NCBI GenBank assembly: GCA_937922655.1
Contig: CALAJH010000005.1
Coordinates: forward strand, 124,001-188,000
Length of the DNA stretch: 64,000 bases
Direction of reading: 5' to 3'
Origin: an uncultured Bacteroidia bacterium
Lineage (GTDB): Bacteria; Bacteroidota; Bacteroidia; J057; CALAJH01
Part shown: positions 1-64,000 of the stretch, in pieces
Numbering within the stretch: position 1 is the first letter of the stretch
How the letters are laid out: every line of letters begins with the position of its first letter
Translations under genes and position numbers: made by a program
The notes under the pieces: generated by a model
Seen by the model: the letters and a program-made list of their open reading frames with translations, nothing else
Told to the model about the DNA's origin: nothing
Database searches by the model: none

Positions 1-130
1 CTATCGCCGCCGCAATGTCCATCCAATGCAAGAGTCTGCCGCCCATGAGGTTGCCCAAGGTGTTGGTGTCGTTGGGCAGAACCATTTCGGTCATGAGCGT
101 AAAGGATTCCGAAGGTTTTTTGGCTCTCAT
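1..130 (-). CDS. acyl-CoA thioesterase, hotdog fold (5' part only)
   Basis: Only the first 43 codons lie in the window; the gene continues past the left edge. Reading leftwards from the ATG at 128-130, the peptide has MTEMVLPNDTNTLGNLMGG followed by RLLHWMDIAAAI. This is the N-terminal signature of the cytosolic acyl-CoA hydrolase / YciA hotdog family, in which the N of the LPNDTN stretch and the GG-x-LLxWMD helix shape the thioester site. Members hydrolyse acyl-CoA to free fatty acid and CoA in the cytoplasm. The family call rests on this short stretch alone, so substrate preference cannot be judged. The 107 bp to the lipoprotein gene at 238-978, on the same strand, could hold its promoter. 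Confidence 0.8.
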   Translation of the reverse strand, partial: MRAKKPSESFTLMTEMVLPNDTNTLGNLMGGRLLHWMDIAAAI

Positions 131-237
131 TGAAGCAAAATTACGGCGAAAATTTTCATTTCTTGATTTGGGAAAATATTTAATCAAGGCCCAATCGCCC
201 GCCAAACGGGCCTACGCAATTCTCGTTGTTTTTGTCG

Positions 238-978
238 TTATCTGACCTCGATTTTTCGAAAAACCTCGGTTTGGTTGAGCCGTGCGTCGGCGACCAGAAC
301 GGCCAAACGGTAAAAGCCCGGCGCCAAGTTCGTTGGGAGCGTCAGCGTCGTATCCAACGCATACGTTTCCACCCCGCCCAAAACAAAGTGAATCTCTTCG
401 GAAAAAAGGTTTTGGGCGCCGTTTTCGGTAAAAAGATAAACGAGCAGGTCGCGAAGTTTGGAGTTGTAGTCGGCGGCGAGGGCGCTGACGCGCATGGCGC
501 CGCCGGAGGCGAAAACGGCGTTCTCTTCGGGGCGTTCGACGGTCAATTCGGGCGGGGTGGCGTCGTTGGGGTTGCGGACGTTGAAAACGACGGGCGCGGC
601 GGAGGCGGCGTTGCCTTGGGCGTCGAACACCGTAACGACAAGCGAATAACGCCCGTCCCTTGCCGAAGCGGGAACGGCGATGGTCAGTTCCCGTTCCGCC
701 TTGTCGCCGGAAAGCGTTTGGGATACGGGGGTAAAAACGTTGACAACGGCGGGATTTTCGGGCGAAACGAGCGCTTCGGCGCGTTGCAGGGCTTTGTTGT
801 CGGACGCACGATAGCGAATTTTGAAACTCTGTTCGGCCAAAACGACGCTGTCCGGCGAAACGACCGTCAAAATTTCGACGGACGGCGGCGTAACGTCGGT
901 TTCGTCTTTTTTGCATCCGACGAGCGAACATACGGCGACGAGACAAAACATCGGCGCCCAAACAAACGGCTTTTTCAT
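238..978 (-). CDS. DUF4625-like / Ig-like lipoprotein
   Basis: A 246-residue secreted lipoprotein. I chose the ATG at 976-978 because it starts a textbook lipoprotein signal (MKKPFVW, hydrophobic core, SLVGC lipobox); an in-frame ATG at 988-990 adds only four residues. After the cysteine come two similar beta-rich modules, each opening with a TPP motif (DVTPPSVEIL and DATPPELTVERP). They contain Ig-like features such as DGRYSLVVTVFDAQGNAA and GFYRLAVLVADARLNQTEVF. This resembles the DUF4625 lipoproteins of Bacteroidota, whose function is unknown. It is probably anchored to the outer membrane. No enzymatic motif is visible. Confidence 0.75.
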   Translation of the reverse strand: MKKPFVWAPMFCLVAVCSLVGCKKDETDVTPPSVEILTVVSPDSVVLAEQSFKIRYRASDNKALQRAEALVSPENPAVVNVFTPVSQTLSGDKAERELTIAVPASARDGRYSLVVTVFDAQGNAASAAPVVFNVRNPNDATPPELTVERPEENAVFASGGAMRVSALAADYNSKLRDLLVYLFTENGAQNLFSEEIHFVLGGVETYALDTTLTLPTNLAPGFYRLAVLVADARLNQTEVFRKIEVR

Positions 979-1083
979 CTTCGGTGGCATTGGCGCCCCA
1001 AATTTACGCGTTTGACGTGGAAGCAAAAAACGTATTGAGGCTCTCGAAAACAAATTGGAGCAAAACGGGTAAAAAAATACTTG

Positions 1084-1240
1084 CGCCGCCAACGTCGAAA
1101 TTTACCGGCCCGAGGCCGAACCGGCCGCCCCGCGCCGAACCGCCTCCACGTCTCGTTTCAGTTGGGCGACGTCTTCGATGAGGTTTGTTTCGGCCTCGCG
1201 ACGCTGACGCTCGGTCAAAATACCGTCGTGGCGGGCAAGC
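1084..1240. repeat. 157-bp direct repeat, copy 1
   Basis: This stretch recurs at 1718-1874 with a constant offset of 634 bp and only a few mismatches, which lie mainly at the ends. This copy covers the last ~45 codons and stop codon of the coiled-coil gene at 1102-1656 plus about 18 bp downstream. Confidence 0.9.
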
Positions 1241-1656
1241 AGCTTGTTGATGCGTTGCATTTGCATGTAGGTCGCCACCGCCAACGCAACTATGCCCCCG
1301 CACAAAGCCAACAACACGCTGACTATCGTCCAAAGAAGGCTTTGCAAAAAGTCGAAACGCTTATCCATAGCATCTAGGCGCCGGTCCACGGCTTCAAACC
1401 TTGTATCCATTTGCCTTTGTATCGCGTCGAACCTCGCGTCGATTTGTTTTTGCATCGCGTCGAAGCGAACGTCGACCGTCTTTTCCAAAGCCTCCATTTT
1501 CAATTCGACGGTGTGCAAACGGTCCCGGTCGCCCAAAGTGAACGATACGGGCGTATTCAATCGCGGGTCGTCGTATTTGTCCTTTTTTTCAAGATTTTGA
1601 CAAAACGCCCAACCTCCCGCCAACATCCCAACCCAAAGAAGCAAAGCGCGTTGCAT
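1102..1656 (-). CDS. coiled-coil protein with signal peptide and one membrane helix
   Basis: About 184 residues starting at MQRALLLWVGMLAGGWAFCQ, a probable signal peptide; an upstream in-frame ATG at 1701 is less likely. The middle is a run of near-repeats of 11-14 residues around RFDAMQKQIDARFDAIQRQM and RFEAVDRRLDAMDKRFDF, predicted as a coiled coil. A hydrophobic segment follows (LLWTIVSVLLALCGGIVALAV), then a charged tail (ERQRREAETNLIEDVAQLKRDVEA). Such small coiled-coil membrane proteins often oligomerise, but no function is known. The last ~45 codons are copied about 630 bp upstream (1718-1874), so the gene has taken part in a local duplication. Confidence 0.65.
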   Translation of the reverse strand: MQRALLLWVGMLAGGWAFCQNLEKKDKYDDPRLNTPVSFTLGDRDRLHTVELKMEALEKTVDVRFDAMQKQIDARFDAIQRQMDTRFEAVDRRLDAMDKRFDFLQSLLWTIVSVLLALCGGIVALAVATYMQMQRINKLLARHDGILTERQRREAETNLIEDVAQLKRDVEAVRRGAAGSASGR

Positions 1657-1717
1657 TTCCAAATTTACAAAAAAAACGAATCCCCCACCCCGTTTCCCCA
1701 ACTTTTGCCCAAAATCC

Positions 1718-1874
1718 CGCCGCCAACGTCGAAAATTACCGGCCCGAGGCCGAACCGGCCGCCCCGCGCCGAACCGCCTCCACGTCTCGTTTCAGTTGGG
1801 CGACGTCTTCGATGAGGTTTGTTTCGGCCTCGCGACGCTGACGCTCGGTCAAAATACCATCGTGGCGGACGAGC
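1718..1874. repeat. 157-bp direct repeat, copy 2
   Basis: Second copy of the repeat at 1084-1240. Similarity ends within a few bases of 1874 on the upstream side and 1718 on the downstream side, as expected for a partial tandem duplication or for deletion between two tandem paralogues. Confidence 0.9.
1736..1870 (-). pseudogene. 3' fragment of a second copy of the coiled-coil gene
   Basis: In the minus-strand frame this encodes the same C-terminal tail as the gene at 1102-1656 (RHDGILTERQRREAETN through to SGR and stop). The signal peptide, coiled coil and membrane helix are absent. The frame stays open leftwards of the tail up to an ATG at 2035, but that 5' part resembles nothing and runs through the terminator hairpin at 1988-2027. 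I read it as a remnant, not a working gene. Confidence 0.7.
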
Positions 1875-1987
1875 GATGACAAAACGATACGACCAAACCG
1901 ACGCAAACGCCTTTGGGGCTCATTTTTACCGCCGCACCGATATTCGCGCAACAAAAACATCTTTAAGGTCGCGACAACTACGTCGTC

Positions 1988-2027
1988 AAAAAAACGCGTC
2001 GCCGCCCCTTTACGGGGTGGCGACGCG
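1988..2027 (-). terminator. rho-independent terminator of the adhesin gene
   Basis: On the minus strand, about 20 bases after the stop of the gene at 2050-5643, there is a hairpin: CGCGTCGCC (1995-2003) pairs with GGCGACGCG (2019-2027). The stem extends by a G-T pair and CCCC/GGGG, with a 5-base loop. It is followed by seven U residues (A run at 1988-1994 on the plus strand). Confidence 0.9.
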
Positions 2028-2049
2028 CAAAACAAGCCCGTTTTATATT

Positions 2050-5000
2050 TTATTTGACGGAAAACTTCACCGTCGCCGTACCTTGTATCGATTCGGTGAG
2101 GAGGAAGTAAAGTCCGGGCGAAAGTACGTCGCGGAGGTTGAGGGTAAATTGATTGGCGCCGGATTGGGTTTCGACGGTGCTGACGTAGACCGTGCGGCCC
2201 GTCACGTCAAAGACGCGCAAGTTTGTTTTACCCTCAATAGCGTTAAGCGACAGGACGAACTCGCCATCGTTGGGATTGGGGAAGAGCGCCGCTTGCAGTT
2301 CATCGTCGCCAAGGTTGTCGCCGGCTTTGCCGTTGAGCGTGATGTTAATCGGGCCTTGCCACGGCATATTTTGTATGCCGCATACCACGCGCATCCGGAA
2401 CTGATACGTTACTCCCGCTTGCAAACCGGTAATGAGCGCCGAAGTAAACGGTTGGTCGCGGTTGACCGTCGTCCAAAAGACCGAGTTCGACGGTTTGTAT
2501 TGAATTTGGTAACGTGTTGCGGCTTGAACCAAAGTCCATGTAACCAACACCGAACCGGGAGCGCTTTGGAAGACGTTAAATTGAGCGGTTTGTTGGCACG
2601 TCGCGCCGACAGCGGCGGTCGTAAAAGAAATCAAACCACTGTTGGGGCTGAAAGCGCCGTTGCAATTGGCCGCCACTTGCGCCACGTATTGGGTCGAAGG
2701 CGTCAGGCCGATGAGTCCTACCGACGTTGCCGCCGTCGCGACCGTCGTCCAAAAGTTGGAACTTACCGGGCGGTAGCGTACGCGGTAAGTCGTTGCCGTC
2801 GAAACCGAGTTCCATGACAAAGTTGCGCCGGTAGGGGTAATGTTGGACGCGGTCAAGCCGGTGGGCGTGGGGCAGGCCGGCGGATTGAAGCCCACCGTGA
2901 CCATCATCGACGACGAACACATCGAAAACGCATCCATGGCCGTAACGCTGTACGTACCGGGGGTCAAGCCCGAAATTACGCCGCCCGAAGCGTCCACCGG
3001 CATTCCGTTTATCGAATACATGTAGGTGGGCGGATTCACGACGATGCGTCCGTCGTTGCAGGTGGGACAAGAGGCGTTTTGACCGAAGGCCGTAAATTGG
3101 GGCGCTTCGTAGACGCTGACGAATACGTAGGCTTCGGCTTCGCAGTTGGCTTGGGTCAAGTCCGTCGCCACCACCCGATACAATCCCGAAATTTGCGGAA
3201 CGGTAGGCAACATTTGCCCTATGCCTATGGGCATTCCCATCGGGTCGAACCAGCGAAAATCAACGATGTTGGACGAGGCTTCGGCCATAAGCGTCGTGGA
3301 TTGGCCGACGCACAAGGTTTCGGGCTGAGCATAGGCGTAGACCTCCAAAAAACATCCGCCGCATTCATTGACGAAAACTTCGGTCGAGGTGAAAAATTCG
3401 CATCCGTCGGGCGTAACGCCGGAGTAAGAAATGTAATGGAAACCTATTCCCGCCGCCGCCGGGCTAAAGCAGAACTCGTTGATAAAGCCGGGGCCGCTGA
3501 ACGTTCCGCCGCCGGGGATGGCTTGCAAACAAACCGGAGGGTCGGAGACGCACATTTCGTTAGGCAAACCAAAGATTTGCGCATCGACGTTGCAACCGCC
3601 GCCCGAGGTAATTTCGACAAACACTTGTCCGACGCATCCGAGCGAGTCCGTTGCCCGTACGTCGTAGAATCCGGGCGCCAAACCCGTAATCACGTTGGAA
3701 AAATAAGGCAAGTTGTTTACGTAGTAGATTCCCAAATACTCGGGATAAATGGTCATGGCGCCGTCGAAGCACGTACTGCAAGAGGCGGGTTGCGTTTCCA
3801 CCCACAATGTAAACGTGCAAGGTTCGACGCCGCCGCCCACTTCCACCGAAATGGTTTGCGTACAGCCGTTGGCGTCGCCGGCGGTGATTTGGTAGAATCC
3901 CGGCGCCAAACCCGTAATCACATTGCTTTGATAATTGATGCCGTTCACTTGATAGAACGCCAGTCCGGGGGGATAAATCGTTATCGAGCCGTCGAAACAT
4001 TGGGGACAGGATGCGGGCGTCGTTTCGGCGTACAATTCAAAATCCGCGGGAGTTACGGCTATCGTCAGTTCGTCGGAATCCGTACATCCGTCGGGGGCGG
4101 TCCCCGTTACTTGGATGAGCGTGGTCCCGTAAACTTGGATGGTGAGGATGTCGCCCGTCGAAATATAGGGCAGGCCGTTGACGTACCAAGTGAACGAGCT
4201 TCCGAACGTGGGCGGACCTACGGCACGCACCGTAACGTTTTGACCCGCACAGACGGGATTGGGGCCGTCGTAAAGCATTTCGACGTTATAGTTGTCGCAG
4301 TTGGTCGAGCCGCCGACGAACACCGTAACGGTGTCCGACCCCACACAGTTGGTACCCGGAACGCCGCCAAAAACGGTGTAGGTCGTCGTTTGGGAGGGAT
4401 TGACGAAAACGCTTTGTCCGACGAGGCCGCCCGGTTCCCAACGATACTCGAGTCCCATGGGGCCGATGGCGCGAAGTTCATAGGGCATACCCATTCCCCC
4501 GCCCGCGATTACCGCTTCAATAATCGGATAACCGACGACCGTTATCGTTTCGGTGGTAAAGAAGTTGCATCCGCCGTCGGTGCCGCTGTAGGTGATGATA
4601 AAGGTTCCTTCGCCGGCTTGGTCGGGATAAAAACAGTTGCCTATGACTCCGAGGCCTTGAAATTGGCCGCCGTTGGGCATGGCCTGCATACATACCGGTC
4701 CGTCAAAAATGCACACCGAAGGAGGCAAGCCAAAAATTTGCGCATTGACGGGTGAAATGTTTACGGGCTGGGGGGCGGGTTCGCCGAAAACGGGCGGCGC
4801 CGTCGAATTGACGCGTACCCGGTACGTGCCGTTGGGCAACGACGGGGGTATCGTGCCGTTAATGACGCCGCTCAATTCCGACGAGCCAAAGCCGATGGTT
4901 TGGCCGGGGAACGAACCGTCGGGGTTCGATATTTCCAAAGCGAACGTGTTGTTAGGCGAAAAAGAGCCGGTGGCTTGATAAGCGACGGTAATCGTTCCGC

Positions 5001-5643
5001 CCGGACAATAGTTCATGTTGTTGCCCGTCACTTGGCACTGGATGGAGTTGTCTTGGTTGGCGGCGGGTTGGAGCGGGGCGTTGAAGGCGTAGATTTGGTC
5101 GCCGCCGGTATTGCCGTTGCCGTTGGCGGCGTTCATGGTGATGTAGAGGTGGACGACGGGGGGGTTGGGGCCTTCGGGCGCCGTCCAGTTGAAGGTCCAC
5201 GTTTTGCTTCCGCCGGGCGCCTGTGTGTCGTTGTTGTGGGAAACATAGGTGCGGTTGTTCGAGCCCGAGGTAACCGTCGTACCCGGGCCGGGGTTAAACG
5301 TTCCCACGCCTTGCAACGACGTCGGGTTGATGAACGTCGCTTGAAAACCATAGCGCGTAATGCCCGGCACCGACGCCGTGATGGAAATGGTGTACGTCGC
5401 TCCGGGCGTGTAGCCGTTGTTGGGATTGAACGGCTGGCCGTTTTCGGAAATGCTTAGACTTAACGGCCCGCCGAAAGGCGAAACGATGGTATTAAGCACC
5501 CCGCTGTGACAGGACGTACAGTTTCCTTCACCCGGAGCGTTCGTGTTGCCCGCCGGAGGAATCGAGGAGTTGTGCCCCGCGCGGATAAACAAAGCCGTGG
5601 TTAATAGGGCCATGCCCCATACGTAAATTCTTCTTCTTTTCAT
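2050..5643 (-). CDS. type IX-secreted adhesin: CxxCH / choice-of-anchor V, SprB-type repeats, FN3, type A sorting domain
   Basis: A 1197-residue surface protein. Residues 1-25 are a signal peptide. Next comes a domain of the choice-of-anchor V (Reeler-like) type, with C42-T-S-C45-H46, a c-type heme attachment motif, inside APGEGNCTSCHSG. The central part holds cysteine-flanked SprB-like repeats (PASCPQCFDGSITIYPP, QPASCSTCFDGAMTIYP, NASCPTCNDGRIVVNPP, each followed by ITGLAPGFY or a similar motif) and Ig-like modules. Two fibronectin type III domains occupy roughly 920-1110. The last ~75 residues (LFPNPNDGEF to the C-terminal KFSVK) are a type A sorting domain, which directs export by the type IX system and surface attachment. 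It is probably a cell-surface adhesin; the heme motif is unusual for that role. A terminator lies at 1988-2027. Confidence 0.9.
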   Translation of the reverse strand: MKRRRIYVWGMALLTTALFIRAGHNSSIPPAGNTNAPGEGNCTSCHSGVLNTIVSPFGGPLSLSISENGQPFNPNNGYTPGATYTISITASVPGITRYGFQATFINPTSLQGVGTFNPGPGTTVTSGSNNRTYVSHNNDTQAPGGSKTWTFNWTAPEGPNPPVVHLYITMNAANGNGNTGGDQIYAFNAPLQPAANQDNSIQCQVTGNNMNYCPGGTITVAYQATGSFSPNNTFALEISNPDGSFPGQTIGFGSSELSGVINGTIPPSLPNGTYRVRVNSTAPPVFGEPAPQPVNISPVNAQIFGLPPSVCIFDGPVCMQAMPNGGQFQGLGVIGNCFYPDQAGEGTFIITYSGTDGGCNFFTTETITVVGYPIIEAVIAGGGMGMPYELRAIGPMGLEYRWEPGGLVGQSVFVNPSQTTTYTVFGGVPGTNCVGSDTVTVFVGGSTNCDNYNVEMLYDGPNPVCAGQNVTVRAVGPPTFGSSFTWYVNGLPYISTGDILTIQVYGTTLIQVTGTAPDGCTDSDELTIAVTPADFELYAETTPASCPQCFDGSITIYPPGLAFYQVNGINYQSNVITGLAPGFYQITAGDANGCTQTISVEVGGGVEPCTFTLWVETQPASCSTCFDGAMTIYPEYLGIYYVNNLPYFSNVITGLAPGFYDVRATDSLGCVGQVFVEITSGGGCNVDAQIFGLPNEMCVSDPPVCLQAIPGGGTFSGPGFINEFCFSPAAAGIGFHYISYSGVTPDGCEFFTSTEVFVNECGGCFLEVYAYAQPETLCVGQSTTLMAEASSNIVDFRWFDPMGMPIGIGQMLPTVPQISGLYRVVATDLTQANCEAEAYVFVSVYEAPQFTAFGQNASCPTCNDGRIVVNPPTYMYSINGMPVDASGGVISGLTPGTYSVTAMDAFSMCSSSMMVTVGFNPPACPTPTGLTASNITPTGATLSWNSVSTATTYRVRYRPVSSNFWTTVATAATSVGLIGLTPSTQYVAQVAANCNGAFSPNSGLISFTTAAVGATCQQTAQFNVFQSAPGSVLVTWTLVQAATRYQIQYKPSNSVFWTTVNRDQPFTSALITGLQAGVTYQFRMRVVCGIQNMPWQGPINITLNGKAGDNLGDDELQAALFPNPNDGEFVLSLNAIEGKTNLRVFDVTGRTVYVSTVETQSGANQFTLNLRDVLSPGLYFLLTESIQGTATVKFSVK

Positions 5644-5986
5644 TTATTTTTCAATTATTTATTTTATGGAAAAATCGCATATTCCGACGCAAAATTATTC
5701 CGTAAATTTTTGTTTGGGAATCGTTTGCAATTTACAATTTTAATTCATTCATTATTCACCAATTTTTCGAACGGACAATATTTTGAACTGAACGGAACCG
5801 TTGCGTGATTTTTCTTGCCGCGTCAAGTGTTTTTGCCGTTGAAAGCGGACGAGGCGTCAAGTTGTCCACAAGTCTAAGTATTCCCTTGTTTTTGACGTGT
5901 GCAAGGTTTGGGTATTTTTTTCGACCGTGGATTGAGCCGACGGTCGTAAATTGCATTGCGGATACTACGACCGTATTTCTACCTAC
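5644..5986. other. 343-bp divergent intergenic region (adhesin / ftsK)
   Basis: This AT-rich spacer separates the divergent adhesin and ftsK genes. CAAAATTA at 5690-5697 is TAATTTTG on the minus strand, a match to the -7 element, 47 bp from the adhesin ATG; no TTTG sits at the right distance for a -33 box. I see no clear plus-strand promoter for ftsK and no convincing coding frame. Confidence 0.5.
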
Positions 5987-8890
5987 ATGGCGGAAAACCG
6001 ATTTATTGCCCCGGAGGCCGAGGCGCCCAATAAAAACCGGAACGCGTCCCTTTTCGCGTGGACGAACCGTTTCAAAGACGACAAAACCCGCCGCGTGGTC
6101 GGGGTGTGTTTGGGCGTGTTCGGTTTTTATTTGTTGCTGTCCTTCGTTTACCATTTGACTTATGCGGGTGCGGCCGACCAAAGCGCCGTTCAATACGGCC
6201 CCTTACAGGCCGACGTTCCCACTCAAAACGATTCCGGCAGCCTTGGCGCATGGTTCGCCAACCGTTTTATCACCCGCGGATTCGGCTTTGTCGCCGTACT
6301 TTTTCCGCTTTATCTCATGCTTTTGGGCTATGCCGTGCATCAAAAACGGCATTTCTCACTGCTTAAAAAACTGTTCTTGCTCATGGCCTTCGTCGCTTAT
6401 TGGGTCAGCGGGACGATGGCCCTTTTCAACCGTTGGTTTGATATCGGTTACACCGACCTCGGCGGCTACGTCGGCGAATACCTTTGCGACACCCTCGGAC
6501 GATACGTCGGCAACGCCGGCCTCGGTTTGCTTTCCTTTTTGACCCTCGTCGTTTTCCTTATCGTAAAGTTCAATTTCAACCTCCGCCTTACCGACTTTTT
6601 GAGCGTTCCCATCGGGCGGGAAAATCCTGTCAAACAAGATACGCAAACGGTTCCCGGTCCCCACCCCCTCGCTTCCAACCCCGTCTCCGAAGCGTCCGAT
6701 TCCCGCGACGACGGCATAAAAGACGACGACATAAAAATCGAGTTGTGGGTGGAAGAAGACGAAGTGGAACCTGCGCCGGCCCGCGTTCCGCCTTCGACCG
6801 TTTACCCCGGAGCCGTCCCCAAGAGGGCGGCAGAAAAGGACTTTTGGGTTTCGGGCGTCGAATGGGTGCGCCCCCCCGAAGCCAAACCTATCGTTTTGGG
6901 AGAAATCGTGGACGAAGGCCGGGGCAAATCCACACCGAACCCCACCTTCACACCCGAAGTCGAGCCCGCCCCAACGTCGTTTACTTTTTCTCCCCGTCCC
7001 GTGGTCTTGGGAACGGTCGACGAAAAAGAAGAAGCGACGCGCACGGTGTCGGTTCCGACACCGCCCGCCCCCGTGGTCTTGGGAACGGTCGACGAATGGG
7101 ATACGCCCGTATTTTCAACCCAAGAGCCGGAAACGGCGGGAGGGTTGTCGTTGGATTTTGTCGGGCCGGTGAAAGAAGCCGGACCGAACGAGCCGCCGTT
7201 GGACGGCAAACCCAAAAGTCGTTTTATGGCCGTGGAGCCGCCGCCGTTGCGGGTTTTGTCGATGCCGGTTGCCACGCCGCCGGCTAAACCCGCCGATCTC
7301 GAACTGATTATCGAAACCCCCGAAAACGAACGAGAGCTCAAAGAAAAAGAGTTTGCTTCCGTCCCGTCGGCCCCCGAAAGCGACTACGACCCGAAAACCG
7401 AACTTTCGTCTTACAAATATCCGTCGATTAACCTGCTTCGGAAAATTGAAACCGGCGGCGCCGAAATAGACCCCGAGGAGCAGGAGCGCAATAAAATGCG
7501 CATTATCGAAACGTTGCTCAATTACGGCGTGGAAATCACGCAAATACGGGCGACGGTCGGACCGACGATAACGCTGTACGAAATCGTGCCGGCGCCGGGA
7601 ATAAAAATCAGTAAAATCAAAAACCTCGAGGACGACATCGCCCTGAGCCTTTCGGCCAAAGGCATACGCATCATCGCCCCCATGCCCGGCAAAGGCACCA
7701 TCGGCGTCGAGATACCGAACGCCAAAGAAACCGTCGTTTCGTTTCGAAGCGTGATTGCGACCCAAAAATTTCGCGACACCCAAGCCACTCTTCCTCTCGC
7801 CATTGGAAAAACCATTTCCAACGAGGTGTTTGTCGCGGATTTGGCCAAAATGCCCCACCTGCTTGTGGCCGGCGCCACGGGACAGGGCAAATCCGTCGGA
7901 CTCAACTGCATGATAGCGTCGTTGCTTTACAAAAAACATCCGGCGGAAATCAAATTTGTTCTCATCGACCCGAAAAAAGTCGAACTGACGCTCTACAAAG
8001 CGTTGGAAAAACACTTTTTGGCCAAGCTTCCGGGGCTCGACGACGCAATCGTCACCGACACCAAATACGTCGTCCACGTGCTGACGAGCCTTTGCATCGA
8101 AATGGACAATCGCTATCAGAAGTTGCAAAAGGCGCGGGTGCGCAACATCGTCGAATACAACGCCAAATTCACCGCCCGTCAGCTCAATCCCCAAAAAGGC
8201 CACGCCTATATGCCGTATATCGTTTTGGTGATTGACGAATTGGCCGACTTGATGATGACGGCGGGCAAAGAAATCGAACATCCAATCGCACGCTTGGCGC
8301 AATTGGCGCGAGCGGTGGGCATTCACCTCATCGTGGCCACTCAACGTCCGTCGGTAAACGTCATTACGGGTATTATCAAAGCCAATTTTCCGGCACGCTT
8401 GTCGTATAAAGTGATGAGCAAAATTGATTCCCGCACGATATTGGACGTCAACGGCGCCGAACAACTCATCGGCAAAGGGGATTTGCTTTTGTTCACGGGT
8501 TCGGAATTGATACGGATTCAAAACTCGTACATCGACACGGCGGAAGTGGAGGCGCTGGTAGACTACATCGCTTCACAGCCGTCGTTTGGCGAGGCCTATA
8601 TGTTGCCGGAAGTGGCGATGGGGGGTACATCGGAAGAGGGCGGGAACGACGGTAGGGGCGGCGAGTTGGAATCGCGCGACCCGATGTTCGAAGAGGCGGC
8701 GCGCATCGTGGTGCGCAACCGGGCCGGTTCGACCTCGTTCATTCAGCGACGGCTCAGTCTGGGTTACGCCCGCGCCGGACGCATCATGGACCAACTCCAA
8801 GCCGTAGGCATCGTCGGCCCCGCCGACGGCTCCAAACCCCGCGAAGTGCTCGTTTCCGACGAACGCGAACTCGAAAGATTTTTTTCCTGA
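5987..8890 (+). CDS. ftsK: DNA translocase FtsK
   Basis: A septal DNA pump that moves the chromosome dimer-resolution region through the closing septum. I chose the ATG at 5987 (MAENRFIAPE); the ATG at 5951 adds 12 residues of no obvious role. Four membrane helices lie in the first ~190 residues. A long acidic, proline-rich linker follows, carrying repeated P-x-VLGTVDE units. The motor domain has Walker A GATGQGKS at about 629-636, Walker B VLVIDELADLM near 747 and the conserved QRPSVNVITGIIKANFPARL stretch. The last ~75 residues form the winged-helix gamma domain that reads KOPS-type sites. Length (967 residues) is normal. It is followed at 77 bp by a TPR gene. Confidence 0.97.
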   Translation: MAENRFIAPEAEAPNKNRNASLFAWTNRFKDDKTRRVVGVCLGVFGFYLLLSFVYHLTYAGAADQSAVQYGPLQADVPTQNDSGSLGAWFANRFITRGFGFVAVLFPLYLMLLGYAVHQKRHFSLLKKLFLLMAFVAYWVSGTMALFNRWFDIGYTDLGGYVGEYLCDTLGRYVGNAGLGLLSFLTLVVFLIVKFNFNLRLTDFLSVPIGRENPVKQDTQTVPGPHPLASNPVSEASDSRDDGIKDDDIKIELWVEEDEVEPAPARVPPSTVYPGAVPKRAAEKDFWVSGVEWVRPPEAKPIVLGEIVDEGRGKSTPNPTFTPEVEPAPTSFTFSPRPVVLGTVDEKEEATRTVSVPTPPAPVVLGTVDEWDTPVFSTQEPETAGGLSLDFVGPVKEAGPNEPPLDGKPKSRFMAVEPPPLRVLSMPVATPPAKPADLELIIETPENERELKEKEFASVPSAPESDYDPKTELSSYKYPSINLLRKIETGGAEIDPEEQERNKMRIIETLLNYGVEITQIRATVGPTITLYEIVPAPGIKISKIKNLEDDIALSLSAKGIRIIAPMPGKGTIGVEIPNAKETVVSFRSVIATQKFRDTQATLPLAIGKTISNEVFVADLAKMPHLLVAGATGQGKSVGLNCMIASLLYKKHPAEIKFVLIDPKKVELTLYKALEKHFLAKLPGLDDAIVTDTKYVVHVLTSLCIEMDNRYQKLQKARVRNIVEYNAKFTARQLNPQKGHAYMPYIVLVIDELADLMMTAGKEIEHPIARLAQLARAVGIHLIVATQRPSVNVITGIIKANFPARLSYKVMSKIDSRTILDVNGAEQLIGKGDLLLFTGSELIRIQNSYIDTAEVEALVDYIASQPSFGEAYMLPEVAMGGTSEEGGNDGRGGELESRDPMFEEAARIVVRNRAGSTSFIQRRLSLGYARAGRIMDQLQAVGIVGPADGSKPREVLVSDERELERFFS

Positions 8891-8967
8891 CCCAAGACGC
8901 GCACGGGCGTTGGGTGTAAAATCGGCGCGAAAATCGTAATTTCGCATTCGAGAAACCGGCAAAGGAC

Positions 8968-9846
8968 ATGAAGCGAATAACGACGATGTGGGTTGGGGTG
9001 GCGTTGACGTGGGCGGCGGCCGTTGCCCAACCCGTAGACATGAAAACCACCGCGCCCGCCCCTCCCCCGCCCGGCGACAAAATCGCCGAACAGGCTTACG
9101 CTTTGCACAAAGCCGGCTTTGACAAACATCTGGAAGGGGACTTTGCGGGTGCACTCGCCGACTACGATCGCGCCGTGGAAATCGACCCCTCCGACCCCCA
9201 CCTTTACTACAACCGGGGATTGGCCAAAGCCCGACTTCAAGACTTCAAAGGCGCGGCCCAAGATTTTTCCATCGCCCTCGAAATTTCCCCCAAATTGCAA
9301 CAAGCCTATTACAACCGGGCCTACGCAAGGGCGGAGAACGGCGACCACCTCGGCGCCGTCGCCGACTACACCCAAGCCCTCAACGTTTTGCCCTACGACG
9401 CCGACGCCCTGCTCAACCGCGCCCTCTCCAAAGTCAAACTTTTCGACTACAAAGGCGCCATCGAAGACCTGACCAAAGCCATTTCCATTCGGCCCGACTT
9501 CTACCAAGCCTATTACAACCGGGGCGTGGTCAAAAGCTCGACCGTCGATTACCACGGCGCCATCGCCGACTACGACAAAGCCATTCAACTCGAACCGCGC
9601 TATTTTCCCGCGTACATGAACCGGGCCGTCGCGCGACTGAACCTTTCCGATTATCAAGGCGCGATAGAAGACTGCAAAGACGTGGTACGGCTCAACCCTT
9701 CGGGCGACCATTCGGAGGCCTATTATTATTCGGGCATCGCGAAAGTGGAGTCGAAAGACGTTCGGGGCGCGTGCGCCGATTTCGCCAAAGCCGAAAGCAA
9801 AGGCTACAAAAAGGCCGGCGTCGCCCTTTCCGAATTTTGCCAATAA
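8968..9846 (+). CDS. secreted tetratricopeptide repeat protein
   Basis: 292 residues: a signal peptide (MKRITTMWVGVALTWAAAVAQ), a proline-rich spacer, then about seven TPR units from residue ~40 to the end. Each unit carries recognisable TPR positions such as AYYNRAYARAENGDHLGAV and AYYNRGVVKSSTVDYHGAI. TPR arrays mediate protein-protein contacts; the partner is unknown. A variant -7 element (TAATTTCG, 8937-8944) precedes the ATG by 23 bp. The gene converges on ftsE with only 2 bp between the stop codons, so no terminator fits there. Confidence 0.9.
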   Translation: MKRITTMWVGVALTWAAAVAQPVDMKTTAPAPPPPGDKIAEQAYALHKAGFDKHLEGDFAGALADYDRAVEIDPSDPHLYYNRGLAKARLQDFKGAAQDFSIALEISPKLQQAYYNRAYARAENGDHLGAVADYTQALNVLPYDADALLNRALSKVKLFDYKGAIEDLTKAISIRPDFYQAYYNRGVVKSSTVDYHGAIADYDKAIQLEPRYFPAYMNRAVARLNLSDYQGAIEDCKDVVRLNPSGDHSEAYYYSGIAKVESKDVRGACADFAKAESKGYKKAGVALSEFCQ

Positions 9847-9848
9847 CG

Positions 9849-10505
9849 CTAGCCCTCGCTCAGCCGGCCTTCGTGAAGCCTCAGCACACGGGCGGGCCGG
9901 CGTGCTATCAAATCGTACTCGTGCGTAACAAAAAGAACGCTTGCACCCGCACGATGAATTTTTTGAAAAATTTCGACGATAACGTCGGTTACTTCGGGGT
10001 CGAGGTTGCCCGTAGGTTCGTCGGCCAAAATCAGCGGCGGGTCGTTGAGCAGGGCGCGGGCGATGGCCGTGCGTTGCTGCTCGCCGCCGGAAAGTTGGTG
10101 CGGGTAATTGCCGACGCGTGCCGACAAGCCCACCGTCATCAAGACCTCGTTGATGCGGTTTTTGATGGCCGTTTTGTTCGTCCAACCCGTGGCCTTTAAT
10201 ACAAAAGCCAAGTTTTCTCCAACGGTTTTGTCGGGCAAAAGAGAAAAATCCTGAAAAACCACGCCCAGTTTTCGACGCAAAAAAGGAATTTGCGCCGGTT
10301 TGAGGGTGTCGCTTGAATATTCCCCATAAACGACGCTTCCGCTTGTCGGTTTGAGGTCGGCATAAATCAAACGCATGAGACTGGTTTTGCCCGAGCCCGT
10401 CCTTCCGGTCAGGTAGGCAAACTCTCCTTTCTTCAATTCAAAGCAAACGTTTTCCAAGACGTTTCTTCCGCCCAAATTCAGCGTTACGTTTTTGAATGCC
10501 AGCAT
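9849..10505 (-). CDS. ftsE: ABC transporter ATPase, FtsE type
   Basis: 218 residues from the ATG at 10503-10505 ([13 protein letters not shown]); an in-frame ATG at 10544 is possible but adds an unlike leader. It has Walker [10 protein letters not shown]-loop [12 protein letters not shown], signature LSGGEQQR, Walker [13 protein letters not shown] and switch histidine VTHEYD. The [18 protein letters not shown] region and the length match FtsE, which with FtsX controls peptidoglycan hydrolases at the division site. No ftsX is adjacent, so the name rests on sequence resemblance; a LolD-like role is the alternative. It is transcribed divergently from maeB. Confidence 0.8.
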
Positions 10506-10633
10506 AGCGTGCCGTAAAGTTAAATCCAAAAACGGGAAAAGCACAATCGCGCCGTCAAATAGTTGGTCGGCAACGAGGCGCGAGGGTATGCGCCGGTTTT
10601 TCGACGGCGTACGGGATTTGTAGGAATATTCGT

Positions 10634-10641
10634 TAATTTTG
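10634..10641 (+). promoter_or_regulatory. -7 element of maeB
   Basis: TAATTTTG matches TAnnTTTG and lies 19 bp before the maeB ATG. No TTTG at the usual spacing upstream. Confidence 0.6.
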
Positions 10642-10660
10642 AGGCAAAATCATAACGACG

Positions 10661-12925
10661 ATGTCCATCCGCAGAGAAGACGCCCTCGAATACCACAGCC
10701 GGGGGAAAAAAGGAAAAATCGAAATCACGCCGACCAAGCCCGTTTCGACGGTTCGGGACTTGGCCTTGGCGTATTCGCCGGGCGTGGCTTATCCGTGTTT
10801 GGAAATCGCCGAAGACGTTTCCAAGGTGTACGAATATACGGCGCGGGGCAACGTCGTAGCCGTGATTTCCAACGGCACGGCGGTATTGGGCTTGGGCAAC
10901 ATCGGCCCCGAGGCCTCCAAACCCGTCATGGAAGGCAAGGCCGTATTGTTCAAAAAATATGCGGACATCGACGGCATCGACATCGAATTGGCCGTTACCG
11001 ACCCCGACGAATTTTGTCGGGTGGTCAAGGCCCTCGAACCCTCGTTCGGCGGCATCAACCTTGAAGACGTCAAGGCGCCCGAATGTTTTGAAATCGAAAC
11101 CCGCCTTCGACGCGAACTCAATATTCCCATCATGCACGACGACCAGCACGGCACGGCCATCATTTCCGCCGCCGCCCTGCTTAACGCCTTGCATTTGGTG
11201 GGCAAAAATATTTCCGAAATCAAAATGACGATTTCGGGAGCGGGAGCGGCGGCATTGTCTTGTGCCGCGATGTACATTCGCCTCGGCTTGAAAAAAGAAA
11301 ACCTTGTCATGTTCGACGTCAAGGGCGTACTCGACAAAACACGCACCGACCTCGACCCTTTGCGCATGGAGTTCGCCACAGAGCGCACGGGCTTGCGTTT
11401 TGCGGACGCGTTCGAGGGCGCGGACGTATTTATCGGTTTGTCGGCGGGGGGCATCGTTTCGGGGGAAATGCTTAAACGCATGGCTCCCCATCCGATAGTG
11501 TTCGCCTTGGCCAACCCCACGCCCGAAATCGACTATCCTACCGCCGTCCAAGCCCGTCCCGATTGTATTATGGCCACCGGCCGTTCGGACTATCCCAACC
11601 AAGTGAACAACGTACTGGGTTTTCCTTACGTGTTTCGCGGCGCGTTGGACGTGCACGCCACCGAAATCAACGATGCGATGAAGATGGCGGCCGTCGAGGC
11701 CATCGCCGAACTTGCCCGCCAACCCGTTCCCGAAGAGATTGCCAAAATTTACGACGCCAAACTCGTTTTCGGACGCGAATACCTCATCCCCAAACCGATG
11801 GACCATCGTTTAATTACCGAGGTCTCGTCGGCGGTAGCGAAGGCGGCCATGGATTCGGGCGTGGCCCAAGTGAAAATCGAAAACTGGGAGGCGTACAAGG
11901 AATCGTTGCGCACGCGCATGGGCTTGAACGTCGGAATTATGCCCGGCGTGATTCAACGCGCCAAAAACCATCCCAAACGCATCGTCCTACCCGAATCCTA
12001 TCATTACAAAATTCTCAAAGCCGCTCAAATACTCTCGGACGAAAAAATTGCCGTTCCCGTGCTTTTGGGCAATCAAGCCCGCATCGAGGCGCTTTTGTGC
12101 GAGTACGACATCGAACTCAAAGGCGTGGAATACGTCGACGTCGACGCCGAACGCGATATGCGTCTGCGCTACGCCGACGTTTTCTTTTCCCGTCGCTCGC
12201 GCAAAGGCATGACCCTTCAAGAGGCCAAACAAATGATGCGTCGACGCGATTATTTTGGCATGTCGATGGTCGAGGCCGGCGACGCCGACGGCATAGTACT
12301 GGGCGTAACCCAAAGCTATGCGTCGGCCGTTCGCGCCGCGCTCGAAGTAACGGGCCTCGAAGCCGACGCCAAAACCTGCGCCGGCCTTTACATCATGAAC
12401 ACGCGCAAAGGCGTGTATCTTTTTGCCGATTGCACCGTCAATCGCGAGCCGACCGACGAACAACTTGCCGATATCGCCCGGCTGAGCGCCCGCGCCGCCA
12501 AGTTCTTGGATATAGAGCCGCGCGTAGCCTTTATTTCCTATGCCAATTTCGGCGGCGGCAAGGACGAACTCAACGAGCGCATACGCCGTGCCGTCCGCTT
12601 GGCGCAAAAGAGCTGTCCCGACGTTCTCATCGAAGGCGAAATGCAGGCCAACATCGCCGTCCGTCCCGACCTCCAACAAGAATTTTTTCCTTTCAGCGCC
12701 CTGTGCGACAAAGGCGCCAACATTTTGGTGTTTCCGACGTTGGCCGCCGCCAACGCCGGTTACAAAATTTTGCAAGAGTTGGGCGAGGTCGAGGCCGTCG
12801 GTCCGGTACTGATGGGAATCAACAAGCCCGTACACATCGTACAGTTGGGCAGTTCGGTACGCGAAATCGTCAATATGGCCGCCATCACCGTTCTCGACGC
12901 CCAAGCCGAAAACGTTTTCTTTTAA
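10661..12925 (+). CDS. maeB: NADP-dependent malic enzyme with C-terminal phosphotransacetylase domain
   Basis: 754 residues, the MaeB type. The enzyme decarboxylates malate to pyruvate, yielding NADPH. The malic N-terminal domain (1-150) has SPGVAYPCLEI and GLGNIGPEASKPVMEGKA, and HDDQHGTA carries metal ligands. The NAD(P)-binding domain (~160-400) has the glycine-rich TISGAGAAALSCA. From about residue 425 a phosphotransacetylase-like domain follows (PKRIVLPE, FPTLAAANAGYKILQELG). In MaeB proteins it senses acetyl-CoA and does not appear to act as an acyltransferase. Full length and intact. A -7 element lies 19 bp upstream. Confidence 0.95.
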   Translation: MSIRREDALEYHSRGKKGKIEITPTKPVSTVRDLALAYSPGVAYPCLEIAEDVSKVYEYTARGNVVAVISNGTAVLGLGNIGPEASKPVMEGKAVLFKKYADIDGIDIELAVTDPDEFCRVVKALEPSFGGINLEDVKAPECFEIETRLRRELNIPIMHDDQHGTAIISAAALLNALHLVGKNISEIKMTISGAGAAALSCAAMYIRLGLKKENLVMFDVKGVLDKTRTDLDPLRMEFATERTGLRFADAFEGADVFIGLSAGGIVSGEMLKRMAPHPIVFALANPTPEIDYPTAVQARPDCIMATGRSDYPNQVNNVLGFPYVFRGALDVHATEINDAMKMAAVEAIAELARQPVPEEIAKIYDAKLVFGREYLIPKPMDHRLITEVSSAVAKAAMDSGVAQVKIENWEAYKESLRTRMGLNVGIMPGVIQRAKNHPKRIVLPESYHYKILKAAQILSDEKIAVPVLLGNQARIEALLCEYDIELKGVEYVDVDAERDMRLRYADVFFSRRSRKGMTLQEAKQMMRRRDYFGMSMVEAGDADGIVLGVTQSYASAVRAALEVTGLEADAKTCAGLYIMNTRKGVYLFADCTVNREPTDEQLADIARLSARAAKFLDIEPRVAFISYANFGGGKDELNERIRRAVRLAQKSCPDVLIEGEMQANIAVRPDLQQEFFPFSALCDKGANILVFPTLAAANAGYKILQELGEVEAVGPVLMGINKPVHIVQLGSSVREIVNMAAITVLDAQAENVFF

Positions 12926-12984
12926 CCCTTCAAACGCTTGCAATAAAATTCGGCGTTCGTTCTTGACGCGACGATTGAACGGAC

Positions 12985-14001
12985 TTAATGGACGCGGTGG
13001 TCGTCGGCGAAGCGCCGCGTATAGGAACGGGGTTCGTCGTCGGATTTTTTTATGCCGTGGGCAAAAAACATGTGCTCCCGCGGCCCCCGGCTGATTTTGA
13101 AGTGAACGCGGTCGCCGGGCAAAAGACGTCCGACCAACGAAGGGTTTTTGAACGTAACCACTCCGATTTCGGAGTGGTCGGCTCTGATTTTTCCGTATCC
13201 GGTTTCTTTAATATTGACGACCACGCCTTCAAAAAAGACGTTTTCGCGGTCTTTGTTAACGATGGGTCTGGGGAGGGCTTCCGTTTTTTGGGGAAGGGGC
13301 TCCGGGTCGACGGAAAGCGCGGCGGAACGCGAACGTTCAAGGAAAATGTCGGGGGCGTCGTCGCTTTTGCGCGTATTGAGCGCTTTGACCATATCGACGG
13401 CGTAGGTGGCCTCGTCTATCAGGTGTTGGTTGGTGCGAATGGCTCGTTTGCGGCCGGTTTCGTCGTTGAACGTCAAATCCCAATACAGGAGCATAACCCG
13501 TGCGCCGAGGGTGTGGAGTTTGGAAATCAGGGGTAAATAGTCGCCGTCGCCGGTGATGAGTGCAACGACGTCGAACTTTTTGTTTACCGTCAGTTCAAAA
13601 GCTTCGAGCGCCAACCAAACGTCGATGCCTTTTTCTCGTTTTTTAGCGCCGCGTTCGTCGTGAACGGAGATGACGGGCAAATAATGGGTCGTTACCTTGG
13701 CCTTCATGAGCACGTCTTCGAACAGGCGTTCGTTGAGGAGTTTGTTTTTATTGAGCTGTTCGCCTTTGAGGTAGGTGTCGTAGGCGCTGTAACGCCCGCG
13801 AAAATAATGCGCGTCCACCACCCGGCAATACTCCTCCTTTTCGCCTTCTTCGTAAGCGACGCAGCGTCGAATGAACGCCTGTATTTTGTTGATGTCCAAA
13901 CGGGTTTGTACGGGATGATAGCGTTTGTAATAACCGCTGACCTTGTCGAAATATCCGCCGTCGTAAAATATTCCAATCCTAATAATTTTGTCTTTATACA
14001 T
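12985..14001 (-). CDS. NYN-domain (LabA/DUF88) protein with C-terminal OB-like domain
   Basis: 338 residues. The first ~200 form a NYN (PIN-like) nuclease domain: IRIGIFYDGGYFDK holds the first acidic position, EKGIDVWLALEAFEL the second, and VALITGDGDYLPLISKLHTLG the double-aspartate motif. LabA-type NYN proteins are thought to process or degrade RNA. After a variable linker, residues ~255-325 (VFFEGVVVNIKETGYGKIRA to RVHFKISRG) look like a cold-shock/S1-type OB fold, as expected for nucleic-acid binding. The gene is convergent with maeB (59 bp apart), with no clear terminator between. Confidence 0.85.
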   Translation of the reverse strand: MYKDKIIRIGIFYDGGYFDKVSGYYKRYHPVQTRLDINKIQAFIRRCVAYEEGEKEEYCRVVDAHYFRGRYSAYDTYLKGEQLNKNKLLNERLFEDVLMKAKVTTHYLPVISVHDERGAKKREKGIDVWLALEAFELTVNKKFDVVALITGDGDYLPLISKLHTLGARVMLLYWDLTFNDETGRKRAIRTNQHLIDEATYAVDMVKALNTRKSDDAPDIFLERSRSAALSVDPEPLPQKTEALPRPIVNKDRENVFFEGVVVNIKETGYGKIRADHSEIGVVTFKNPSLVGRLLPGDRVHFKISRGPREHMFFAHGIKKSDDEPRSYTRRFADDHRVH

Positions 14002-14549
14002 TCAATTTTGTGTTTGCATGCAATAAATGTGACCGATATACGGGGCGTTTGCGGGGCATGGGTGGGGGGAACGATGGTAAAAACACGTGTGGATTAACCG
14101 GTTTGTTTTCGATGCCTTTGTTTTGAGATTGTTTAATTAAAGGGTGCAAAATTAGCTAGAATTAAGGGCATAAGGAAAGCCAACGAACGTGCCGCCCCGC
14201 ATTCATGTTGCGGACGGCAAACCGCCTGCGCAAGCAGCCGGCGCCAACGGCGAAAATTGGTAGCGTCAAACCGATAATGATGAAAATCGGCACGGATTAA
14301 AAACGTTAGCCGTTTATCCATGGTTTAACAAGGCAAAAACGCCAAAAATAATTTTTTGGCGTTGCCCGTTGTAGACTACCCGAAAAATTTGCTTTAAACA
14401 AAGTTTGGAACGCCCGAACGTCGTATTTACGGTTGTGGCCACGTTAATTTTTTGTCGGGACCGTTTGGTTGTTGCTTGCGACAACGAAATTTCGGCTCCC
14501 TACGGTCGTCGGCGTTAAGGCATGGGTTGTCGTCGCAAAAGACTTTGCG
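14002..14549. other. 548-bp intergenic region without a supported gene
   Basis: It lies between the start of the NYN gene and the end of the Rpn-type gene, both on the minus strand. It contains the hairpin at 14332-14367 and one minus-strand -7 match (CAAAATTA, 14147-14154). A 62-codon minus-strand frame at 14133-14321 has no recognisable features. No tRNA or known RNA was found by eye. Confidence 0.5.
14332..14367. repeat. inverted repeat with AT-rich tip
   Basis: AACGCCAAAAA (14338-14348) pairs with TTTTTGGCGTT, flanked by GGCAA and TTGCC. It could be a bidirectional terminator, yet no gene ends within 180 bp on either side. Confidence 0.5.
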
Positions 14550-15464
14550 TTATAGACGGGAAATTTCTTCGAGGGACATTCCGGTTGCGGCGGCAATGAC
14601 CGATTGCGCGACGCCCTGCTTCAACAAATTTTTCGCAATGGCGACACGCTCCTCTATTTTCCCTTGATTGCGTCCTTCGCTTTCACCCTTGCGATAGCCT
14701 TCGCTTTCACCGATTTCGTACCATTCTTCTTTTTCGGTGTCGATAAAGTCGCTAAAAATGAATCTTAGCTCCTCCAAACGGCCATAGTTCTCCGCCGTAC
14801 GTTCGAGTTCTTGTTTGAGTTCCATGTTGAAGGCTTTATGATCTTTTCTTAATTTCCCAAAGGCAAAGCAAGCCTCAATCCACATTGCCCGCGTTTCGAG
14901 CGTGGCAAGGGCGTTAAGCACTTTTACGATACCCCGAATCAAAAGGTTGCGCGGCACAACGACGCTTACCACGGCAAAAACCGCCGCCTCCGGAATTCCT
15001 TCCTCCAAAAGCTCCAAACCGTCGACTTGGGTCATGTCGATGGCCACAAGGCTCATGTCGTCGGGAAAACCGGCGATGCGGTACAAAAAATCTTCGGGCA
15101 AAGCCGTCAAAAAAATAAACGCCTGCACAAAATACATCACGTCCGCAAACCGGTCGCTGTCGATAATCAAACCTTTGTACCCGACGGCACGGCGCACTTC
15201 GTCGCCGTTGGCGCGGGTTTGCGCGTCCAAATGAAGAAGCCCGGCAACGGGCTTGCCTCTCAAAACAACGCCCAAGAGCTCGAAAAGCGTGTCGCAGATG
15301 CGACGCTTTTTGCCGATAAGATCTATCAATTCCTGACCAAGCTCCCTTCCGACAACGGCGGCAACCCCGGTATTGAGGCTCCGGTAGATTCTCGGCGCCA
15401 AAGCGACCAAACAGCGTTTCGACGTTTTGTCGTAGTATTGGTTTGGCAATTCTTGAGGAAACAT
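14550..15464 (-). CDS. Rpn-family PD-(D/E)XK nuclease / putative transposase-like protein
   Basis: 304 residues, clearly paralogous to the protein at 62466-63422. Shared blocks are GLLHLDAQTRANGDEVRRAVGYK (strand with the predicted acidic-x-Q nuclease motif), VQAFIFL, VDGLELLEEGIPEAAVFAV, RNLLIRG and a C-terminal helix pair ending in IAAATGMSLEEISRL. This layout fits the Rpn (PDDEXK_2) family. E. coli members promote RecA-independent recombination and have been linked to phage defence; that role here is inferred. Near residues 253-268 there are two short GESEG units, the counterpart of the longer array in the paralogue. A -7 element (15483-15490) sits 18 bp upstream. No insertion-sequence ends were seen. 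Confidence 0.8.
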   Translation of the reverse strand: MFPQELPNQYYDKTSKRCLVALAPRIYRSLNTGVAAVVGRELGQELIDLIGKKRRICDTLFELLGVVLRGKPVAGLLHLDAQTRANGDEVRRAVGYKGLIIDSDRFADVMYFVQAFIFLTALPEDFLYRIAGFPDDMSLVAIDMTQVDGLELLEEGIPEAAVFAVVSVVVPRNLLIRGIVKVLNALATLETRAMWIEACFAFGKLRKDHKAFNMELKQELERTAENYGRLEELRFIFSDFIDTEKEEWYEIGESEGYRKGESEGRNQGKIEERVAIAKNLLKQGVAQSVIAAATGMSLEEISRL

Positions 15465-15482
15465 TCGCCTAAAAATGAATTA

Positions 15483-15490
15483 CAAATATA
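15483..15490 (-). promoter_or_regulatory. -7 element of Rpn-type gene 1
   Basis: CAAATATA on the plus strand is TATATTTG on the minus strand, 18 bp from the ATG. The same octamer serves the paralogue at 62466. Confidence 0.6.
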
Positions 15491-15546
15491 AAAAGAGTAA
15501 TCAAACAGGGTTTTTCTTGTTTGTACAAAATGATTAATTTCGTAGC

Positions 15547-17187
15547 GTGAAACGGCGAGGGTGGTTGGATGCGGCGCTGGTCGGGGGCGTCGGGTTGCTG
15601 ATGTTCGTCCCGTTTTTGGGCGCGGTTCCGTTGTTCGACTGGGACGAAATCAATTTTGCCGAATGCGCCCGGGAGATGGTCGTTACCGGCGACTACGACC
15701 GTGTAACGATGAACTATGCGCCGTTTTGGGAAAAGCCGCCGTTGTTCTTTTGGCTTCAGGCAACGGCCATGCGTGTTTTTGGGGTGAACGAGTTTTCGGC
15801 GCGTTTTCCGAACGCCGTTTGCGGCGCGGTGTCGCTGGTTTTTTTGTATTTGGCGGGTTCGTACGTGGGGGGAAGACGTTTCGGCGGGCTGTGGGCAACG
15901 GTCTACGCCGGCTCCTTGTTGCCTTTTTTGTATTTCAAATCCGGCATCATCGACCCCGTTTTCAACCTTTTTATATTTTCGTCTTTTTTTTCGTTGTACC
16001 GTTCAAGCGAGACCTTGAAATGGGCGGTCGCCGGAGGAATTTTGGCGGGTTTGGCGGTACTGACCAAAGGGCCGGTGGGTTTGCTGTTGCCGGCTTTGGC
16101 GGTGGGAGCGCTGACCGTCGCCGGTCGGTTTCGGCCTCCCGTACCATGGAAAAATATTGCGCTTTACGTGCTTTTCGCCTTCGCCGCGGCGGGTTCGTGG
16201 TTTTTGTACGAATGGCTCAAACACGGCCCGGATTTTATCGTCGAGTTCGTCGAATATCAAATTCGGCTTTTAAGCACGGAGGATGCGGGCCACGGCGGAT
16301 TTTGGGGATATCACGCCGTGGTGTTGCTTTTGGGTTGTTTGCCGGCGTCGTTTTTCGCCTTGCCGGGCCTGTTTCGTGTGCCGAAAGAAACGGTTCACGG
16401 CTTTTACCGTTGGAACTTGGCGCTTTTTTGGGTGGTTTTGGTGGTATTTTCGCTGGTCAAAACGAAAATATTGCATTATTCGTCGTTGTGTTATTTCCCT
16501 TTGACGTTTGCGGCGGCGTGGGAGTTGCATCGGCGTTGGCAATCGGGCGAAAACGCGCTTGCCAAGTGGCGAATGTGGGCTTTGGGGACGTGTATATTCT
16601 TGGTTGCGTTGGCGGTGGCGCTTTTGCCGTGGGTGGGAATGAACGCCAAGGCTCTCGCCGCTTACGTTAAAGACCCGTTTGCGGCGGGAAATCTTGCGGC
16701 CGAAGTGCAATGGTCGTTGCTTGACGGCTGGCCGGCGGCCTTGTGGCTCGCCGGTGCGGGAACGGGCATGTTTTTGATGCGCCGGGGACGAACGCCGTAC
16801 GGTGCAGGGGCGCTTTTAGGTTCCACGGCCCTGTTTTTGTTTTTTCTCTTGGCGGGAATCGTTCCCAAAATCGAACGTTACACGCAAGGGGCGGCGGTGG
16901 ATTTTTTTCGTTCCTTAGAGGGTAAGGACGTTTATGTCGCCACCCTCGACTACAAGTCCTACGCCCATTATTTCTATGCCGGAATCCTGCCGCCGGGAAC
17001 GCCGTCGGCGCAAACGCTCTTAAACGATTCGATAGACAAACCGGCGTATTTTTCCGTCAAAATCCAACATGCCGAGCGTTATTCGGCAAAATTGGAAAAA
17101 CTTTACGAAAAAAACGGGTTTGTTTTTTTCGTTCGCCGGCCCGGGCCGCTCAAAGATTCCCTTCGGCAAGCAAGCCCCGTTCTCTAA
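15547..17187 (+). CDS. ArnT-like membrane glycosyltransferase
   Basis: 546 residues starting at GTG (MKRRGWLD). A polytopic membrane protein with about 11-12 hydrophobic segments. Early in the protein, FDWDEINFAECAREM carries the acidic residues that bind metal and the polyprenyl-phosphate sugar donor in ArnT/PMT (GT39/GT83) enzymes. EKPPLFFWL and FSARFPNAVCG are further family motifs. Such enzymes transfer a sugar from undecaprenyl phosphate to lipid A or another envelope acceptor; the acceptor cannot be told from sequence. The gene is divergent from the Rpn-type gene across 82 bp and precedes tRNA-Cys. Confidence 0.88.
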   Translation: MKRRGWLDAALVGGVGLLMFVPFLGAVPLFDWDEINFAECAREMVVTGDYDRVTMNYAPFWEKPPLFFWLQATAMRVFGVNEFSARFPNAVCGAVSLVFLYLAGSYVGGRRFGGLWATVYAGSLLPFLYFKSGIIDPVFNLFIFSSFFSLYRSSETLKWAVAGGILAGLAVLTKGPVGLLLPALAVGALTVAGRFRPPVPWKNIALYVLFAFAAAGSWFLYEWLKHGPDFIVEFVEYQIRLLSTEDAGHGGFWGYHAVVLLLGCLPASFFALPGLFRVPKETVHGFYRWNLALFWVVLVVFSLVKTKILHYSSLCYFPLTFAAAWELHRRWQSGENALAKWRMWALGTCIFLVALAVALLPWVGMNAKALAAYVKDPFAAGNLAAEVQWSLLDGWPAALWLAGAGTGMFLMRRGRTPYGAGALLGSTALFLFFLLAGIVPKIERYTQGAAVDFFRSLEGKDVYVATLDYKSYAHYFYAGILPPGTPSAQTLLNDSIDKPAYFSVKIQHAERYSAKLEKLYEKNGFVFFVRRPGPLKDSLRQASPVL

Positions 17188-17301
17188 TGCGTCCGTTAAG
17201 TCCGCCCAAGCCCCCGAATCGCAAAGCGTGGTTACGGCACGCGCTCGCGATTGTCGATTTTCGCCACCCTTGGGCCGCCTTGGATGCATTTTTACAAAAA
17301 A

Positions 17302-17333
17302 TTTGGCGGCATGAAAACTTTGCCTTAACTTTG
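17302..17333 (+). promoter_or_regulatory. promoter of tRNA-Cys
   Basis: -33 TTTG at 17302-17305 and -7 TAACTTTG at 17326-17333 with a 20-bp spacer, 14 bp before the mature tRNA end. A full match to the Bacteroidota consensus. Confidence 0.85.
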
Positions 17334-17347
17334 CGGCGCAAATACAA

Positions 17348-17418
17348 GGTGGCATGGCCGAGTGGCTAGGCACGGGTCTGCAAAACCCTTTACGGGGGTT
17401 CGACTCCCTCTGCCACCT
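17348..17418 (+). tRNA. tRNA-Cys (GCA)
   Basis: Acceptor GGTGGCA (17348-17354) pairs with TGCCACC (17411-17417) and is followed by the U73 discriminator typical of tRNA-Cys. The anticodon loop CTGCAAA gives anticodon GCA, and the T loop GTTCGACTC is intact. CCA is not encoded. Length is 71 bases. Confidence 0.97.
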
Positions 17419-17547
17419 CGGAAAGTTGTTTTTCATAATAATATCATGGCATCGGCTCAACGTGTTGGGTCGATGTTTTTTTATTGCCTTTCGCAACGTT
17501 CGCGTTTGCTTTTGCCGCCGCTTTCAAGGCTTTGGGTACGGTTTTTG

Positions 17548-17555
17548 TATCTTTG
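17548..17555 (+). promoter_or_regulatory. -7 element of the repeat-rich secreted protein gene
   Basis: TATCTTTG, 19 bp before the ATG at 17575. It supports that start over longer frames reaching back into the tRNA. The nearest TTTG upstream (17531-17534) leaves a spacer of only 13 bp. Confidence 0.6.
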
Positions 17556-17574
17556 GCGAATAAAAGAAAAAAAC

Positions 17575-20283
17575 ATGCGCTGGATGGCGATACTTGGATT
17601 GGCGGCGACGCTGTGCAACGAAGTGGGAGCGCAAAGCGTTCCGCGAGGGTTTTCTTATCAAGCCGTGGCCCGCGACGCGAGCGGACAACTCATCGGCCGG
17701 CGCAACGTCGCCGTACGTTTCGCTTTGCGCACCGGTTCCCCGCAGGGGCAAATCGTTTATGCGGAAACCCACAACGTCCAAACCGACGACTTCGGTCTCT
17801 TTTCTCTTAACATCGGTCGAGGCACGCCCGTCGCGGGACAATTCGGCGCCGTCAATTGGACGGCGGGAAACATCTTTTTGCAGGTCGAAATCGACCCCGG
17901 CGGCGGACAAAACTATGTTTCGATGGCGACGGTCGAACTTTTGACCGTACCTTTCGCCATGGTGGCGGACACCGTTTTGAAAGGCGGCGCGGGAACGGTA
18001 AGCGAATTGCCGCTAACGGGTACGGGAACGGCCGTCAATCCCTTCCGCATCGCCCCCGGTTCGCCGGGAAACGTCTTGGTTTGGAACGGCACGCGTTGGG
18101 AAAGCGGCACGGCCCCGGACGCCGGCTGGGGGACGCAAACCGCCGCCGTCCTTCCTCCCCTGCTCGGCAACGGCACCGCCCAAGACCCCATACGTTTCCA
18201 TCCACCCGGTGGACAAACCGGCGCCCTGACGTGGAACGGCGTCGAATGGACGACCCAACCCCTCAGCGTTTCCACCACCCCCGCCCTTTCCGGCAACGGC
18301 ACCCCCCAAGAACCAATCGACATCGCGGGACAAGGCGCCACACCCGGTCAAGTCCTCAAATGGAACGGAAACGCATGGACCCCCGGCAACGACGACGTCG
18401 AATTCGGCGCCGGGCCCTTGAACGTTTCCCCCCGTATCGCCGGCAACGGAACGCCCGCAAGCCCCTTGGATTTGGCCGGACAAAACGCCGCCGTCGGCCA
18501 AGTTCTCAAATGGAACGGAAACGCATGGGCCCCCGACGACGACCAAGGCCAAATTTACACCCCGGGAAACGGTATTAACATTGTTGGCGGACAAATTTCC
18601 GCCGCCGACGCCGTCGTGGGCAACGAGGTAACCGGCGCGACAACCAACGGCGGCTTGGTACGCTCGGGCGACGGCTCCGGCGCATCCCCTTACACCCTCG
18701 GCTTGCCCGTTTCGGGCGTGGCGCCGGGGCAAGTCATGCAATGGAACGGCTCCGCTTGGACGCCCCAAAACCTTCCCTCTCAAAACATCACCCTCAACGG
18801 CGCCTACGGCCTTACCGTAACCCCGACCACCGGCACCGTTTTTACCCTCGGATTGCCCCCCGGCTCCCAAAACGGACAAGTACTCCGCTGGAACGGCAAC
18901 TTTTGGACGGCACAATCCATCCCCGACGCCCCCGCTTACACGGCGGGCAACGGCATCTCCATTTCGGGCAACGTCATTTCCCAAACCATCTGGAACGAAA
19001 ACGCCGGCAACGCCTTTCGCACCGCGGGCAGAGTCGGCGTCGGCACCCCCAATCCCTTCGCCGTCCTCGACCTGACCGAAAACACCAACTTCGACCTTCC
19101 CCATCTTTCGCTTTTCGAGGTGGACAACGACTTTTCCCGTCTCTATTTCGAGAACGCGGCCTCCAACCGGTTGTGGGGCATCTTCGGCCGACCCGCAAGC
19201 AACAACACCGTCGGCAGACTGAATTTTTATTATTCCGACGGCGACCAAGACATTCTGAGTTTGACCCATGACGGACGGGCGGGCGTCGGCACCACCGACC
19301 CCGACCCCGAGGGAAAATTTCACGTTTTTACGGGCTACAAATACGCCGGGGTTTTTCAAACCGACCATGCAAACGACGAATGCGCCGTAGTGGACGCGTT
19401 TTACGACGGCACGGGGGCGTTCGACGCGACGGGGGTGCGCGGCGGCGCCTTGCCCGTTGCGGGCAAAGGTTTCGGCGGAAAGTTCTATGGCGGCAACATC
19501 GGCGCCGCGGGATTCGTCGCCCAAGACTTTGGCAACGCCTACGCCCTTATCGGCTTGTACGGCGAAGCCGCCGCCGTCAACGTCAACGAGGGTACGCGCA
19601 TCGGCGTTTACGGTCTGGCCGACGGCGGCCGGTTTTCGATAGGCTTGTACGGTACGGGTGTCGGCGCGCCCTCCAATCGCGCCGCCCTCCTCGAAGGCAA
19701 CACGGAAATCATTGGTTTTTTGTCCAAAAGCGCCGGCACCTTCAAAATCGACCATCCCCTCGACCCCGAAAACAAATACCTTTATCATTCGTTCGTCGAA
19801 TCCCCGGACATGATGAACGTCTACAACGGCAACGTCGTTACCGACGAAAACGGCCGGGCCGTCGTCGAACTGCCCTCGTATTTTGAGGCCTTGAACAAAG
19901 ATTTTCGTTATCAACTAACGCCGGTCGGCGCCCGGGCGACGTTGTGGGTCGAACGCGAAATCGAAAACAACCGTTTTCTCGTCGCCTCCGACGTTCCGGG
20001 GGTAAAAGTGTCTTGGCAGGTAACGGGCGTTCGCAAGGACCCGTTCGCCGAAGCCTACCGCGTCAAAGCGGAGGTGGAAAAACCCGCCGACGAACGCGGC
20101 ACCCTGCTTCATCCCGAAGTCTACGGGCAAGGCCCGGAGAAAGCGTTTGCGGCAAAATTCCGTCCCGCTCCGGGCGTGCGCAACAAAGTCTACATTCGCC
20201 CCCAAACTCAAAACGGCAAACGCGACGGCCGTCAACGCTCCGAATCTTCTTCGGTTCCCGAAGCCCAAGTCCGAAAACGATAA
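17575..20283 (+). CDS. secreted protein with WNG repeats (tail-fibre-like surface protein)
   Basis: 902 residues from the ATG at 17575; the open frame reaches back into tRNA-Cys, so longer starts are excluded. MRWMAILGLAATLCNEVGAQ is a signal peptide. Residues ~21-150 (GFSYQAVARDASGQLI...NVAVRFALRTGSPQGQIVYAETH) match the N-terminal domain common in Bacteroidota surface proteins. Six units of the form G-x-V-L-x-WNG-x-x-W follow, spaced by glycine/proline-rich linkers with SGNGTPQEPIDI-like motifs. The C-terminal ~170 residues (FKIDHPLDPENKYLYHSFVE to the end) form a conserved domain seen in flavobacterial cell-surface and tail-fibre-like proteins. Export by the Sec system is clear. No type IX sorting domain is visible, and the function is unknown. 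Confidence 0.8.
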   Translation: MRWMAILGLAATLCNEVGAQSVPRGFSYQAVARDASGQLIGRRNVAVRFALRTGSPQGQIVYAETHNVQTDDFGLFSLNIGRGTPVAGQFGAVNWTAGNIFLQVEIDPGGGQNYVSMATVELLTVPFAMVADTVLKGGAGTVSELPLTGTGTAVNPFRIAPGSPGNVLVWNGTRWESGTAPDAGWGTQTAAVLPPLLGNGTAQDPIRFHPPGGQTGALTWNGVEWTTQPLSVSTTPALSGNGTPQEPIDIAGQGATPGQVLKWNGNAWTPGNDDVEFGAGPLNVSPRIAGNGTPASPLDLAGQNAAVGQVLKWNGNAWAPDDDQGQIYTPGNGINIVGGQISAADAVVGNEVTGATTNGGLVRSGDGSGASPYTLGLPVSGVAPGQVMQWNGSAWTPQNLPSQNITLNGAYGLTVTPTTGTVFTLGLPPGSQNGQVLRWNGNFWTAQSIPDAPAYTAGNGISISGNVISQTIWNENAGNAFRTAGRVGVGTPNPFAVLDLTENTNFDLPHLSLFEVDNDFSRLYFENAASNRLWGIFGRPASNNTVGRLNFYYSDGDQDILSLTHDGRAGVGTTDPDPEGKFHVFTGYKYAGVFQTDHANDECAVVDAFYDGTGAFDATGVRGGALPVAGKGFGGKFYGGNIGAAGFVAQDFGNAYALIGLYGEAAAVNVNEGTRIGVYGLADGGRFSIGLYGTGVGAPSNRAALLEGNTEIIGFLSKSAGTFKIDHPLDPENKYLYHSFVESPDMMNVYNGNVVTDENGRAVVELPSYFEALNKDFRYQLTPVGARATLWVEREIENNRFLVASDVPGVKVSWQVTGVRKDPFAEAYRVKAEVEKPADERGTLLHPEVYGQGPEKAFAAKFRPAPGVRNKVYIRPQTQNGKRDGRQRSESSSVPEAQVRKR

Positions 20284-20441
20284 TCGCCGTTCCGATGCCG
20301 AGGCTGTAAAAAAAGCGTGCAAAAACGGTCAAACCTTCAAACAAGCGGACCGGGGAATTGTGCGCAGGGAACCAAGCCGCATGGCGAGCGCGATTTTAAG
20401 GGCCGACGTCTTTGGGGACGGACGTTCTTGCACCATATTTT

Positions 20442-20472
20442 TTTGTGTAAGGCGGCATTATTTGTAATTTTG
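20442..20472 (+). promoter_or_regulatory. promoter of the TPR membrane protein gene
   Basis: -33 TTTG at 20442-20445 and -7 TAATTTTG at 20465-20472, spacer 19 bp, 15 bp before the ATG. Confidence 0.8.
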
Positions 20473-20487
20473 CGCAAATTATAGACA

Positions 20488-21165
20488 ATGGCAAAGCAAG
20501 AGGCTACGGAAGAGTACATCGGTACGGAGGAAACCGTGACCGAAACGTCCGCTACGGGGGGGGGTATCGCCAAATACCGCAACATTATTTTGGGTGTGGC
20601 GGGCGTATTGGTGTTGGCCGTCGCCGGTTACTACGTCCTTGACTATCTCAACGAACAAAAAGACCAAGAGGCCAAAGAACAGGCGATACAAGCGTTCAAA
20701 AATTACGAACGGGATTCGTTGGACAAGGCGCTCAAAGGCACGTCCCAATACCCGGGTTTGGAAAAAATAGTTGACGAATACGGTTCGACGAAAACGGGCC
20801 GGTTGGCCAAATATATGTTGGGGACAGCGTTGGTGGCTCAAGGCAAAAACGACGAGGGCCTGAAATACTTGGAATCCTTTGGCAACAACGGCACGTTGGT
20901 TTCGGCCGTCAATTTTGCGGCGCAAGCCTACGTGTTCGAAGAAAAAAAAGAGCCGCGCAAAGCCGCGCAATTGTGGGAAAAAGCCGCTTCCATCAAAGAA
21001 AACGCCTTTACCACCCCCGAATACCTCCAACAGGCCGCGCGTTGCTACATGGACGCCGGAGACAACGAGGCCGCCCTCAATATCTTCAAAGACATCAAAA
21101 AACGCTATCCCAACAGCGAGGCCGGACGCAACGCCGACAAATTCATTGCCCGTCTTTCCGAATAA
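20488..21165 (+). CDS. TPR membrane protein (YfgM-like)
   Basis: 225 residues: a cytoplasmic N-terminus, one membrane helix at about 31-53 (IILGVAGVLVLAVAGYYVL), then a periplasmic helical region with TPR-like units (AKYMLGTALVAQGKNDEGLKYL; YLQQAARCYMDAGDNEAALNIF). The layout resembles YfgM, a SecYEG-associated ancillary factor for periplasmic chaperones, or a BamD-like tetratricopeptide protein. It is the first gene of a likely operon: ribH starts 3 bp after its stop and the M28 peptidase follows immediately. A clear promoter lies at 20442-20472. Confidence 0.8.
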   Translation: MAKQEATEEYIGTEETVTETSATGGGIAKYRNIILGVAGVLVLAVAGYYVLDYLNEQKDQEAKEQAIQAFKNYERDSLDKALKGTSQYPGLEKIVDEYGSTKTGRLAKYMLGTALVAQGKNDEGLKYLESFGNNGTLVSAVNFAAQAYVFEEKKEPRKAAQLWEKAASIKENAFTTPEYLQQAARCYMDAGDNEAALNIFKDIKKRYPNSEAGRNADKFIARLSE

Positions 21166-21168
21166 CCC

Positions 21169-21681
21169 ATGTCCCAATCGCTTATCAAGCCCGAATATCG
21201 TGGCGGCGGCGACCACGCCTATACCCACGTCATTATTATACAATCGCGTTGGCACGAAGAAATCACCGACCGTTTGTGTCAAGGCGCGCTCGAAACCTTG
21301 ACGGCCGCCGGCGTGCCGGGCCGTCAAATCATGGTTCGCAAGGTGCCGGGGGCCTTTGAAATTCCTTTGGCCGCCCAAATGCTTTTGGAAAGCTACCAAC
21401 CCGGCGAAGACTACGAATACGACGACTATTCTTTGGGCATTGTCGCGGTGGGGTGCGTGGTCAAGGGCGAAACCGACCACAACGTCTACATCGCCGAAAA
21501 CGTCAGCCGCGCGTTGATGGACTTGTCTTTGGCGCAAAATACGCCCATAGGTTTTGGCATCATCACCGCCGAGACAATGGAACAGGCACGCGAACGTGCC
21601 GGCGGCAAAGTGGGCAACAAGGGCGTCGACGCCGCCGTCGCCGTTTTGGAAATGATAGACCTTCTTTTTAGCGAAGAATAA
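21169..21681 (+). CDS. ribH: 6,7-dimethyl-8-ribityllumazine synthase
   Basis: 170 residues. It catalyses the penultimate step of riboflavin synthesis, condensing the pyrimidine amine with 3,4-dihydroxy-2-butanone 4-phosphate. Seen: substrate pocket KVPGAFEIPLAA near residues 58-69, the catalytic-loop region VGCVVKGETDHNVYIAENVSRALMD with its conserved His, and the phosphate-binding part PIGFGIITAETMEQARERAG. Length is normal for subunits that assemble into pentamers or 60-mers. It is cotranscribed with the upstream TPR gene (3-bp gap) and the M28 peptidase (1-bp gap). Confidence 0.97.
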   Translation: MSQSLIKPEYRGGGDHAYTHVIIIQSRWHEEITDRLCQGALETLTAAGVPGRQIMVRKVPGAFEIPLAAQMLLESYQPGEDYEYDDYSLGIVAVGCVVKGETDHNVYIAENVSRALMDLSLAQNTPIGFGIITAETMEQARERAGGKVGNKGVDAAVAVLEMIDLLFSEE

Positions 21682-21682
21682 G

Positions 21683-22699
21683 GTGAAAATTTTTCGGACT
21701 TCGCCCAAAACACGCCTTTTTGCGGGCGCGTTTTGGGCGTTGGCATTTTGGGGGTGCGGTTCGACGGATTCGGGCAACGCCGAAAAACAAACCCAAAGCC
21801 CCAAAACACAGGAATCACGAATGTTCGGCACGGCTCCGGCGGCGGATTTTCACCCCGATTCGGCGTATGCCTTCTTGGTGGCGCAAACCGCTTTCGGCCC
21901 GCGCATCCCCGGTACGGCCGCCCACAAAAAATGCGGCGACTACATCGTCGCAACGCTTAAACGATTCGGCGCCGAAGTTCGCGAGCAAATCGCTTCCCGG
22001 CCCGGTTTGGGCGGAAAACCCGTGCCGATTCGCAACATCATCGGCACATTCAACGCCGAGGCCGCCAAACGGGTCATGCTTTCGGCCCACTGGGACACCC
22101 GCCCCCGCGCCGACGCCGACGCCGAAAATCCCAACGCCGCCTTCGACGGCGCCAACGACGGCGCCTCGGGCGTGGCCGTTCTCCTCGAAATCGCCCGTCA
22201 ACTCCAATTGCGTCCACCGCAAATCGGCGTCGACCTCTTTTTCTGGGACGCAGAGGACGGCGGGGAATCGGGCGACGACGCCTCATGGTGCCTCGGCTCC
22301 CAACATTGGGCCGAAAACCCGCACGTTCCGGGGTATAAAGCCTTGTTCAACGTCAATTTCGACATGGTCGGAGCCCAAGGCGCCACTTTTCCACAGGAAG
22401 CCAACTCGTTGCAATTCGCGCCCGAGGTCGTGCAAACGCTCTGGCGAACGGCCCACGAACTCGGTTTCGGCGCCTTTTTCCCTTTCGTTCCCCACAGCCC
22501 CATCGTCGACGACCATTACTTTATCGCCAAAAAAGCGGGCATTCCCGCCGTGGACGTTATTCATTTGAACGTCGAAAAAGGCGGATTCTTTCCGCATTGG
22601 CATACGCGTGGCGATTCGCCCGACAAAATCGACAAGACGACGCTCGAAGTCGTCGGCAAAACCGCGCTTACCCTCGTTTATCGGGTTCAGCCAACATAA
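21683..22699 (+). CDS. M28-family peptidase lipoprotein (glutaminyl cyclase-like)
   Basis: 338 residues from GTG at 21683, one base after the ribH stop. The N-terminus is a lipoprotein signal with lipobox LAFWGC. Zinc-site motifs of the M28 fold are present: SAHWDTRP (His and Asp), ANDGASGVAVLLE (bridging Asp), FFWDAEDGGESGDD (acidic ligands) and a late VDDHYFIAKKAGIPAVDVIH with the final His. The D-x-W insertion, overall length and AFDGANDGASG resemble bacterial glutaminyl-peptide cyclotransferases, which form N-terminal pyroglutamate; an aminopeptidase is the alternative. It probably acts in the periplasm on exported proteins. Confidence 0.85.
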   Translation: MKIFRTSPKTRLFAGAFWALAFWGCGSTDSGNAEKQTQSPKTQESRMFGTAPAADFHPDSAYAFLVAQTAFGPRIPGTAAHKKCGDYIVATLKRFGAEVREQIASRPGLGGKPVPIRNIIGTFNAEAAKRVMLSAHWDTRPRADADAENPNAAFDGANDGASGVAVLLEIARQLQLRPPQIGVDLFFWDAEDGGESGDDASWCLGSQHWAENPHVPGYKALFNVNFDMVGAQGATFPQEANSLQFAPEVVQTLWRTAHELGFGAFFPFVPHSPIVDDHYFIAKKAGIPAVDVIHLNVEKGGFFPHWHTRGDSPDKIDKTTLEVVGKTALTLVYRVQPT

Positions 22700-22705
22700 A
22701 ATTAA

Positions 22706-22737
22706 TTTGGGCGCAAAAAAAGAATGACGTATTTTTG
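22706..22737 (+). promoter_or_regulatory. promoter of tRNA-Leu
   Basis: -33 TTTG at 22706-22709 and -7 TATTTTTG at 22730-22737 with a 20-bp spacer, the same geometry as the tRNA-Cys promoter, 10 bp before the tRNA. Confidence 0.85.
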
Positions 22738-22747
22738 CGGAAATTAA

Positions 22748-22831
22748 GCCGAAGTGGCGGAATTGGTAGACGCACACGTTTCAGGGGCGTGCGGGAGTAA
22801 TCCCGTGTGGGTTCGAGTCCCGCCTTCGGCA
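22748..22831 (+). tRNA. tRNA-Leu (CAG)
   Basis: A type II tRNA of 84 bases with a long variable arm. Acceptor GCCGAAG (22748-22754) pairs with CTTCGGC (22824-22830), and A73 follows. The anticodon stem CACGT/GCGTG encloses the loop TTCAGGG, giving CAG. The D loop (GGTAGACGC) and T loop (GTTCGAGTC) are regular. CCA is not encoded. Confidence 0.97.
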
Positions 22832-22873
22832 CCCAAAATAATTTCACATATTTCGCAATAAATCCTTAATGGA

Positions 22874-23650
22874 ATGTTAAAACAAACAATCGTAGGGATA
22901 CTCGCGCTTATGGCGTTTACGGGTTGCAAAAAAGACCCTGACGAGGCCAAACCCGACCCGAACGCCGAAAAAGGAAAACTCCGCATAGAGTTCGAATCGC
23001 GTGCGGGGAGCCAAGCCTTGGCTTTAAACGGCCCCACCTATCCTACCGCAAGTGGGGATACGGTCAAAATCACCACCTTCAATTATTACGTCTCCAACAT
23101 TGTATTGGTAAAAAAAGGCGGCGGCGAAGTAACGTTGCCCAAAACTTACCATCTGATTAAAACCAACGAGTCCCATACGCATTTCATCACGCTCAACGAC
23201 GTTCCCACGGGCGAATACGAAGGTGTAAAGTTTGTTGTGGGTGTGGACGCGCGTCGCAACACGTGTTCGGCGAGCGACGAATGGGCCAACGACTGCGGCG
23301 CCCAAGACGGCGCCCTCGACCCCGCCAACGGCATGTATTGGTCTTGGAACAGCGGCTACATCTTTTTCAAACTCGAAGGCTTTTATGCGGGAGATTCGGT
23401 GTTGCAATACCACATCGGCGGTTCGCGCGAACCGAACTCGGCCGTCGTCGTCGCCATGCCGGACATGAAAGGCCAAACGTTCAAGGTCGAAGCCGGCAAA
23501 ACGCCCGAGGTGCATTTGTACGCCAACGCCTTGGAAATTTTCAAAACCGTTTCCCCGAAAACCTCGGGAAAAGTCCATATGCCCGGCGAAAAAGCCGTTC
23601 AAATCGCCAACGCCTATAAAACCATGTTTTCGTTGGACCACATCCATTAA
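22874..23650 (+). CDS. MbnP-like lipoprotein
   Basis: 258 residues with a lipoprotein signal (lipobox AFTGC, residues ~15-19). The mature part has the MbnP features: KLRIEFESRAGSQALALNG, TTFNYYVSNIVLVKKGG, a cysteine pair in NTCSASDEWANDCGAQDG, and MYWSWNSGYIFFKLEG. In methanotrophs MbnP is a periplasmic copper-related protein partnered by the diheme enzyme MbnH; many Bacteroidota carry MbnP-like proteins of unknown role. No MbnH or TonB receptor is adjacent. It follows tRNA-Leu by 42 bp and may share its promoter. A strong terminator follows at 23700-23735. Confidence 0.85.
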   Translation: MLKQTIVGILALMAFTGCKKDPDEAKPDPNAEKGKLRIEFESRAGSQALALNGPTYPTASGDTVKITTFNYYVSNIVLVKKGGGEVTLPKTYHLIKTNESHTHFITLNDVPTGEYEGVKFVVGVDARRNTCSASDEWANDCGAQDGALDPANGMYWSWNSGYIFFKLEGFYAGDSVLQYHIGGSREPNSAVVVAMPDMKGQTFKVEAGKTPEVHLYANALEIFKTVSPKTSGKVHMPGEKAVQIANAYKTMFSLDHIH

Positions 23651-23699
23651 AAAACACGGACAACGATTAATGGCGTCGTCGCACGTACGGCCTGTTTCC

Positions 23700-23735
23700 A
23701 ATCCAACGCCTTTTCCGGCGTTGGATTGTTTTTTT
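23700..23735 (+). terminator. rho-independent terminator after the MbnP-like gene
   Basis: AATCCAACGCC (23700-23710) pairs with GGCGTTGGATT (23717-23727), an 11-bp perfect stem with a 6-base loop, followed by GTTTTTTT. Confidence 0.93.
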
Positions 23736-23997
23736 GCGGGGTAAGCGTGAAAGTATTGCGCTCGACTTTTCTTGAATTGATTTTCGACCGCGTTTGTTTT
23801 TATGTTTGACGTAACGGCAAGTTGCGAACTTTAAACGTTTCAATAAAAAATGTGCAATCCATTGCGAACCCAAAGACCGGGGCGTTGATGGGTTGGGAGT
23901 ATTGTCGTATCTTTGCATTGAAATAACAACGTGCGGCGACAAGCCTTGCGCTTAACACCGAAACGGAAAAAAATTTGACGATACAACTTTTTTAAGC
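23736..23997 (+). promoter_or_regulatory. ettA promoter region
   Basis: TATCTTTG at 23908-23915 matches the -7 element. With a start near 23922 the ettA leader would be about 75 bases. No exact -33 TTTG at the usual spacing. Nothing coding is supported in the rest of this spacer. Confidence 0.55.
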
Positions 23998-25668
23998 GTG
24001 AGCGCGGAAAAAATCATTTATTCGATGGAAGGCGTAGGAAAAATCTACCCTCCCAACAAGCAGGTTCTCAAAGACATTTACCTGTCCTATTTTTATGGGG
24101 CAAAAATCGGCGTGCTGGGTTTGAACGGCGCGGGAAAGAGTACGCTTTTACGCATCATGGCGGGCGTGGAAACGGACTTTATCGGCAAAGCGGTGCTAAC
24201 GCCGGGTTACAGCGTCGGTTATTTGGAGCAAAACCCGGCGCTCGACCCCGAAAAAACCGTCAAAGAAACCGTCGAAGAAGGCGCCAAACCCATCTACGAC
24301 CTGCTTGCCGAATACGACAGGGTCAACGAGGCCTTTGCCGACGTCGACCCCGACCAAATGGACGCCCTCATCGAAAAACAAGGCGAACTCCAAGACAAAA
24401 TCGACGCGCTCGACGCATGGAACATTGATTCGCGTTTGGAACGCGCGATGGACGCGCTTCGCTGTCCGCCGCCCGACCAAAAAATCGGCGTGCTTTCGGG
24501 CGGCGAAAAACGGCGCGTCGCTCTTTGCCGGCTCTTGATTCAACGGCCCGACATCCTGCTCTTGGACGAACCGACCAACCACCTCGACGCCGAAAGCGTC
24601 GCGTGGCTCGAACACCACCTCCAAGAATATCCCGGAACGGTCATCGCCGTCACCCACGACCGCTATTTCTTGGACAACGTCGCCGGATGGATTCTCGAAC
24701 TCGACCGCGGTCAAGGCATACCTTACAAAGGAAATTATTCCTCTTGGCTCGAGCAGAAAAAGGCCCGTTTGGAAAAAGAGGAAAAAACCGAAACCAAACG
24801 CATGAAAACGCTCGAGCGCGAACTCGAATGGGTGCGCATGGCCCCCAAAGCCCGGCAGGCCAAATCCAAAGCCCGTCTCAACGCCTACGAAAAACTCCTC
24901 AACCAAGACCAAATCGAAAAAGAACGCAACCTCGAACTCTTCATTCCCTCGGGGCCGCGTTTGGGCGACGTCGTCATCAATTTTCACGAAGTTTCCAAAA
25001 GCTACGACGGAAAAGTACTCATCGACAAACTTACGCTCAATATTCCCAAAGCCGCGGTGGTGGGAATTATCGGGCCGAACGGCGCCGGAAAAACCACGTT
25101 CTTCAAGCTCATCACCGGGCAGGAACAGCCCGACTCGGGCAGGGTGGAAATCGGTTCGACCGTCCAACTGGCCTACGTCGACCAAGAACACACCGAACTC
25201 AACCCCGAGCACGACGTTTTTACCGCCATCACCGACGGCCACGAGGTCATCGTCATGGGCAACAAAGAATTCAACGGACGGGCGTACGTTTCCAAATTCA
25301 ACTTTGCGGGTTCGGAACAGGCGAAAAAGGTAAAAAATCTTTCGGGCGGCGAAAAAAACCGTTTGCATTTGGCGCGAATGCTGCGTTCGGGCGGCAACGT
25401 GCTGTTGCTGGACGAACCGACCAACGACATCGACGTCAATACTTTGCGTGCGCTCGAAGAGGCGATAGAAAACTTTGGCGGTTGTTGTTTGGTCATCAGC
25501 CACGACCGCTGGTTTTTGGACCGCGTCGCCACTCATATTTTGTCTTTCGAGGGCGAAGGGCAAATTGTTTTTTACGACGGAAACTTTAGCGAATACAGCG
25601 AATTTCGACAAAAGAAACTGGGTAAGGACGCCGAACCCAAACGTATGAAATACAAAACTTTGGCCTAA
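23998..25668 (+). CDS. ettA: energy-dependent translational throttle protein EttA (ABC-F)
   Basis: 556 residues from GTG at 23998. Two ABC cassettes lie on one chain without membrane segments: Walker A GLNGAGKS (41-48) and GPNGAGKT (about 359-366). The LSGGEKRR and LSGGEKNR signatures and DEPTNHLD / DEPTNDID Walker B motifs are intact. Between them lies the charged P-site tRNA-interaction motif linker (EKKARLEKEEKTETKRM). The length and the YPPNKQVLKDIYLSYFYGAKIGVLG start match EttA, which binds the ribosomal E site and gates the first peptide bond according to the ATP/ADP ratio. A terminator follows directly. Confidence 0.95.
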   Translation: MSAEKIIYSMEGVGKIYPPNKQVLKDIYLSYFYGAKIGVLGLNGAGKSTLLRIMAGVETDFIGKAVLTPGYSVGYLEQNPALDPEKTVKETVEEGAKPIYDLLAEYDRVNEAFADVDPDQMDALIEKQGELQDKIDALDAWNIDSRLERAMDALRCPPPDQKIGVLSGGEKRRVALCRLLIQRPDILLLDEPTNHLDAESVAWLEHHLQEYPGTVIAVTHDRYFLDNVAGWILELDRGQGIPYKGNYSSWLEQKKARLEKEEKTETKRMKTLERELEWVRMAPKARQAKSKARLNAYEKLLNQDQIEKERNLELFIPSGPRLGDVVINFHEVSKSYDGKVLIDKLTLNIPKAAVVGIIGPNGAGKTTFFKLITGQEQPDSGRVEIGSTVQLAYVDQEHTELNPEHDVFTAITDGHEVIVMGNKEFNGRAYVSKFNFAGSEQAKKVKNLSGGEKNRLHLARMLRSGGNVLLLDEPTNDIDVNTLRALEEAIENFGGCCLVISHDRWFLDRVATHILSFEGEGQIVFYDGNFSEYSEFRQKKLGKDAEPKRMKYKTLA

Positions 25669-25670
25669 AA

Positions 25671-25719
25671 CCTTGTTGGCGGCGGAGGAGCGTTCGCCGC
25701 CAACAAGGTTTATTTTTAT
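25671..25719 (+). terminator. rho-independent terminator after ettA
   Basis: CCTTGTTGGCGGCG (25671-25684) pairs perfectly with CGCCGCCAACAAGG (25695-25708) around a 10-base loop, followed by TTTATTTTTATT. The U-rich tail ends only about 8 bp before the next start codon (25728), so it could also attenuate that gene. Confidence 0.92.
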
Positions 25720-25727
25720 TGTACACG

Positions 25728-26327
25728 ATGGACGACGGATTGCGGTTGACGATTCTTTTTCCCCAACAGCTCGAAGACCGAATGTTCATGCGCGATTTTT
25801 ACACGAACGTCGGGCCGTATTTTCAAGGGAAAAAAGGACTGGTGTTGCACGGCGGAAACGACAAAACCGTCTCGGCATTGGGACTGTCGAGCAAAAAAAT
25901 CGCCGCCGGATTATCGGAGGAGATGATAACGAACGTGGCGTTTTCGGGTTTTCAAAGAAATTTGATTTCCCTCAAAGCCGACGGTCCCGAAATTCGCACC
26001 TCCGTTCTCAGAGAACTTTACAAAACCGTCAACGTCGTCGTTTTGAACACCCTTGCGGTCGGGGAAAAATACCTCGAAGCCGACGCGGATTTTATCGCCG
26101 CGGTGATTCCGCAGTTGGAAGAGGAATTTGGTTCGGTACAAACCTTGCTTTTTCCGCACAATCCCTTGTCCGCCCTAGGCGGAACGCAACCCGTAACGCT
26201 CAACGGTCCTGCGGACTGCCGACGTTGGTTGGAACTTTTTCCCGAGGAAAGCGAAGTATTGGGCGTTGCCGAACGCGCACTGCCCTGTGTCGTTTGCCAA
26301 CCTCAAAAACTGCGTCAAGTGCGCTAA
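25728..26327 (+). CDS. conserved-looking protein of unknown function
   Basis: 199 residues from the ATG at 25728 (a TTG at 25719 is in frame). I do not recognise the family. Visible features are GKKGLVLHGGNDKTVSALGLSSKKIAAGLSEEM, faintly like the GG loop of amino-acid kinases such as acetylglutamate kinase, and NVVVLNTLAVGEKYLEADADFIAAVIPQLEEEFG. There is no signal peptide, membrane helix or known catalytic motif; one cysteine pair (LPCVVC) lies near the C-terminus. Codon use matches the neighbours. It sits directly after the ettA terminator and may depend on read-through, as no clear -7 element of its own is visible. Confidence 0.6.
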   Translation: MDDGLRLTILFPQQLEDRMFMRDFYTNVGPYFQGKKGLVLHGGNDKTVSALGLSSKKIAAGLSEEMITNVAFSGFQRNLISLKADGPEIRTSVLRELYKTVNVVVLNTLAVGEKYLEADADFIAAVIPQLEEEFGSVQTLLFPHNPLSALGGTQPVTLNGPADCRRWLELFPEESEVLGVAERALPCVVCQPQKLRQVR

Positions 26328-26462
26328 GCTTCGGTTGTTCGGGGCAAAAGGCAACGGCACGTACGGGGCGAGTGCTTGGCACGCCCGATATCCATTCGGT
26401 ACGAATCGTTTTCGGCGGGAAACGGGTGGATTTTTTTTAACGCCGCGTTTGCGGTCTTTTGT

Positions 26463-26470
26463 TAGCTTTG
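26463..26470 (+). promoter_or_regulatory. -7 element of bshB1
   Basis: TAGCTTTG, 9 bp before the bshB1 ATG at 26480, implying a very short leader. A TTTG lies at 26448-26451, closer than usual. Confidence 0.5.
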
Positions 26471-26479
26471 CCGTTTGAA

Positions 26480-27199
26480 ATGGAAAAAATAGCGGTATTG
26501 GCATTCGGGGCACACCCGGACGACGTGGAAATCGGTTGCGGGGGTACGCTAATTAAAATGCGGACGCGGGGCACGGCGGTGGCCGACCTCACGCGCGGCG
26601 AACTCGGTACGCGCGGCACCGCCGAAACCCGACAAAACGAGGCCCATGCCGCCGCCCAAATTTTGGGCCTTGCCAAAAGAATCAATCTTGGTTTCCGCGA
26701 CGGATTTTTTGAAAACGACGAAACGCACCGGCTTGCCGTCGTGCGCGTCATTCGTCAAATTCGCCCCGAAATCGTACTTTGCAACGCTCCCAGCGACCGC
26801 CATCCCGACCACGGCCGCGCCTATCAGCTTGTGCGCGACGCCGCCTTTCTCGCGGGGCTTGTCAAAATCGAAACCTACGACCCTCTCGGCCGCGCCCAAG
26901 AACCCCATCGTCCCCGCAAAATTGTCGCCTACATCCAAGACCAATGGATAACGCCGAGTTTTGTCGTGGACATCGGGCCGTATTGGGATGCCAAAATCGC
27001 GGCCATCGAAGCCTACCGCACCCAGTTCTACGTCGGAGAAAACACAGACGAACCCGAAACCTACATATCCACCCCGCTTTATCGCAAACGCATCGAGGCC
27101 CGGGCCCGCGCCATGGGACACTTCATCGGCGTCGAATACGGCGAGGGTTTTTATTTGCCCGAACCCATAAAACTCGACTGTCTTCTGGATTTGACCTAA
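26480..27199 (+). CDS. bshB1: bacillithiol biosynthesis deacetylase BshB1
   Basis: 239 residues. A PIG-L/LmbE-fold zinc deacetylase that removes the acetyl group from GlcNAc-malate, the second step of bacillithiol synthesis. Zinc ligands are in AFGAHPDDVEIGCGGT (residues ~6-21) and the third histidine in APSDRHPDHGRA; TRGELGTRGTAETRQNEA is a BshB1 signature. The genes for the first and last steps (bshA, bshC) are not in the window. The stop overlaps that of gmk by 4 bp in a tail-to-tail arrangement. Confidence 0.94.
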   Translation: MEKIAVLAFGAHPDDVEIGCGGTLIKMRTRGTAVADLTRGELGTRGTAETRQNEAHAAAQILGLAKRINLGFRDGFFENDETHRLAVVRVIRQIRPEIVLCNAPSDRHPDHGRAYQLVRDAAFLAGLVKIETYDPLGRAQEPHRPRKIVAYIQDQWITPSFVVDIGPYWDAKIAAIEAYRTQFYVGENTDEPETYISTPLYRKRIEARARAMGHFIGVEYGEGFYLPEPIKLDCLLDLT

Positions 27200-27762
27200 T
27201 TTTTGCCGACAAAACGCTCGACCGTCGGCACGATTTCTTCAACGGCGCGTTTAAGGTCGTCGTTGACGACCCGCACGGGGAAAAAATCGGATTCTTGGAG
27301 TTCGAGGTCGGCTTTGGCAAGACGTTTGGCCAAATCGTGGGGGGTGTTTTGCGCCCGGGCACGCAGGCGTTTTTCCAACTCTTGCTTTGAGGGCGGCAAA
27401 ATGAAAATGGCCAGTGCGTCGAATTCGGCGCTTAAACGCTTGGCGCCTTGCACATCCACGTCGAAAAGCGGAACCCCGCCCTCGCCTATAATGCGCTCGA
27501 TTTCCCTGCGAAGCGTACCGTAACGCAAGCCCGGATACACCTCCTCCCATTCGACGAAGGCCCCGGCGACAATTTGTTCCTCAAACGCTTCGGGCGTTAA
27601 AAAATAATAATCTTTTCCGTCGATTTCTCCGGGGCGGGGCGCACGCGTCGTGGCCGAGGTGGAAAATCGCAATATGGGAAAGCGCCGCATCAACTCCCGG
27701 CTTACCGTCGTTTTTCCCGAACCCGACGGCGCGGTCAGTATCACCGCCTTATTCTTGGCCAT
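27196..27762 (-). CDS. gmk: guanylate kinase
   Basis: 188 residues from the ATG at 27760-27762 (MAKNKAVILT); an upstream in-frame ATG at 27792 lies inside the preceding ccmD-like gene. It converts GMP and ATP to GDP and ADP. Seen: P-loop LTAPSGSGKTT, the GMP-binding arm STSATTRAPRPGEIDGKDYYF, EWEEVYPGLRYGT, the VPLFDVDVQGAK strand, and the lid arginines in RLRARAQNT. The start overlaps the end of the CcmD-like gene by 14 bp, which suggests translational coupling. Confidence 0.96.
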   Translation of the reverse strand: MAKNKAVILTAPSGSGKTTVSRELMRRFPILRFSTSATTRAPRPGEIDGKDYYFLTPEAFEEQIVAGAFVEWEEVYPGLRYGTLRREIERIIGEGGVPLFDVDVQGAKRLSAEFDALAIFILPPSKQELEKRLRARAQNTPHDLAKRLAKADLELQESDFFPVRVVNDDLKRAVEEIVPTVERFVGKN

Positions 27763-27916
27763 CTTTTTCCCAACGATTGATTTTTCTGTCAAGCCGCCAC
27801 AAATACAGCATCACCCCGCCCCAAACGATAAGGACGACGGCGAGAACGGCGTAAATTTTTTCGCTGCGAAAAAGAAGATGGTCGTTCGCTTGCAAAACAA
27901 GCGCGGAGAAAGACAT
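27749..27916 (-). CDS. CcmD-like small membrane protein
   Basis: 55 residues, read directly from the minus strand. A short N-terminus (MSFSALVLQANDHLLFRSEK) precedes one membrane helix (IYAVLAVVLIVWGGVMLYLW) and a basic tail, RLDRKINRWEKDG. Helix plus LWRLDRK-x-x-x tail is the pattern of CcmD-family proteins, which in cytochrome c maturation help release heme-loaded CcmE from CcmABC. No other ccm gene is in view, so the name is tentative. It overlaps gmk by 14 bp. Confidence 0.72.
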   Translation of the reverse strand: MSFSALVLQANDHLLFRSEKIYAVLAVVLIVWGGVMLYLWRLDRKINRWEKDGQE

Positions 27917-27927
27917 AGGCGGTAAAA

Positions 27928-29172
27928 TTAAGTTGCAAATTTACGAAAAAAAGCGGCGGCGGCCGCAACGGCCCATATCGGAACCAAAAGCGTAAAATAC
28001 GATGCATGGCCTGCCAATATCGCAAACGTCGCCGTCAGGGCGGTTGTCGCGCCCAAGACCCAAATTCGAACCGGCAAAATTTTGGTTTTCAGGCCCCGAA
28101 ACGCAAAAAACATCATCGCGACGTTGAGAAGTCCCGCCAAAATCATGCGAAAACGTCCGTTTTCGGGGGGAAAGAAAAAATAGAACACCCCCTCGGGAAA
28201 ACGGCGCAAGCCCTCGCGCCAATCCTTCAAGGCCAACTCCGCCAACGTCCGTTCGTCGTCAAGTTCGCGGGCGCCGTAATAGTCGATGGCCGGTTCGCGT
28301 CCCGTGGCTTGAAAAAACACCCGTTTTTCGAGCTCCTCTTCCCCCGTGAGGGCCGCTTTTTTCAACCAATATTGAATGCCCGCCCCCGTGGCCACGGGAA
28401 TAAAACGGTCGAAAACGATGTAATTTCTTATCGTCCACGGCGCGACGCACGCCAACGATACGACCAAGGCAAGCGCCGTCGCCCGCAAACGGCGTCGCAT
28501 CGCCGCACGAAAATCGGCCGCAACCGCCGCCAACGCCAAAGCAAGCAAAAGTATCATCGCGCCGTGGGTCAGCGTCGCCAAAGCCAAGGCACAACCCGTG
28601 CGTACGCCGTCGCCAAATCGATAACCCCGGGTCGTCCATCGGCAAAAGGCATACGTTGTCAGCGAAAAAACAAACAAGCCCGTGGGCATGAACGACGACG
28701 ACCTGACGACCGACAACAAAAACGGATGCACAACCAAAACCGTCCCCCACATTAAAACTTGGCGGCGGCGGGCGTCGCATATTTCCATCGCGCGAACGGA
28801 GAAATAAACCGTTCCCGCACCCAACAGCGCCGTCGCCAACATCCAGTACACGTACCAACGCTCGACCGACCAAGCGCAAACCACGGCCATCAACAACGGC
28901 GGAACGGGTGGACGATTGTGTACCGGCGGCCCCGAAGGACGATAGGCGTATCGGCCCGATTCCCAAAGCGTGCGCGCAATTTGAATGTGCCCGTCGGTAC
29001 CGGCGTACTCGCGGTAGGGTTCGCGCAAAGGCAAAAGTTCCCACGAACCGACGTAAAGATAAGCCGACGCCACCGCCCAACGCACCGCCGCCGCCGCAAA
29101 AAACAGCGGCCATGCAAGACTATTTGTATTCCGAGACGGTAATTTCGTAGGGCAGTTCGGAATTGACGTCAA
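27928..29172 (-). CDS. GT39-like polytopic membrane glycosyltransferase
   Basis: 414 residues with about 10 membrane segments. The first periplasmic loop has REPYREYAGTDGHIQIARTLWESGRYAYRPSG, with an acidic residue at the place where GT-C enzymes bind metal and donor, followed by NRPPVPPLLMA. Later motifs include TLTHGAMILLLALAL and APWTIRNYIVF, both common in dolichyl/undecaprenyl-phosphate-mannose-type transferases. Donor and acceptor are unknown. The ATG at 29172 overlaps the preceding lipoprotein gene by 53 bp, and I found no better in-frame start nearer the first membrane helix. Confidence 0.78.
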   Translation of the reverse strand: MTSIPNCPTKLPSRNTNSLAWPLFFAAAAVRWAVASAYLYVGSWELLPLREPYREYAGTDGHIQIARTLWESGRYAYRPSGPPVHNRPPVPPLLMAVVCAWSVERWYVYWMLATALLGAGTVYFSVRAMEICDARRRQVLMWGTVLVVHPFLLSVVRSSSFMPTGLFVFSLTTYAFCRWTTRGYRFGDGVRTGCALALATLTHGAMILLLALALAAVAADFRAAMRRRLRATALALVVSLACVAPWTIRNYIVFDRFIPVATGAGIQYWLKKAALTGEEELEKRVFFQATGREPAIDYYGARELDDERTLAELALKDWREGLRRFPEGVFYFFFPPENGRFRMILAGLLNVAMMFFAFRGLKTKILPVRIWVLGATTALTATFAILAGHASYFTLLVPIWAVAAAAAFFRKFAT

Positions 29173-29602
29173 AGTAATATTCGGCTTCGGCCGCTTGCTC
29201 GAAGTCGGCGAAATCTTTGCCCGGACCGACCTGCGTGGTCAAAATTTCGGAGTCGTTTTTATCGCGGGCGTTGTGCAAAATCAAAATAAATTCGCTGTTG
29301 TCTTTACCGCCGGCTTTTTTGACGTCCCATTCGACCTTCCATTCGCCGCCGCCGATTTTGAATTTGGGTGATTTTTGGCCTTTTTTTCCGGTAAAGGTGG
29401 CGACTTTTCGCCATTTGGGTTTGGCGGCGCGGGTAACGTCGGGTTCTTTGACGACGGGCTTGTTGTCGGCGGAAATTACGCCTTCGGCGGCGTCGCCTTC
29501 GACCGCCGCGTCCATTTGGCCTTCGGTACACGCCGCAACGGCCCACAACAAAGCAACGACCGTCACCGCCCCCGCCAGCCTGCGCAAGGTTTTGTTTATC
29601 AT
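29120..29602 (-). CDS. small lipoprotein of unknown function
   Basis: 160 residues: signal peptide with lipobox AVAAC (residues ~20-24), a charged alanine-rich spacer, then a beta-rich domain, KPKWRKVATFTGKKGQKSPKF to YEITVSEYK. The W-x-V-x-W-x-V strand (GEWKVEWDVKKAGG) and FILILHNARDKNDSEI resemble small exported domains seen in many lineages, but I cannot name a family. It lies upstream of, and overlaps, the glycosyltransferase gene by 53 bp, so the two are probably cotranscribed. Confidence 0.75.
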   Translation of the reverse strand: MINKTLRRLAGAVTVVALLWAVAACTEGQMDAAVEGDAAEGVISADNKPVVKEPDVTRAAKPKWRKVATFTGKKGQKSPKFKIGGGEWKVEWDVKKAGGKDNSEFILILHNARDKNDSEILTTQVGPGKDFADFEQAAEAEYYFDVNSELPYEITVSEYK

Positions 29603-29735
29603 GTTTTTCGTCGAATTAGATTACAAAAATAGGGCGGCAACGGGGTTTTCGCCCCCCCGCCGGACGCTTTTGTTTACACAAAATTTCCTTGGCCTATTCA
29701 CGTGGATTGTGGATTAGTTCGCAAATTTTCCGCCT

Positions 29736-29765
29736 AAAAAAAACGCCGCCTCGAAAAAGGCGGCG
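29736..29765 (-). terminator. rho-independent terminator of clpB
   Basis: CGCCGCCT (29744-29751) pairs with AGGCGGCG (29758-29765). On the minus strand the hairpin is followed by eight U residues (A run 29736-29743), 20 bp after the clpB stop. Confidence 0.92.
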
Positions 29766-29785
29766 CCAACAACGGTGATTGAGGT

Positions 29786-32392
<2,607 letters not shown>

Positions 32393-32813
32393 ATTTTTTT
32401 CCTTTTTCCATCAACGCCGCAAAACGAGCGCTAAACCGCATCGTATGACAAAATGCGCACGCGAAAACGCCGGCTTTTCCTCTCTCCCGACAAGCGATGC
32501 ATCCTTTCGTCGCAACGAACGACAAAACGCCGGGAAATTTTGACGCCAAAACTTTGAGCGCAGGGCAAAACTCTCGTTGGTTTTGTAACGACTTTGACGA
32601 ACGCCGATAAACGATGAATAAAACGCGCGCGCTTCGGCGCTTTCGCATCGTTTCCCGGCGGCGGGATACCCTTTCGAAGACTTTTCATCGCTATGCGTTT
32701 GGCGTCACCGAGGTTGCGAAAATCGACGAAAAGCCGGAAAATTGCGAATAAATCGTTTCAATATACGTATCGATGTCGCAAGCGACGGTGCGCCGGTCTT
32801 CGCACGCAACGGT
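32393..32813. other. 421-bp intergenic region upstream of clpB
   Basis: It separates the protease gene end and the clpB start, both on the minus strand. I see no -7 element of the usual kind and no clear heat-shock operator. An 85-codon minus-strand frame (32431-32688) is arginine- and proline-rich with no family features. No terminator hairpin was found after the protease gene. Confidence 0.4.
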
Positions 32814-35800
32814 TTACCGGCGTATTTCGATTTTATGGTCGCGGGGCCGGCCGCCCGAATCGAGGCGCAGGAGGTAAAGGCCGTTGGCGAGTTCGGGGGG
32901 AAGGCGCCATGCGTGGCGCGGTGCGGCGGCCGAGGCGTACGTCGCCACCCGTTCGCCCAAAACGTTGAAGAGTTCGGCGCGCAATTCCAACGGTGCGTCG
33001 AAATCCAAGTACAAAACGCCGTCCGTCGGGTTGGGGAAAAGCCGGATTGCCGAAAGGTTGTTTTCACGCCCAAGACCCGAAACAACGGTCAGTCGCAGGG
33101 TGTCGGCCGTCGAACAGATTTCCGAACCCGTGATTAACACGACGGCCGCCTCGCCGATTTGGTCAAAGGTGTAGGTAACGTAGCGGGTTTCGTATATCGC
33201 GCCGCCGCCGAAGTCCCACAAACGCCGCGTCGCGCCCTGCGTGCGGTCTTCAAATTCAATCGGCACGCCGACGCGCACCGTATCCCCGCCGCCGACCACC
33301 CCAAAGTCCGGGTCAAAATATTGGACGAATATTTGATATTGGCGGTCGTTGGTGCATCCGGCGGACGAAACCCCAACGACCGTGTACATCGTCGATTCGG
33401 TCGGGGAAACGACGATGCTTTGTCCCTGTTGCCAAAAACCGCCGGGGGCAAACCATTCGTACCCCGAACCGCCGAAAGCCTCCAAACGCACCGATTCCCC
33501 CCGGCATATCGCCGTGCGTTCCGAACCCACCGTGATTACGGGCAAAGGATGCACGACGATGTAGTTGTTCAGCGTTTGGGTGTCTTCGCCGTGAACGTTG
33601 GAAACCGTCAAACTTACGCTGTAAGTCCCCGGCGTGGGATACATCACACTAACGACGTTGCCCGTGGCCGAGGACGGACTGCCGCCGGGAAAGTTCCACA
33701 AATGGTTGGCGTTGCCGGCGTTGGGGCCGACGTTGGTAAAAACGACCGTACGCCCGACGCACACCTGCGTTTGCGACGCGCTGATTTGTGCCACGGGCGC
33801 CAACGGCGAGGCCGTCGTAACGTTGATATCGTCGATGTAAATGTTGTTGTTTTGGTTGGATTCCCCCGGATTGAAAGACGAAAATTTAACCAGCACCGTT
33901 TGCCCCATAAAATTTTGGAGAGAGGTGCGGAAACACGGCACTTCACTCGCATCGTTGCACCAGTCGTTTTCGTTTTGGGGAACGAAGGCTTGGGTCACGG
34001 CGGTGTTGGTGGCCAAAAAGTCGCCCGCCGCGTCGAAAAGCACGTGGGGAAAAGTGGCGCCGCAGTCGGTTGAAAGCCGGACGGTCAAACGGTCGGCATT
34101 GCCCGAGGGTCGCGGACGATACGCGTATTTAAACGACAAAAACGGTACGCCCGCCTCGCCCAAACGTATCGGGGGCGAAATCAATTCTTCGGACGTGTTC
34201 AATTGACTGTTGAGGAAATTGCGGGCGGCGCAGGAGCGCTTGCCCGGCGGATTGCCGCCAATGTTCGAACGGATTTCCCAACCAAACGAATTGTCGGGGT
34301 TGACGAGCGTCCAAGCGTTGGTTTGCAGGGAGTTGGACTCAAAATCTTCGCGAAACGGCAACTCCAACGCCCCGCCGGTGTAATGAACGGTAACGGTACG
34401 CGAGGAGACGCAACCTTCGGGTCCGGTTCCCGTAACGGTATAGACGGTGGTCTGATTGGGCGCGGCGGTAACGACCGCTCCGGTGGTGGCGCTTAATCCC
34501 GTTGCGGGGGCCCAAATGTAAGTGTCGGCGCCCGAGGCCGTCAAAACCACCGCCGTACCGCCGCAAACATAAGCTTCGGCGGGCAAAACGACGACGTCGG
34601 GATTGGGAAAAATTTGTACGGTAATGACGGCGGTGGCGGCGCATTGACCCGGCGCCCCCAAATAACCCGTAACGGTATAAGTCGTCGTTTGGGGGGGAGA
34701 AGCCGTAACGGCCGTGCCGACGGTGTTGCTCAATCCCGTCAAAGGCGCCCAACTGTAATAATCCGCGCCGGCGGCGGTAAGCGTCGTTCCCGCGCCGAAA
34801 CACAACGTATTGTCGCCCGCCGAAACGCTTACCTGCGCCCCCGAAACGACCGTGACATAATTTTCCACCGTTCTGGTGTTCGTACCGTTGGCGTCGGTTA
34901 CGGTCAAAGAAACGGCGTACGTGCCGGGGGTTGAATAGGTGACCGTGGGGTTGGCTTGGGTCGAAGACGAGGGTGTACCGCCCGTAAACGTCCAAAGATA
35001 GGTCGGTATCCCTACCGATGCCGAAGCGTTCTGAAACTCAACGGGTTGATTGACGCAAACGTGGGTGGCGTTGGCGGTAAAGTTGGCCACCGGCGCAGAG
35101 GCCGTACCCGTAATATTTATGTCGTCGATGTAAATGTTGTTGCCGTAGGCGTTGTAAGTTTCGAAGCGCGCCAAAATTTGGTTGCCGCAAAAGGGGGTAA
35201 GATCGACGCTGATGCACGCGCCGCATTGGGCGCAACCCGTGTTGTCGAAACACCAGTCGTTGGCCGTTGCGGGAACGAAGTTTTGGTTGGTGATAAAGCC
35301 CGTGGCAAAACCCGGTCCGCCCCCGTTGGTAAACACGCGTTGGAACGTCGCCCCGCAGTCCGTCGAAACGTAAATAATCAACGAATCGGAAAAATTTTGG
35401 CTGTATCGGCGATAAGCGTGGGACAAAGTCATCGTCGCCGAGGTGTAATTTTGCAAATTAATCGGCCGGGAAACGAGTCCGTCGCGTTGGCCTTGGGAGT
35501 TGTAATTGTAAAGATTGACGTAGGCCGAACGGTTGCCCGGCGGATTGCCGCCGACGTTCGAACGTATCGTCCATGTCGTAGCGTTGTCGGGGTTGTCAAT
35601 CGACCACGCGTTGGAGGCAAAGCTGTTGGACTCAAAATTTTCGGTAAAAGGCAGTCCGACGGCGGGGGGCATGACGGTGAAGGTCAGGCGTATGGTATCG
35701 TTAAAGGCGTATTGGTCTTGTTGGCCGTTGGGCGAGCCGGCGTAAACGGCCAAGGTGTGCTGGCCTACGGAAACCAAAATCGGGGGCAAATCGACGGCGG

Positions 35801-37361
35801 CGGTTTGGCCTTGCGGCACGTTGCCCGTAAAGGGGAGCGTGGCCCACGGCTCGTTGTCGATGCGGTAACCGACGACGGCGGAGGTCAGCGTGTTTTGGCC
35901 GTTGTTATAGATGCGCACGCGCGGGTTGAGGTTGCCCGTGCAAACGAAGGGGGGCGGCGAAACGACTTGACTAACGGCTACGTCGTAATCCAAGACCAGC
36001 GGCGGGGCGCAGGCGAGCGTGTTGCGGGCGTCGATGCGCCCCGCGCCCAACTGATTGACGTAATTGGGATTGATGCCGTTGATATTGACCGCGCCCGACT
36101 GTAAACAACTCAGTACTTCGGCGGGGGTAAGGTTGGGGTTGTAGGAAAGCAACAGGCCCGCCAAGCCCGCGACCAACGGACAGGCCATCGAGGTACCGCT
36201 TTGGTTGCCATAGGCGGTGTTGGAGCCGGCGAGCGTTGAACGGATGTTCACCCCGGGCGCCGATATGTCCACCCAACCGCCAAAGTTGGAAAAAGACGCC
36301 TTGCGGTCTTGGTTGTCGGTGGCGGCGACGGAAATGACGTTGGGAGAGTTGGCGGGGAAAAACTGGGTGGAGACGTTGTCGTTGCCGGCGGCGCCGACCA
36401 AAACGATGCCTTGGTTGTTGGCGAAGTTAAAGAGGTTGTTGCCAAAACTTCCCGGATTGCCCGTGCCGCCCCACGACATACTGATAACCCGCGCGCGGGC
36501 GGCGATGGCGTATTGCACGCCGTCGTAGCCCTCGTGAATGTACGGCCCGGGGTCGCTGTCGTAGGTGCATTTGACGGCGATGATGCGGATGTTGAAACCA
36601 ATCGAAGCGACGCCGATACCGTTGTTGGAGGCGGCGCCGGCAATACCCGCGCAGTGCGTGCCATGGGTAAAGACGGTGTTGGACACGCTGGCGGCGGGCG
36701 GATTGGGGTCGTTGTCGCCGGGCGATTGGGCGTTGGTTCCGGCCACGTCCCAGCCGTGGACGTCGTCGATGTAGCCGTTGGCGTCGTCGTCGACGCCGTT
36801 GCCCGGCACCTCAAGCGGATTGACCCATTTGACGGGGTCGAGGTCTTGGTGGGTGATGCGCACCGCGTCGTCGACGATGGCGACGGTAATCGCCGACGAA
36901 CCCGTGGACAAATCCCACGCCGCGGGCGCGTTGATGCGCGGCAAGTGCCACTGTTGGTTGTAAGTCGGGTCGTTGGGGACGAGCGCCTGCTTGAACAGCG
37001 GCGATTTTTCCGCCAATTCCACGTAACTCAACGATTCGATTTCTTTGAGGAACGCCTCTATAAGGTATTTTTGATGGAACTTTACTTTATAATAGCGTTG
37101 AAGGGTGGGGTCGGGAAGGATGGAGGCTTTGGACAGCTCGAAAATTTGATATTTTTCGGCCATACGCACCCACTCCGGGGCTTTGGCCAAGGCGGATTTG
37201 ACCTCGACGTTGTCCCACGGACGGACGGTCGGCAAGGCGTCTTTGTGGGAAGGAGCCACCCGAAAATATAAAAATCCGTCCCGATACTCTTCATAAACGG
37301 TTTGAGACCATGCAGGAGTCGAAATTAGCCACGCCCAAATGAGGTAAATTCCTTGTTTCAT
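32814..37361 (-). CDS. subtilisin-like serine protease with PKD modules and type A sorting domain
   Basis: 1515 residues. Signal peptide 1-20 (MKQGIYLIWAWLISTPAWSQ), a propeptide to ~135, then an S8 catalytic domain at ~140-445. The triad is Asp164 in AIVDDAV, His233 in FTHGTHCAGI and Ser391 in SGTSMACPL, with oxyanion Asn327 (GAAGNDN). Next are a CARDB-like domain (~460-570), two related jelly-roll modules that both begin LPF-x-E-(N/D)-FESNS, PKD-type domains, and short modules with Y-x-W motifs. It ends in a type A sorting domain (RLFPNPTDGVLYLDF to the end). It is probably exported by the type IX system and either anchored or released. All catalytic residues are present. Confidence 0.93.
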   Translation of the reverse strand: MKQGIYLIWAWLISTPAWSQTVYEEYRDGFLYFRVAPSHKDALPTVRPWDNVEVKSALAKAPEWVRMAEKYQIFELSKASILPDPTLQRYYKVKFHQKYLIEAFLKEIESLSYVELAEKSPLFKQALVPNDPTYNQQWHLPRINAPAAWDLSTGSSAITVAIVDDAVRITHQDLDPVKWVNPLEVPGNGVDDDANGYIDDVHGWDVAGTNAQSPGDNDPNPPAASVSNTVFTHGTHCAGIAGAASNNGIGVASIGFNIRIIAVKCTYDSDPGPYIHEGYDGVQYAIAARARVISMSWGGTGNPGSFGNNLFNFANNQGIVLVGAAGNDNVSTQFFPANSPNVISVAATDNQDRKASFSNFGGWVDISAPGVNIRSTLAGSNTAYGNQSGTSMACPLVAGLAGLLLSYNPNLTPAEVLSCLQSGAVNINGINPNYVNQLGAGRIDARNTLACAPPLVLDYDVAVSQVVSPPPFVCTGNLNPRVRIYNNGQNTLTSAVVGYRIDNEPWATLPFTGNVPQGQTAAVDLPPILVSVGQHTLAVYAGSPNGQQDQYAFNDTIRLTFTVMPPAVGLPFTENFESNSFASNAWSIDNPDNATTWTIRSNVGGNPPGNRSAYVNLYNYNSQGQRDGLVSRPINLQNYTSATMTLSHAYRRYSQNFSDSLIIYVSTDCGATFQRVFTNGGGPGFATGFITNQNFVPATANDWCFDNTGCAQCGACISVDLTPFCGNQILARFETYNAYGNNIYIDDINITGTASAPVANFTANATHVCVNQPVEFQNASASVGIPTYLWTFTGGTPSSSTQANPTVTYSTPGTYAVSLTVTDANGTNTRTVENYVTVVSGAQVSVSAGDNTLCFGAGTTLTAAGADYYSWAPLTGLSNTVGTAVTASPPQTTTYTVTGYLGAPGQCAATAVITVQIFPNPDVVVLPAEAYVCGGTAVVLTASGADTYIWAPATGLSATTGAVVTAAPNQTTVYTVTGTGPEGCVSSRTVTVHYTGGALELPFREDFESNSLQTNAWTLVNPDNSFGWEIRSNIGGNPPGKRSCAARNFLNSQLNTSEELISPPIRLGEAGVPFLSFKYAYRPRPSGNADRLTVRLSTDCGATFPHVLFDAAGDFLATNTAVTQAFVPQNENDWCNDASEVPCFRTSLQNFMGQTVLVKFSSFNPGESNQNNNIYIDDINVTTASPLAPVAQISASQTQVCVGRTVVFTNVGPNAGNANHLWNFPGGSPSSATGNVVSVMYPTPGTYSVSLTVSNVHGEDTQTLNNYIVVHPLPVITVGSERTAICRGESVRLEAFGGSGYEWFAPGGFWQQGQSIVVSPTESTMYTVVGVSSAGCTNDRQYQIFVQYFDPDFGVVGGGDTVRVGVPIEFEDRTQGATRRLWDFGGGAIYETRYVTYTFDQIGEAAVVLITGSEICSTADTLRLTVVSGLGRENNLSAIRLFPNPTDGVLYLDFDAPLELRAELFNVLGERVATYASAAAPRHAWRLPPELANGLYLLRLDSGGRPRDHKIEIRR

Positions 37362-37555
37362 GTCGTTTTTTGAAATGGAATGCTAAGATAACAACAATTT
37401 GTTGAAACAAAAAATTACTGCTTAGTTGGCGGAATTTTTAGAATATTTGCAAACCCAACGTCAAGAAACGTTTTAATACAAAACCGAAAAACAAGAGCCG
37501 CAACAAAATAGCGCCGTGCATGCGGCCGGCGGCGCAAAGACAAATACGTTCTTTA

Positions 37556-37581
37556 AACGTTCGTTCAAAAGAACGAACGTT
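37556..37581. repeat. perfect inverted repeat, 11-bp arms
   Basis: AACGTTCGTTC (37556-37566) and GAACGAACGTT (37571-37581) around AAAA. There is no U-rich tail, so it looks more like an operator or structured DNA site than a terminator. Confidence 0.85.
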
Positions 37582-37700
37582 AGAGCGGTTCCGCCGATTC
37601 GTTCGTAAAACCATTTAACAAGCAATTTCAACTAAAAGCGGTTTCAACAATCCTTGCACAAAGTGCATGGTTTTGCTTTGCGTGTTTGAATTTTTACAAT

Positions 37701-37718
37701 ATTTACGTGCACGTAAAT
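37701..37718. promoter_or_regulatory. 18-bp perfect palindrome
   Basis: ATTTACGTGCACGTAAAT is self-complementary with no spacer, a typical dimeric-regulator operator form. It lies about 330 bp before the restriction endonuclease start. Confidence 0.5.
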
Positions 37719-38048
37719 CCAAACATAGTAGGAATTTCATAATGCAAATATGTCTTTGAAGCTACGAACGTCTTTGGATTATTATCGGTTTCACGCCGCC
37801 GGCTTTTCATTTCTTTACAACATACGTAACCACAAAATGCATCCCAAAAACAATATGTCGAATATGCAAATCAACTCCCTGTCGATGGCTAGGCGCCCAC
37901 GAGCGCAACTTGACGGAAGCGATATTTCAATTGCGGGAAAAAATGTAACCACGTCAAACGCAACATTCTTGCCGACTACGTTTAGAAAAACCTTGACGAC
38001 AATGCCCTACTTATCCACGAGATAACCCATTAAATAGTATGCGCGACA

Positions 38049-39160
38049 ATGGCTTCAATGGATTTGGCGAATGCCGGCCTGTTTGGAATTAAAAACAGCA
38101 ACCGGGATTTCACTCAACAGTCGAGTTGGGGTAAAAATCAATTTAACTCGGCGTTTCCGGTTGCCTTACTGTGTTATTTTCACTCTAAGGGAATGGAATG
38201 CGTTTATTTGACGTCTCAAAAAGACGGAACGATAAAACAATCTTCTATTTCCCCCTCGAATGTATTGGGGATGAAATGCGACGATGCGGATATTTATTTT
38301 TCGTTTGAAAGTCCGCTTTCCCTTTACCAAGAAGTGTTGGTGGGCAGGCCTCCGGCGATTGACTTGGTGGTAGCCAAGAAAGACAAAACGGAAAAAACAA
38401 AGAGATTCGCGGTTTGGAAATCAAACTAACGGCCGTTCCGGACAACGTAACCTCGTCGTTGAAAGAAGAAGATTACGGCCCTGAAATCGTATTTCGACAG
38501 CCAACCATAGCTTACTTGGCCTCAAACTTGGCGCTACACTTCAAAAATAAACGTGCCGAACTTCGAAGCATTTTCGGAAGAAAACTCGACGTTGTCAAAG
38601 ATTGGAAGAATCCCAACGACGTGCTGCTTTCCCTACCCCAAATCCGTGAAACACTTAACGAAATTTGCGACCATCTGCAATCGAATCAAATCCCATTATT
38701 GGTACAACCAATATGGAAAACACTTGGAACGACCTCGATTTTATGCGAGAACTGTTTGGATATATTCGTTTGGAGCGATATCGCATTCACCCGGCTTATT
38801 CTCGACCACATCGCCGACAAAGTCGAAAAGGCCGCAAGTGTAGACAGGCCCGTTCGGTCCGCAATTTGGCTCACAAAAATGCTTTACGATTATCATCAAA
38901 CGGGATACATAAATTACACCTCCCTATTCGATCAACTTTCTTACGGTACTAAAAACGACAAAGCCTTCGCCGTTTCCGGTAAAGTAACGAACCGTTTTTT
39001 GGGTGGCTCGAACCTTGCGCGACCCCGTATACACAAAAACGAAATTTCCAACATCATATTAGGCGACGGCATTCGATTCTTAAGTCCCGAGCGTCGATTC
39101 GACGCGGCGATAGCGCTAAACTTCGAAGTTGGTCGTCACACAACATGTCAAACATCATGA
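38049..39160 (+). pseudogene. HindVP-family type II restriction endonuclease, frame-disrupted
   Basis: Two abutting frames together encode one HindVP-type endonuclease of about 370 residues. The first (38049-38429) has GLFGIKNSNRDFTQQSSWGKNQFNSAFP and the acidic PAIDLVV. It then leaves frame and stops. The second (from about 38405 to 39160) begins RGLEIKLTAVPD, the catalytic E-x-K strand, and continues with EDYGPEIVFRQPTIAYLA. One missing base explains the break; adding an A to the A6 run at 38392-38397 would read KNKEIRGLEIKL without interruption. As written, neither half holds the whole PD-(D/E)XK site. The C-terminal stop overlaps the methyltransferase start (ATGA). Confidence 0.85.
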
Positions 39161-40095
39161 GAACCGTGGATGTATTTTCGGGATGCGGCGGATTGTCTCT
39201 AGGTTTTGAAAAAGCGGGATACGAGGTGCAAATGGCATTCGACGCATGGAAACCCGCAGTCGAAACCTATCGTGCAAATTTTGCCCACCCTTCCTTCTTG
39301 GCCGACATGACGGACGACTCGGTCTTCGAACAGATTTTAGCGTTGGCGCCGGAAACGATAATCGGTGGGCCGCCGTGCCAAGATTTTTCCAGCGCGGGTA
39401 AACGCGACGAACACGGTGGACGCGGCAGCCTCACGCTTCGTTTCGCCGAATTGATTCGTGTAGCCAAACCTCAATGCTTTCTGATGGAAAACGTCGACCG
39501 AATCGTCAAGACGCAAACCTATCGTCGGCTTTTGCGTCTGGTCGTCGATGCGGGATACCGGTTTTACGAAACGGTCTTGGACGCGGCGTATTGCGGCGTA
39601 CCTCAACATCGCAAGCGTTACTTTCTTTTCGGCGGAACAGGAGACTTTCAGCCCAACGCCGTCGCCCGCTACATCGAAAAAAATCTTAGCACTGAGGCCA
39701 TGACTCCGCGAAAATACCTCGGCTCCGAACTCAAAATAGAAAATTATTATCGACATCCGCGTTCGTACGCCCGGCGCGCGGTGTTTTCGACCGACGAACC
39801 AAGCCCAACGATTCGCGGCGTCAACCGCCCGATTCCCAAAGGATATCCGGGGCATCCCGGCGACTCCGTACCCCCCAACACTCCCGGTCTGCGCCCTCTT
39901 ACCTTCTATGAACGTATGCGCATTCAAAGCTTCCCACCCGAATTTGTCTTCGTCGGCACGAAAACCGAAAACGAACAAATGGGCAACGCCGTACCGCCGG
40001 AATTAGCGGCGTTTGTGGCGCGAGCATTGACCGCAGGGTGCACCGGCGAAGCGACAAACGCTTTTGCCCCCACGCTTTTTGCCACGGCGGATTGA
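39157..40095 (+). CDS. DNA cytosine-5 methyltransferase (restriction-modification partner)
   Basis: 312 residues from the ATG at 39157, whose ATGA overlaps the stop of the endonuclease frame; an ATG at 39145 adds four residues. All core motifs are present: I (VDVFSGCGGLSLGFEKAG), IV with catalytic Cys74 (GGPPCQDFS), VI (FLMENV), VIII (PQHRKRYFLFGG), a short target-recognition region (~190-245), IX (PTIRGVNRPIP) and X (QMGNAVPPELA). It methylates cytosine at C5 and protects from the cognate HindVP-type enzyme. Characterised relatives of HindVP/HgiDI act on GRCGYC; whether this enzyme does is inference. It appears intact. Confidence 0.95.
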   Translation: MRTVDVFSGCGGLSLGFEKAGYEVQMAFDAWKPAVETYRANFAHPSFLADMTDDSVFEQILALAPETIIGGPPCQDFSSAGKRDEHGGRGSLTLRFAELIRVAKPQCFLMENVDRIVKTQTYRRLLRLVVDAGYRFYETVLDAAYCGVPQHRKRYFLFGGTGDFQPNAVARYIEKNLSTEAMTPRKYLGSELKIENYYRHPRSYARRAVFSTDEPSPTIRGVNRPIPKGYPGHPGDSVPPNTPGLRPLTFYERMRIQSFPPEFVFVGTKTENEQMGNAVPPELAAFVARALTAGCTGEATNAFAPTLFATAD

Positions 40096-40162
40096 TTCTC
40101 GGCAAAACGAGTCTTATTGATTTATATTTCGTTTGCCGGCTCCAAAAAACGCGTTTATTTCC

Positions 40163-40170
40163 TAACTTTG
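40163..40170 (+). promoter_or_regulatory. -7 element upstream of the VWA gene
   Basis: TAACTTTG, 131 bp before the VWA start at 40302. The nearest TTTG upstream leaves a 27-bp spacer. The long leader contains a 27-codon frame (40216-40299). Confidence 0.45.
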
Positions 40171-40301
40171 CAAACTTTCGGAAAGTTCGAGGCTGCATTC
40201 CGCGATATTCGAACCATGCCCGGAAAAACTTGCATTAACGCAATGAAAGCCCAAAACGGTAATTTTATTATTTTGCCGTACGATTTTTACCATCGATAAC
40301 G

Positions 40302-41267
40302 ATGTACCTTGCGCACGGGGAATATTGGCCGTTAGGGGCGCCGTTGGCGTTGTGGGTGGCGGCGGAATGGGTGGTGTACAAGCGTTCGGTGCGATGGATG
40401 CCCGAACTTGTGGACACAAGCCGAATCAGCGGCTGGCGGCCGGGGGCTAAATTTGCCCTTCGCGCCGCCGCCGCCCTCATGCTGTTCGCTACCGTTTTAG
40501 GGCCCAGCGTGCGAGGTTGGTCGCTCACCACGGGCAAACCCGAACGCGACTTATATTTGATTATGGACGTTTCTCGGGGAATGTTGACGGAGGACGTTCC
40601 GGGCGGCCGATGGGCTTTGGCGCAAACCCTTGCGGATTCGATTATTTCCCAAACCGACGTCAACCAAGTCGGAATTATCGCCTTTGCTTCCATGCCGTAC
40701 GTGCAATGCCCCATGACGGCGGACAAACCTTTGGCCCAAAAATATCTGCGGATGCTCCACCCCCATCAATTCGCCAACTCGGGAACCAATTTCCGAAAAG
40801 CCTTGCTGATGTTGCTTGCACGCATCGAATCGGAGGGCCTGCCCAACAGAGCGTTGGCCGTCGTCGTCTTTTCCGACGGAGAATTCGAACAAGACGACAA
40901 CCACTCGCTTTACAAGCGCCTGAAGGCTTGCGGAGCAACCCTCATCCCCGTAGGCGTCGGAACGGCGGCCGGCGGCGTGGTTCCCGATAAAAACGGAAAG
41001 CCCTTTCTTGACACGGACGGGACCCCGGCGGTTTCCCGCCTCGTTCCCAAAACCTTGGAAGAAATGGGTAAATACTTCGGCACATCTCCTTTGTATTATA
41101 CGACGCAGGGGTCGGTTAACCCTATTGCCGAGGCCATTGCAAATACGCCGACAAAAAATTCTTCGGGCGGCGACGGCGAATCGGAAAATATCTATCCCTT
41201 TTTTTTACTCATCGGCATAGGATGTTTATTCGCAAGCTACTTGGGGGCGCCGGCACGAAAATCGTAG
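40302..41267 (+). CDS. VWA-domain membrane protein, BatB-like
   Basis: 321 residues. Two N-terminal hydrophobic segments (LGAPLALWVAAEWVVY; FALRAAAALMLFATVLG), a von Willebrand A domain (~85-265) and a C-terminal membrane helix (YPFFLLIGIGCLFASYL). The MIDAS strand reads YLIMDVSRGMLTEDV, with Arg-Gly in place of the second serine region of D-x-S-x-S. GTNFRKALLML and VVVFSDGEFEQDD supply the other metal-site positions. Topology matches BatA/BatB of the Bat (aerotolerance) operons. MoxR, DUF58 and BatD/E genes are not adjacent. It overlaps the next gene by 46 bp. Confidence 0.85.
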   Translation: MYLAHGEYWPLGAPLALWVAAEWVVYKRSVRWMPELVDTSRISGWRPGAKFALRAAAALMLFATVLGPSVRGWSLTTGKPERDLYLIMDVSRGMLTEDVPGGRWALAQTLADSIISQTDVNQVGIIAFASMPYVQCPMTADKPLAQKYLRMLHPHQFANSGTNFRKALLMLLARIESEGLPNRALAVVVFSDGEFEQDDNHSLYKRLKACGATLIPVGVGTAAGGVVPDKNGKPFLDTDGTPAVSRLVPKTLEEMGKYFGTSPLYYTTQGSVNPIAEAIANTPTKNSSGGDGESENIYPFFLLIGIGCLFASYLGAPARKS

Positions 41268-41851
41268 CGACGGCCTGCGTAGTCGGCATGACGACGGCGC
41301 AGGACAAGTCTACGGATTGGGTCAGGGCGGTCGAATATTGGGAACGGGCGCAAAAAGGCGGCGAGAACGCAAACTTGTATCGTTTCAATGCCGCACAATT
41401 GACCTTAAAGATCGGTGCGTCGGACAAGGCCGGCCCGATGTACGTTACGATTTTGGGTAATCAACTTCCGCCACCCCTGCGCTCGATTGCCCTGTGCAAT
41501 TTCGCCACCATCAAAGCCGAACGCGACAAAGACACCGCCGTCGCGATTTCCTACCTAAAAAAAGCGTTGAAGGACGACCCCAACAACGAGTTTGCCCGAT
41601 ACAACTATGAACTTTTGACCCCCAAAACAAGCGCCCCGCCACCTCCGCCGCCATCGGAATCTCCCCCCGAACCTCTTCCCGATTCGGGATTAAGTCCGGA
41701 AAACACCGGTCGAATTCCCACACCGAAGCCGCTTACGCACGCCGAAGCCCTCTCGGCGATAAACTCGTACAGAAGCCGCGAAGCACAATACCTCCAACAA
41801 TTAAGAAAAAGAACCACATTCAATCCGTATCTAAACCAATCGTTATGGTAA
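41222..41851 (+). CDS. TPR protein, BatC-like
   Basis: 209 residues with a signal-like N-terminus (LLGGAGTKIVATACVVGMTTAQ). It then has tetratricopeptide-like helices (WVRAVEYWERAQKGGENANLYRFNAAQL; DTAVAISYLKKALKDDPNNEFARYNYELL), a proline-rich linker with a PPPPPP run, and a C-terminal part containing ALSAINSYRSREAQYLQQL. BatC proteins pair with VWA BatB in the same order, with the same LKDDPNNEFARYNYELL stretch before a disordered tail. The 46-bp overlap with the VWA gene suggests coupled translation. It ends at the terminator 41852-41883. Confidence 0.75.
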   Translation: MFIRKLLGGAGTKIVATACVVGMTTAQDKSTDWVRAVEYWERAQKGGENANLYRFNAAQLTLKIGASDKAGPMYVTILGNQLPPPLRSIALCNFATIKAERDKDTAVAISYLKKALKDDPNNEFARYNYELLTPKTSAPPPPPPSESPPEPLPDSGLSPENTGRIPTPKPLTHAEALSAINSYRSREAQYLQQLRKRTTFNPYLNQSLW

Positions 41852-41883
41852 AAAAAGCCGGAGCAAAAATGCTCCGGCTTTTT
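41852..41883. terminator. bidirectional terminator
   Basis: AAAAAGCCGGAGC (41852-41864) pairs with GCTCCGGCTTTTT (41871-41883) around a 6-base loop. A and T runs on either side let it serve both the BatC-like gene and gldN, which converge here. Confidence 0.93.
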
Positions 41884-41903
41884 CGATTAATGGACTTTTT
41901 TTT

Positions 41904-42866
41904 CTAATAAGACCAAAGACTATGCTCGAACTCAACCATTGCGAGACGACGACGTTCGGCCAGTTCCTTGGAGTCGATGTTGTCGCGGGAGAGGTTGATG
42001 ATATAGCTGTTGAACAAACGAAGTTCGACGATTTCGCGCATACTGCGGTACTCGGCGTCGTTGTGTTTGGAAGGCCATTGGATTTCGTCGAGACAATCTT
42101 TGATGTCGTCGTAACGGAAGGCGACCACGGGCCTGTCGCGAATAGCTCCTTGGTCGGGAGAGGGCACGTAATACAAACGAATGTATTGAATATCGTAGAA
42201 CATATCCGATTTGTTTTTTTCGAATATACGGTCTTCGATAAATTCAATGACGCTCGTCAGGTTGGAGTAGGTCTCTTTGAATTCGTCTTTGCTTTGGGTG
42301 GACAGCACGTCGTCGACACCCGGTTCCTCGGGACCGCTGTCTTCGTCGACGCCAAAATCGTCTTCTTCTTCCATTCCGGCGTCCGTGGCTTCCTCGGTTG
42401 CGGTGGAACCGCCTTGGTCGCTGATTTTGGCAAGGTTGGCTTTGAGGGCGTTTACCGTACCGTCGTCGGCAAGCAGGCGGTCGAGTTCGTCGGGTTCGTA
42501 AGCTTGGAAGCGGCCTTCTTCAAAGCAGCGTAACAAACCGTATACGATGCCCGATTTGGTGTCGAAATGTTTGTCGCGGTTGGGATAGTCCCCTTCCTTG
42601 CCCATGTAAATCTGCTTTTCCTCTTCTTGAAGTTGTTTGTTAACTTTCTCGTTGAGGTCTATGCGGAAAAGCACCTTACGGCGCCAAACATGGTCGTCAA
42701 TACGGGGATAGTAGTTGCGTCCATCTTTGGCATGGACTTCTTTAACGGGCGGGGGCTGGTCGAACGGAAAGTCCGAACGACGCACGCCCTTTTCGTTAAA
42801 GTTTTGTGCCCACATCCCTTGGGCCGTGGCACAGCAGATGGCGATAATCGCCGTTAACGTTTTCAT
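41904..42866 (-). CDS. gldN: type IX secretion / gliding protein GldN (PorN)
   Basis: 320 residues from the ATG at 42864-42866. A signal peptide (MKTLTAIIAICCATAQGMWAQ) is followed by the GldN core: VWRRKVLFRIDLNEKVNKQL, GLLRCFEEGRFQAYE, VIEFIEDRIFEKNKSDMFYDIQYIRLYYVPS and a C-terminal MREIVELRLFNSYIINL. An acidic insertion (EEATDAGMEEEDDFGVDEDSG, residues ~160-190) breaks up the core. With GldK it forms the periplasmic ring attached to the outer membrane. Last gene of the gldKLMN run, 24 bp after gldM, ending at the shared terminator. Confidence 0.95.
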   Translation of the reverse strand: MKTLTAIIAICCATAQGMWAQNFNEKGVRRSDFPFDQPPPVKEVHAKDGRNYYPRIDDHVWRRKVLFRIDLNEKVNKQLQEEEKQIYMGKEGDYPNRDKHFDTKSGIVYGLLRCFEEGRFQAYEPDELDRLLADDGTVNALKANLAKISDQGGSTATEEATDAGMEEEDDFGVDEDSGPEEPGVDDVLSTQSKDEFKETYSNLTSVIEFIEDRIFEKNKSDMFYDIQYIRLYYVPSPDQGAIRDRPVVAFRYDDIKDCLDEIQWPSKHNDAEYRSMREIVELRLFNSYIINLSRDNIDSKELAERRRLAMVEFEHSLWSY

Positions 42867-42890
42867 ACTTAACAAAATGGTTTTCGTTAA

Positions 42891-44645
42891 CTAATCGGAT
42901 ATGGTGAAAACGAAGGTTTTTTCGGAGGCGCCCATAGGCTCGTCAACGAACTTGCCTTCAAAATTTTTGCGTTGAACTTTATCGACTTCGACGTAAATAA
43001 CCTCGCCTTTTTTCGGGTCGGTCAAAATCGTCGCAAGTTTGATATCCAATTCGGATTCGGGACCGACGGGAGAATCGGCGTAAGACTTGACTTCCGTTGC
43101 GGAACCCAGACCGCTTTTACGGAAAATCTTTACGTTCACCATACGGTAGCGAGCGTCATCGGGAAGGGCCTTGGCAAAGTCGGACTGGGCCGTGACTTTG
43201 AGTTTTACCGTTTGTTTGGCGGATACTTGTGCACTGGCGCCCGCAAGCTGATTTTTACCCGAATACAGAGCCACGGTGGGTTTCGGCGGAGGAACGACGT
43301 TGAAATCCGTTTTTCCAAGTTCTACAACCTGATTGTTCATCTTGTTGTTTACTTGAATAACGCATTTTTTACCCGTGGGTACAACCCGAATTTTGGCGGG
43401 GTCCTTCTTGGACGGAAAAACCTTCGCTTCGGTAGCTTTAAACTCGGGACTAAACAACGAACCCAAGTCCGGGGCTTCGGCCTGCAACTCGTTGCCGCAA
43501 TCCCGATAGAGAATCGTAACGGCGGCGGATGAAAACTTAAAGTTCGGACGACGGACGATAAAATGGTCTTTTACGTCTATAATTTCGTCCGTTCCGTCGG
43601 CTTTGGGAATGCGGACTTTTACGGAATACATTTGTTTGCCGTCGCGTTCGCCGGCTTTGATATTGCGTCCGTCGGCAGTCAATTTTACCAAACCGTATTC
43701 GGGATTTTTGGCGTCCTGCTTTACGCCCGGGCCGGAAAACGTCGCCTTGGAATCTTCGAGCTGGGGTACCACGTAAATTTTGGCTTCGAACGGCATGCCC
43801 GCAACCACAATTTTGGATTCCGGCGCGGGAAATGCCTTCATGCCTTTGATTTTGAATTTTACTTGCCCGAGCTTGCTTTTGAGTACTTCCAGCAATTCGG
43901 TTTCGACAACGGCGATATCCGTTTTCAGCTTTTCCAAAATGGCAACGTTGGCAATGGCCGGGGTATAGTGAAAGGTATAGTATTCCCAAGTTTTGTCTTT
44001 GGCCTCGGTACCTTTCGGCACTTTGGGGTCGTCTTTGGGGTCTACGCACATATACCTAAAATACGGCTTTGCGGGGTCGAGGGTAATCTTTTTGTTGTCG
44101 GGAACGTTGATGTTGCTGTACTCGACGTATTTGGCATTGGCCCAGTCGATGTATTCCTTCAAGGTGTCCCGAATCATTTTCGCCGCCCCCGAACCTCGCC
44201 CGTTGTTCGAATGATCGTCTTTCAATGGATCTTGGGGATGGTACATGAAATAACGATAGTTCATTTCGGTTTGGTCGAGCTGGGCGATGTTCTTGGTAAG
44301 CGTATCGAAACCGGCAATGTCGGGCCGTTGAAGGGCCTTAATGTGGCGTTCGATGTGATCGGTAACCTTGTCCGCAAAACTAGTCACCTCGTTGACCAAG
44401 GGAGGGATAATCTTGATGTTGGCGTTGGGGTTGTTTTGCAACTGCTCCTCAACGGTGTGTTTGATATTTTCCGCCAATGCGTGATTTTTTTCGCCAAGTT
44501 TTTCCGACGAACTTCTCAACGAGTTGGCGATGGTCAGAAAGCTTAACAAGATTTCCTTACTCACGTTCAACGCCAAAAGCGCCGTGAGTACAAGGTACAT
44601 CATGTTAATCATTTTCTGCCGTGGACTTAGCTTTCCTCCTGCCAT
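42891..44645 (-). CDS. gldM: type IX secretion / gliding motor protein GldM (PorM)
   Basis: 584 residues. The N-terminus MAGGKLSPRQKMINMMYLV leads into a single membrane helix (YLVLTALLALNVSKEILLSF). The periplasmic part has a long helical domain (D1, ~35-220) followed by beta-rich domains D2-D4, including GMPFEAKIYVVPQLE, VKVRIPKADGTDEIIDVKDHFIV and GASAQVSAKQTVKLKVTA. With GldL it forms the inner-membrane motor that uses proton-motive force, and its periplasmic arm reaches the GldKN ring. It starts 9 bp after gldL and precedes gldN by 24 bp. Confidence 0.97.
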   Translation of the reverse strand: MAGGKLSPRQKMINMMYLVLTALLALNVSKEILLSFLTIANSLRSSSEKLGEKNHALAENIKHTVEEQLQNNPNANIKIIPPLVNEVTSFADKVTDHIERHIKALQRPDIAGFDTLTKNIAQLDQTEMNYRYFMYHPQDPLKDDHSNNGRGSGAAKMIRDTLKEYIDWANAKYVEYSNINVPDNKKITLDPAKPYFRYMCVDPKDDPKVPKGTEAKDKTWEYYTFHYTPAIANVAILEKLKTDIAVVETELLEVLKSKLGQVKFKIKGMKAFPAPESKIVVAGMPFEAKIYVVPQLEDSKATFSGPGVKQDAKNPEYGLVKLTADGRNIKAGERDGKQMYSVKVRIPKADGTDEIIDVKDHFIVRRPNFKFSSAAVTILYRDCGNELQAEAPDLGSLFSPEFKATEAKVFPSKKDPAKIRVVPTGKKCVIQVNNKMNNQVVELGKTDFNVVPPPKPTVALYSGKNQLAGASAQVSAKQTVKLKVTAQSDFAKALPDDARYRMVNVKIFRKSGLGSATEVKSYADSPVGPESELDIKLATILTDPKKGEVIYVEVDKVQRKNFEGKFVDEPMGASEKTFVFTISD

Positions 44646-44654
44646 AACTTAAAA

Positions 44655-45554
44655 TTATTTACGGTTTGCAGCGGAGGCGGTAGCCATCGCGGTCAACATG
44701 CTGCCGTAGATGGTGTTCAACGAGTGCATGTTTTGGGCCAAATTGCCGACTTCCACGCGAAGCGCATCGGTGTCTTTGGAGGTATCCAAAAGGTTTTGCA
44801 TGACCTTTGTGATACCGCCGTAGAAAGTGTTCACCGCGTTGATATGTTTTTTGACGTCTTGAAGTTCCACTTCGTAAACACTGCTAAGCGAAGTAAGATG
44901 TCCCGTAACTTTTTGCAATGCGCCTTGGTAGTTCTTGACGTCGTTGGAAATCTGCTCTTGCGTGCCGCTTACCACTTGCATGGACTTGTTAAACTTACTC
45001 ATGGTTTCGGCGGTGTTCGTGTATTCCACCGAAAGGCGTTGCACTTGATTGGTCGCGCCTTTGAGCTTTTCACTGAAATCCGAGGTGGCTACGGTTGCGG
45101 AGCTGATGTCGCTGATTTTGTCCACGCCCTTTTTAAGTCCGGTTAGCGAGCCCGACAAAGACTCGAAAAGTTCGGGTTTAAGGGTTTGAGTGATTTTGTC
45201 GAGTTCTCCTTGAATCTTGCCGGTGTCTAGGCGTTGACCTTTGGGTTTTTCCATGACCTCTTCGGTTTCAAGGGCCTCGGGGTCGGGTTCAAGCTCGGGG
45301 TAGACCAGTTCCCAGTGGTATTCTTTGTGGTCTTTCGGAAGGGGCTCAACCGCACTAATGGCAAAAATAACGGCCTCCGTCGTCAAACCAATAATAAGCA
45401 TCTCGTTGGCGCCCTTCCAGTGAAGGATTTTAAACATGGCGCCCACGATTACCACGGACGCACCAAGGCCGTAGATAACCGCCTGCACCTTTTTCCAGGG
45501 ACGACTGTTAAAAAACTTGTCCATCCCGCTTTCTTTTTCCTGCTTGATCGCCAT
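44655..45554 (-). CDS. gldL: type IX secretion / gliding motor protein GldL (PorL)
   Basis: 299 residues. Two membrane helices lie within the first ~75 (VIYGLGASVVIVGAMFKILHW and MLIIGLTTEAVIFAISAVEP). They carry the intramembrane lysine (MFKILHW) and glutamate (LTTEAVIF) positions involved in proton flow in this family. The rest is a cytoplasmic, largely helical domain, consistent with the GldL cytoplasmic coiled coil. Five GldL with two GldM make the rotary motor. MDKFF at 45524 is an alternative start. It lies 43 bp after gldK and 9 bp before gldM. Confidence 0.96.
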   Translation of the reverse strand: MAIKQEKESGMDKFFNSRPWKKVQAVIYGLGASVVIVGAMFKILHWKGANEMLIIGLTTEAVIFAISAVEPLPKDHKEYHWELVYPELEPDPEALETEEVMEKPKGQRLDTGKIQGELDKITQTLKPELFESLSGSLTGLKKGVDKISDISSATVATSDFSEKLKGATNQVQRLSVEYTNTAETMSKFNKSMQVVSGTQEQISNDVKNYQGALQKVTGHLTSLSSVYEVELQDVKKHINAVNTFYGGITKVMQNLLDTSKDTDALRVEVGNLAQNMHSLNTIYGSMLTAMATASAANRK

Positions 45555-45597
45555 GACTTTTGGGTCTGAAAAATAATGTTATGATACTTGTATAATG

Positions 45598-46704
45598 TTA
45601 AATGCCCCCTTGTGCGGCGCGTGAGCGACCCAAGAGCGAAGTTACACAACGGAATCCGACAAACGATTTGTTGGTGTCGGCGTATTCATAGGTGCGCGAG
45701 CCCACCGAAAGGTAATATCCCACGTCTTTCCAAGACCCTCCTCGAATAACGCGACGACTGTTTTTACGCGTCGGGTCGCGATATACGGGGTTGAGGTCGT
45801 GTGCATAGGTATAGCCCGACTCTTCGTAGTCGTCCTCGCACCACTCGGCAACGTTGCCCGGCATGTTATAGAGACCGTAATCGTTGGGCCAATAAGCGTT
45901 GACGGGACAAGTGTATTCGTAGTTGTCGGCGATATAGTCGCCGCGTCCGGGTTTGTAGTTGGCAAAGAGACAACCGCGCGAATTGCGGATGTACGGGCCG
46001 GGCCACGGATAGATTTTGTGTTCAAAGCCGCCGCGCGCCGCGTATTCCCACTCGGCCTCGGTGGGCAAACGGAAACGAGGGATTTTCATGCGTCCCGAAG
46101 CGATGCGTGCGCTGTCAAAACGCAACGAACGCCACAAACAAAAAGCCTGTGCTTGATACCAATCCGTACCGACAACGGGATATTTGTCGAAAGCCGGGTG
46201 CCAGTAATAGTTTTCGGTTAACGGCTCGTTGTAGGCGTAAGTAAAGTCGCGAATCCAGACCAAGGTGTCGGGATAAACGAAGTTTTTGACCTCCTCGGGC
46301 GAGGTGCCCATTTCCTTGTCGTAGTTGGCTTTAAGATAGTCGGAAATGTAGGTGATGTAACTGTCGGAGGTGTTGGAATTCAAAGGCTGGGAGCCGTTGT
46401 CGACCATGAAGTTCACGAACTGCCGGTACTCGTTGTTTTCAATCTCCGTTTCGTCCATGTAGAAGCCCGACATGGTGATTTGGCGATTGTGGGCGATTTG
46501 CGAGTAAGTAACGTCTTGATCGTTTTGCCCCATGTGAAAACTCCCGGCGGGGATGGGGACCATTCCCAAGGGATTGGGGTTGTCCCAAGCCGGACGCTTC
46601 ATCACCCCGGTCAGTTCGCCGTTCTTGCCGGTTTGTTGTCCCACCAAGCCGCATCCCGCCGCCACGAAAAGGAGCAGGAGACTCCAAAGGGTAGTACGCT
46701 TCAT
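45598..46704 (-). CDS. gldK: type IX secretion / gliding lipoprotein GldK (PorK)
   Basis: 368 residues with a lipoprotein signal (lipobox VAAGC, residues ~14-18). The body is a formylglycine-generating-enzyme-like (SUMF1) fold: VPIPAGSFHMG, RLPTEAEWEYAARGG, GNVAEWCEDDY, RVIRGGSW and FVGFRCV. The catalytic cysteine pair of true FGE enzymes is not evident; GldK is structural. It forms the outer-membrane-anchored ring with GldN. First gene of the gldKLMN run, 149 bp downstream of the PorP/SprF gene on the same strand. Confidence 0.97.
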   Translation of the reverse strand: MKRTTLWSLLLLFVAAGCGLVGQQTGKNGELTGVMKRPAWDNPNPLGMVPIPAGSFHMGQNDQDVTYSQIAHNRQITMSGFYMDETEIENNEYRQFVNFMVDNGSQPLNSNTSDSYITYISDYLKANYDKEMGTSPEEVKNFVYPDTLVWIRDFTYAYNEPLTENYYWHPAFDKYPVVGTDWYQAQAFCLWRSLRFDSARIASGRMKIPRFRLPTEAEWEYAARGGFEHKIYPWPGPYIRNSRGCLFANYKPGRGDYIADNYEYTCPVNAYWPNDYGLYNMPGNVAEWCEDDYEESGYTYAHDLNPVYRDPTRKNSRRVIRGGSWKDVGYYLSVGSRTYEYADTNKSFVGFRCVTSLLGRSRAAQGGI

Positions 46705-46787
46705 ACTTTTTATAGAAATAATGAGTCTATTTTAATAAGGTTGTTGATTTTTCAACCGCCGTTCACCCGTCGTAATGAACGCAAGGG

Positions 46788-46822
46788 CGAAATTACGCAT
46801 TTATAACGTAAGATTGGGCAAA
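46788..46822 (-). promoter_or_regulatory. possible gldK promoter
   Basis: On the minus strand, TTTG (46819-46822) and the variant TAATTTCG (46788-46795) are 23 bp apart, about 83 bp before the gldK ATG. The final -7 base pair is not consensus. Confidence 0.35.
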
Positions 46823-46853
46823 TTTCTTATATTATTTTTCCCCAAATTTTCAC

Positions 46854-47834
46854 CTACCGAACCATGGGCTTGTGTTTCGTATCCAAGTCCAAAGGATAGT
46901 ATTTGAACACGCGCGGGAAGGTGTAGGTTAAAACCAATTCGTGGGAGCCGCTCGACGCCTGACCCAACGCGGAAATCAAAAAATCGTAGGAATAGGCGAA
47001 GAAAAGCCGTTGGCTCGCGTGAAAACCCACGATGCCGATAATCGACTCGGTGTTCATCAACCCGCGATATCCCAAACCGAAGACCATCGGCCTGACGTGA
47101 ACGTTGGCGTTGACGTCGAACTGAAATTGGTTGCCCACAAACTTCAGGAACGCGCTGGGAACGACGCTTATCGGGCCGTCCAAGAAGCGATAGCCGCCGG
47201 TGATGTTGAACGAAGGAAGTATTTCAAAATTAGGGCCAAAATTTTTCAAACGAGGGTTGGTCAAGTGGTTGGCCGAAAATCCGACCCAGAACTTGTCGCC
47301 GTTTTCGCGTTCGGTCATCGGGGCCTTGTGGAGAAAAACGCCGAAGTCGAGGTCGAAGTTGTTGGCGCTAATCAAGCCCGTAACGCGCTGAATAACGTCG
47401 TCGGCATAGGTTTCGGGCGGCCGCCAACCCGTTCCATCCAAATTGCGGAAGAAAAACCCCGGCGAAATTCCTATTTGAATGGCCACGCCCTGCTTGCCAA
47501 TCGGCTGACGAAAAGCATAAGCCAACTTGACCCCGGTGGCGTTGAACGGCCCGATACGGTCGTGCAGAATGTGCAAGCCCACACCGCCGCGCAAAAAGTC
47601 CACGGGCATATTTCCGCTGAGGGTAACGGTGTTCGGCTGGCCGTCGATGCCAATCCACTGCGAACGCCCACCCGCAATAATTTGTGGCGCACGGGGCGCA
47701 CCGCAATATGCCGGATTGAGAACCTGCTGATTAAACATATAAAGGCTGAACTGCGGATCCTGCTGAGCAGCTACCCGCGTCGCACCCCATATGGTTGTAA
47801 GTCCCAACGCTATCAAGCGTACACTTAACCTCAT
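46854..47834 (-). CDS. PorP/SprF-family type IX secretion outer-membrane protein
   Basis: 326 residues from the ATG at 47832-47834, which starts a clean signal peptide (MRLSVRLIALGLTTIWGA...VAAQ); longer in-frame starts lack one. The mature start QDPQFSLYMFNQQVLNPAY is the PorP/SprF hallmark. It is followed by alternating strands of a small outer-membrane barrel (GGRSQWIGIDGQPNTVTLSGN, VGLHILHDRIGPFNATGVKLAYA). These proteins associate with the GldKN ring or the SprB export route, depending on the paralogue. Its place directly before gldK mirrors porP-porK order. A -7 element lies at 47858-47865. Confidence 0.94.
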   Translation of the reverse strand: MRLSVRLIALGLTTIWGATRVAAQQDPQFSLYMFNQQVLNPAYCGAPRAPQIIAGGRSQWIGIDGQPNTVTLSGNMPVDFLRGGVGLHILHDRIGPFNATGVKLAYAFRQPIGKQGVAIQIGISPGFFFRNLDGTGWRPPETYADDVIQRVTGLISANNFDLDFGVFLHKAPMTERENGDKFWVGFSANHLTNPRLKNFGPNFEILPSFNITGGYRFLDGPISVVPSAFLKFVGNQFQFDVNANVHVRPMVFGLGYRGLMNTESIIGIVGFHASQRLFFAYSYDFLISALGQASSGSHELVLTYTFPRVFKYYPLDLDTKHKPMVR

Positions 47835-47857
47835 CTGCACTCGTCGTTTTACCGTGC

Positions 47858-47865
47858 CAAATTTA
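47858..47865 (-). promoter_or_regulatory. -7 element of the PorP/SprF gene
   Basis: CAAATTTA on the plus strand (TAAATTTG on the minus), 23 bp before the ATG. A TTTG at 47891-47894 gives a 25-bp spacer, slightly long. Confidence 0.55.
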
Positions 47866-48033
47866 GCAAATATTTTGTTTCGACGCTTGCCAAACGACAG
47901 GCGTCTTGTTTTTCCACGCTTCGCCCCTTCGTTTGACGGGTTCCGTAGTCGCCGGCAAAGTTGCAAACATTTTTACAAAATACCTCATCTTGCCGAATTT
48001 TTTTTTTCAACTTTTGTTTGCGACCCCGAGAAA

Positions 48034-48939
48034 CTAACCGGATTTATACTGTTCCGGATAATTTTTTTTCAAAAACAACTCAATGGCGTTGGTCATCGAC
48101 GGAACGTCGGGCCTCGGTGCAGGCACGTCCACCCGCATACCCGCCGCCAACGCCGCCTGTTCGCTGTTGGCGCCGAACACCCCCACCAACGTCCTCGAAA
48201 AGTCAAAGTCCGGCAAGCGCGACTTGAACGCCTCCACCCCCGCCGAAGAAAAAAAGCAAACCATATCGTATCGCTTGTCTTTGAGCTTCGACAAATCCTC
48301 GACCACCGTCTGGTACATCACCCCCACTTTGTATTTGAAATTCGATTTATCCATGTATTCGCACACCTCCGAGCGCGAAGTTTCAGGGCCGCCGGGGAAA
48401 AAAAACGTTTCTTTGTTATGTTTTTTTATCAAATCGTAAAGGTCTTTGAGTCCGTTTTGGGCGACAAACAACTTGCGTTTTCGGATGACGATATATTTGT
48501 GCAAGTACTTTGAAACAACGTCGGTGGCGCAAAAATACTTGGTTTCCGGGGGCATTTCGATTCTCAGCTCCTTGCAAATGCGAAAAAAGTGGTCGACGGC
48601 GTGCTTGCTCGTGAAAATAATCGCCCGATACGCCAGTAGGTTGATGCTCTGCTTGCGAAATTCATGCACCGAACAACCCTCGATTTTGAAAAGATTGAAA
48701 TACTCGATTTCTATACCCCAATTTTTTTTAAGGATAAGGTAGGGCGACAGGGCCTCGTCGGCGGGGGGGGCGTGAGTGATGAGCAGGCGACGGATTTCCG
48801 TCGGCAGAAGTCGGACGGTGGAGGCAACGTTTGCGTTCGCGGCCGAGCCAACGCTTTCCGGAGCGGTCTTTTTACGGCTTCCGGCGCGTTTCGGCGCTTT
48901 GGCCGCGCCATCGGTTTCTTTCTCCGTTTTGACTTCCAT
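48034..48939 (-). CDS. hemD: uroporphyrinogen-III synthase
   Basis: 301 residues. It closes hydroxymethylbilane to uroporphyrinogen III in heme synthesis. The family is poorly conserved, but the two alternating Rossmann-like domains are visible: RRLLITHAPPADEALSPYLILKK, YRAIIFTSKHAVDHFFRICKEL and KYFCATDVVSKYLHKY, then FFFPGGPETSRSEVCEYMDK, MVCFFSSAGVEAFKSRLP and LVGVFGANSEQAALAAGMRVDVPAPRPDVPSM with the late Gly and Pro-Ser. An extra ~45-residue Lys/Ala-rich N-terminus is unusual. It is downstream of polA and DUF4271 (30-bp gap), probably one operon. Confidence 0.88.
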   Translation of the reverse strand: MEVKTEKETDGAAKAPKRAGSRKKTAPESVGSAANANVASTVRLLPTEIRRLLITHAPPADEALSPYLILKKNWGIEIEYFNLFKIEGCSVHEFRKQSINLLAYRAIIFTSKHAVDHFFRICKELRIEMPPETKYFCATDVVSKYLHKYIVIRKRKLFVAQNGLKDLYDLIKKHNKETFFFPGGPETSRSEVCEYMDKSNFKYKVGVMYQTVVEDLSKLKDKRYDMVCFFSSAGVEAFKSRLPDFDFSRTLVGVFGANSEQAALAAGMRVDVPAPRPDVPSMTNAIELFLKKNYPEQYKSG

Positions 48940-48969
48940 AACTTGCGTATACGAAACGCCTCGCCTTCG

Positions 48970-50769
48970 TCAAGCGAACACAAGGAAAATGGGCAGGGCT
49001 TCGGTGGCGCAAAGATACAAAAAAATTATCAACGGGGGCGCCTTGAGCGCCGGCCCGCCGCCGTTCCACAAAACCCGCCACCGCACCCAAAAAACCATGC
49101 CCGTCGTCGCCAAAATCAACGTCGCCAAGCGCGACTCCGAACCCGGTATCAAGGCCCAGAGCGCCGCCGCTCCCGCCGCCACCCACAAACCCGGAAAGTC
49201 CGCCACCGCCTCGACGCTCATCCAGCGCGCACCTATCGACCGACGACGATATATCCCCTCCAAAAACGACAAAAACAGCCATTTCGCCACTTGGAACGTC
49301 AAAATCACCCCCCATAAGCGCACAAACAACGCAACGGGACGCGCCGCATACCGGTGCAATCCCTCCCACAACGCCGTCTGGTGCCAAAAATCGTACGCCG
49401 GCAAACCCCGCATCCACAAACCCGACAACAAAAACGTCGCCATCGCCGCCAAAAGCCACGAACGCAGCGCCGGCAAAACATAAAACATCGGCCCCCGCAA
49501 CGCCCCGCTTTCCTTCTGAGCCTCGGCCAACTTTCGATTCGTCCCCCCGACGGCGTTCAACAGCCGAAACGTCGTCGGGTCGAAAAGCTTCCACAACGCC
49601 GCCCAAAGCAAGGTCGACAATATCAACCCCACCACCAAATACGAAAACGCCCCCACCTCCCGTACCGACGCCGGCTCAAAGACGCCGTAAGCCAACGTCC
49701 GCGACATGCTTTGGTCGTGCCACGCCGACGGCGCCACCCCCAACACCGACGCATAGCGTCGCCACGACGCGTTCCAACGGCCCGGTCTGACGGCCATGCA
49801 CACCCCGTAACGACCCATGATTTCCAAATACGACATCGGCGGAAGCACGGGAAAATACACCCCCGCCGTACCGTAATGCTCGTCAAAAAACTCGCTCCGC
49901 TCCCACGGCGCCGTACGAGGCGCCGAACGCGACGGAAAAACCAACCCCGACGAATCCACCGGCCACGGCGACTCCACCGTCGTATCCCCTTGTTGCCAAA
50001 GATAATAACGCCAAGCCCAATCGTTGGCCCAACGAATCGAGTCGGCCACGAGCCGCCGCCACAACGTATCTTCGGCGTGCCAACGTCCAAACTTATCCTC
50101 AATCAGCCCCCGGGCGCTGCGCAAACCGGGCAAAACCCCCAACATACGTTTGAGTTCGACCTCAAATTCAAACGGCGAATACAAGGCCTCCGCCGCGGAG
50201 ACAAAAGGCATAAACCACATCGTCGTATCGCAGGAACACAATCGAGGGTGCGAAAACGGCGGCAAGAGCGTTTTTTGCGGCCCAAGCGTATCCGATGCAA
50301 GGGTGTCGCGCGGCGACGTTTTTTTCAGAAGGTACACGGGCGCGTGAACGCCCGCAAACGGCGGCGGAAAAGCGTCGCGACCGTCGGTGGCATCCTTATC
50401 CCCGGCCGTTAGTCGCAGGCGGATTTCGTTGTCGCCGCGCCGCCAAAACGACGGCGCCAGCGCGTCCAGCGTCTCCCCAAACGGCCGCTCGGACACCGAA
50501 ATCAACCGGTCGTTCACGAACGTTTCGCAGCGCCAGCCCGCCCCTTCACGATACAAATACAAGGTGTCCGTCGGTACGGCGTCCCAATAAATGCGTCGGG
50601 ACAAAACCAAGGGCGCCGCGCCGTCGGGACGAAACGGCACAACGCGCTCGCCGCCGTCGGACGTTTTCCACGGCCCGTTCAGATTTTCGGCCGGCTCCAT
50701 ACCCCACGCCCCCGGACGCAAATGCTGGCCGTAAACCGAAAAAATCAAAGCCCAAAATAGCCCAGCCAT
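48970..50769 (-). CDS. DUF4271 membrane protein
   Basis: 599 residues from the ATG at 50767-50769, 5 bp after the polA stop; an ATG at 50793 would overlap polA. A signal-like segment is followed by a large extracytoplasmic domain (~20-370) and a C-terminal ~220-residue region with about six membrane helices, e.g. YLVVGLILSTLLWAALWKLF and PVALFVRLWGVILTFQVAKW. This C-terminal part matches DUF4271, which in Bacteroidota commonly sits beside hemD, as here. Function unknown; no catalytic motif is seen. Confidence 0.8.
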   Translation of the reverse strand: MAGLFWALIFSVYGQHLRPGAWGMEPAENLNGPWKTSDGGERVVPFRPDGAAPLVLSRRIYWDAVPTDTLYLYREGAGWRCETFVNDRLISVSERPFGETLDALAPSFWRRGDNEIRLRLTAGDKDATDGRDAFPPPFAGVHAPVYLLKKTSPRDTLASDTLGPQKTLLPPFSHPRLCSCDTTMWFMPFVSAAEALYSPFEFEVELKRMLGVLPGLRSARGLIEDKFGRWHAEDTLWRRLVADSIRWANDWAWRYYLWQQGDTTVESPWPVDSSGLVFPSRSAPRTAPWERSEFFDEHYGTAGVYFPVLPPMSYLEIMGRYGVCMAVRPGRWNASWRRYASVLGVAPSAWHDQSMSRTLAYGVFEPASVREVGAFSYLVVGLILSTLLWAALWKLFDPTTFRLLNAVGGTNRKLAEAQKESGALRGPMFYVLPALRSWLLAAMATFLLSGLWMRGLPAYDFWHQTALWEGLHRYAARPVALFVRLWGVILTFQVAKWLFLSFLEGIYRRRSIGARWMSVEAVADFPGLWVAAGAAALWALIPGSESRLATLILATTGMVFWVRWRVLWNGGGPALKAPPLIIFLYLCATEALPIFLVFA

Positions 50770-50774
50770 CGCCG

Positions 50775-53537
50775 TCAATGCGCCTCCAACCAATTTTTTC
50801 CCACCCCCGTTTCCACAACAATGGGCGTTTTCAGACCCGGCAACGCACCCGACATCTCTTCGACCGCCAGCGCACGCAAACGCTCCACCTCGCCCTCCGG
50901 AACCTCGAAGACCAATTCGTCGTGTACCTGCATAATCATTTTGGCTTCCATGTTCTCGAGTCGTTTGGCGATGCGCACCATGGCCAACTTAATCAAATCG
51001 GCCGCCGAACCCTGAATGGGCGTGTTGATGGCGTTGCGCTCGGCGTTGGAACGAACGGTATGGTTGGCCGACGACAAATCGGGAAGCCGGTGCGCCCGCC
51101 CCAACAACGTCCGCGCCGCACCCTCGACACGCGCCTTTTCGACGCAAGCGCTCATGTATCTTTTGATTCCGGGGTACTGCGCAAAATAACTCTCGATGAT
51201 TTGTTTGGCCTCGGTACGCGAAATACCCAATCGGTCGGCCAAACCAAAAGCCGACATGCCGTAAATAATGCCGAAATTGACGGTCTTGGCCTTGCGACGC
51301 ATCTCCGCGTCCACGGCCTCGGGCGCCACGCCGAATATCCGCGCCGCCGTCGCCCGGTGAATGTCCGCCCCCGCCTTAAACGCCGAAATCATGTTTTCGT
51401 CCCCGCTCATTTCCGCCATGATGCGCAACTCGATTTGGGAATAGTCGGCGGAAACAATCGACTTTCCGGCCGGAGCGACGAACGCCTTGCGCACCTCCTT
51501 GCCCCGTTCGGTGCGTATGGGGATGTTTTGAAGATTGGGATTGTTGGAACTCAATCGACCCGTGGCCGCCACGGCTTGGTTGTAGTCGGTGTGCACCCGG
51601 CCCGTACGGGGATGAACCATCGTCGGCAAAGCGTCCACGTACGTCGATTTGAGTTTGGATATTTCACGGTATTCCAAGACCCGCGCCGGCAATTCGTGTC
51701 CCTGCGCCGCCAACGCCGCCAACGTCGCCTCGTCCGTCGAATATTGCCCCGTCGCCGTCTTTTTTCCCGCCGCGATTTTCATGCGCGTAAACAAGATTTC
51801 GCCCAACTGACGCGGCGAATTGACGTTGAACTCCACGCCCGCAATCCGCTGTATTTCGGCGCTCAGCCGCTCCAAATCCTTCGTCAGCTCCAACGAATAG
51901 TCGCGCAAAAACTCCGCGTCTATGGCCACGCCGCATCGTTCCATTTGCATCAAAACGGCCACCAAAGGCATTTCCACCTCGTACAACACTTTTTCGACGG
52001 CGAAGTCGCGCACCTCTTTTTTGAGCGGCGCGGCGAGTCGAAAGGTTACGTCGGCGTCTTCGCAGGCGTAGCGCGACAATCGTTCCAAGGGCAAAGCCCG
52101 CAGATCGGCGTTCTTTTTGTTTTTCGCCCCGCCCACCAATTCCTCAAAAGTTATCGGACGATAATTGAGGTAATTTTGGGCGAGCGCGTCCATGTTGTGC
52201 CGGGCCGTCGAATGACAAACGTAATGCGCCAACATCGTGTCAAAATACGGAGGTGAAACGCTTACGCCGTAATTGGCCAAAATGTGAAGGTCGTATTTGA
52301 GGTTTTGGGCAATTTTTTCCTTGTTCGGGTCGGAAAAAAGAGGTTGAAATTTTTTTAGACGGGCGGCGGCAAGTTCGGGGTCGGGGGCAAACGGCACGAA
52401 ATACGCTTTGCCCGGCTCGGCACACAAGGACAAACCAACAATTTGCGCCGTCATGGGGTCGAGGCCCGTCGTTTCGGTGTCGAAACAAAAACGTTCGACG
52501 CCCGAAAGTTCCGAAACGAGTGCGACTATCGCCTCGTCGTCGTCGCAAACGCGATAGTCGTGCGGCACGTCGTCGAGCGTCCGGGGTGGCGGGAGGGGGT
52601 CTGAAACGAGCGGCGGCGATACGGAGGCCGAAACGGGAACGGAAAAAAGCGACGGCCCGCGCATGGCCTCGACCTTCGCCGCCAACGTCTTGATTTCCAA
52701 TTCCCGGAAAAGATTTAAAAGCGCGTCGAAATCGGGGGGGTGGCGACGGTAATTTTCCAAGTTTTTTTCGACGGGAACGTCGGTACGAATCACGTTCAGA
52801 TAGCGTCCTTTGCGGCAAAGTTCGGCATGGGCGCCAAGGCTTTCAATGATTTTCGGACCGACGAGTTTACCTTTGGGGGCGTTTTCGAGTACGGATTCGA
52901 GGTCGCCGTAGGCGGAAACGAGTTTGACGGCGGTCTTTTCGCCGACGCCCGGCACGCCGGGGATGTTGTCGGCGGCGTCGCCCATGAGCGCCAGCCAATC
53001 GGGAATGAATCGGGGTTCGACGCCGTATTCGTTTTTGACCCCTTCGGCGTCCAAAACGGCCTTGGGCTTTTTACCCGACGCGGGCCGGTACATAAACACG
53101 CCGGGACGAACGAGTTGGGCGTAGTCTTTGTCGGGGGTCATGAGATAGGCGGTAAGACCGGCGTCGGCCGCCGCCGCCGCCAACGTTCCGATTACGTCGT
53201 CGGCCTCGAAGCCGTCCACGAACGGCGCCGGAATGCGCATGGCCTCCAAAAAACGCAACACGTAGGGCACGCCCGTAACGATGTCCTCGGGCGTTTCTTG
53301 ACGGTGACCCTTGTAGTCGGGCAAAATTTCGTGACGAAACGTAGGCCCCGGCGACTCGAGCGCCGCGCACAAATATTCCGGATTTTCGCTTTGAATCACG
53401 TCGAAAACCGTGGTGATAAAACCGTAGGCGGCCGACGTGTTCATGCCCGACGACGTGCGACGAGGATTGGAAATAAACGCGAAGTGCGCCCGAAAAACAA
53501 GCGCCATCGTATCGAGCAAAAAGAATTTTCCCTCCAT
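50775..53537 (-). CDS. polA: DNA polymerase I
   Basis: 920 residues with all three activities apparently intact. 5'-3' exonuclease (1-290): FLLDTMALVFRAHFAF, EADDVIGTLA, TPDKDYAQLV, PGVPGVGEKTA. 3'-5' exonuclease (~340-530): FDTETTGLDPMTAQIVGLSL and YACEDADVTFRL keep the acidic residues lost in many bacterial homologues, so proofreading is likely. Polymerase domain: motif A VSADYSQIELRIMAEMSGDE, O-helix RRKAKTVNFGIIYGMSAFGL, motif C QVHDELVFEV. It acts in Okazaki fragment maturation and repair. First gene of the polA-DUF4271-hemD run; a -7 element lies at 53557-53564. Confidence 0.98.
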   Translation of the reverse strand: MEGKFFLLDTMALVFRAHFAFISNPRRTSSGMNTSAAYGFITTVFDVIQSENPEYLCAALESPGPTFRHEILPDYKGHRQETPEDIVTGVPYVLRFLEAMRIPAPFVDGFEADDVIGTLAAAAADAGLTAYLMTPDKDYAQLVRPGVFMYRPASGKKPKAVLDAEGVKNEYGVEPRFIPDWLALMGDAADNIPGVPGVGEKTAVKLVSAYGDLESVLENAPKGKLVGPKIIESLGAHAELCRKGRYLNVIRTDVPVEKNLENYRRHPPDFDALLNLFRELEIKTLAAKVEAMRGPSLFSVPVSASVSPPLVSDPLPPPRTLDDVPHDYRVCDDDEAIVALVSELSGVERFCFDTETTGLDPMTAQIVGLSLCAEPGKAYFVPFAPDPELAAARLKKFQPLFSDPNKEKIAQNLKYDLHILANYGVSVSPPYFDTMLAHYVCHSTARHNMDALAQNYLNYRPITFEELVGGAKNKKNADLRALPLERLSRYACEDADVTFRLAAPLKKEVRDFAVEKVLYEVEMPLVAVLMQMERCGVAIDAEFLRDYSLELTKDLERLSAEIQRIAGVEFNVNSPRQLGEILFTRMKIAAGKKTATGQYSTDEATLAALAAQGHELPARVLEYREISKLKSTYVDALPTMVHPRTGRVHTDYNQAVAATGRLSSNNPNLQNIPIRTERGKEVRKAFVAPAGKSIVSADYSQIELRIMAEMSGDENMISAFKAGADIHRATAARIFGVAPEAVDAEMRRKAKTVNFGIIYGMSAFGLADRLGISRTEAKQIIESYFAQYPGIKRYMSACVEKARVEGAARTLLGRAHRLPDLSSANHTVRSNAERNAINTPIQGSAADLIKLAMVRIAKRLENMEAKMIMQVHDELVFEVPEGEVERLRALAVEEMSGALPGLKTPIVVETGVGKNWLEAH

Positions 53538-53556
53538 GTCGCGTCAAAATACGGGA

Positions 53557-53564
53557 CAAAATTA
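53557..53564 (-). promoter_or_regulatory. -7 element of polA
   Basis: CAAAATTA on the plus strand (TAATTTTG on the minus), 19 bp before the polA ATG. No TTTG at the expected -33 spacing. Confidence 0.5.
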
Positions 53565-53807
53565 CGCCGCCGTTTTCGATTTGCCCCCACCCCTCGCCGC
53601 TTTTTTTTCGCCCCCCCACCTTAGTTCGTTTTCCGAATACAAGCAAAATTTTAGCCCGCCGTAAAAAATCCGAACGTAATCGTCGTTCGATATTCGCTTC
53701 GAAACTTGCCAAACCCTTACGATATTTAAAAAGCCAAGCCCGCTACATGCTTAAAACAAACGAGGCAAAGGCCCGCCACGTTTTGACTTGCGTTTGCACT
53801 CGGAAAT

Positions 53808-56800
53808 CTAACGTATGACGGTTACGGTTCCGACGCGCCAAAAATCGCCGACGCGCACCACGTAGACGTAGGCGCCCTCCGGCACGGCCTTGCCCATGAA
53901 CGTGCCGTCCCAACACCGGTCGAACTCCGTCGAACGAAAAGTGCGAATGCCCCAACGGTCGTAAATCTCCACGTATTCAAAACAATCGGGCCGGGCGGCT
54001 TTGATTTCAAAACAGTCGTTGAGGCCGTCGTTGTTGGGCGTGAAAACGTTGGGAATGCGCAGATATTTTTCCCCCAAGGGGTCGAAAACAAAAGTGGTGT
54101 CGGCGGAATATTCGCAGCCGTAGACGTCGCGGACGCGCATGACCACCGTATACCTCCCTTCTTTGGAATAGCTCTTTTCAAACGCGCCTTTTTGGTCGCC
54201 GAAGGAACCGTCGCCAAAATCCCAAAATACACTCGCAATCGGCCCTTGCGTCAGATTTTCGAAGGTGAGCGTGGGCCCGCAAATCTCGGGACGGACCCTA
54301 AAAGCCGCATCCACCGACGGCGGCACAAAGACCGTTTTCTCAACCGTCGTTTCGCAACCCGTTGCTTTTTCCGCCGTCAAGGCGATGGTGTAAGTTCCGA
54401 CGGCGTTGTAGCGGTGAGTGGGCGAAAATTCCGTACTTGTCGTGCCGTCGCCAAAATCCCAAAGATAATTGAGTTCGGGCGGGGAAAGGTTGTTGATGAC
54501 GGCCATACCGCCGCACGCCGTCTGTTCGGTCGCAAAATCGACGGTAAACAACCTGCCGATTCGGAACGTCGCATAGGCCGTATCGGGACAGGGCGTGTCG
54601 GGATTGACGACCAGCGCCGCCCGATATTCGCCTTTTTCGTTGAAAGTATGGGAAAAATTGGGGCGACGGTCGGTCAATCCGGGTTCGATAATCCACAAAA
54701 CCTCCCGGGCGTTGCGGCTGCGTGCCGATGAAAAATACGCGGTGTACGAACATGCTTCGACGCCGACGTCCGCCGCCGCGCCGGCGGGCGTCGGTATCGT
54801 TATCGTATAAGTTATCGTTGTATCGCACGATTGGCCGGAGTCGAGTTCGAGGGTCAAGAGATGGTCGCCCGGAGCGTCAAAGGTTAAATTTATCGTCCAC
54901 GGCGACGGCGGCGAGGTTATCGTTTGGTCGATGGCGCCGACGCGGTAACGCACCGTATTGGTTTTGTTGAGCAGGAACGTCAACGACGGGTTGAATTCGC
55001 AGACAACGGGCGAGGAAAGAAGTTCGGCGGTGGGGGGCGCATCGACGTAAACCCATTTATCCTTAACGGCCGGACAAGGCGAAGACGGATTGAGGGTCAA
55101 GGTGATGCGGTAGGTTCCTTCGGCGGGAAATTGAAAAACGGGATTGGGTTCGAGCGAGGTTTGTCCGTCGTCGGTGGTCCAAACGCGTTCTTGGCCGCCG
55201 ACGCTGCGGTCGAAACACGCCACCCGCAAATCGCAGGGTCGGGTTTGGAGGTCGAAATCGGCTTTGGCGGGCGCCAAAACGGTAACGGTTTTTTGTATCG
55301 AATCGGCGCAGGGGGTGCCTTCGTTCACCCACAAGGTTACGGTATACGTTCCGGGAACAGGATACGTGTGTTCGGGATAAGGACCGTAGGCGCCGTTGCC
55401 GTCGCCAAAATCCCAACGATACGAAAACGCGTTCGCGGAAACGCTCCAAAAACCGATTTCACGCTTACAACTCACCTCGGGCGCCCAAAAATCCGCCCGT
55501 CCCGGGGGAGTTACGACCACCAACTTTTCCGTCGCGTCGGGACAGTCTCCGTCGGGTTCGGCAATCAGGCGCACCATATAAATGCCGGCGCCGGGATATT
55601 CGTGCGTCGGCTCGGCTTCATAACTCGTCGTTCCGTCGCCAAAGTCCCACCAAAACGTTTGTCCCGTGCTTTGGTTTTGGAAACGCACGGTCGTTTCGCA
55701 GGGAAGGGCGATTTTTTCAAAGGCGGCTCTTGGCAAAGGCGGAATGGAAACGACTTGCACGGCGGTGTCGGCGCAAGCCGTTCCGGCATCGGTTATCAAC
55801 GTTACGGTATAGTTTCCGGGCAAAAGATACGTGTGCAGGAAGGGGTTGGAAAAATCGTAGGTCGTGCCGTCGCCCACGTCCCAAAAGTAGGTCGAAGCCA
55901 TGCTTCCGGTGAAAACAAAAGACGCGGCCCGCTGACAAACCCAAGGATATTCGGCAAAAGCGGCCACCGACGGCGGACGAATGGTAACGTTTTGAGCGAC
56001 GGTGTCGGCGCATTGCGCGTCGGCGCCGATTTGGCCGATAAAACGTACGAGGTAGGTTCCGGGGCCGGGGAAGGTGTGGTTTGTGGAAAAGACGCCGGGT
56101 ACGGGGGGGGTACCGTCGCCAAATTCCCAACGCACCTGCACGCCGGGGGCCGCCGTGCCGTTGAAACCCAGCGTCGTTTCGCATTCAAGTTGTTCGACGG
56201 CGAAGCTCATTTCGCCCGGCGCCCCCAAACGCACCGTCTTGCGCACCGAGTCCGAACACGGCGAATCGGGATTGACGACAAGCGTAACGACGTATTCGCC
56301 AAAACCGGGATAAACGTGCGTACCGGGCTCTTGGAGCGTGGAGTTTGTACCGTCGCCGAAACGCCAAAGATAGCTGGTACCGTTTTGAGTAAGGTTTAGG
56401 AATTGCGCGTCTTGGCCGCAGGGCGTAACCGTAACCTCGAAATCGGGTTCGGTGCGGGCATAGACGTGAATAACGCGGGTGGTTTCGTCGCTCATGTTAC
56501 ACAAACCCGGATTCGCCGCCCGTAGGCGCACCGTATAAACGCCGGGGTTCGCAAACGTGTGCGTCGGTTCAAAGACCGTACTGGTGTTCCCGTCTCCGAA
56601 GTCCCACAAAAACTCCGTTGCATTGACGGATTGATTGGTAAATTGAACGGTGTAGGGGGCGCACCCCTGATTGGATTCGACGTCGAAAACGTACTGGGCG
56701 AGCGTCGGGTTGATGAGGTCGATACGAAACTTGACGACGGCGTTGTTGCAGTTGTTGCTGTTGTTCTGGGAGGAGAAGGCGCCGGGCGTGGTGGGGATGT

Positions 56801-58967
56801 CGTCGTAGCCGCCGCAAGAACCGCAAATCGCTTGATAGACCACGCCGCGTTTGTCGAACCGGCTCGTTCCCCCGTCGACGTGGTCGGCGGACACCGTACC
56901 GCCGAAAAACGTCGCATAATACAAGTTGGTCGCGTCGCGCTCCAAAATAAAGAGATAAAAATCGGAGCCGTTGGTCGTCGAACGGTAGGCGTCGGGCGAA
57001 ACGGGCAAACCGAAGGTCGAACCCGAATTCAACCCCGGCGCCGACGAACCCCAACCCGAAACGTAAACGTTTTCGCATTGGTCGACCAAAAACGCGGTGG
57101 TGGTAATGTCGATGTCGGGGTTGTTGTCGCCGAAGGTCGTCGACCAAACAACGGCGTTGAGCGCGGCATTGAACTTGGTGATGTATTGACCCGAATTGGG
57201 AATGAAATAGGTGGCGTTAACGACGGGGTAATTGCCGTTGGATTGTCCGGTAACGTAGACGTTGCCGTTGAAGTCGAGGTCGATGTAATGGGTTTGGTCG
57301 TAACGGTCGGTGCCGACGTGGGTTCCGCGAATGATTTGCGAACCGTTGGCGGCGATGTTGAGGATGAAGCCGTCGGCGTCGCCGCCGAGGTAGTTGGGGT
57401 TGAGCCCGCCCGTTCCAACGGGAAAATTGGGACTGTTGGTACCGCCGACGACGTAAATCGTACCGTTGGGCGCGATTTTTATCGAATATCCCGCATCGAA
57501 ACGATTTCCCCCCATGTACGAACCCCAAAGCATGGTCGTGAGGTCGGCGGAGAGCTTGAAGACCACGCCGTCCTGACGGCCGCCGAACGTTGTTTGGAAG
57601 GCGCCGGGGGTAACGGGAAAGTTCGTGCTTTTGGTGCTCGAAACGACGAAGACCTCGCCCGCACCGTTGAGCAGGATTTCGCCGCGGGCGTCGTCGGCGT
57701 AAAAATAATGCAGGGGATTGAGGGATTGGGGTTTTTGATTGACGCCGTCGTTGTCGCCGCCGCCGACGTACGTCGAGGCGACGAGCGCCGTAGCGTTGGC
57801 GTTCAAACACGCAACGAACATATCGATATTGCCCCGGTTGTTGGGTTGAAAGGCGCCGGCGGTAACGGGAAAGTTGTTGGAACGGGTGGCGCCCATGACG
57901 TAAAGCCTGCCCGCGCCGTCGACCATCATGGAGTGGGGTTGGTCGTTGAGCGAACCGCCGAGGTACGTGGCCCAGATGCGTTGGGCGCCGTCGGGAGAAA
58001 ACTTGATAATCGCCGCGTCGCTTTCGTAGTACAAACTCGAATCTTCGCTGGCCATGTAAGCGCCGCCACCCGGAATTTGAATGTAAATGCCCACGCCGCC
58101 GCCAAACGTCACCTGAAACGCCCCCGTGCTAGCGGGATAACCCGGGCCGTTGACGATACCTCCCGAATACGCGTAGCCCGCGTCGTCGTAAGTGGCGGTA
58201 AAGCCCCAGTTGTCGGCGAACGAACCCGTATAGGTCGCAAACACCACCTCGGGGTCGATGACGAGGTTCAAATCGGGGCGGGAACGGCTAATTTCAAAAC
58301 CGACGGTGTCGCCGGCGACGCGGTAAGCGCAAGGGACGTTGATTTGCCGTCCGCCGTCGTCGTAATAGGCCCGGGGGACGCGTTCAAAAAACGTGCCGAC
58401 GCTCGTACGCACCCCAAGCGTCGTTTCGTCGTCTTCCAAGCCGTCCGTGCCTTCGTAACGCAATTGTACGACGTTGGGGTCGGCCCCGGGTTTAAGCCGA
58501 AAATCGTATTTTATTCCGCCTTCGACGACGTAAAAATCCACATCGACGCCGGGCCAGAGTTCGGAATAGGTAACGGCGGCATACGTGCGTACGCCGCTCG
58601 CCCATTTGGAAGAATCGGCGCCGATAAAAAAATTTTCGTATCCCGGACGTGGATTTCGGCAGGAAACGATGGGGTTTTGGGCGTTCAAAAACCGGACGCG
58701 ATAGGCATGGCCGCGCAAAACGAGATTGTCGTCGTCGGGACGGGGATGAAGGGCGGCAACGTCGTCGGGATGTAAAAAGACGTAGGTCAGCGCGTCGTTT
58801 TCCAAAAAAAGACGTCCGCAGGCGGGTAAATCGACGCGAAAACGCACCTCGTCGCGCCATTGGCCCTTGTTTTCACAAAAACCCGGCACGACCCCGGGCC
58901 CCCGGCCGTCGTGCGCCAACGCCGTACTCAACAACCCATACGCCGTCGCCAATATCCCTACCCACAT
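53808..58967 (-). CDS. giant SBBP/PKD-repeat surface protein with type B (CHU_C) sorting domain
   Basis: 1719 residues. Signal peptide (MWVGILATAYGLLSTALA). Residues ~25-240 form a domain starting FCENKGQWRDEVRFRVDLP, common at the N-terminus of such proteins. Next are SBBP-type propeller repeats (~250-720) with recurring TYLGGSLNDQPHSMMVDGAG, NFPVTPGAFQTTFGG and YVVGGTNSPNFPV. About eleven PKD-like domains follow (~750-1610), most with F-G-D-G cores (LWDFGDGNTST, FWDVGDGTTYDF); a few are degenerate (VWTTDDGQ, LWIIEPG). The C-terminal ~85 residues (IPNVFTPNNDGLNDCFEIKA to VGTVTVIR) are the gliding-motility-associated type B sorting domain. Probably a type IX-exported filamentous adhesin. Confidence 0.93.
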   Translation of the reverse strand: MWVGILATAYGLLSTALAHDGRGPGVVPGFCENKGQWRDEVRFRVDLPACGRLFLENDALTYVFLHPDDVAALHPRPDDDNLVLRGHAYRVRFLNAQNPIVSCRNPRPGYENFFIGADSSKWASGVRTYAAVTYSELWPGVDVDFYVVEGGIKYDFRLKPGADPNVVQLRYEGTDGLEDDETTLGVRTSVGTFFERVPRAYYDDGGRQINVPCAYRVAGDTVGFEISRSRPDLNLVIDPEVVFATYTGSFADNWGFTATYDDAGYAYSGGIVNGPGYPASTGAFQVTFGGGVGIYIQIPGGGAYMASEDSSLYYESDAAIIKFSPDGAQRIWATYLGGSLNDQPHSMMVDGAGRLYVMGATRSNNFPVTAGAFQPNNRGNIDMFVACLNANATALVASTYVGGGDNDGVNQKPQSLNPLHYFYADDARGEILLNGAGEVFVVSSTKSTNFPVTPGAFQTTFGGRQDGVVFKLSADLTTMLWGSYMGGNRFDAGYSIKIAPNGTIYVVGGTNSPNFPVGTGGLNPNYLGGDADGFILNIAANGSQIIRGTHVGTDRYDQTHYIDLDFNGNVYVTGQSNGNYPVVNATYFIPNSGQYITKFNAALNAVVWSTTFGDNNPDIDITTTAFLVDQCENVYVSGWGSSAPGLNSGSTFGLPVSPDAYRSTTNGSDFYLFILERDATNLYYATFFGGTVSADHVDGGTSRFDKRGVVYQAICGSCGGYDDIPTTPGAFSSQNNSNNCNNAVVKFRIDLINPTLAQYVFDVESNQGCAPYTVQFTNQSVNATEFLWDFGDGNTSTVFEPTHTFANPGVYTVRLRAANPGLCNMSDETTRVIHVYARTEPDFEVTVTPCGQDAQFLNLTQNGTSYLWRFGDGTNSTLQEPGTHVYPGFGEYVVTLVVNPDSPCSDSVRKTVRLGAPGEMSFAVEQLECETTLGFNGTAAPGVQVRWEFGDGTPPVPGVFSTNHTFPGPGTYLVRFIGQIGADAQCADTVAQNVTIRPPSVAAFAEYPWVCQRAASFVFTGSMASTYFWDVGDGTTYDFSNPFLHTYLLPGNYTVTLITDAGTACADTAVQVVSIPPLPRAAFEKIALPCETTVRFQNQSTGQTFWWDFGDGTTSYEAEPTHEYPGAGIYMVRLIAEPDGDCPDATEKLVVVTPPGRADFWAPEVSCKREIGFWSVSANAFSYRWDFGDGNGAYGPYPEHTYPVPGTYTVTLWVNEGTPCADSIQKTVTVLAPAKADFDLQTRPCDLRVACFDRSVGGQERVWTTDDGQTSLEPNPVFQFPAEGTYRITLTLNPSSPCPAVKDKWVYVDAPPTAELLSSPVVCEFNPSLTFLLNKTNTVRYRVGAIDQTITSPPSPWTINLTFDAPGDHLLTLELDSGQSCDTTITYTITIPTPAGAAADVGVEACSYTAYFSSARSRNAREVLWIIEPGLTDRRPNFSHTFNEKGEYRAALVVNPDTPCPDTAYATFRIGRLFTVDFATEQTACGGMAVINNLSPPELNYLWDFGDGTTSTEFSPTHRYNAVGTYTIALTAEKATGCETTVEKTVFVPPSVDAAFRVRPEICGPTLTFENLTQGPIASVFWDFGDGSFGDQKGAFEKSYSKEGRYTVVMRVRDVYGCEYSADTTFVFDPLGEKYLRIPNVFTPNNDGLNDCFEIKAARPDCFEYVEIYDRWGIRTFRSTEFDRCWDGTFMGKAVPEGAYVYVVRVGDFWRVGTVTVIR

Positions 58968-58995
58968 ATTTTTATTTTTTTTCGTTCTTCCGACT

Positions 58996-59003
58996 CAAAT
59001 TTA
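58996..59003 (-). promoter_or_regulatory. -7 element of the giant PKD protein gene
   Basis: CAAATTTA on the plus strand (TAAATTTG on the minus), 28 bp before the ATG at 58967. The -33 position holds TTTA instead of TTTG. Confidence 0.5.
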
Positions 59004-59185
59004 CAAAACTTTGCGCAATTAATATGTAAAAGACGCGTCCGTCGCAAGGTATCGACCAAAAGCGTCGTCGCGGGCGACTAAACAATTTGGCAAACGCAAA
59101 GTTTCGTCCCATCGGCCATAATTTGATTAACGGATTAAGGGCGCGGGTTTGGAGAAGTTTTTCGAGATTCATTCGGCCGAAAATC

Positions 59186-59214
59186 AAGAACGCCGACGGT
59201 TCGCCGGCGTTCTT
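59186..59214 (-). terminator. hairpin after the CBS gene
   Basis: AAGAACGCCG (59186-59195) pairs with CGGCGTTCTT (59205-59214), a 10-bp stem starting 3 bp after the CBS stop. The U-tract on the minus strand is short (GATTTT), so termination may be weak. Confidence 0.6.
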
Positions 59215-59217
59215 TTG

Positions 59218-59886
59218 TCAGACTTCAAGGAATCGCATGAGCGCGTCGTAGTGGTCGCGCGAGCGATTGCGCAAGCCCTCGTCCCGGACGACGTATTCGA
59301 CGTCGAGGCCGAAACGGTCGAAGCTCATGAGCACGACGTCGGCGTCGGCGTAAGTAAACTTAATGTGTACGAAAAGTTCGTTGGCGTCGTCGGCGGGGGA
59401 AAGATGAACGTAAAGGACCTTTCCACCGTGGGATTCGACGATGGAGACGAGTCGGGTAAGGGTGTAGTCGCGCCGGTGCGAACGAACGACGACAAGCGTA
59501 CCGGGGTCGCTGCCCGCGGCCACGTCCGACAAACACCGCATAAATCCTTCGGCGGTAATGGCGCCTTCGTAAGCGTTGGTTTCGTCGTCAAAAACGGGTA
59601 CGAAAGGCAAATGATTGCGCACGGCAAGGGCAAGCGCGTCAAAGACGTGCCGTCCGGCCGCGATGCGTAAATCGGCCGTTTCATTCAACGGCCTAATTTC
59701 TTGCCGCCCTTCGGCAATGTGGCGTTCCAAATCCCAAGACGAGGTTACGCCGGCGTAATGGTCGTATTCGTCGAAAACGGGAAAAAAGGAACATTGACGT
59801 CGACGCATTTCGTCGAGCGCCCATCGGGGCCTATCCGCCACCGACGCCGCCGGTATTCCGGCCGTCATATATTTTCGTGCGGTCAT
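59218..59886 (-). CDS. CBS-domain protein (AcuB-like)
   Basis: 222 residues. Two CBS motifs (~5-125): MTAGIPAASVADRPRWALDEMRRRQCSFFPVFDEYDHYAGVTS and HVFDALALAVRNHLPFVPVFDDETNAYEGAITAEG. The C-terminal half (~130-215) has an ACT-like beta-alpha pattern (YTLTRLVSIVESHGGKVLYVHLSPADD; FVHIKFTYADADVVLMSFDRFGLDVEYVV). CBS plus ACT-like is the AcuB arrangement; such modules bind adenine nucleotides and regulate partners. It lies 53 bp downstream of the PurE-like gene on the same strand and may be cotranscribed. Partner unknown. Confidence 0.83.
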   Translation of the reverse strand: MTARKYMTAGIPAASVADRPRWALDEMRRRQCSFFPVFDEYDHYAGVTSSWDLERHIAEGRQEIRPLNETADLRIAAGRHVFDALALAVRNHLPFVPVFDDETNAYEGAITAEGFMRCLSDVAAGSDPGTLVVVRSHRRDYTLTRLVSIVESHGGKVLYVHLSPADDANELFVHIKFTYADADVVLMSFDRFGLDVEYVVRDEGLRNRSRDHYDALMRFLEV

Positions 59887-59939
59887 GGCCTTTTTGGGTT
59901 TAATTTCTAAGACATATACGCAAATTTTATGCCTAAGGT

Positions 59940-60464
59940 TTACTTATGAATGTCAAAAAATTCTTCGTAGCCGATTTTGGCCAACTTGTCGGACAAAGCC
60001 TCGGCCTGCTGTTTCATTTTGAGCTTGTAAGCGTAGACCAAGTCGTGATAACTGTGGTGCTTGCAAGCCAAAATTTGGAGGGCGAAAAGAGCGGCGTTGG
60101 CCGCGGCGTTCAAGCCCATCGTCGCCACGGGCACTCCTTGCGGCAATTGCAGTATCGAATAAATGGCGTCCACCCCGTCAATCGAATTGTGGCCCTCGAT
60201 GGGAACGCCGATAACGGGCAAAAGCGTCAGGCTGGCGATAATGCCCGGCAGCTGGGCCGAACCGCTTGCGCCCGCAATAATCACTTGAATACCACGCGTG
60301 TGGGCGCGTTTGGCGTAGTTGACGACGCGGTCGGGGCTGTGATGAAAATCCAAGATTTCCATCTCGTACGGCAACCCAAACTGGTCCATCACTTCCGCCG
60401 CACCACGCATGACCCGTATGTCGTCTTGTTTCGCCATGACGATGGCAATTTCCGTACCGTTCAT
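59940..60464 (-). CDS. PurE-like protein (N5-carboxyaminoimidazole ribonucleotide mutase family), divergent active site
   Basis: 174 residues, full PurE length. The C-terminal two thirds fit well: RVVNYAKRAHTRGIQVIIAGASGSAQLPGIIASL, LPVIGVPIEGHNSIDGVDAIYSILQLPQGVPVATM, and the AALFALQIL helix. In typical PurE the substrate site has G-S-x-S-D near the N-terminus, S-A-H-R-T-P near residue 40 and A-A-H-L-P-G near 70. Here these read AKQDD (11-15), DFHHSP (39-44) and SAQLPG (69-74). The Asp and one His are kept; the serines, the phosphate-binding Arg and the second His are not. It may be a lineage-specific PurE or a paralogue with a different substrate. A dyad overlaps its promoter. Confidence 0.75.
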   Translation of the reverse strand: MNGTEIAIVMAKQDDIRVMRGAAEVMDQFGLPYEMEILDFHHSPDRVVNYAKRAHTRGIQVIIAGASGSAQLPGIIASLTLLPVIGVPIEGHNSIDGVDAIYSILQLPQGVPVATMGLNAAANAALFALQILACKHHSYHDLVYAYKLKMKQQAEALSDKLAKIGYEEFFDIHK

Positions 60465-60486
60465 TCCAGCTAGCTTTTATAGTCGG

Positions 60487-60494
60487 CAAAGTTA
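60487..60494 (-). promoter_or_regulatory. -7 element of the PurE-like gene
   Basis: CAAAGTTA on the plus strand (TAACTTTG on the minus, identical to the tRNA-Cys element), 22 bp before the ATG. Confidence 0.6.
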
Positions 60495-60500
60495 AAGGAA

Positions 60501-60540
60501 TTTGTCCGTCGGGCGAAACAATTTTCGTTCGACGGACAAA
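60501..60540. promoter_or_regulatory. 40-bp dyad overlapping the -33 region of the PurE-like gene
   Basis: TTTGTCCGTCG (60501-60511) pairs with CGACGGACAAA (60530-60540). The stem continues through two G-T pairs into CGAAA/TTTCG, leaving a 4-base loop. It lies just upstream of the -7 element, where the -33 box would be, so it could be a repressor operator. There is no U-tract on either strand. Confidence 0.6.
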
Positions 60541-60872
60541 TAAATTCGCCCAACGCGGGTGGATATTTTATCCCCATGGCCCAACGTTGGTACGGCGGCG
60601 GGCGCCTTATTGCGAACGCAAGGCCGACAAATTCCGGGAAAAGGGGCGCGGGAATGAAAAAATTAAACTTGAAAACCGAATTTCGACCCCCAAAAACATT
60701 AAAGGCGCCGAATGCCGACCGACACGACAAAGGGCAAGAACGTTTGGGCACGCACGTTCGCCGTAAACGATTTGGCGGCAAAGCGTTTGCACTCGAACAA
60801 AATTTTGCTTTACTTGCGCCCGTTCGGACGCGCCTCGCCAAACGGGACGGCGTCTTTAATCACAATTCTTTC
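60541..60872. other. rest of the purE-like / hydrolase divergent spacer
   Basis: The plus-strand frame of the hydrolase is open back to an ATG at 60576, but the 99 extra codons are basic and low in hydrophobic structure and do not resemble the metallo-beta-lactamase N-terminus. I see no other gene. Confidence 0.4.
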
Positions 60873-61712
60873 ATGCAGTTGTATTCGATAGAAACGGGCC
60901 GTTTCAAGTTGGACGGCGGAGCGATGTTCGGCGTCGTTCCCAAAACGATATGGCAAAAAACCAACCCCGCCGACGCGCTCAACCGCATCGACATGGCTAT
61001 GCGTTGCCTGCTTATTGCCGAAAACGACCGGCTCATTCTCATCGACGCGGGCCTCGGACATAAATACAACGACAAATTTGCGGAAATCTACGCGGTCGAC
61101 CATCGACACAGCACGCTCAAAACGTCGCTGGCCCAAGCGGGATTTTCCCCCGCCGACGTTACCGACCTCGTTTTGACCCACCTGCATTTCGACCATTGCG
61201 GCGGCGCAACGGAAATCGTCAACGGAAAAATCGAACTCGTTTTCCCGAACGCGACGATATATTTGCAAAAGTCGCATTGGGAAACGGCCAACCATCCCAA
61301 CGCCCGCGAAAAAGCGAGCTTTTTCCAAGACAACATTTTGCCGCTCAAAGAGCGCTTGGTATTGATTGACGGGGCGACGCAGCTGTTTCCTTTCTTGCGT
61401 TTGGAAGCCGTCCACGGCCACAGCCGGGGCCAACAAGTGGCGCTCATCCAGACGGAAAAATACGAAATTCTTTACGCCGCCGACCTTTGCCCGACCTACG
61501 GCCACGTTCCCGTCAATTACGTCATGGGCTACGACATCGAACCGTTGGTTTCGATGGAGGAGCGGGCGCGTTACATGGCCCGCGCCGCCGAATACGGCAC
61601 AATCATTTTTTACGAACACGACCCTTACAACGAGTGCGGCACGGTACGCAAAAACGAACGCGGCGCCTTCGTTTCCGACCAAACCTTCCCGCTAAGCGAA
61701 CTCTTTTCGTGA
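60873..61712 (+). CDS. metallo-beta-lactamase-fold hydrolase
   Basis: 279 residues from the ATG at 60873 (MQLYSIETGRFKLDGGAMFG), which places the first strand where the fold expects it. Zinc motif THLHFDHCGG (H-x-H-x-D-H) near 107-116, a third ligand region around VHGHSRGQQVAL, DLCPTYGHVP with the bridging Asp, and the late FYEHDP histidine. FGVVPKTIWQK and IDAGLGHKYN are typical of the lactonase/hydrolase branch (YtnP- or AiiA-like). The substrate is not predictable. Its TGA overlaps the truB GTG, so the two are coupled. Confidence 0.87.
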   Translation: MQLYSIETGRFKLDGGAMFGVVPKTIWQKTNPADALNRIDMAMRCLLIAENDRLILIDAGLGHKYNDKFAEIYAVDHRHSTLKTSLAQAGFSPADVTDLVLTHLHFDHCGGATEIVNGKIELVFPNATIYLQKSHWETANHPNAREKASFFQDNILPLKERLVLIDGATQLFPFLRLEAVHGHSRGQQVALIQTEKYEILYAADLCPTYGHVPVNYVMGYDIEPLVSMEERARYMARAAEYGTIIFYEHDPYNECGTVRKNERGAFVSDQTFPLSELFS

Positions 61713-62422
61713 ACGTTGTGCGGGCGGGCGAGGCTTTGCCCCAAGATTTCTCGACGGGTTACGTCATTCCGGTAAAAAAGCCGGTCGGATGGACGTCGTT
61801 CGACGTGGTGGCCAAAGTTCGCCGCATCGTCGGGCGGGCAAAAATCGGCCATGCCGGCACGCTCGACCCTTTGGCCGACGGTCTGCTCGTGCTTTGCACG
61901 GGCAAAGCCACCCGACTCGTCGAAACCCTGCAAGCACAAAAAAAAACCTATGAGGGGACGTACCGCTTCGGGGCCGTTACCGCCACCGACGACGCCGACG
62001 CGCCCGAAGAAAACGTCTGCGACGTTCGACATATAACCCGCGCCGACGTCGAAGCGGCGCTTGCACAACTTTGCGGCGAAATCTTTCAACTTCCCCCGGC
62101 GTTTTCGGCCTTGAAAAAGAACGGCAAACGCGCCTACGAACTGGCCCGCAAAGGCCTCGACCCACGGCTCGAACCCCGGCCCGTAACGGTCTATCGTCAT
62201 GAAATTCTTGATTTTTCGTCGCCGGAACGGGTACGGGTCGTCGTCGAATGCTCGAAAGGAACGTACATTCGAGCGTTGGCACGGGACGCGGGACGAATCT
62301 TGGGGGTCGGCGCTTATTTGTCCGCCCTCACCCGAACCCAAAGCGGCGAACTCAAGCTTGACTGCGCATGGGAAATCGACGAACTCGTCAAACCGACGCG
62401 CACCTCCGCTTCGGCGCACTAA
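61709..62422 (+). CDS. truB: tRNA pseudouridine-55 synthase
   Basis: 237 residues from the GTG at 61709, whose GTGA overlaps the stop of the hydrolase gene; longer in-frame starts lie inside that gene. TruB isomerises U55 in the T loop of tRNAs. Seen: VIPVKKPVGWTSFDVVAKVR, the catalytic-Asp motif GHAGTLDPLADGLLVLCTGKAT (residues ~45-66), KTYEGTYRFGAVTATDD, QLPPAFSALKKNGKRAYELAR and CSKGTYIRALARD. The C-terminal PUA domain of long TruB forms is absent, giving a compact protein. Confidence 0.95.
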   Translation: MNVVRAGEALPQDFSTGYVIPVKKPVGWTSFDVVAKVRRIVGRAKIGHAGTLDPLADGLLVLCTGKATRLVETLQAQKKTYEGTYRFGAVTATDDADAPEENVCDVRHITRADVEAALAQLCGEIFQLPPAFSALKKNGKRAYELARKGLDPRLEPRPVTVYRHEILDFSSPERVRVVVECSKGTYIRALARDAGRILGVGAYLSALTRTQSGELKLDCAWEIDELVKPTRTSASAH

Positions 62423-62442
62423 CAAACATTGGCCGGCTTTGC

Positions 62443-62450
62443 TATATTTG
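62443..62450 (+). promoter_or_regulatory. -7 element of Rpn-type gene 2
   Basis: TATATTTG, 15 bp before the ATG; the same octamer as for the paralogue at 14550-15464. Confidence 0.6.
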
Positions 62451-62465
62451 CCGTTAAAAAGAGCA

Positions 62466-63422
62466 ATGAGAAAAATAGAGGCGCAATACTACGACAAACA
62501 CTCGAAAATAGTCGTCGTGGCCCTGAAACAGTGGTTTTACAACCGTTTACGCACGGGCGTGAAGGCCGAAGTCGGCAAGGAATTGAACCGGGAATTTTTG
62601 GAGCGCATGAGCATGCGAAGGCGGGTGTGCGACCTGCTTTTTGAACTCTTAAACGTCTTATTGGCGGAAAAAATTGGACGCGGACGATTTCACGTGGACG
62701 TGCAAACCCGCGCCCGAGGCGACGAACTGGCACGGGCGGCGGGATACAAAGGAACGATAATCGAAAACGAACCGCCGGACGAACTCGATTTCTTTGTCCA
62801 AGCCTTTATTTTTTTATCTCCCGTCCCACAGGGACTCAAAACCGTTGTTCGCGGTTATCCCGACGATTTCCGACTCGCCGTCATAGACATGAGCAAAGTG
62901 GACGGGCTTGAATTGCTTGCCGAAGGCATTCCCGAGGCGGCGGTGTTTGCCGTGCTGAGTCTTGTCGTACCGCGCAACCTTTTGGTTCGCGGCGTCGTAA
63001 ACGTCTTGCAGGCCTTGACCACCAACGAGGAATGGCGCTATTGGACGGAGGTCGTCTTTGCCTTTGTCCTTTTAAGGAAAGATTATCGCGATTTTACCAT
63101 GGAATTGACCCAAGAACTCGAACGTACGGCCCCCAACGCCGACCGCAAACAAGAGCTTCGATTCATTTATCGCGCCTTCATTGAAGAAGGATACGAAGAC
63201 GGTTATCAAAAAGGCCAAAACGACGGCTATCAAAAAGGCCAGAACGACGGCTATCAAAAAGGCCAAAACGACGGCTATCAAAAAGGCCAAAACGACGGCT
63301 ACCTAAAAGGAAAAAAAGAAAGCCTCTACCAAACCGCCCTAAAAATGAAACAAAAAGGCGCCGATATCGAATTCATCGCCGAAACCACCGGCCTGAGTCC
63401 GCAAGAAGTGATGCAATTGTAG
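62466..63422 (+). CDS. Rpn-family PD-(D/E)XK nuclease-like protein with octapeptide repeats
   Basis: 318 residues from the ATG at 62466; the frame is open further upstream inside truB but lacks family similarity there. It is paralogous to the protein at 14550-15464 over its length: GRFHVDVQTRARGDELARAAGYK, VDGLELLAEGIPEAAVFAVLSL, RNLLVRGVVNVLQAL, FTMELTQELERTA, and a C-terminal IAETTGLSPQEVMQL. The nuclease strand keeps the acidic-x-Q pattern (VDVQ). Between the nuclease and tail, residues ~245-282 are four identical DGYQKGQN units plus a variant DGYLKGKK. Rpn proteins have recombination-promoting nuclease activity in E. coli; the role here is inference. Confidence 0.8.
   Translation: MRKIEAQYYDKHSKIVVVALKQWFYNRLRTGVKAEVGKELNREFLERMSMRRRVCDLLFELLNVLLAEKIGRGRFHVDVQTRARGDELARAAGYKGTIIENEPPDELDFFVQAFIFLSPVPQGLKTVVRGYPDDFRLAVIDMSKVDGLELLAEGIPEAAVFAVLSLVVPRNLLVRGVVNVLQALTTNEEWRYWTEVVFAFVLLRKDYRDFTMELTQELERTAPNADRKQELRFIYRAFIEEGYEDGYQKGQNDGYQKGQNDGYQKGQNDGYQKGQNDGYLKGKKESLYQTALKMKQKGADIEFIAETTGLSPQEVMQL
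63198..63311 (+). repeat. 24-bp in-frame minisatellite
   Basis: Four consecutive 24-bp units (63198-63221, 63222-63245, 63246-63269, 63270-63293) differ at only two positions, followed by a partial diverged fifth. Each unit encodes DGYQKGQN. Unit gain or loss keeps the reading frame. Confidence 0.95.
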
Positions 63423-63744
63423 CCCGACGCCCGTCGTTTTAATTTTTTTCGGCTTACGCCCAAATACAGACTCGGAAACGGACGGGATTCAAAGAAAAAA
63501 CCGGGCGTCCCATGCGGTACGGGCGGTCGCGGCGGTAAAGAAACGACCGTTTTTTTGCGAGTTTTTGCCACTTCGGGCGTGCGTCGTCCCGACTTCTAGG
63601 CGCCGAACAGCACACAAAGCCGCGGATTGCGGAACGGTTTGCCCGCATAAGTTTTGACAATTTGTCCCAAAGCCTTATATTTGTAATCCAAATACACGCA
63701 AGGCCGCGTTTGCCCGCCGCCTTGCCAACAAACGATATCCCTAC
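63423..63744 (+). promoter_or_regulatory. intergenic region with the DUF445 promoter
   Basis: -33 TTTG (63653-63656) and -7 TATATTTG (63676-63683), spacer 19 bp, 61 bp before the DUF445 ATG. A weak hairpin (CGGTCG/CGACCG, about 63527-63551) with a T run follows the Rpn-type gene and may terminate it. Nothing coding is supported. Confidence 0.6.
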
Positions 63745-64000
63745 ATGAACACGCAAACGGCAGAAATCGAACAAGATACGCAAAAACAAACGTTGCAAAC
63801 CGATGTGGCGCCGTTGGCCCTGCCCTCCCCGCCGCCCGCCGTCCCGCCCTCCACCCCAACGCCGACCCACGCCGAAATCGAGCAACGCCGCACGCTGACC
63901 AAAATGCGAACCTTGGCTACGGGACTGCTGGTGTTCATGACGCTCCTCTTTTTGACCTCGACGCTTGTCGTTTCGATGTTTCCCCAAACCAAGCCGTGGA
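63745..64000 (+). CDS. DUF445 membrane protein (5' part only)
   Basis: 85 codons are in view; the gene continues past the right edge. After a polar, proline-rich N-terminus of about 50 residues (ALPSPPPAVPPSTPTPTHAE) comes RRTLTKMRTLATGLLVFMTL, a membrane helix, and VVSMFPQTKPW. The pattern (L-x-x-M-R-x-L-A-T-G-L-L at the membrane entry, then a P-x-x-x-P-W motif before the second region) matches the start of DUF445 proteins, inner-membrane proteins of unknown function. The call rests on this short part. Confidence 0.65.
   Translation, partial: MNTQTAEIEQDTQKQTLQTDVAPLALPSPPPAVPPSTPTPTHAEIEQRRTLTKMRTLATGLLVFMTLLFLTSTLVVSMFPQTKPW

Follow-up and report, generated by a model that had tools for sequence, protein, structure and literature searches.

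This locus raises the question whether a Type II restriction-modification (R-M) pair whose endonuclease gene is divided between two reading frames still restricts DNA, or whether the break represents a lesion, a switch or an artefact. Coordinates in the text and in Table 1 refer to the window, i.e. the whole 64-kb stretch of DNA that was analysed.

Layout of the locus and the split endonuclease

ORF1 and ORF2 gave collinear matches to the RE_HindVP family (PF09519; profile length 332) in frames one base apart, so that the family was matched over its whole length as two pieces, both of which were labelled REase_II by PADLOC. When all six frames of the entire genome were searched, only these two PF09519 pieces (profile positions 1-96 and 85-326) were recovered. 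Since the matches are collinear and contiguous in two frames, they are not due to chance, and at the level of the sequence it was confirmed that ORF1 and ORF2 are two pieces of one endonuclease of the RE_HindVP (BsaHI/HgiDI) type.

Table 1. Features of the R-M locus (positions within the window)
Feature	Position	Strand	Basis
Endonuclease, N-terminal piece (ORF1)	38049..38429	+	PF09519 profile 1-94, E 5.6e-23; PADLOC REase_II E 6.9e-30
Stretch with both frames open, must contain the frame break; predicted to encode a variable hairpin loop	38363..38429	+	ORF overlap; strands in the L008 model
A6 run, likeliest but unproven site of the indel	38392..38397	+	Longest homopolymer in the overlap
Endonuclease, C-terminal piece (ORF2)	38414..39160	+	PF09519 profile 94-326, E 4.8e-88
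C5-cytosine DNA methyltransferase, BsaHI type, intact	39157..40095	+	PF00145 E 1.3e-56; PADLOC MTase_II E 4e-114

ORF1 (126 aa) ends in ..AIDLVVAKKDKTEKTKRFAVWKSN*, with the last ~13 residues out of frame before a TAA codon. The frame of ORF2 is open from ~38363 onwards, with a TTG as its first start codon and without an internal stop (265 aa for the open frame versus 248 aa for the piece). All three motifs defined for the BsaHI-type nuclease, WGKNQF, (Q/K)(T/N)DKAF(A/S) and SPERRFD (PMC2413257), were found, the first in ORF1 and the others in ORF2, where the second reads KNDKAFA (within TKNDKAFA). ORF1 also carries the acidic PAIDLVV strand and ORF2 the catalytic LEIKL strand; the ID and EIK residues are thus placed in different pieces and different frames. 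The preliminary description had reported a nuclease split into two frames one base apart and broken between the acidic strand and the ExK motif, and both statements held.

Comparison was made with 17 full-length relatives (29-43% identical) from Patescibacteria, Bacteroidales, further genomes from this class and phylum, and enterobacterial plasmids. The catalytic Asp and the ExK motif lie in one polypeptide in 16 of these, the exception being L026 (N replacing D). All 17 continue from the acidic strand to ExK in a single frame, across a loop of varying length, which excludes the possibility, raised earlier, that the family never joins these two segments.

The E of EIK is encoded at 38417. The break had been placed four codons before EIK, next to an A6 run; the run was located there, inside the ORF overlap, but actually lies 6-7 codons upstream of the E. 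The second frame across it reads KNKEIRGLEIKL. Judged from the open frames, the true indel could fall anywhere in the roughly 65-base overlap, with the A6 run as its most probable position, being the longest homopolymer.

In an AlphaFold model of the relative L008 (mean pLDDT 64, pTM 0.71), strands 105-109 and 115-123 flank a loop, with D104 at the beginning of the first strand and E120 and K122 on the second. On this model, the position of the break would be the variable hairpin loop between the catalytic-Asp strand and the ExK strand. The strand order fits the PD-(D/E)xK fold. Neither a PDB fold search with the L008 model (E<=0.001) nor a PDB sequence search with the nuclease returned a match; given the lack of a fold match, the PD-(D/E)xK assignment rests on PMC2413257.

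Methyltransferase, gene overlap and neighbourhood

The methyltransferase was described as intact, and this was borne out: PF00145 was matched over profile positions 1-322 of 324, the C5 motifs I, IV (PCQ), VI (ENV), VIII and X were all found, and 83 of 87 family-invariant residues are kept. A stretch of its recognition domain, YYRHPRSYARRAVFSTDEPSPTIRGVNRPIPKGY, agrees with the GRCGYC signature (R and G/A upstream of T-I; PMC2413257); both this stretch and YYRHPRSYARRAVFS..EPSPTIRGVNRPIPKGY are near-identical in the fetched PF09519-linked methylases, the latter being consistent with the M.BsaHI signature. The predicted target of the R-M pair is GRCGYC. Two more C5-cytosine methyltransferases are encoded elsewhere in the genome (C21:15747-16688 and C1:251872-252750).

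The methyltransferase ORF was listed from 39145; homology places its start at 39157, giving an ATGA overlap with the endonuclease stop codon at 39158-39160. The overlap proposed earlier was thereby upheld, and the same-order relative L029 shares it; in L012, L013, L015 and L016 the two genes also overlap, by one to four bases. After the break, translation ends at 38429, leaving ~727 nt of message untranslated unless ORF2 starts at TTG 38414. In the PvuII system, the overlapping genes are translated independently and the overlap has no role in translation, and a frameshift there cut downstream expression via transcriptional polarity (PMC2997769). Lowered methyltransferase expression, or a loss of coupling, is a plausible consequence of the frame break.

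Upstream of the nuclease, 687 bases (37362-38048) hold no convincing gene, a long gap for a dense genome; only a 91-aa ORF without a family match was found there. Further upstream (32814-37361), a gene encodes a very large subtilase that contains PKD domains and weakly matches a secretion tail, and just downstream, on the minus strand (41904-44645), are GldN and GldM genes (gliding motility/type IX secretion). Judged from GldN/GldM and the subtilase, the host is a member of the Bacteroidota with type IX secretion.

Recurrence, age and reading of the break

Genes of the HindVP family are rare, occurring in 6 of 395 class genomes and 8 of 395 phylum genomes (the genome studied here being counted in both). 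Closer relatives were sought in the order, class and phylum; none fell in the same taxonomic family, the set containing no other genome from that family or genus. Searches of viral contigs with the nuclease and the methylase, and of phage records, returned no relatives.

Damage to the nuclease beside an intact methylase was found in five other loci, as a TAA codon (L012 and L019), a frameshift in two E. coli plasmids (L024, CP061256; L060, NC_019078, near the N-terminus) or a change of the catalytic Asp to Asn (L026, NZ_CP148429; IDLV -> INLV). Because these lesions differ in kind and position, they represent independent events. Intact copies are carried by the E. coli plasmids L058 and L059. 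The count leaves out L005, which lacks its N-terminus and lies on a 3x-coverage contig, as well as L021 and L022; the latter two are degraded HindVP nucleases (C-terminal frameshift and 68-aa remnant, respectively) with no BsaHI-type methylase seen nearby. The methylase of L026 has ENVDWA in place of ENVDRA. With the present locus counted, the nuclease is damaged in six of roughly 20 loci of the family. An intact nuclease with a broken methylase was seen in none of the fetched HindVP-family loci, a small sample.

The locus is a Type II R-M pair of the BsaHI/HgiDI/HindVP family whose nuclease was probably killed recently by a single frameshifting indel, leaving a methylase-only remnant. Of the three readings offered earlier (phase-variable off state, recent inactivating mutation with retained methylation, assembly error), the second is the best supported. 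The indel, for which the A6 run is the most likely site, would have hit the loop between the Asp-bearing and ExK strands, and ribosomes would stop after making a 126-aa fragment with the Asp and without ExK. Translation of the downstream methyltransferase could still begin at its own ATG, with a yield probably lowered by the message now left untranslated. We infer that the frameshift is present in the real genome, that cutting has been lost and that methylation, with GRCGYC specificity, has been retained. The cell would then methylate its DNA but no longer restrict; decay in any other direction would be lethal to the host.

The lesion appears to be young. The endonuclease keeps 46 of 47 family-invariant residues (the exception being Pro -> Leu at residue 92) and contains no other stop. 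In a simple simulation of unconstrained change, retention of 46 residues without a stop had a probability of ~0.26 at 1%, 0.07 at 2% and 0.01 at 3% divergence; these low values by 2-3% neutral divergence indicate either a young lesion or an error, with an age for the lesion of probably less than about 2% neutral divergence. The GC content of the endonuclease (43-45%; methyltransferase 55%, genome 54%) suits a foreign cassette. A long-standing footprint of methylation or restriction was sought by site avoidance and deamination in 462 kb and gave no signal: GRCGYC sites were mildly under expectation (O/E 0.90) and their deamination products were not in excess (0.80). Nothing therefore points to an active system of long residence. 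Flanking repeats that might mark an insertion amounted to short chance-like pairs, and promoter and terminator scans gave results close to shuffled expectation.

The alternative that survives best is that the real gene is intact, the R-M system active and the break a sequencing or assembly error. We regard this as unlikely, even though a homopolymer lies at the break, the remainder of the nuclease gene is free of decay and several reported 'broken' R-M genes were explained by sequencing errors (PMC3488263). Against it stand the quality of the genome (marker completeness 100%, contamination 0.74, 84 contigs, 3.58 Mb), the presence of all 27 full-length ABC_tran domains across the genome in a single open frame, and the lack of a second split gene in the 64-kb window (ORF map, coding fraction 0.94), where the sole other suspicious overlap, a trio at 60.6-63.4 kb, comprises three unrelated families. 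An A6 run is also short for a consensus error if the reads were short, although the read type here may differ. As six of roughly 20 family loci have a damaged nuclease, a real lesion has a high prior probability, and it is favoured over an error.

It is very unlikely that the broken frame is functional, with rare restriction through slippage on the A run or association of the fragments, such that the system always methylates and seldom cuts. Two specific alternatives were considered, each of them most improbable. In the first, changes in A6 length would switch the nuclease between an active and a silent state, with methylation always present. Phase variation is classically found at R-M genes, and the homopolymer sits where both frames are open; however, known switch tracts are generally longer than A6, and the tract at the break is ordinary for the window, which contains 59 A6, 20 A7, 4 A8 and 1 A9 runs. 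Nor is a tract retained at this position in the relatives, in which the longest run in the same stretch is usually 3-5 (6 in three, of other bases or at other places). The slippage-prone off state suggested earlier was therefore not supported, the tract being short, common and absent from most relatives, and lacking a slippery heptamer and downstream structure. In the second, a functional enzyme would arise by ribosomal -1 frameshifting, or by initiation at TTG 38414 and assembly of the fragments in trans at the hairpin; the modelled loop would be a split-tolerant place, the TTG lies just upstream of LEIK and both pieces are conserved, but the overlap lacks an X XXY YYZ heptamer in frame (AAA/AAG would allow weak single-tRNA slips at most), the downstream RNA folds slightly worse than shuffles (z +0.79) and thus offers no stimulating structure, no relative uses a two-piece arrangement, and conserved sequence is equally expected of a young lesion.

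The recent loss of the nuclease would make the locus a clean, apparently very young intermediate between a complete R-M system and a methylase without a nuclease. In the small HindVP-family sample, nuclease damage beside an intact methylase is repeated and the reverse unseen, as would be predicted from host survival.

Comparison with known systems

The earlier assignment to a HindVP-type R-M system was supported by the PF09519 and C5-methyltransferase matches. HindVP of Haemophilus influenzae Rd belongs to the same PF09519 family and is likewise the nuclease of an R-M pair, but it was described as inactive and devoid of ExK (PMC2413257), which makes BsaHI/HgiDI the better functional reference; at the present locus, in contrast, ExK is present but severed by the frame break.

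The WGKNQF, DKAF and SPERRFD motifs and the putative ExK are shared with BsaHI, HgiDI and HgiGI, and the BsaHI system likewise has a companion C5 methylase with R and G/A upstream of T-I, which modifies the inner C of GRCGYC (PMC2413257). The present locus differs from BsaHI in that its nuclease frame is broken before ExK and that the endonuclease gene is followed by the methyltransferase gene with an ATGA overlap, whereas the BsaHI genes are separate neighbours and the methylase starts at TTG. The outcome seen here is the same as in L012, L019, L024, L060 and L026, through different lesions. We regard the locus as a genuine but unremarkable instance of decay, of a kind also met in other members of this enzyme family.
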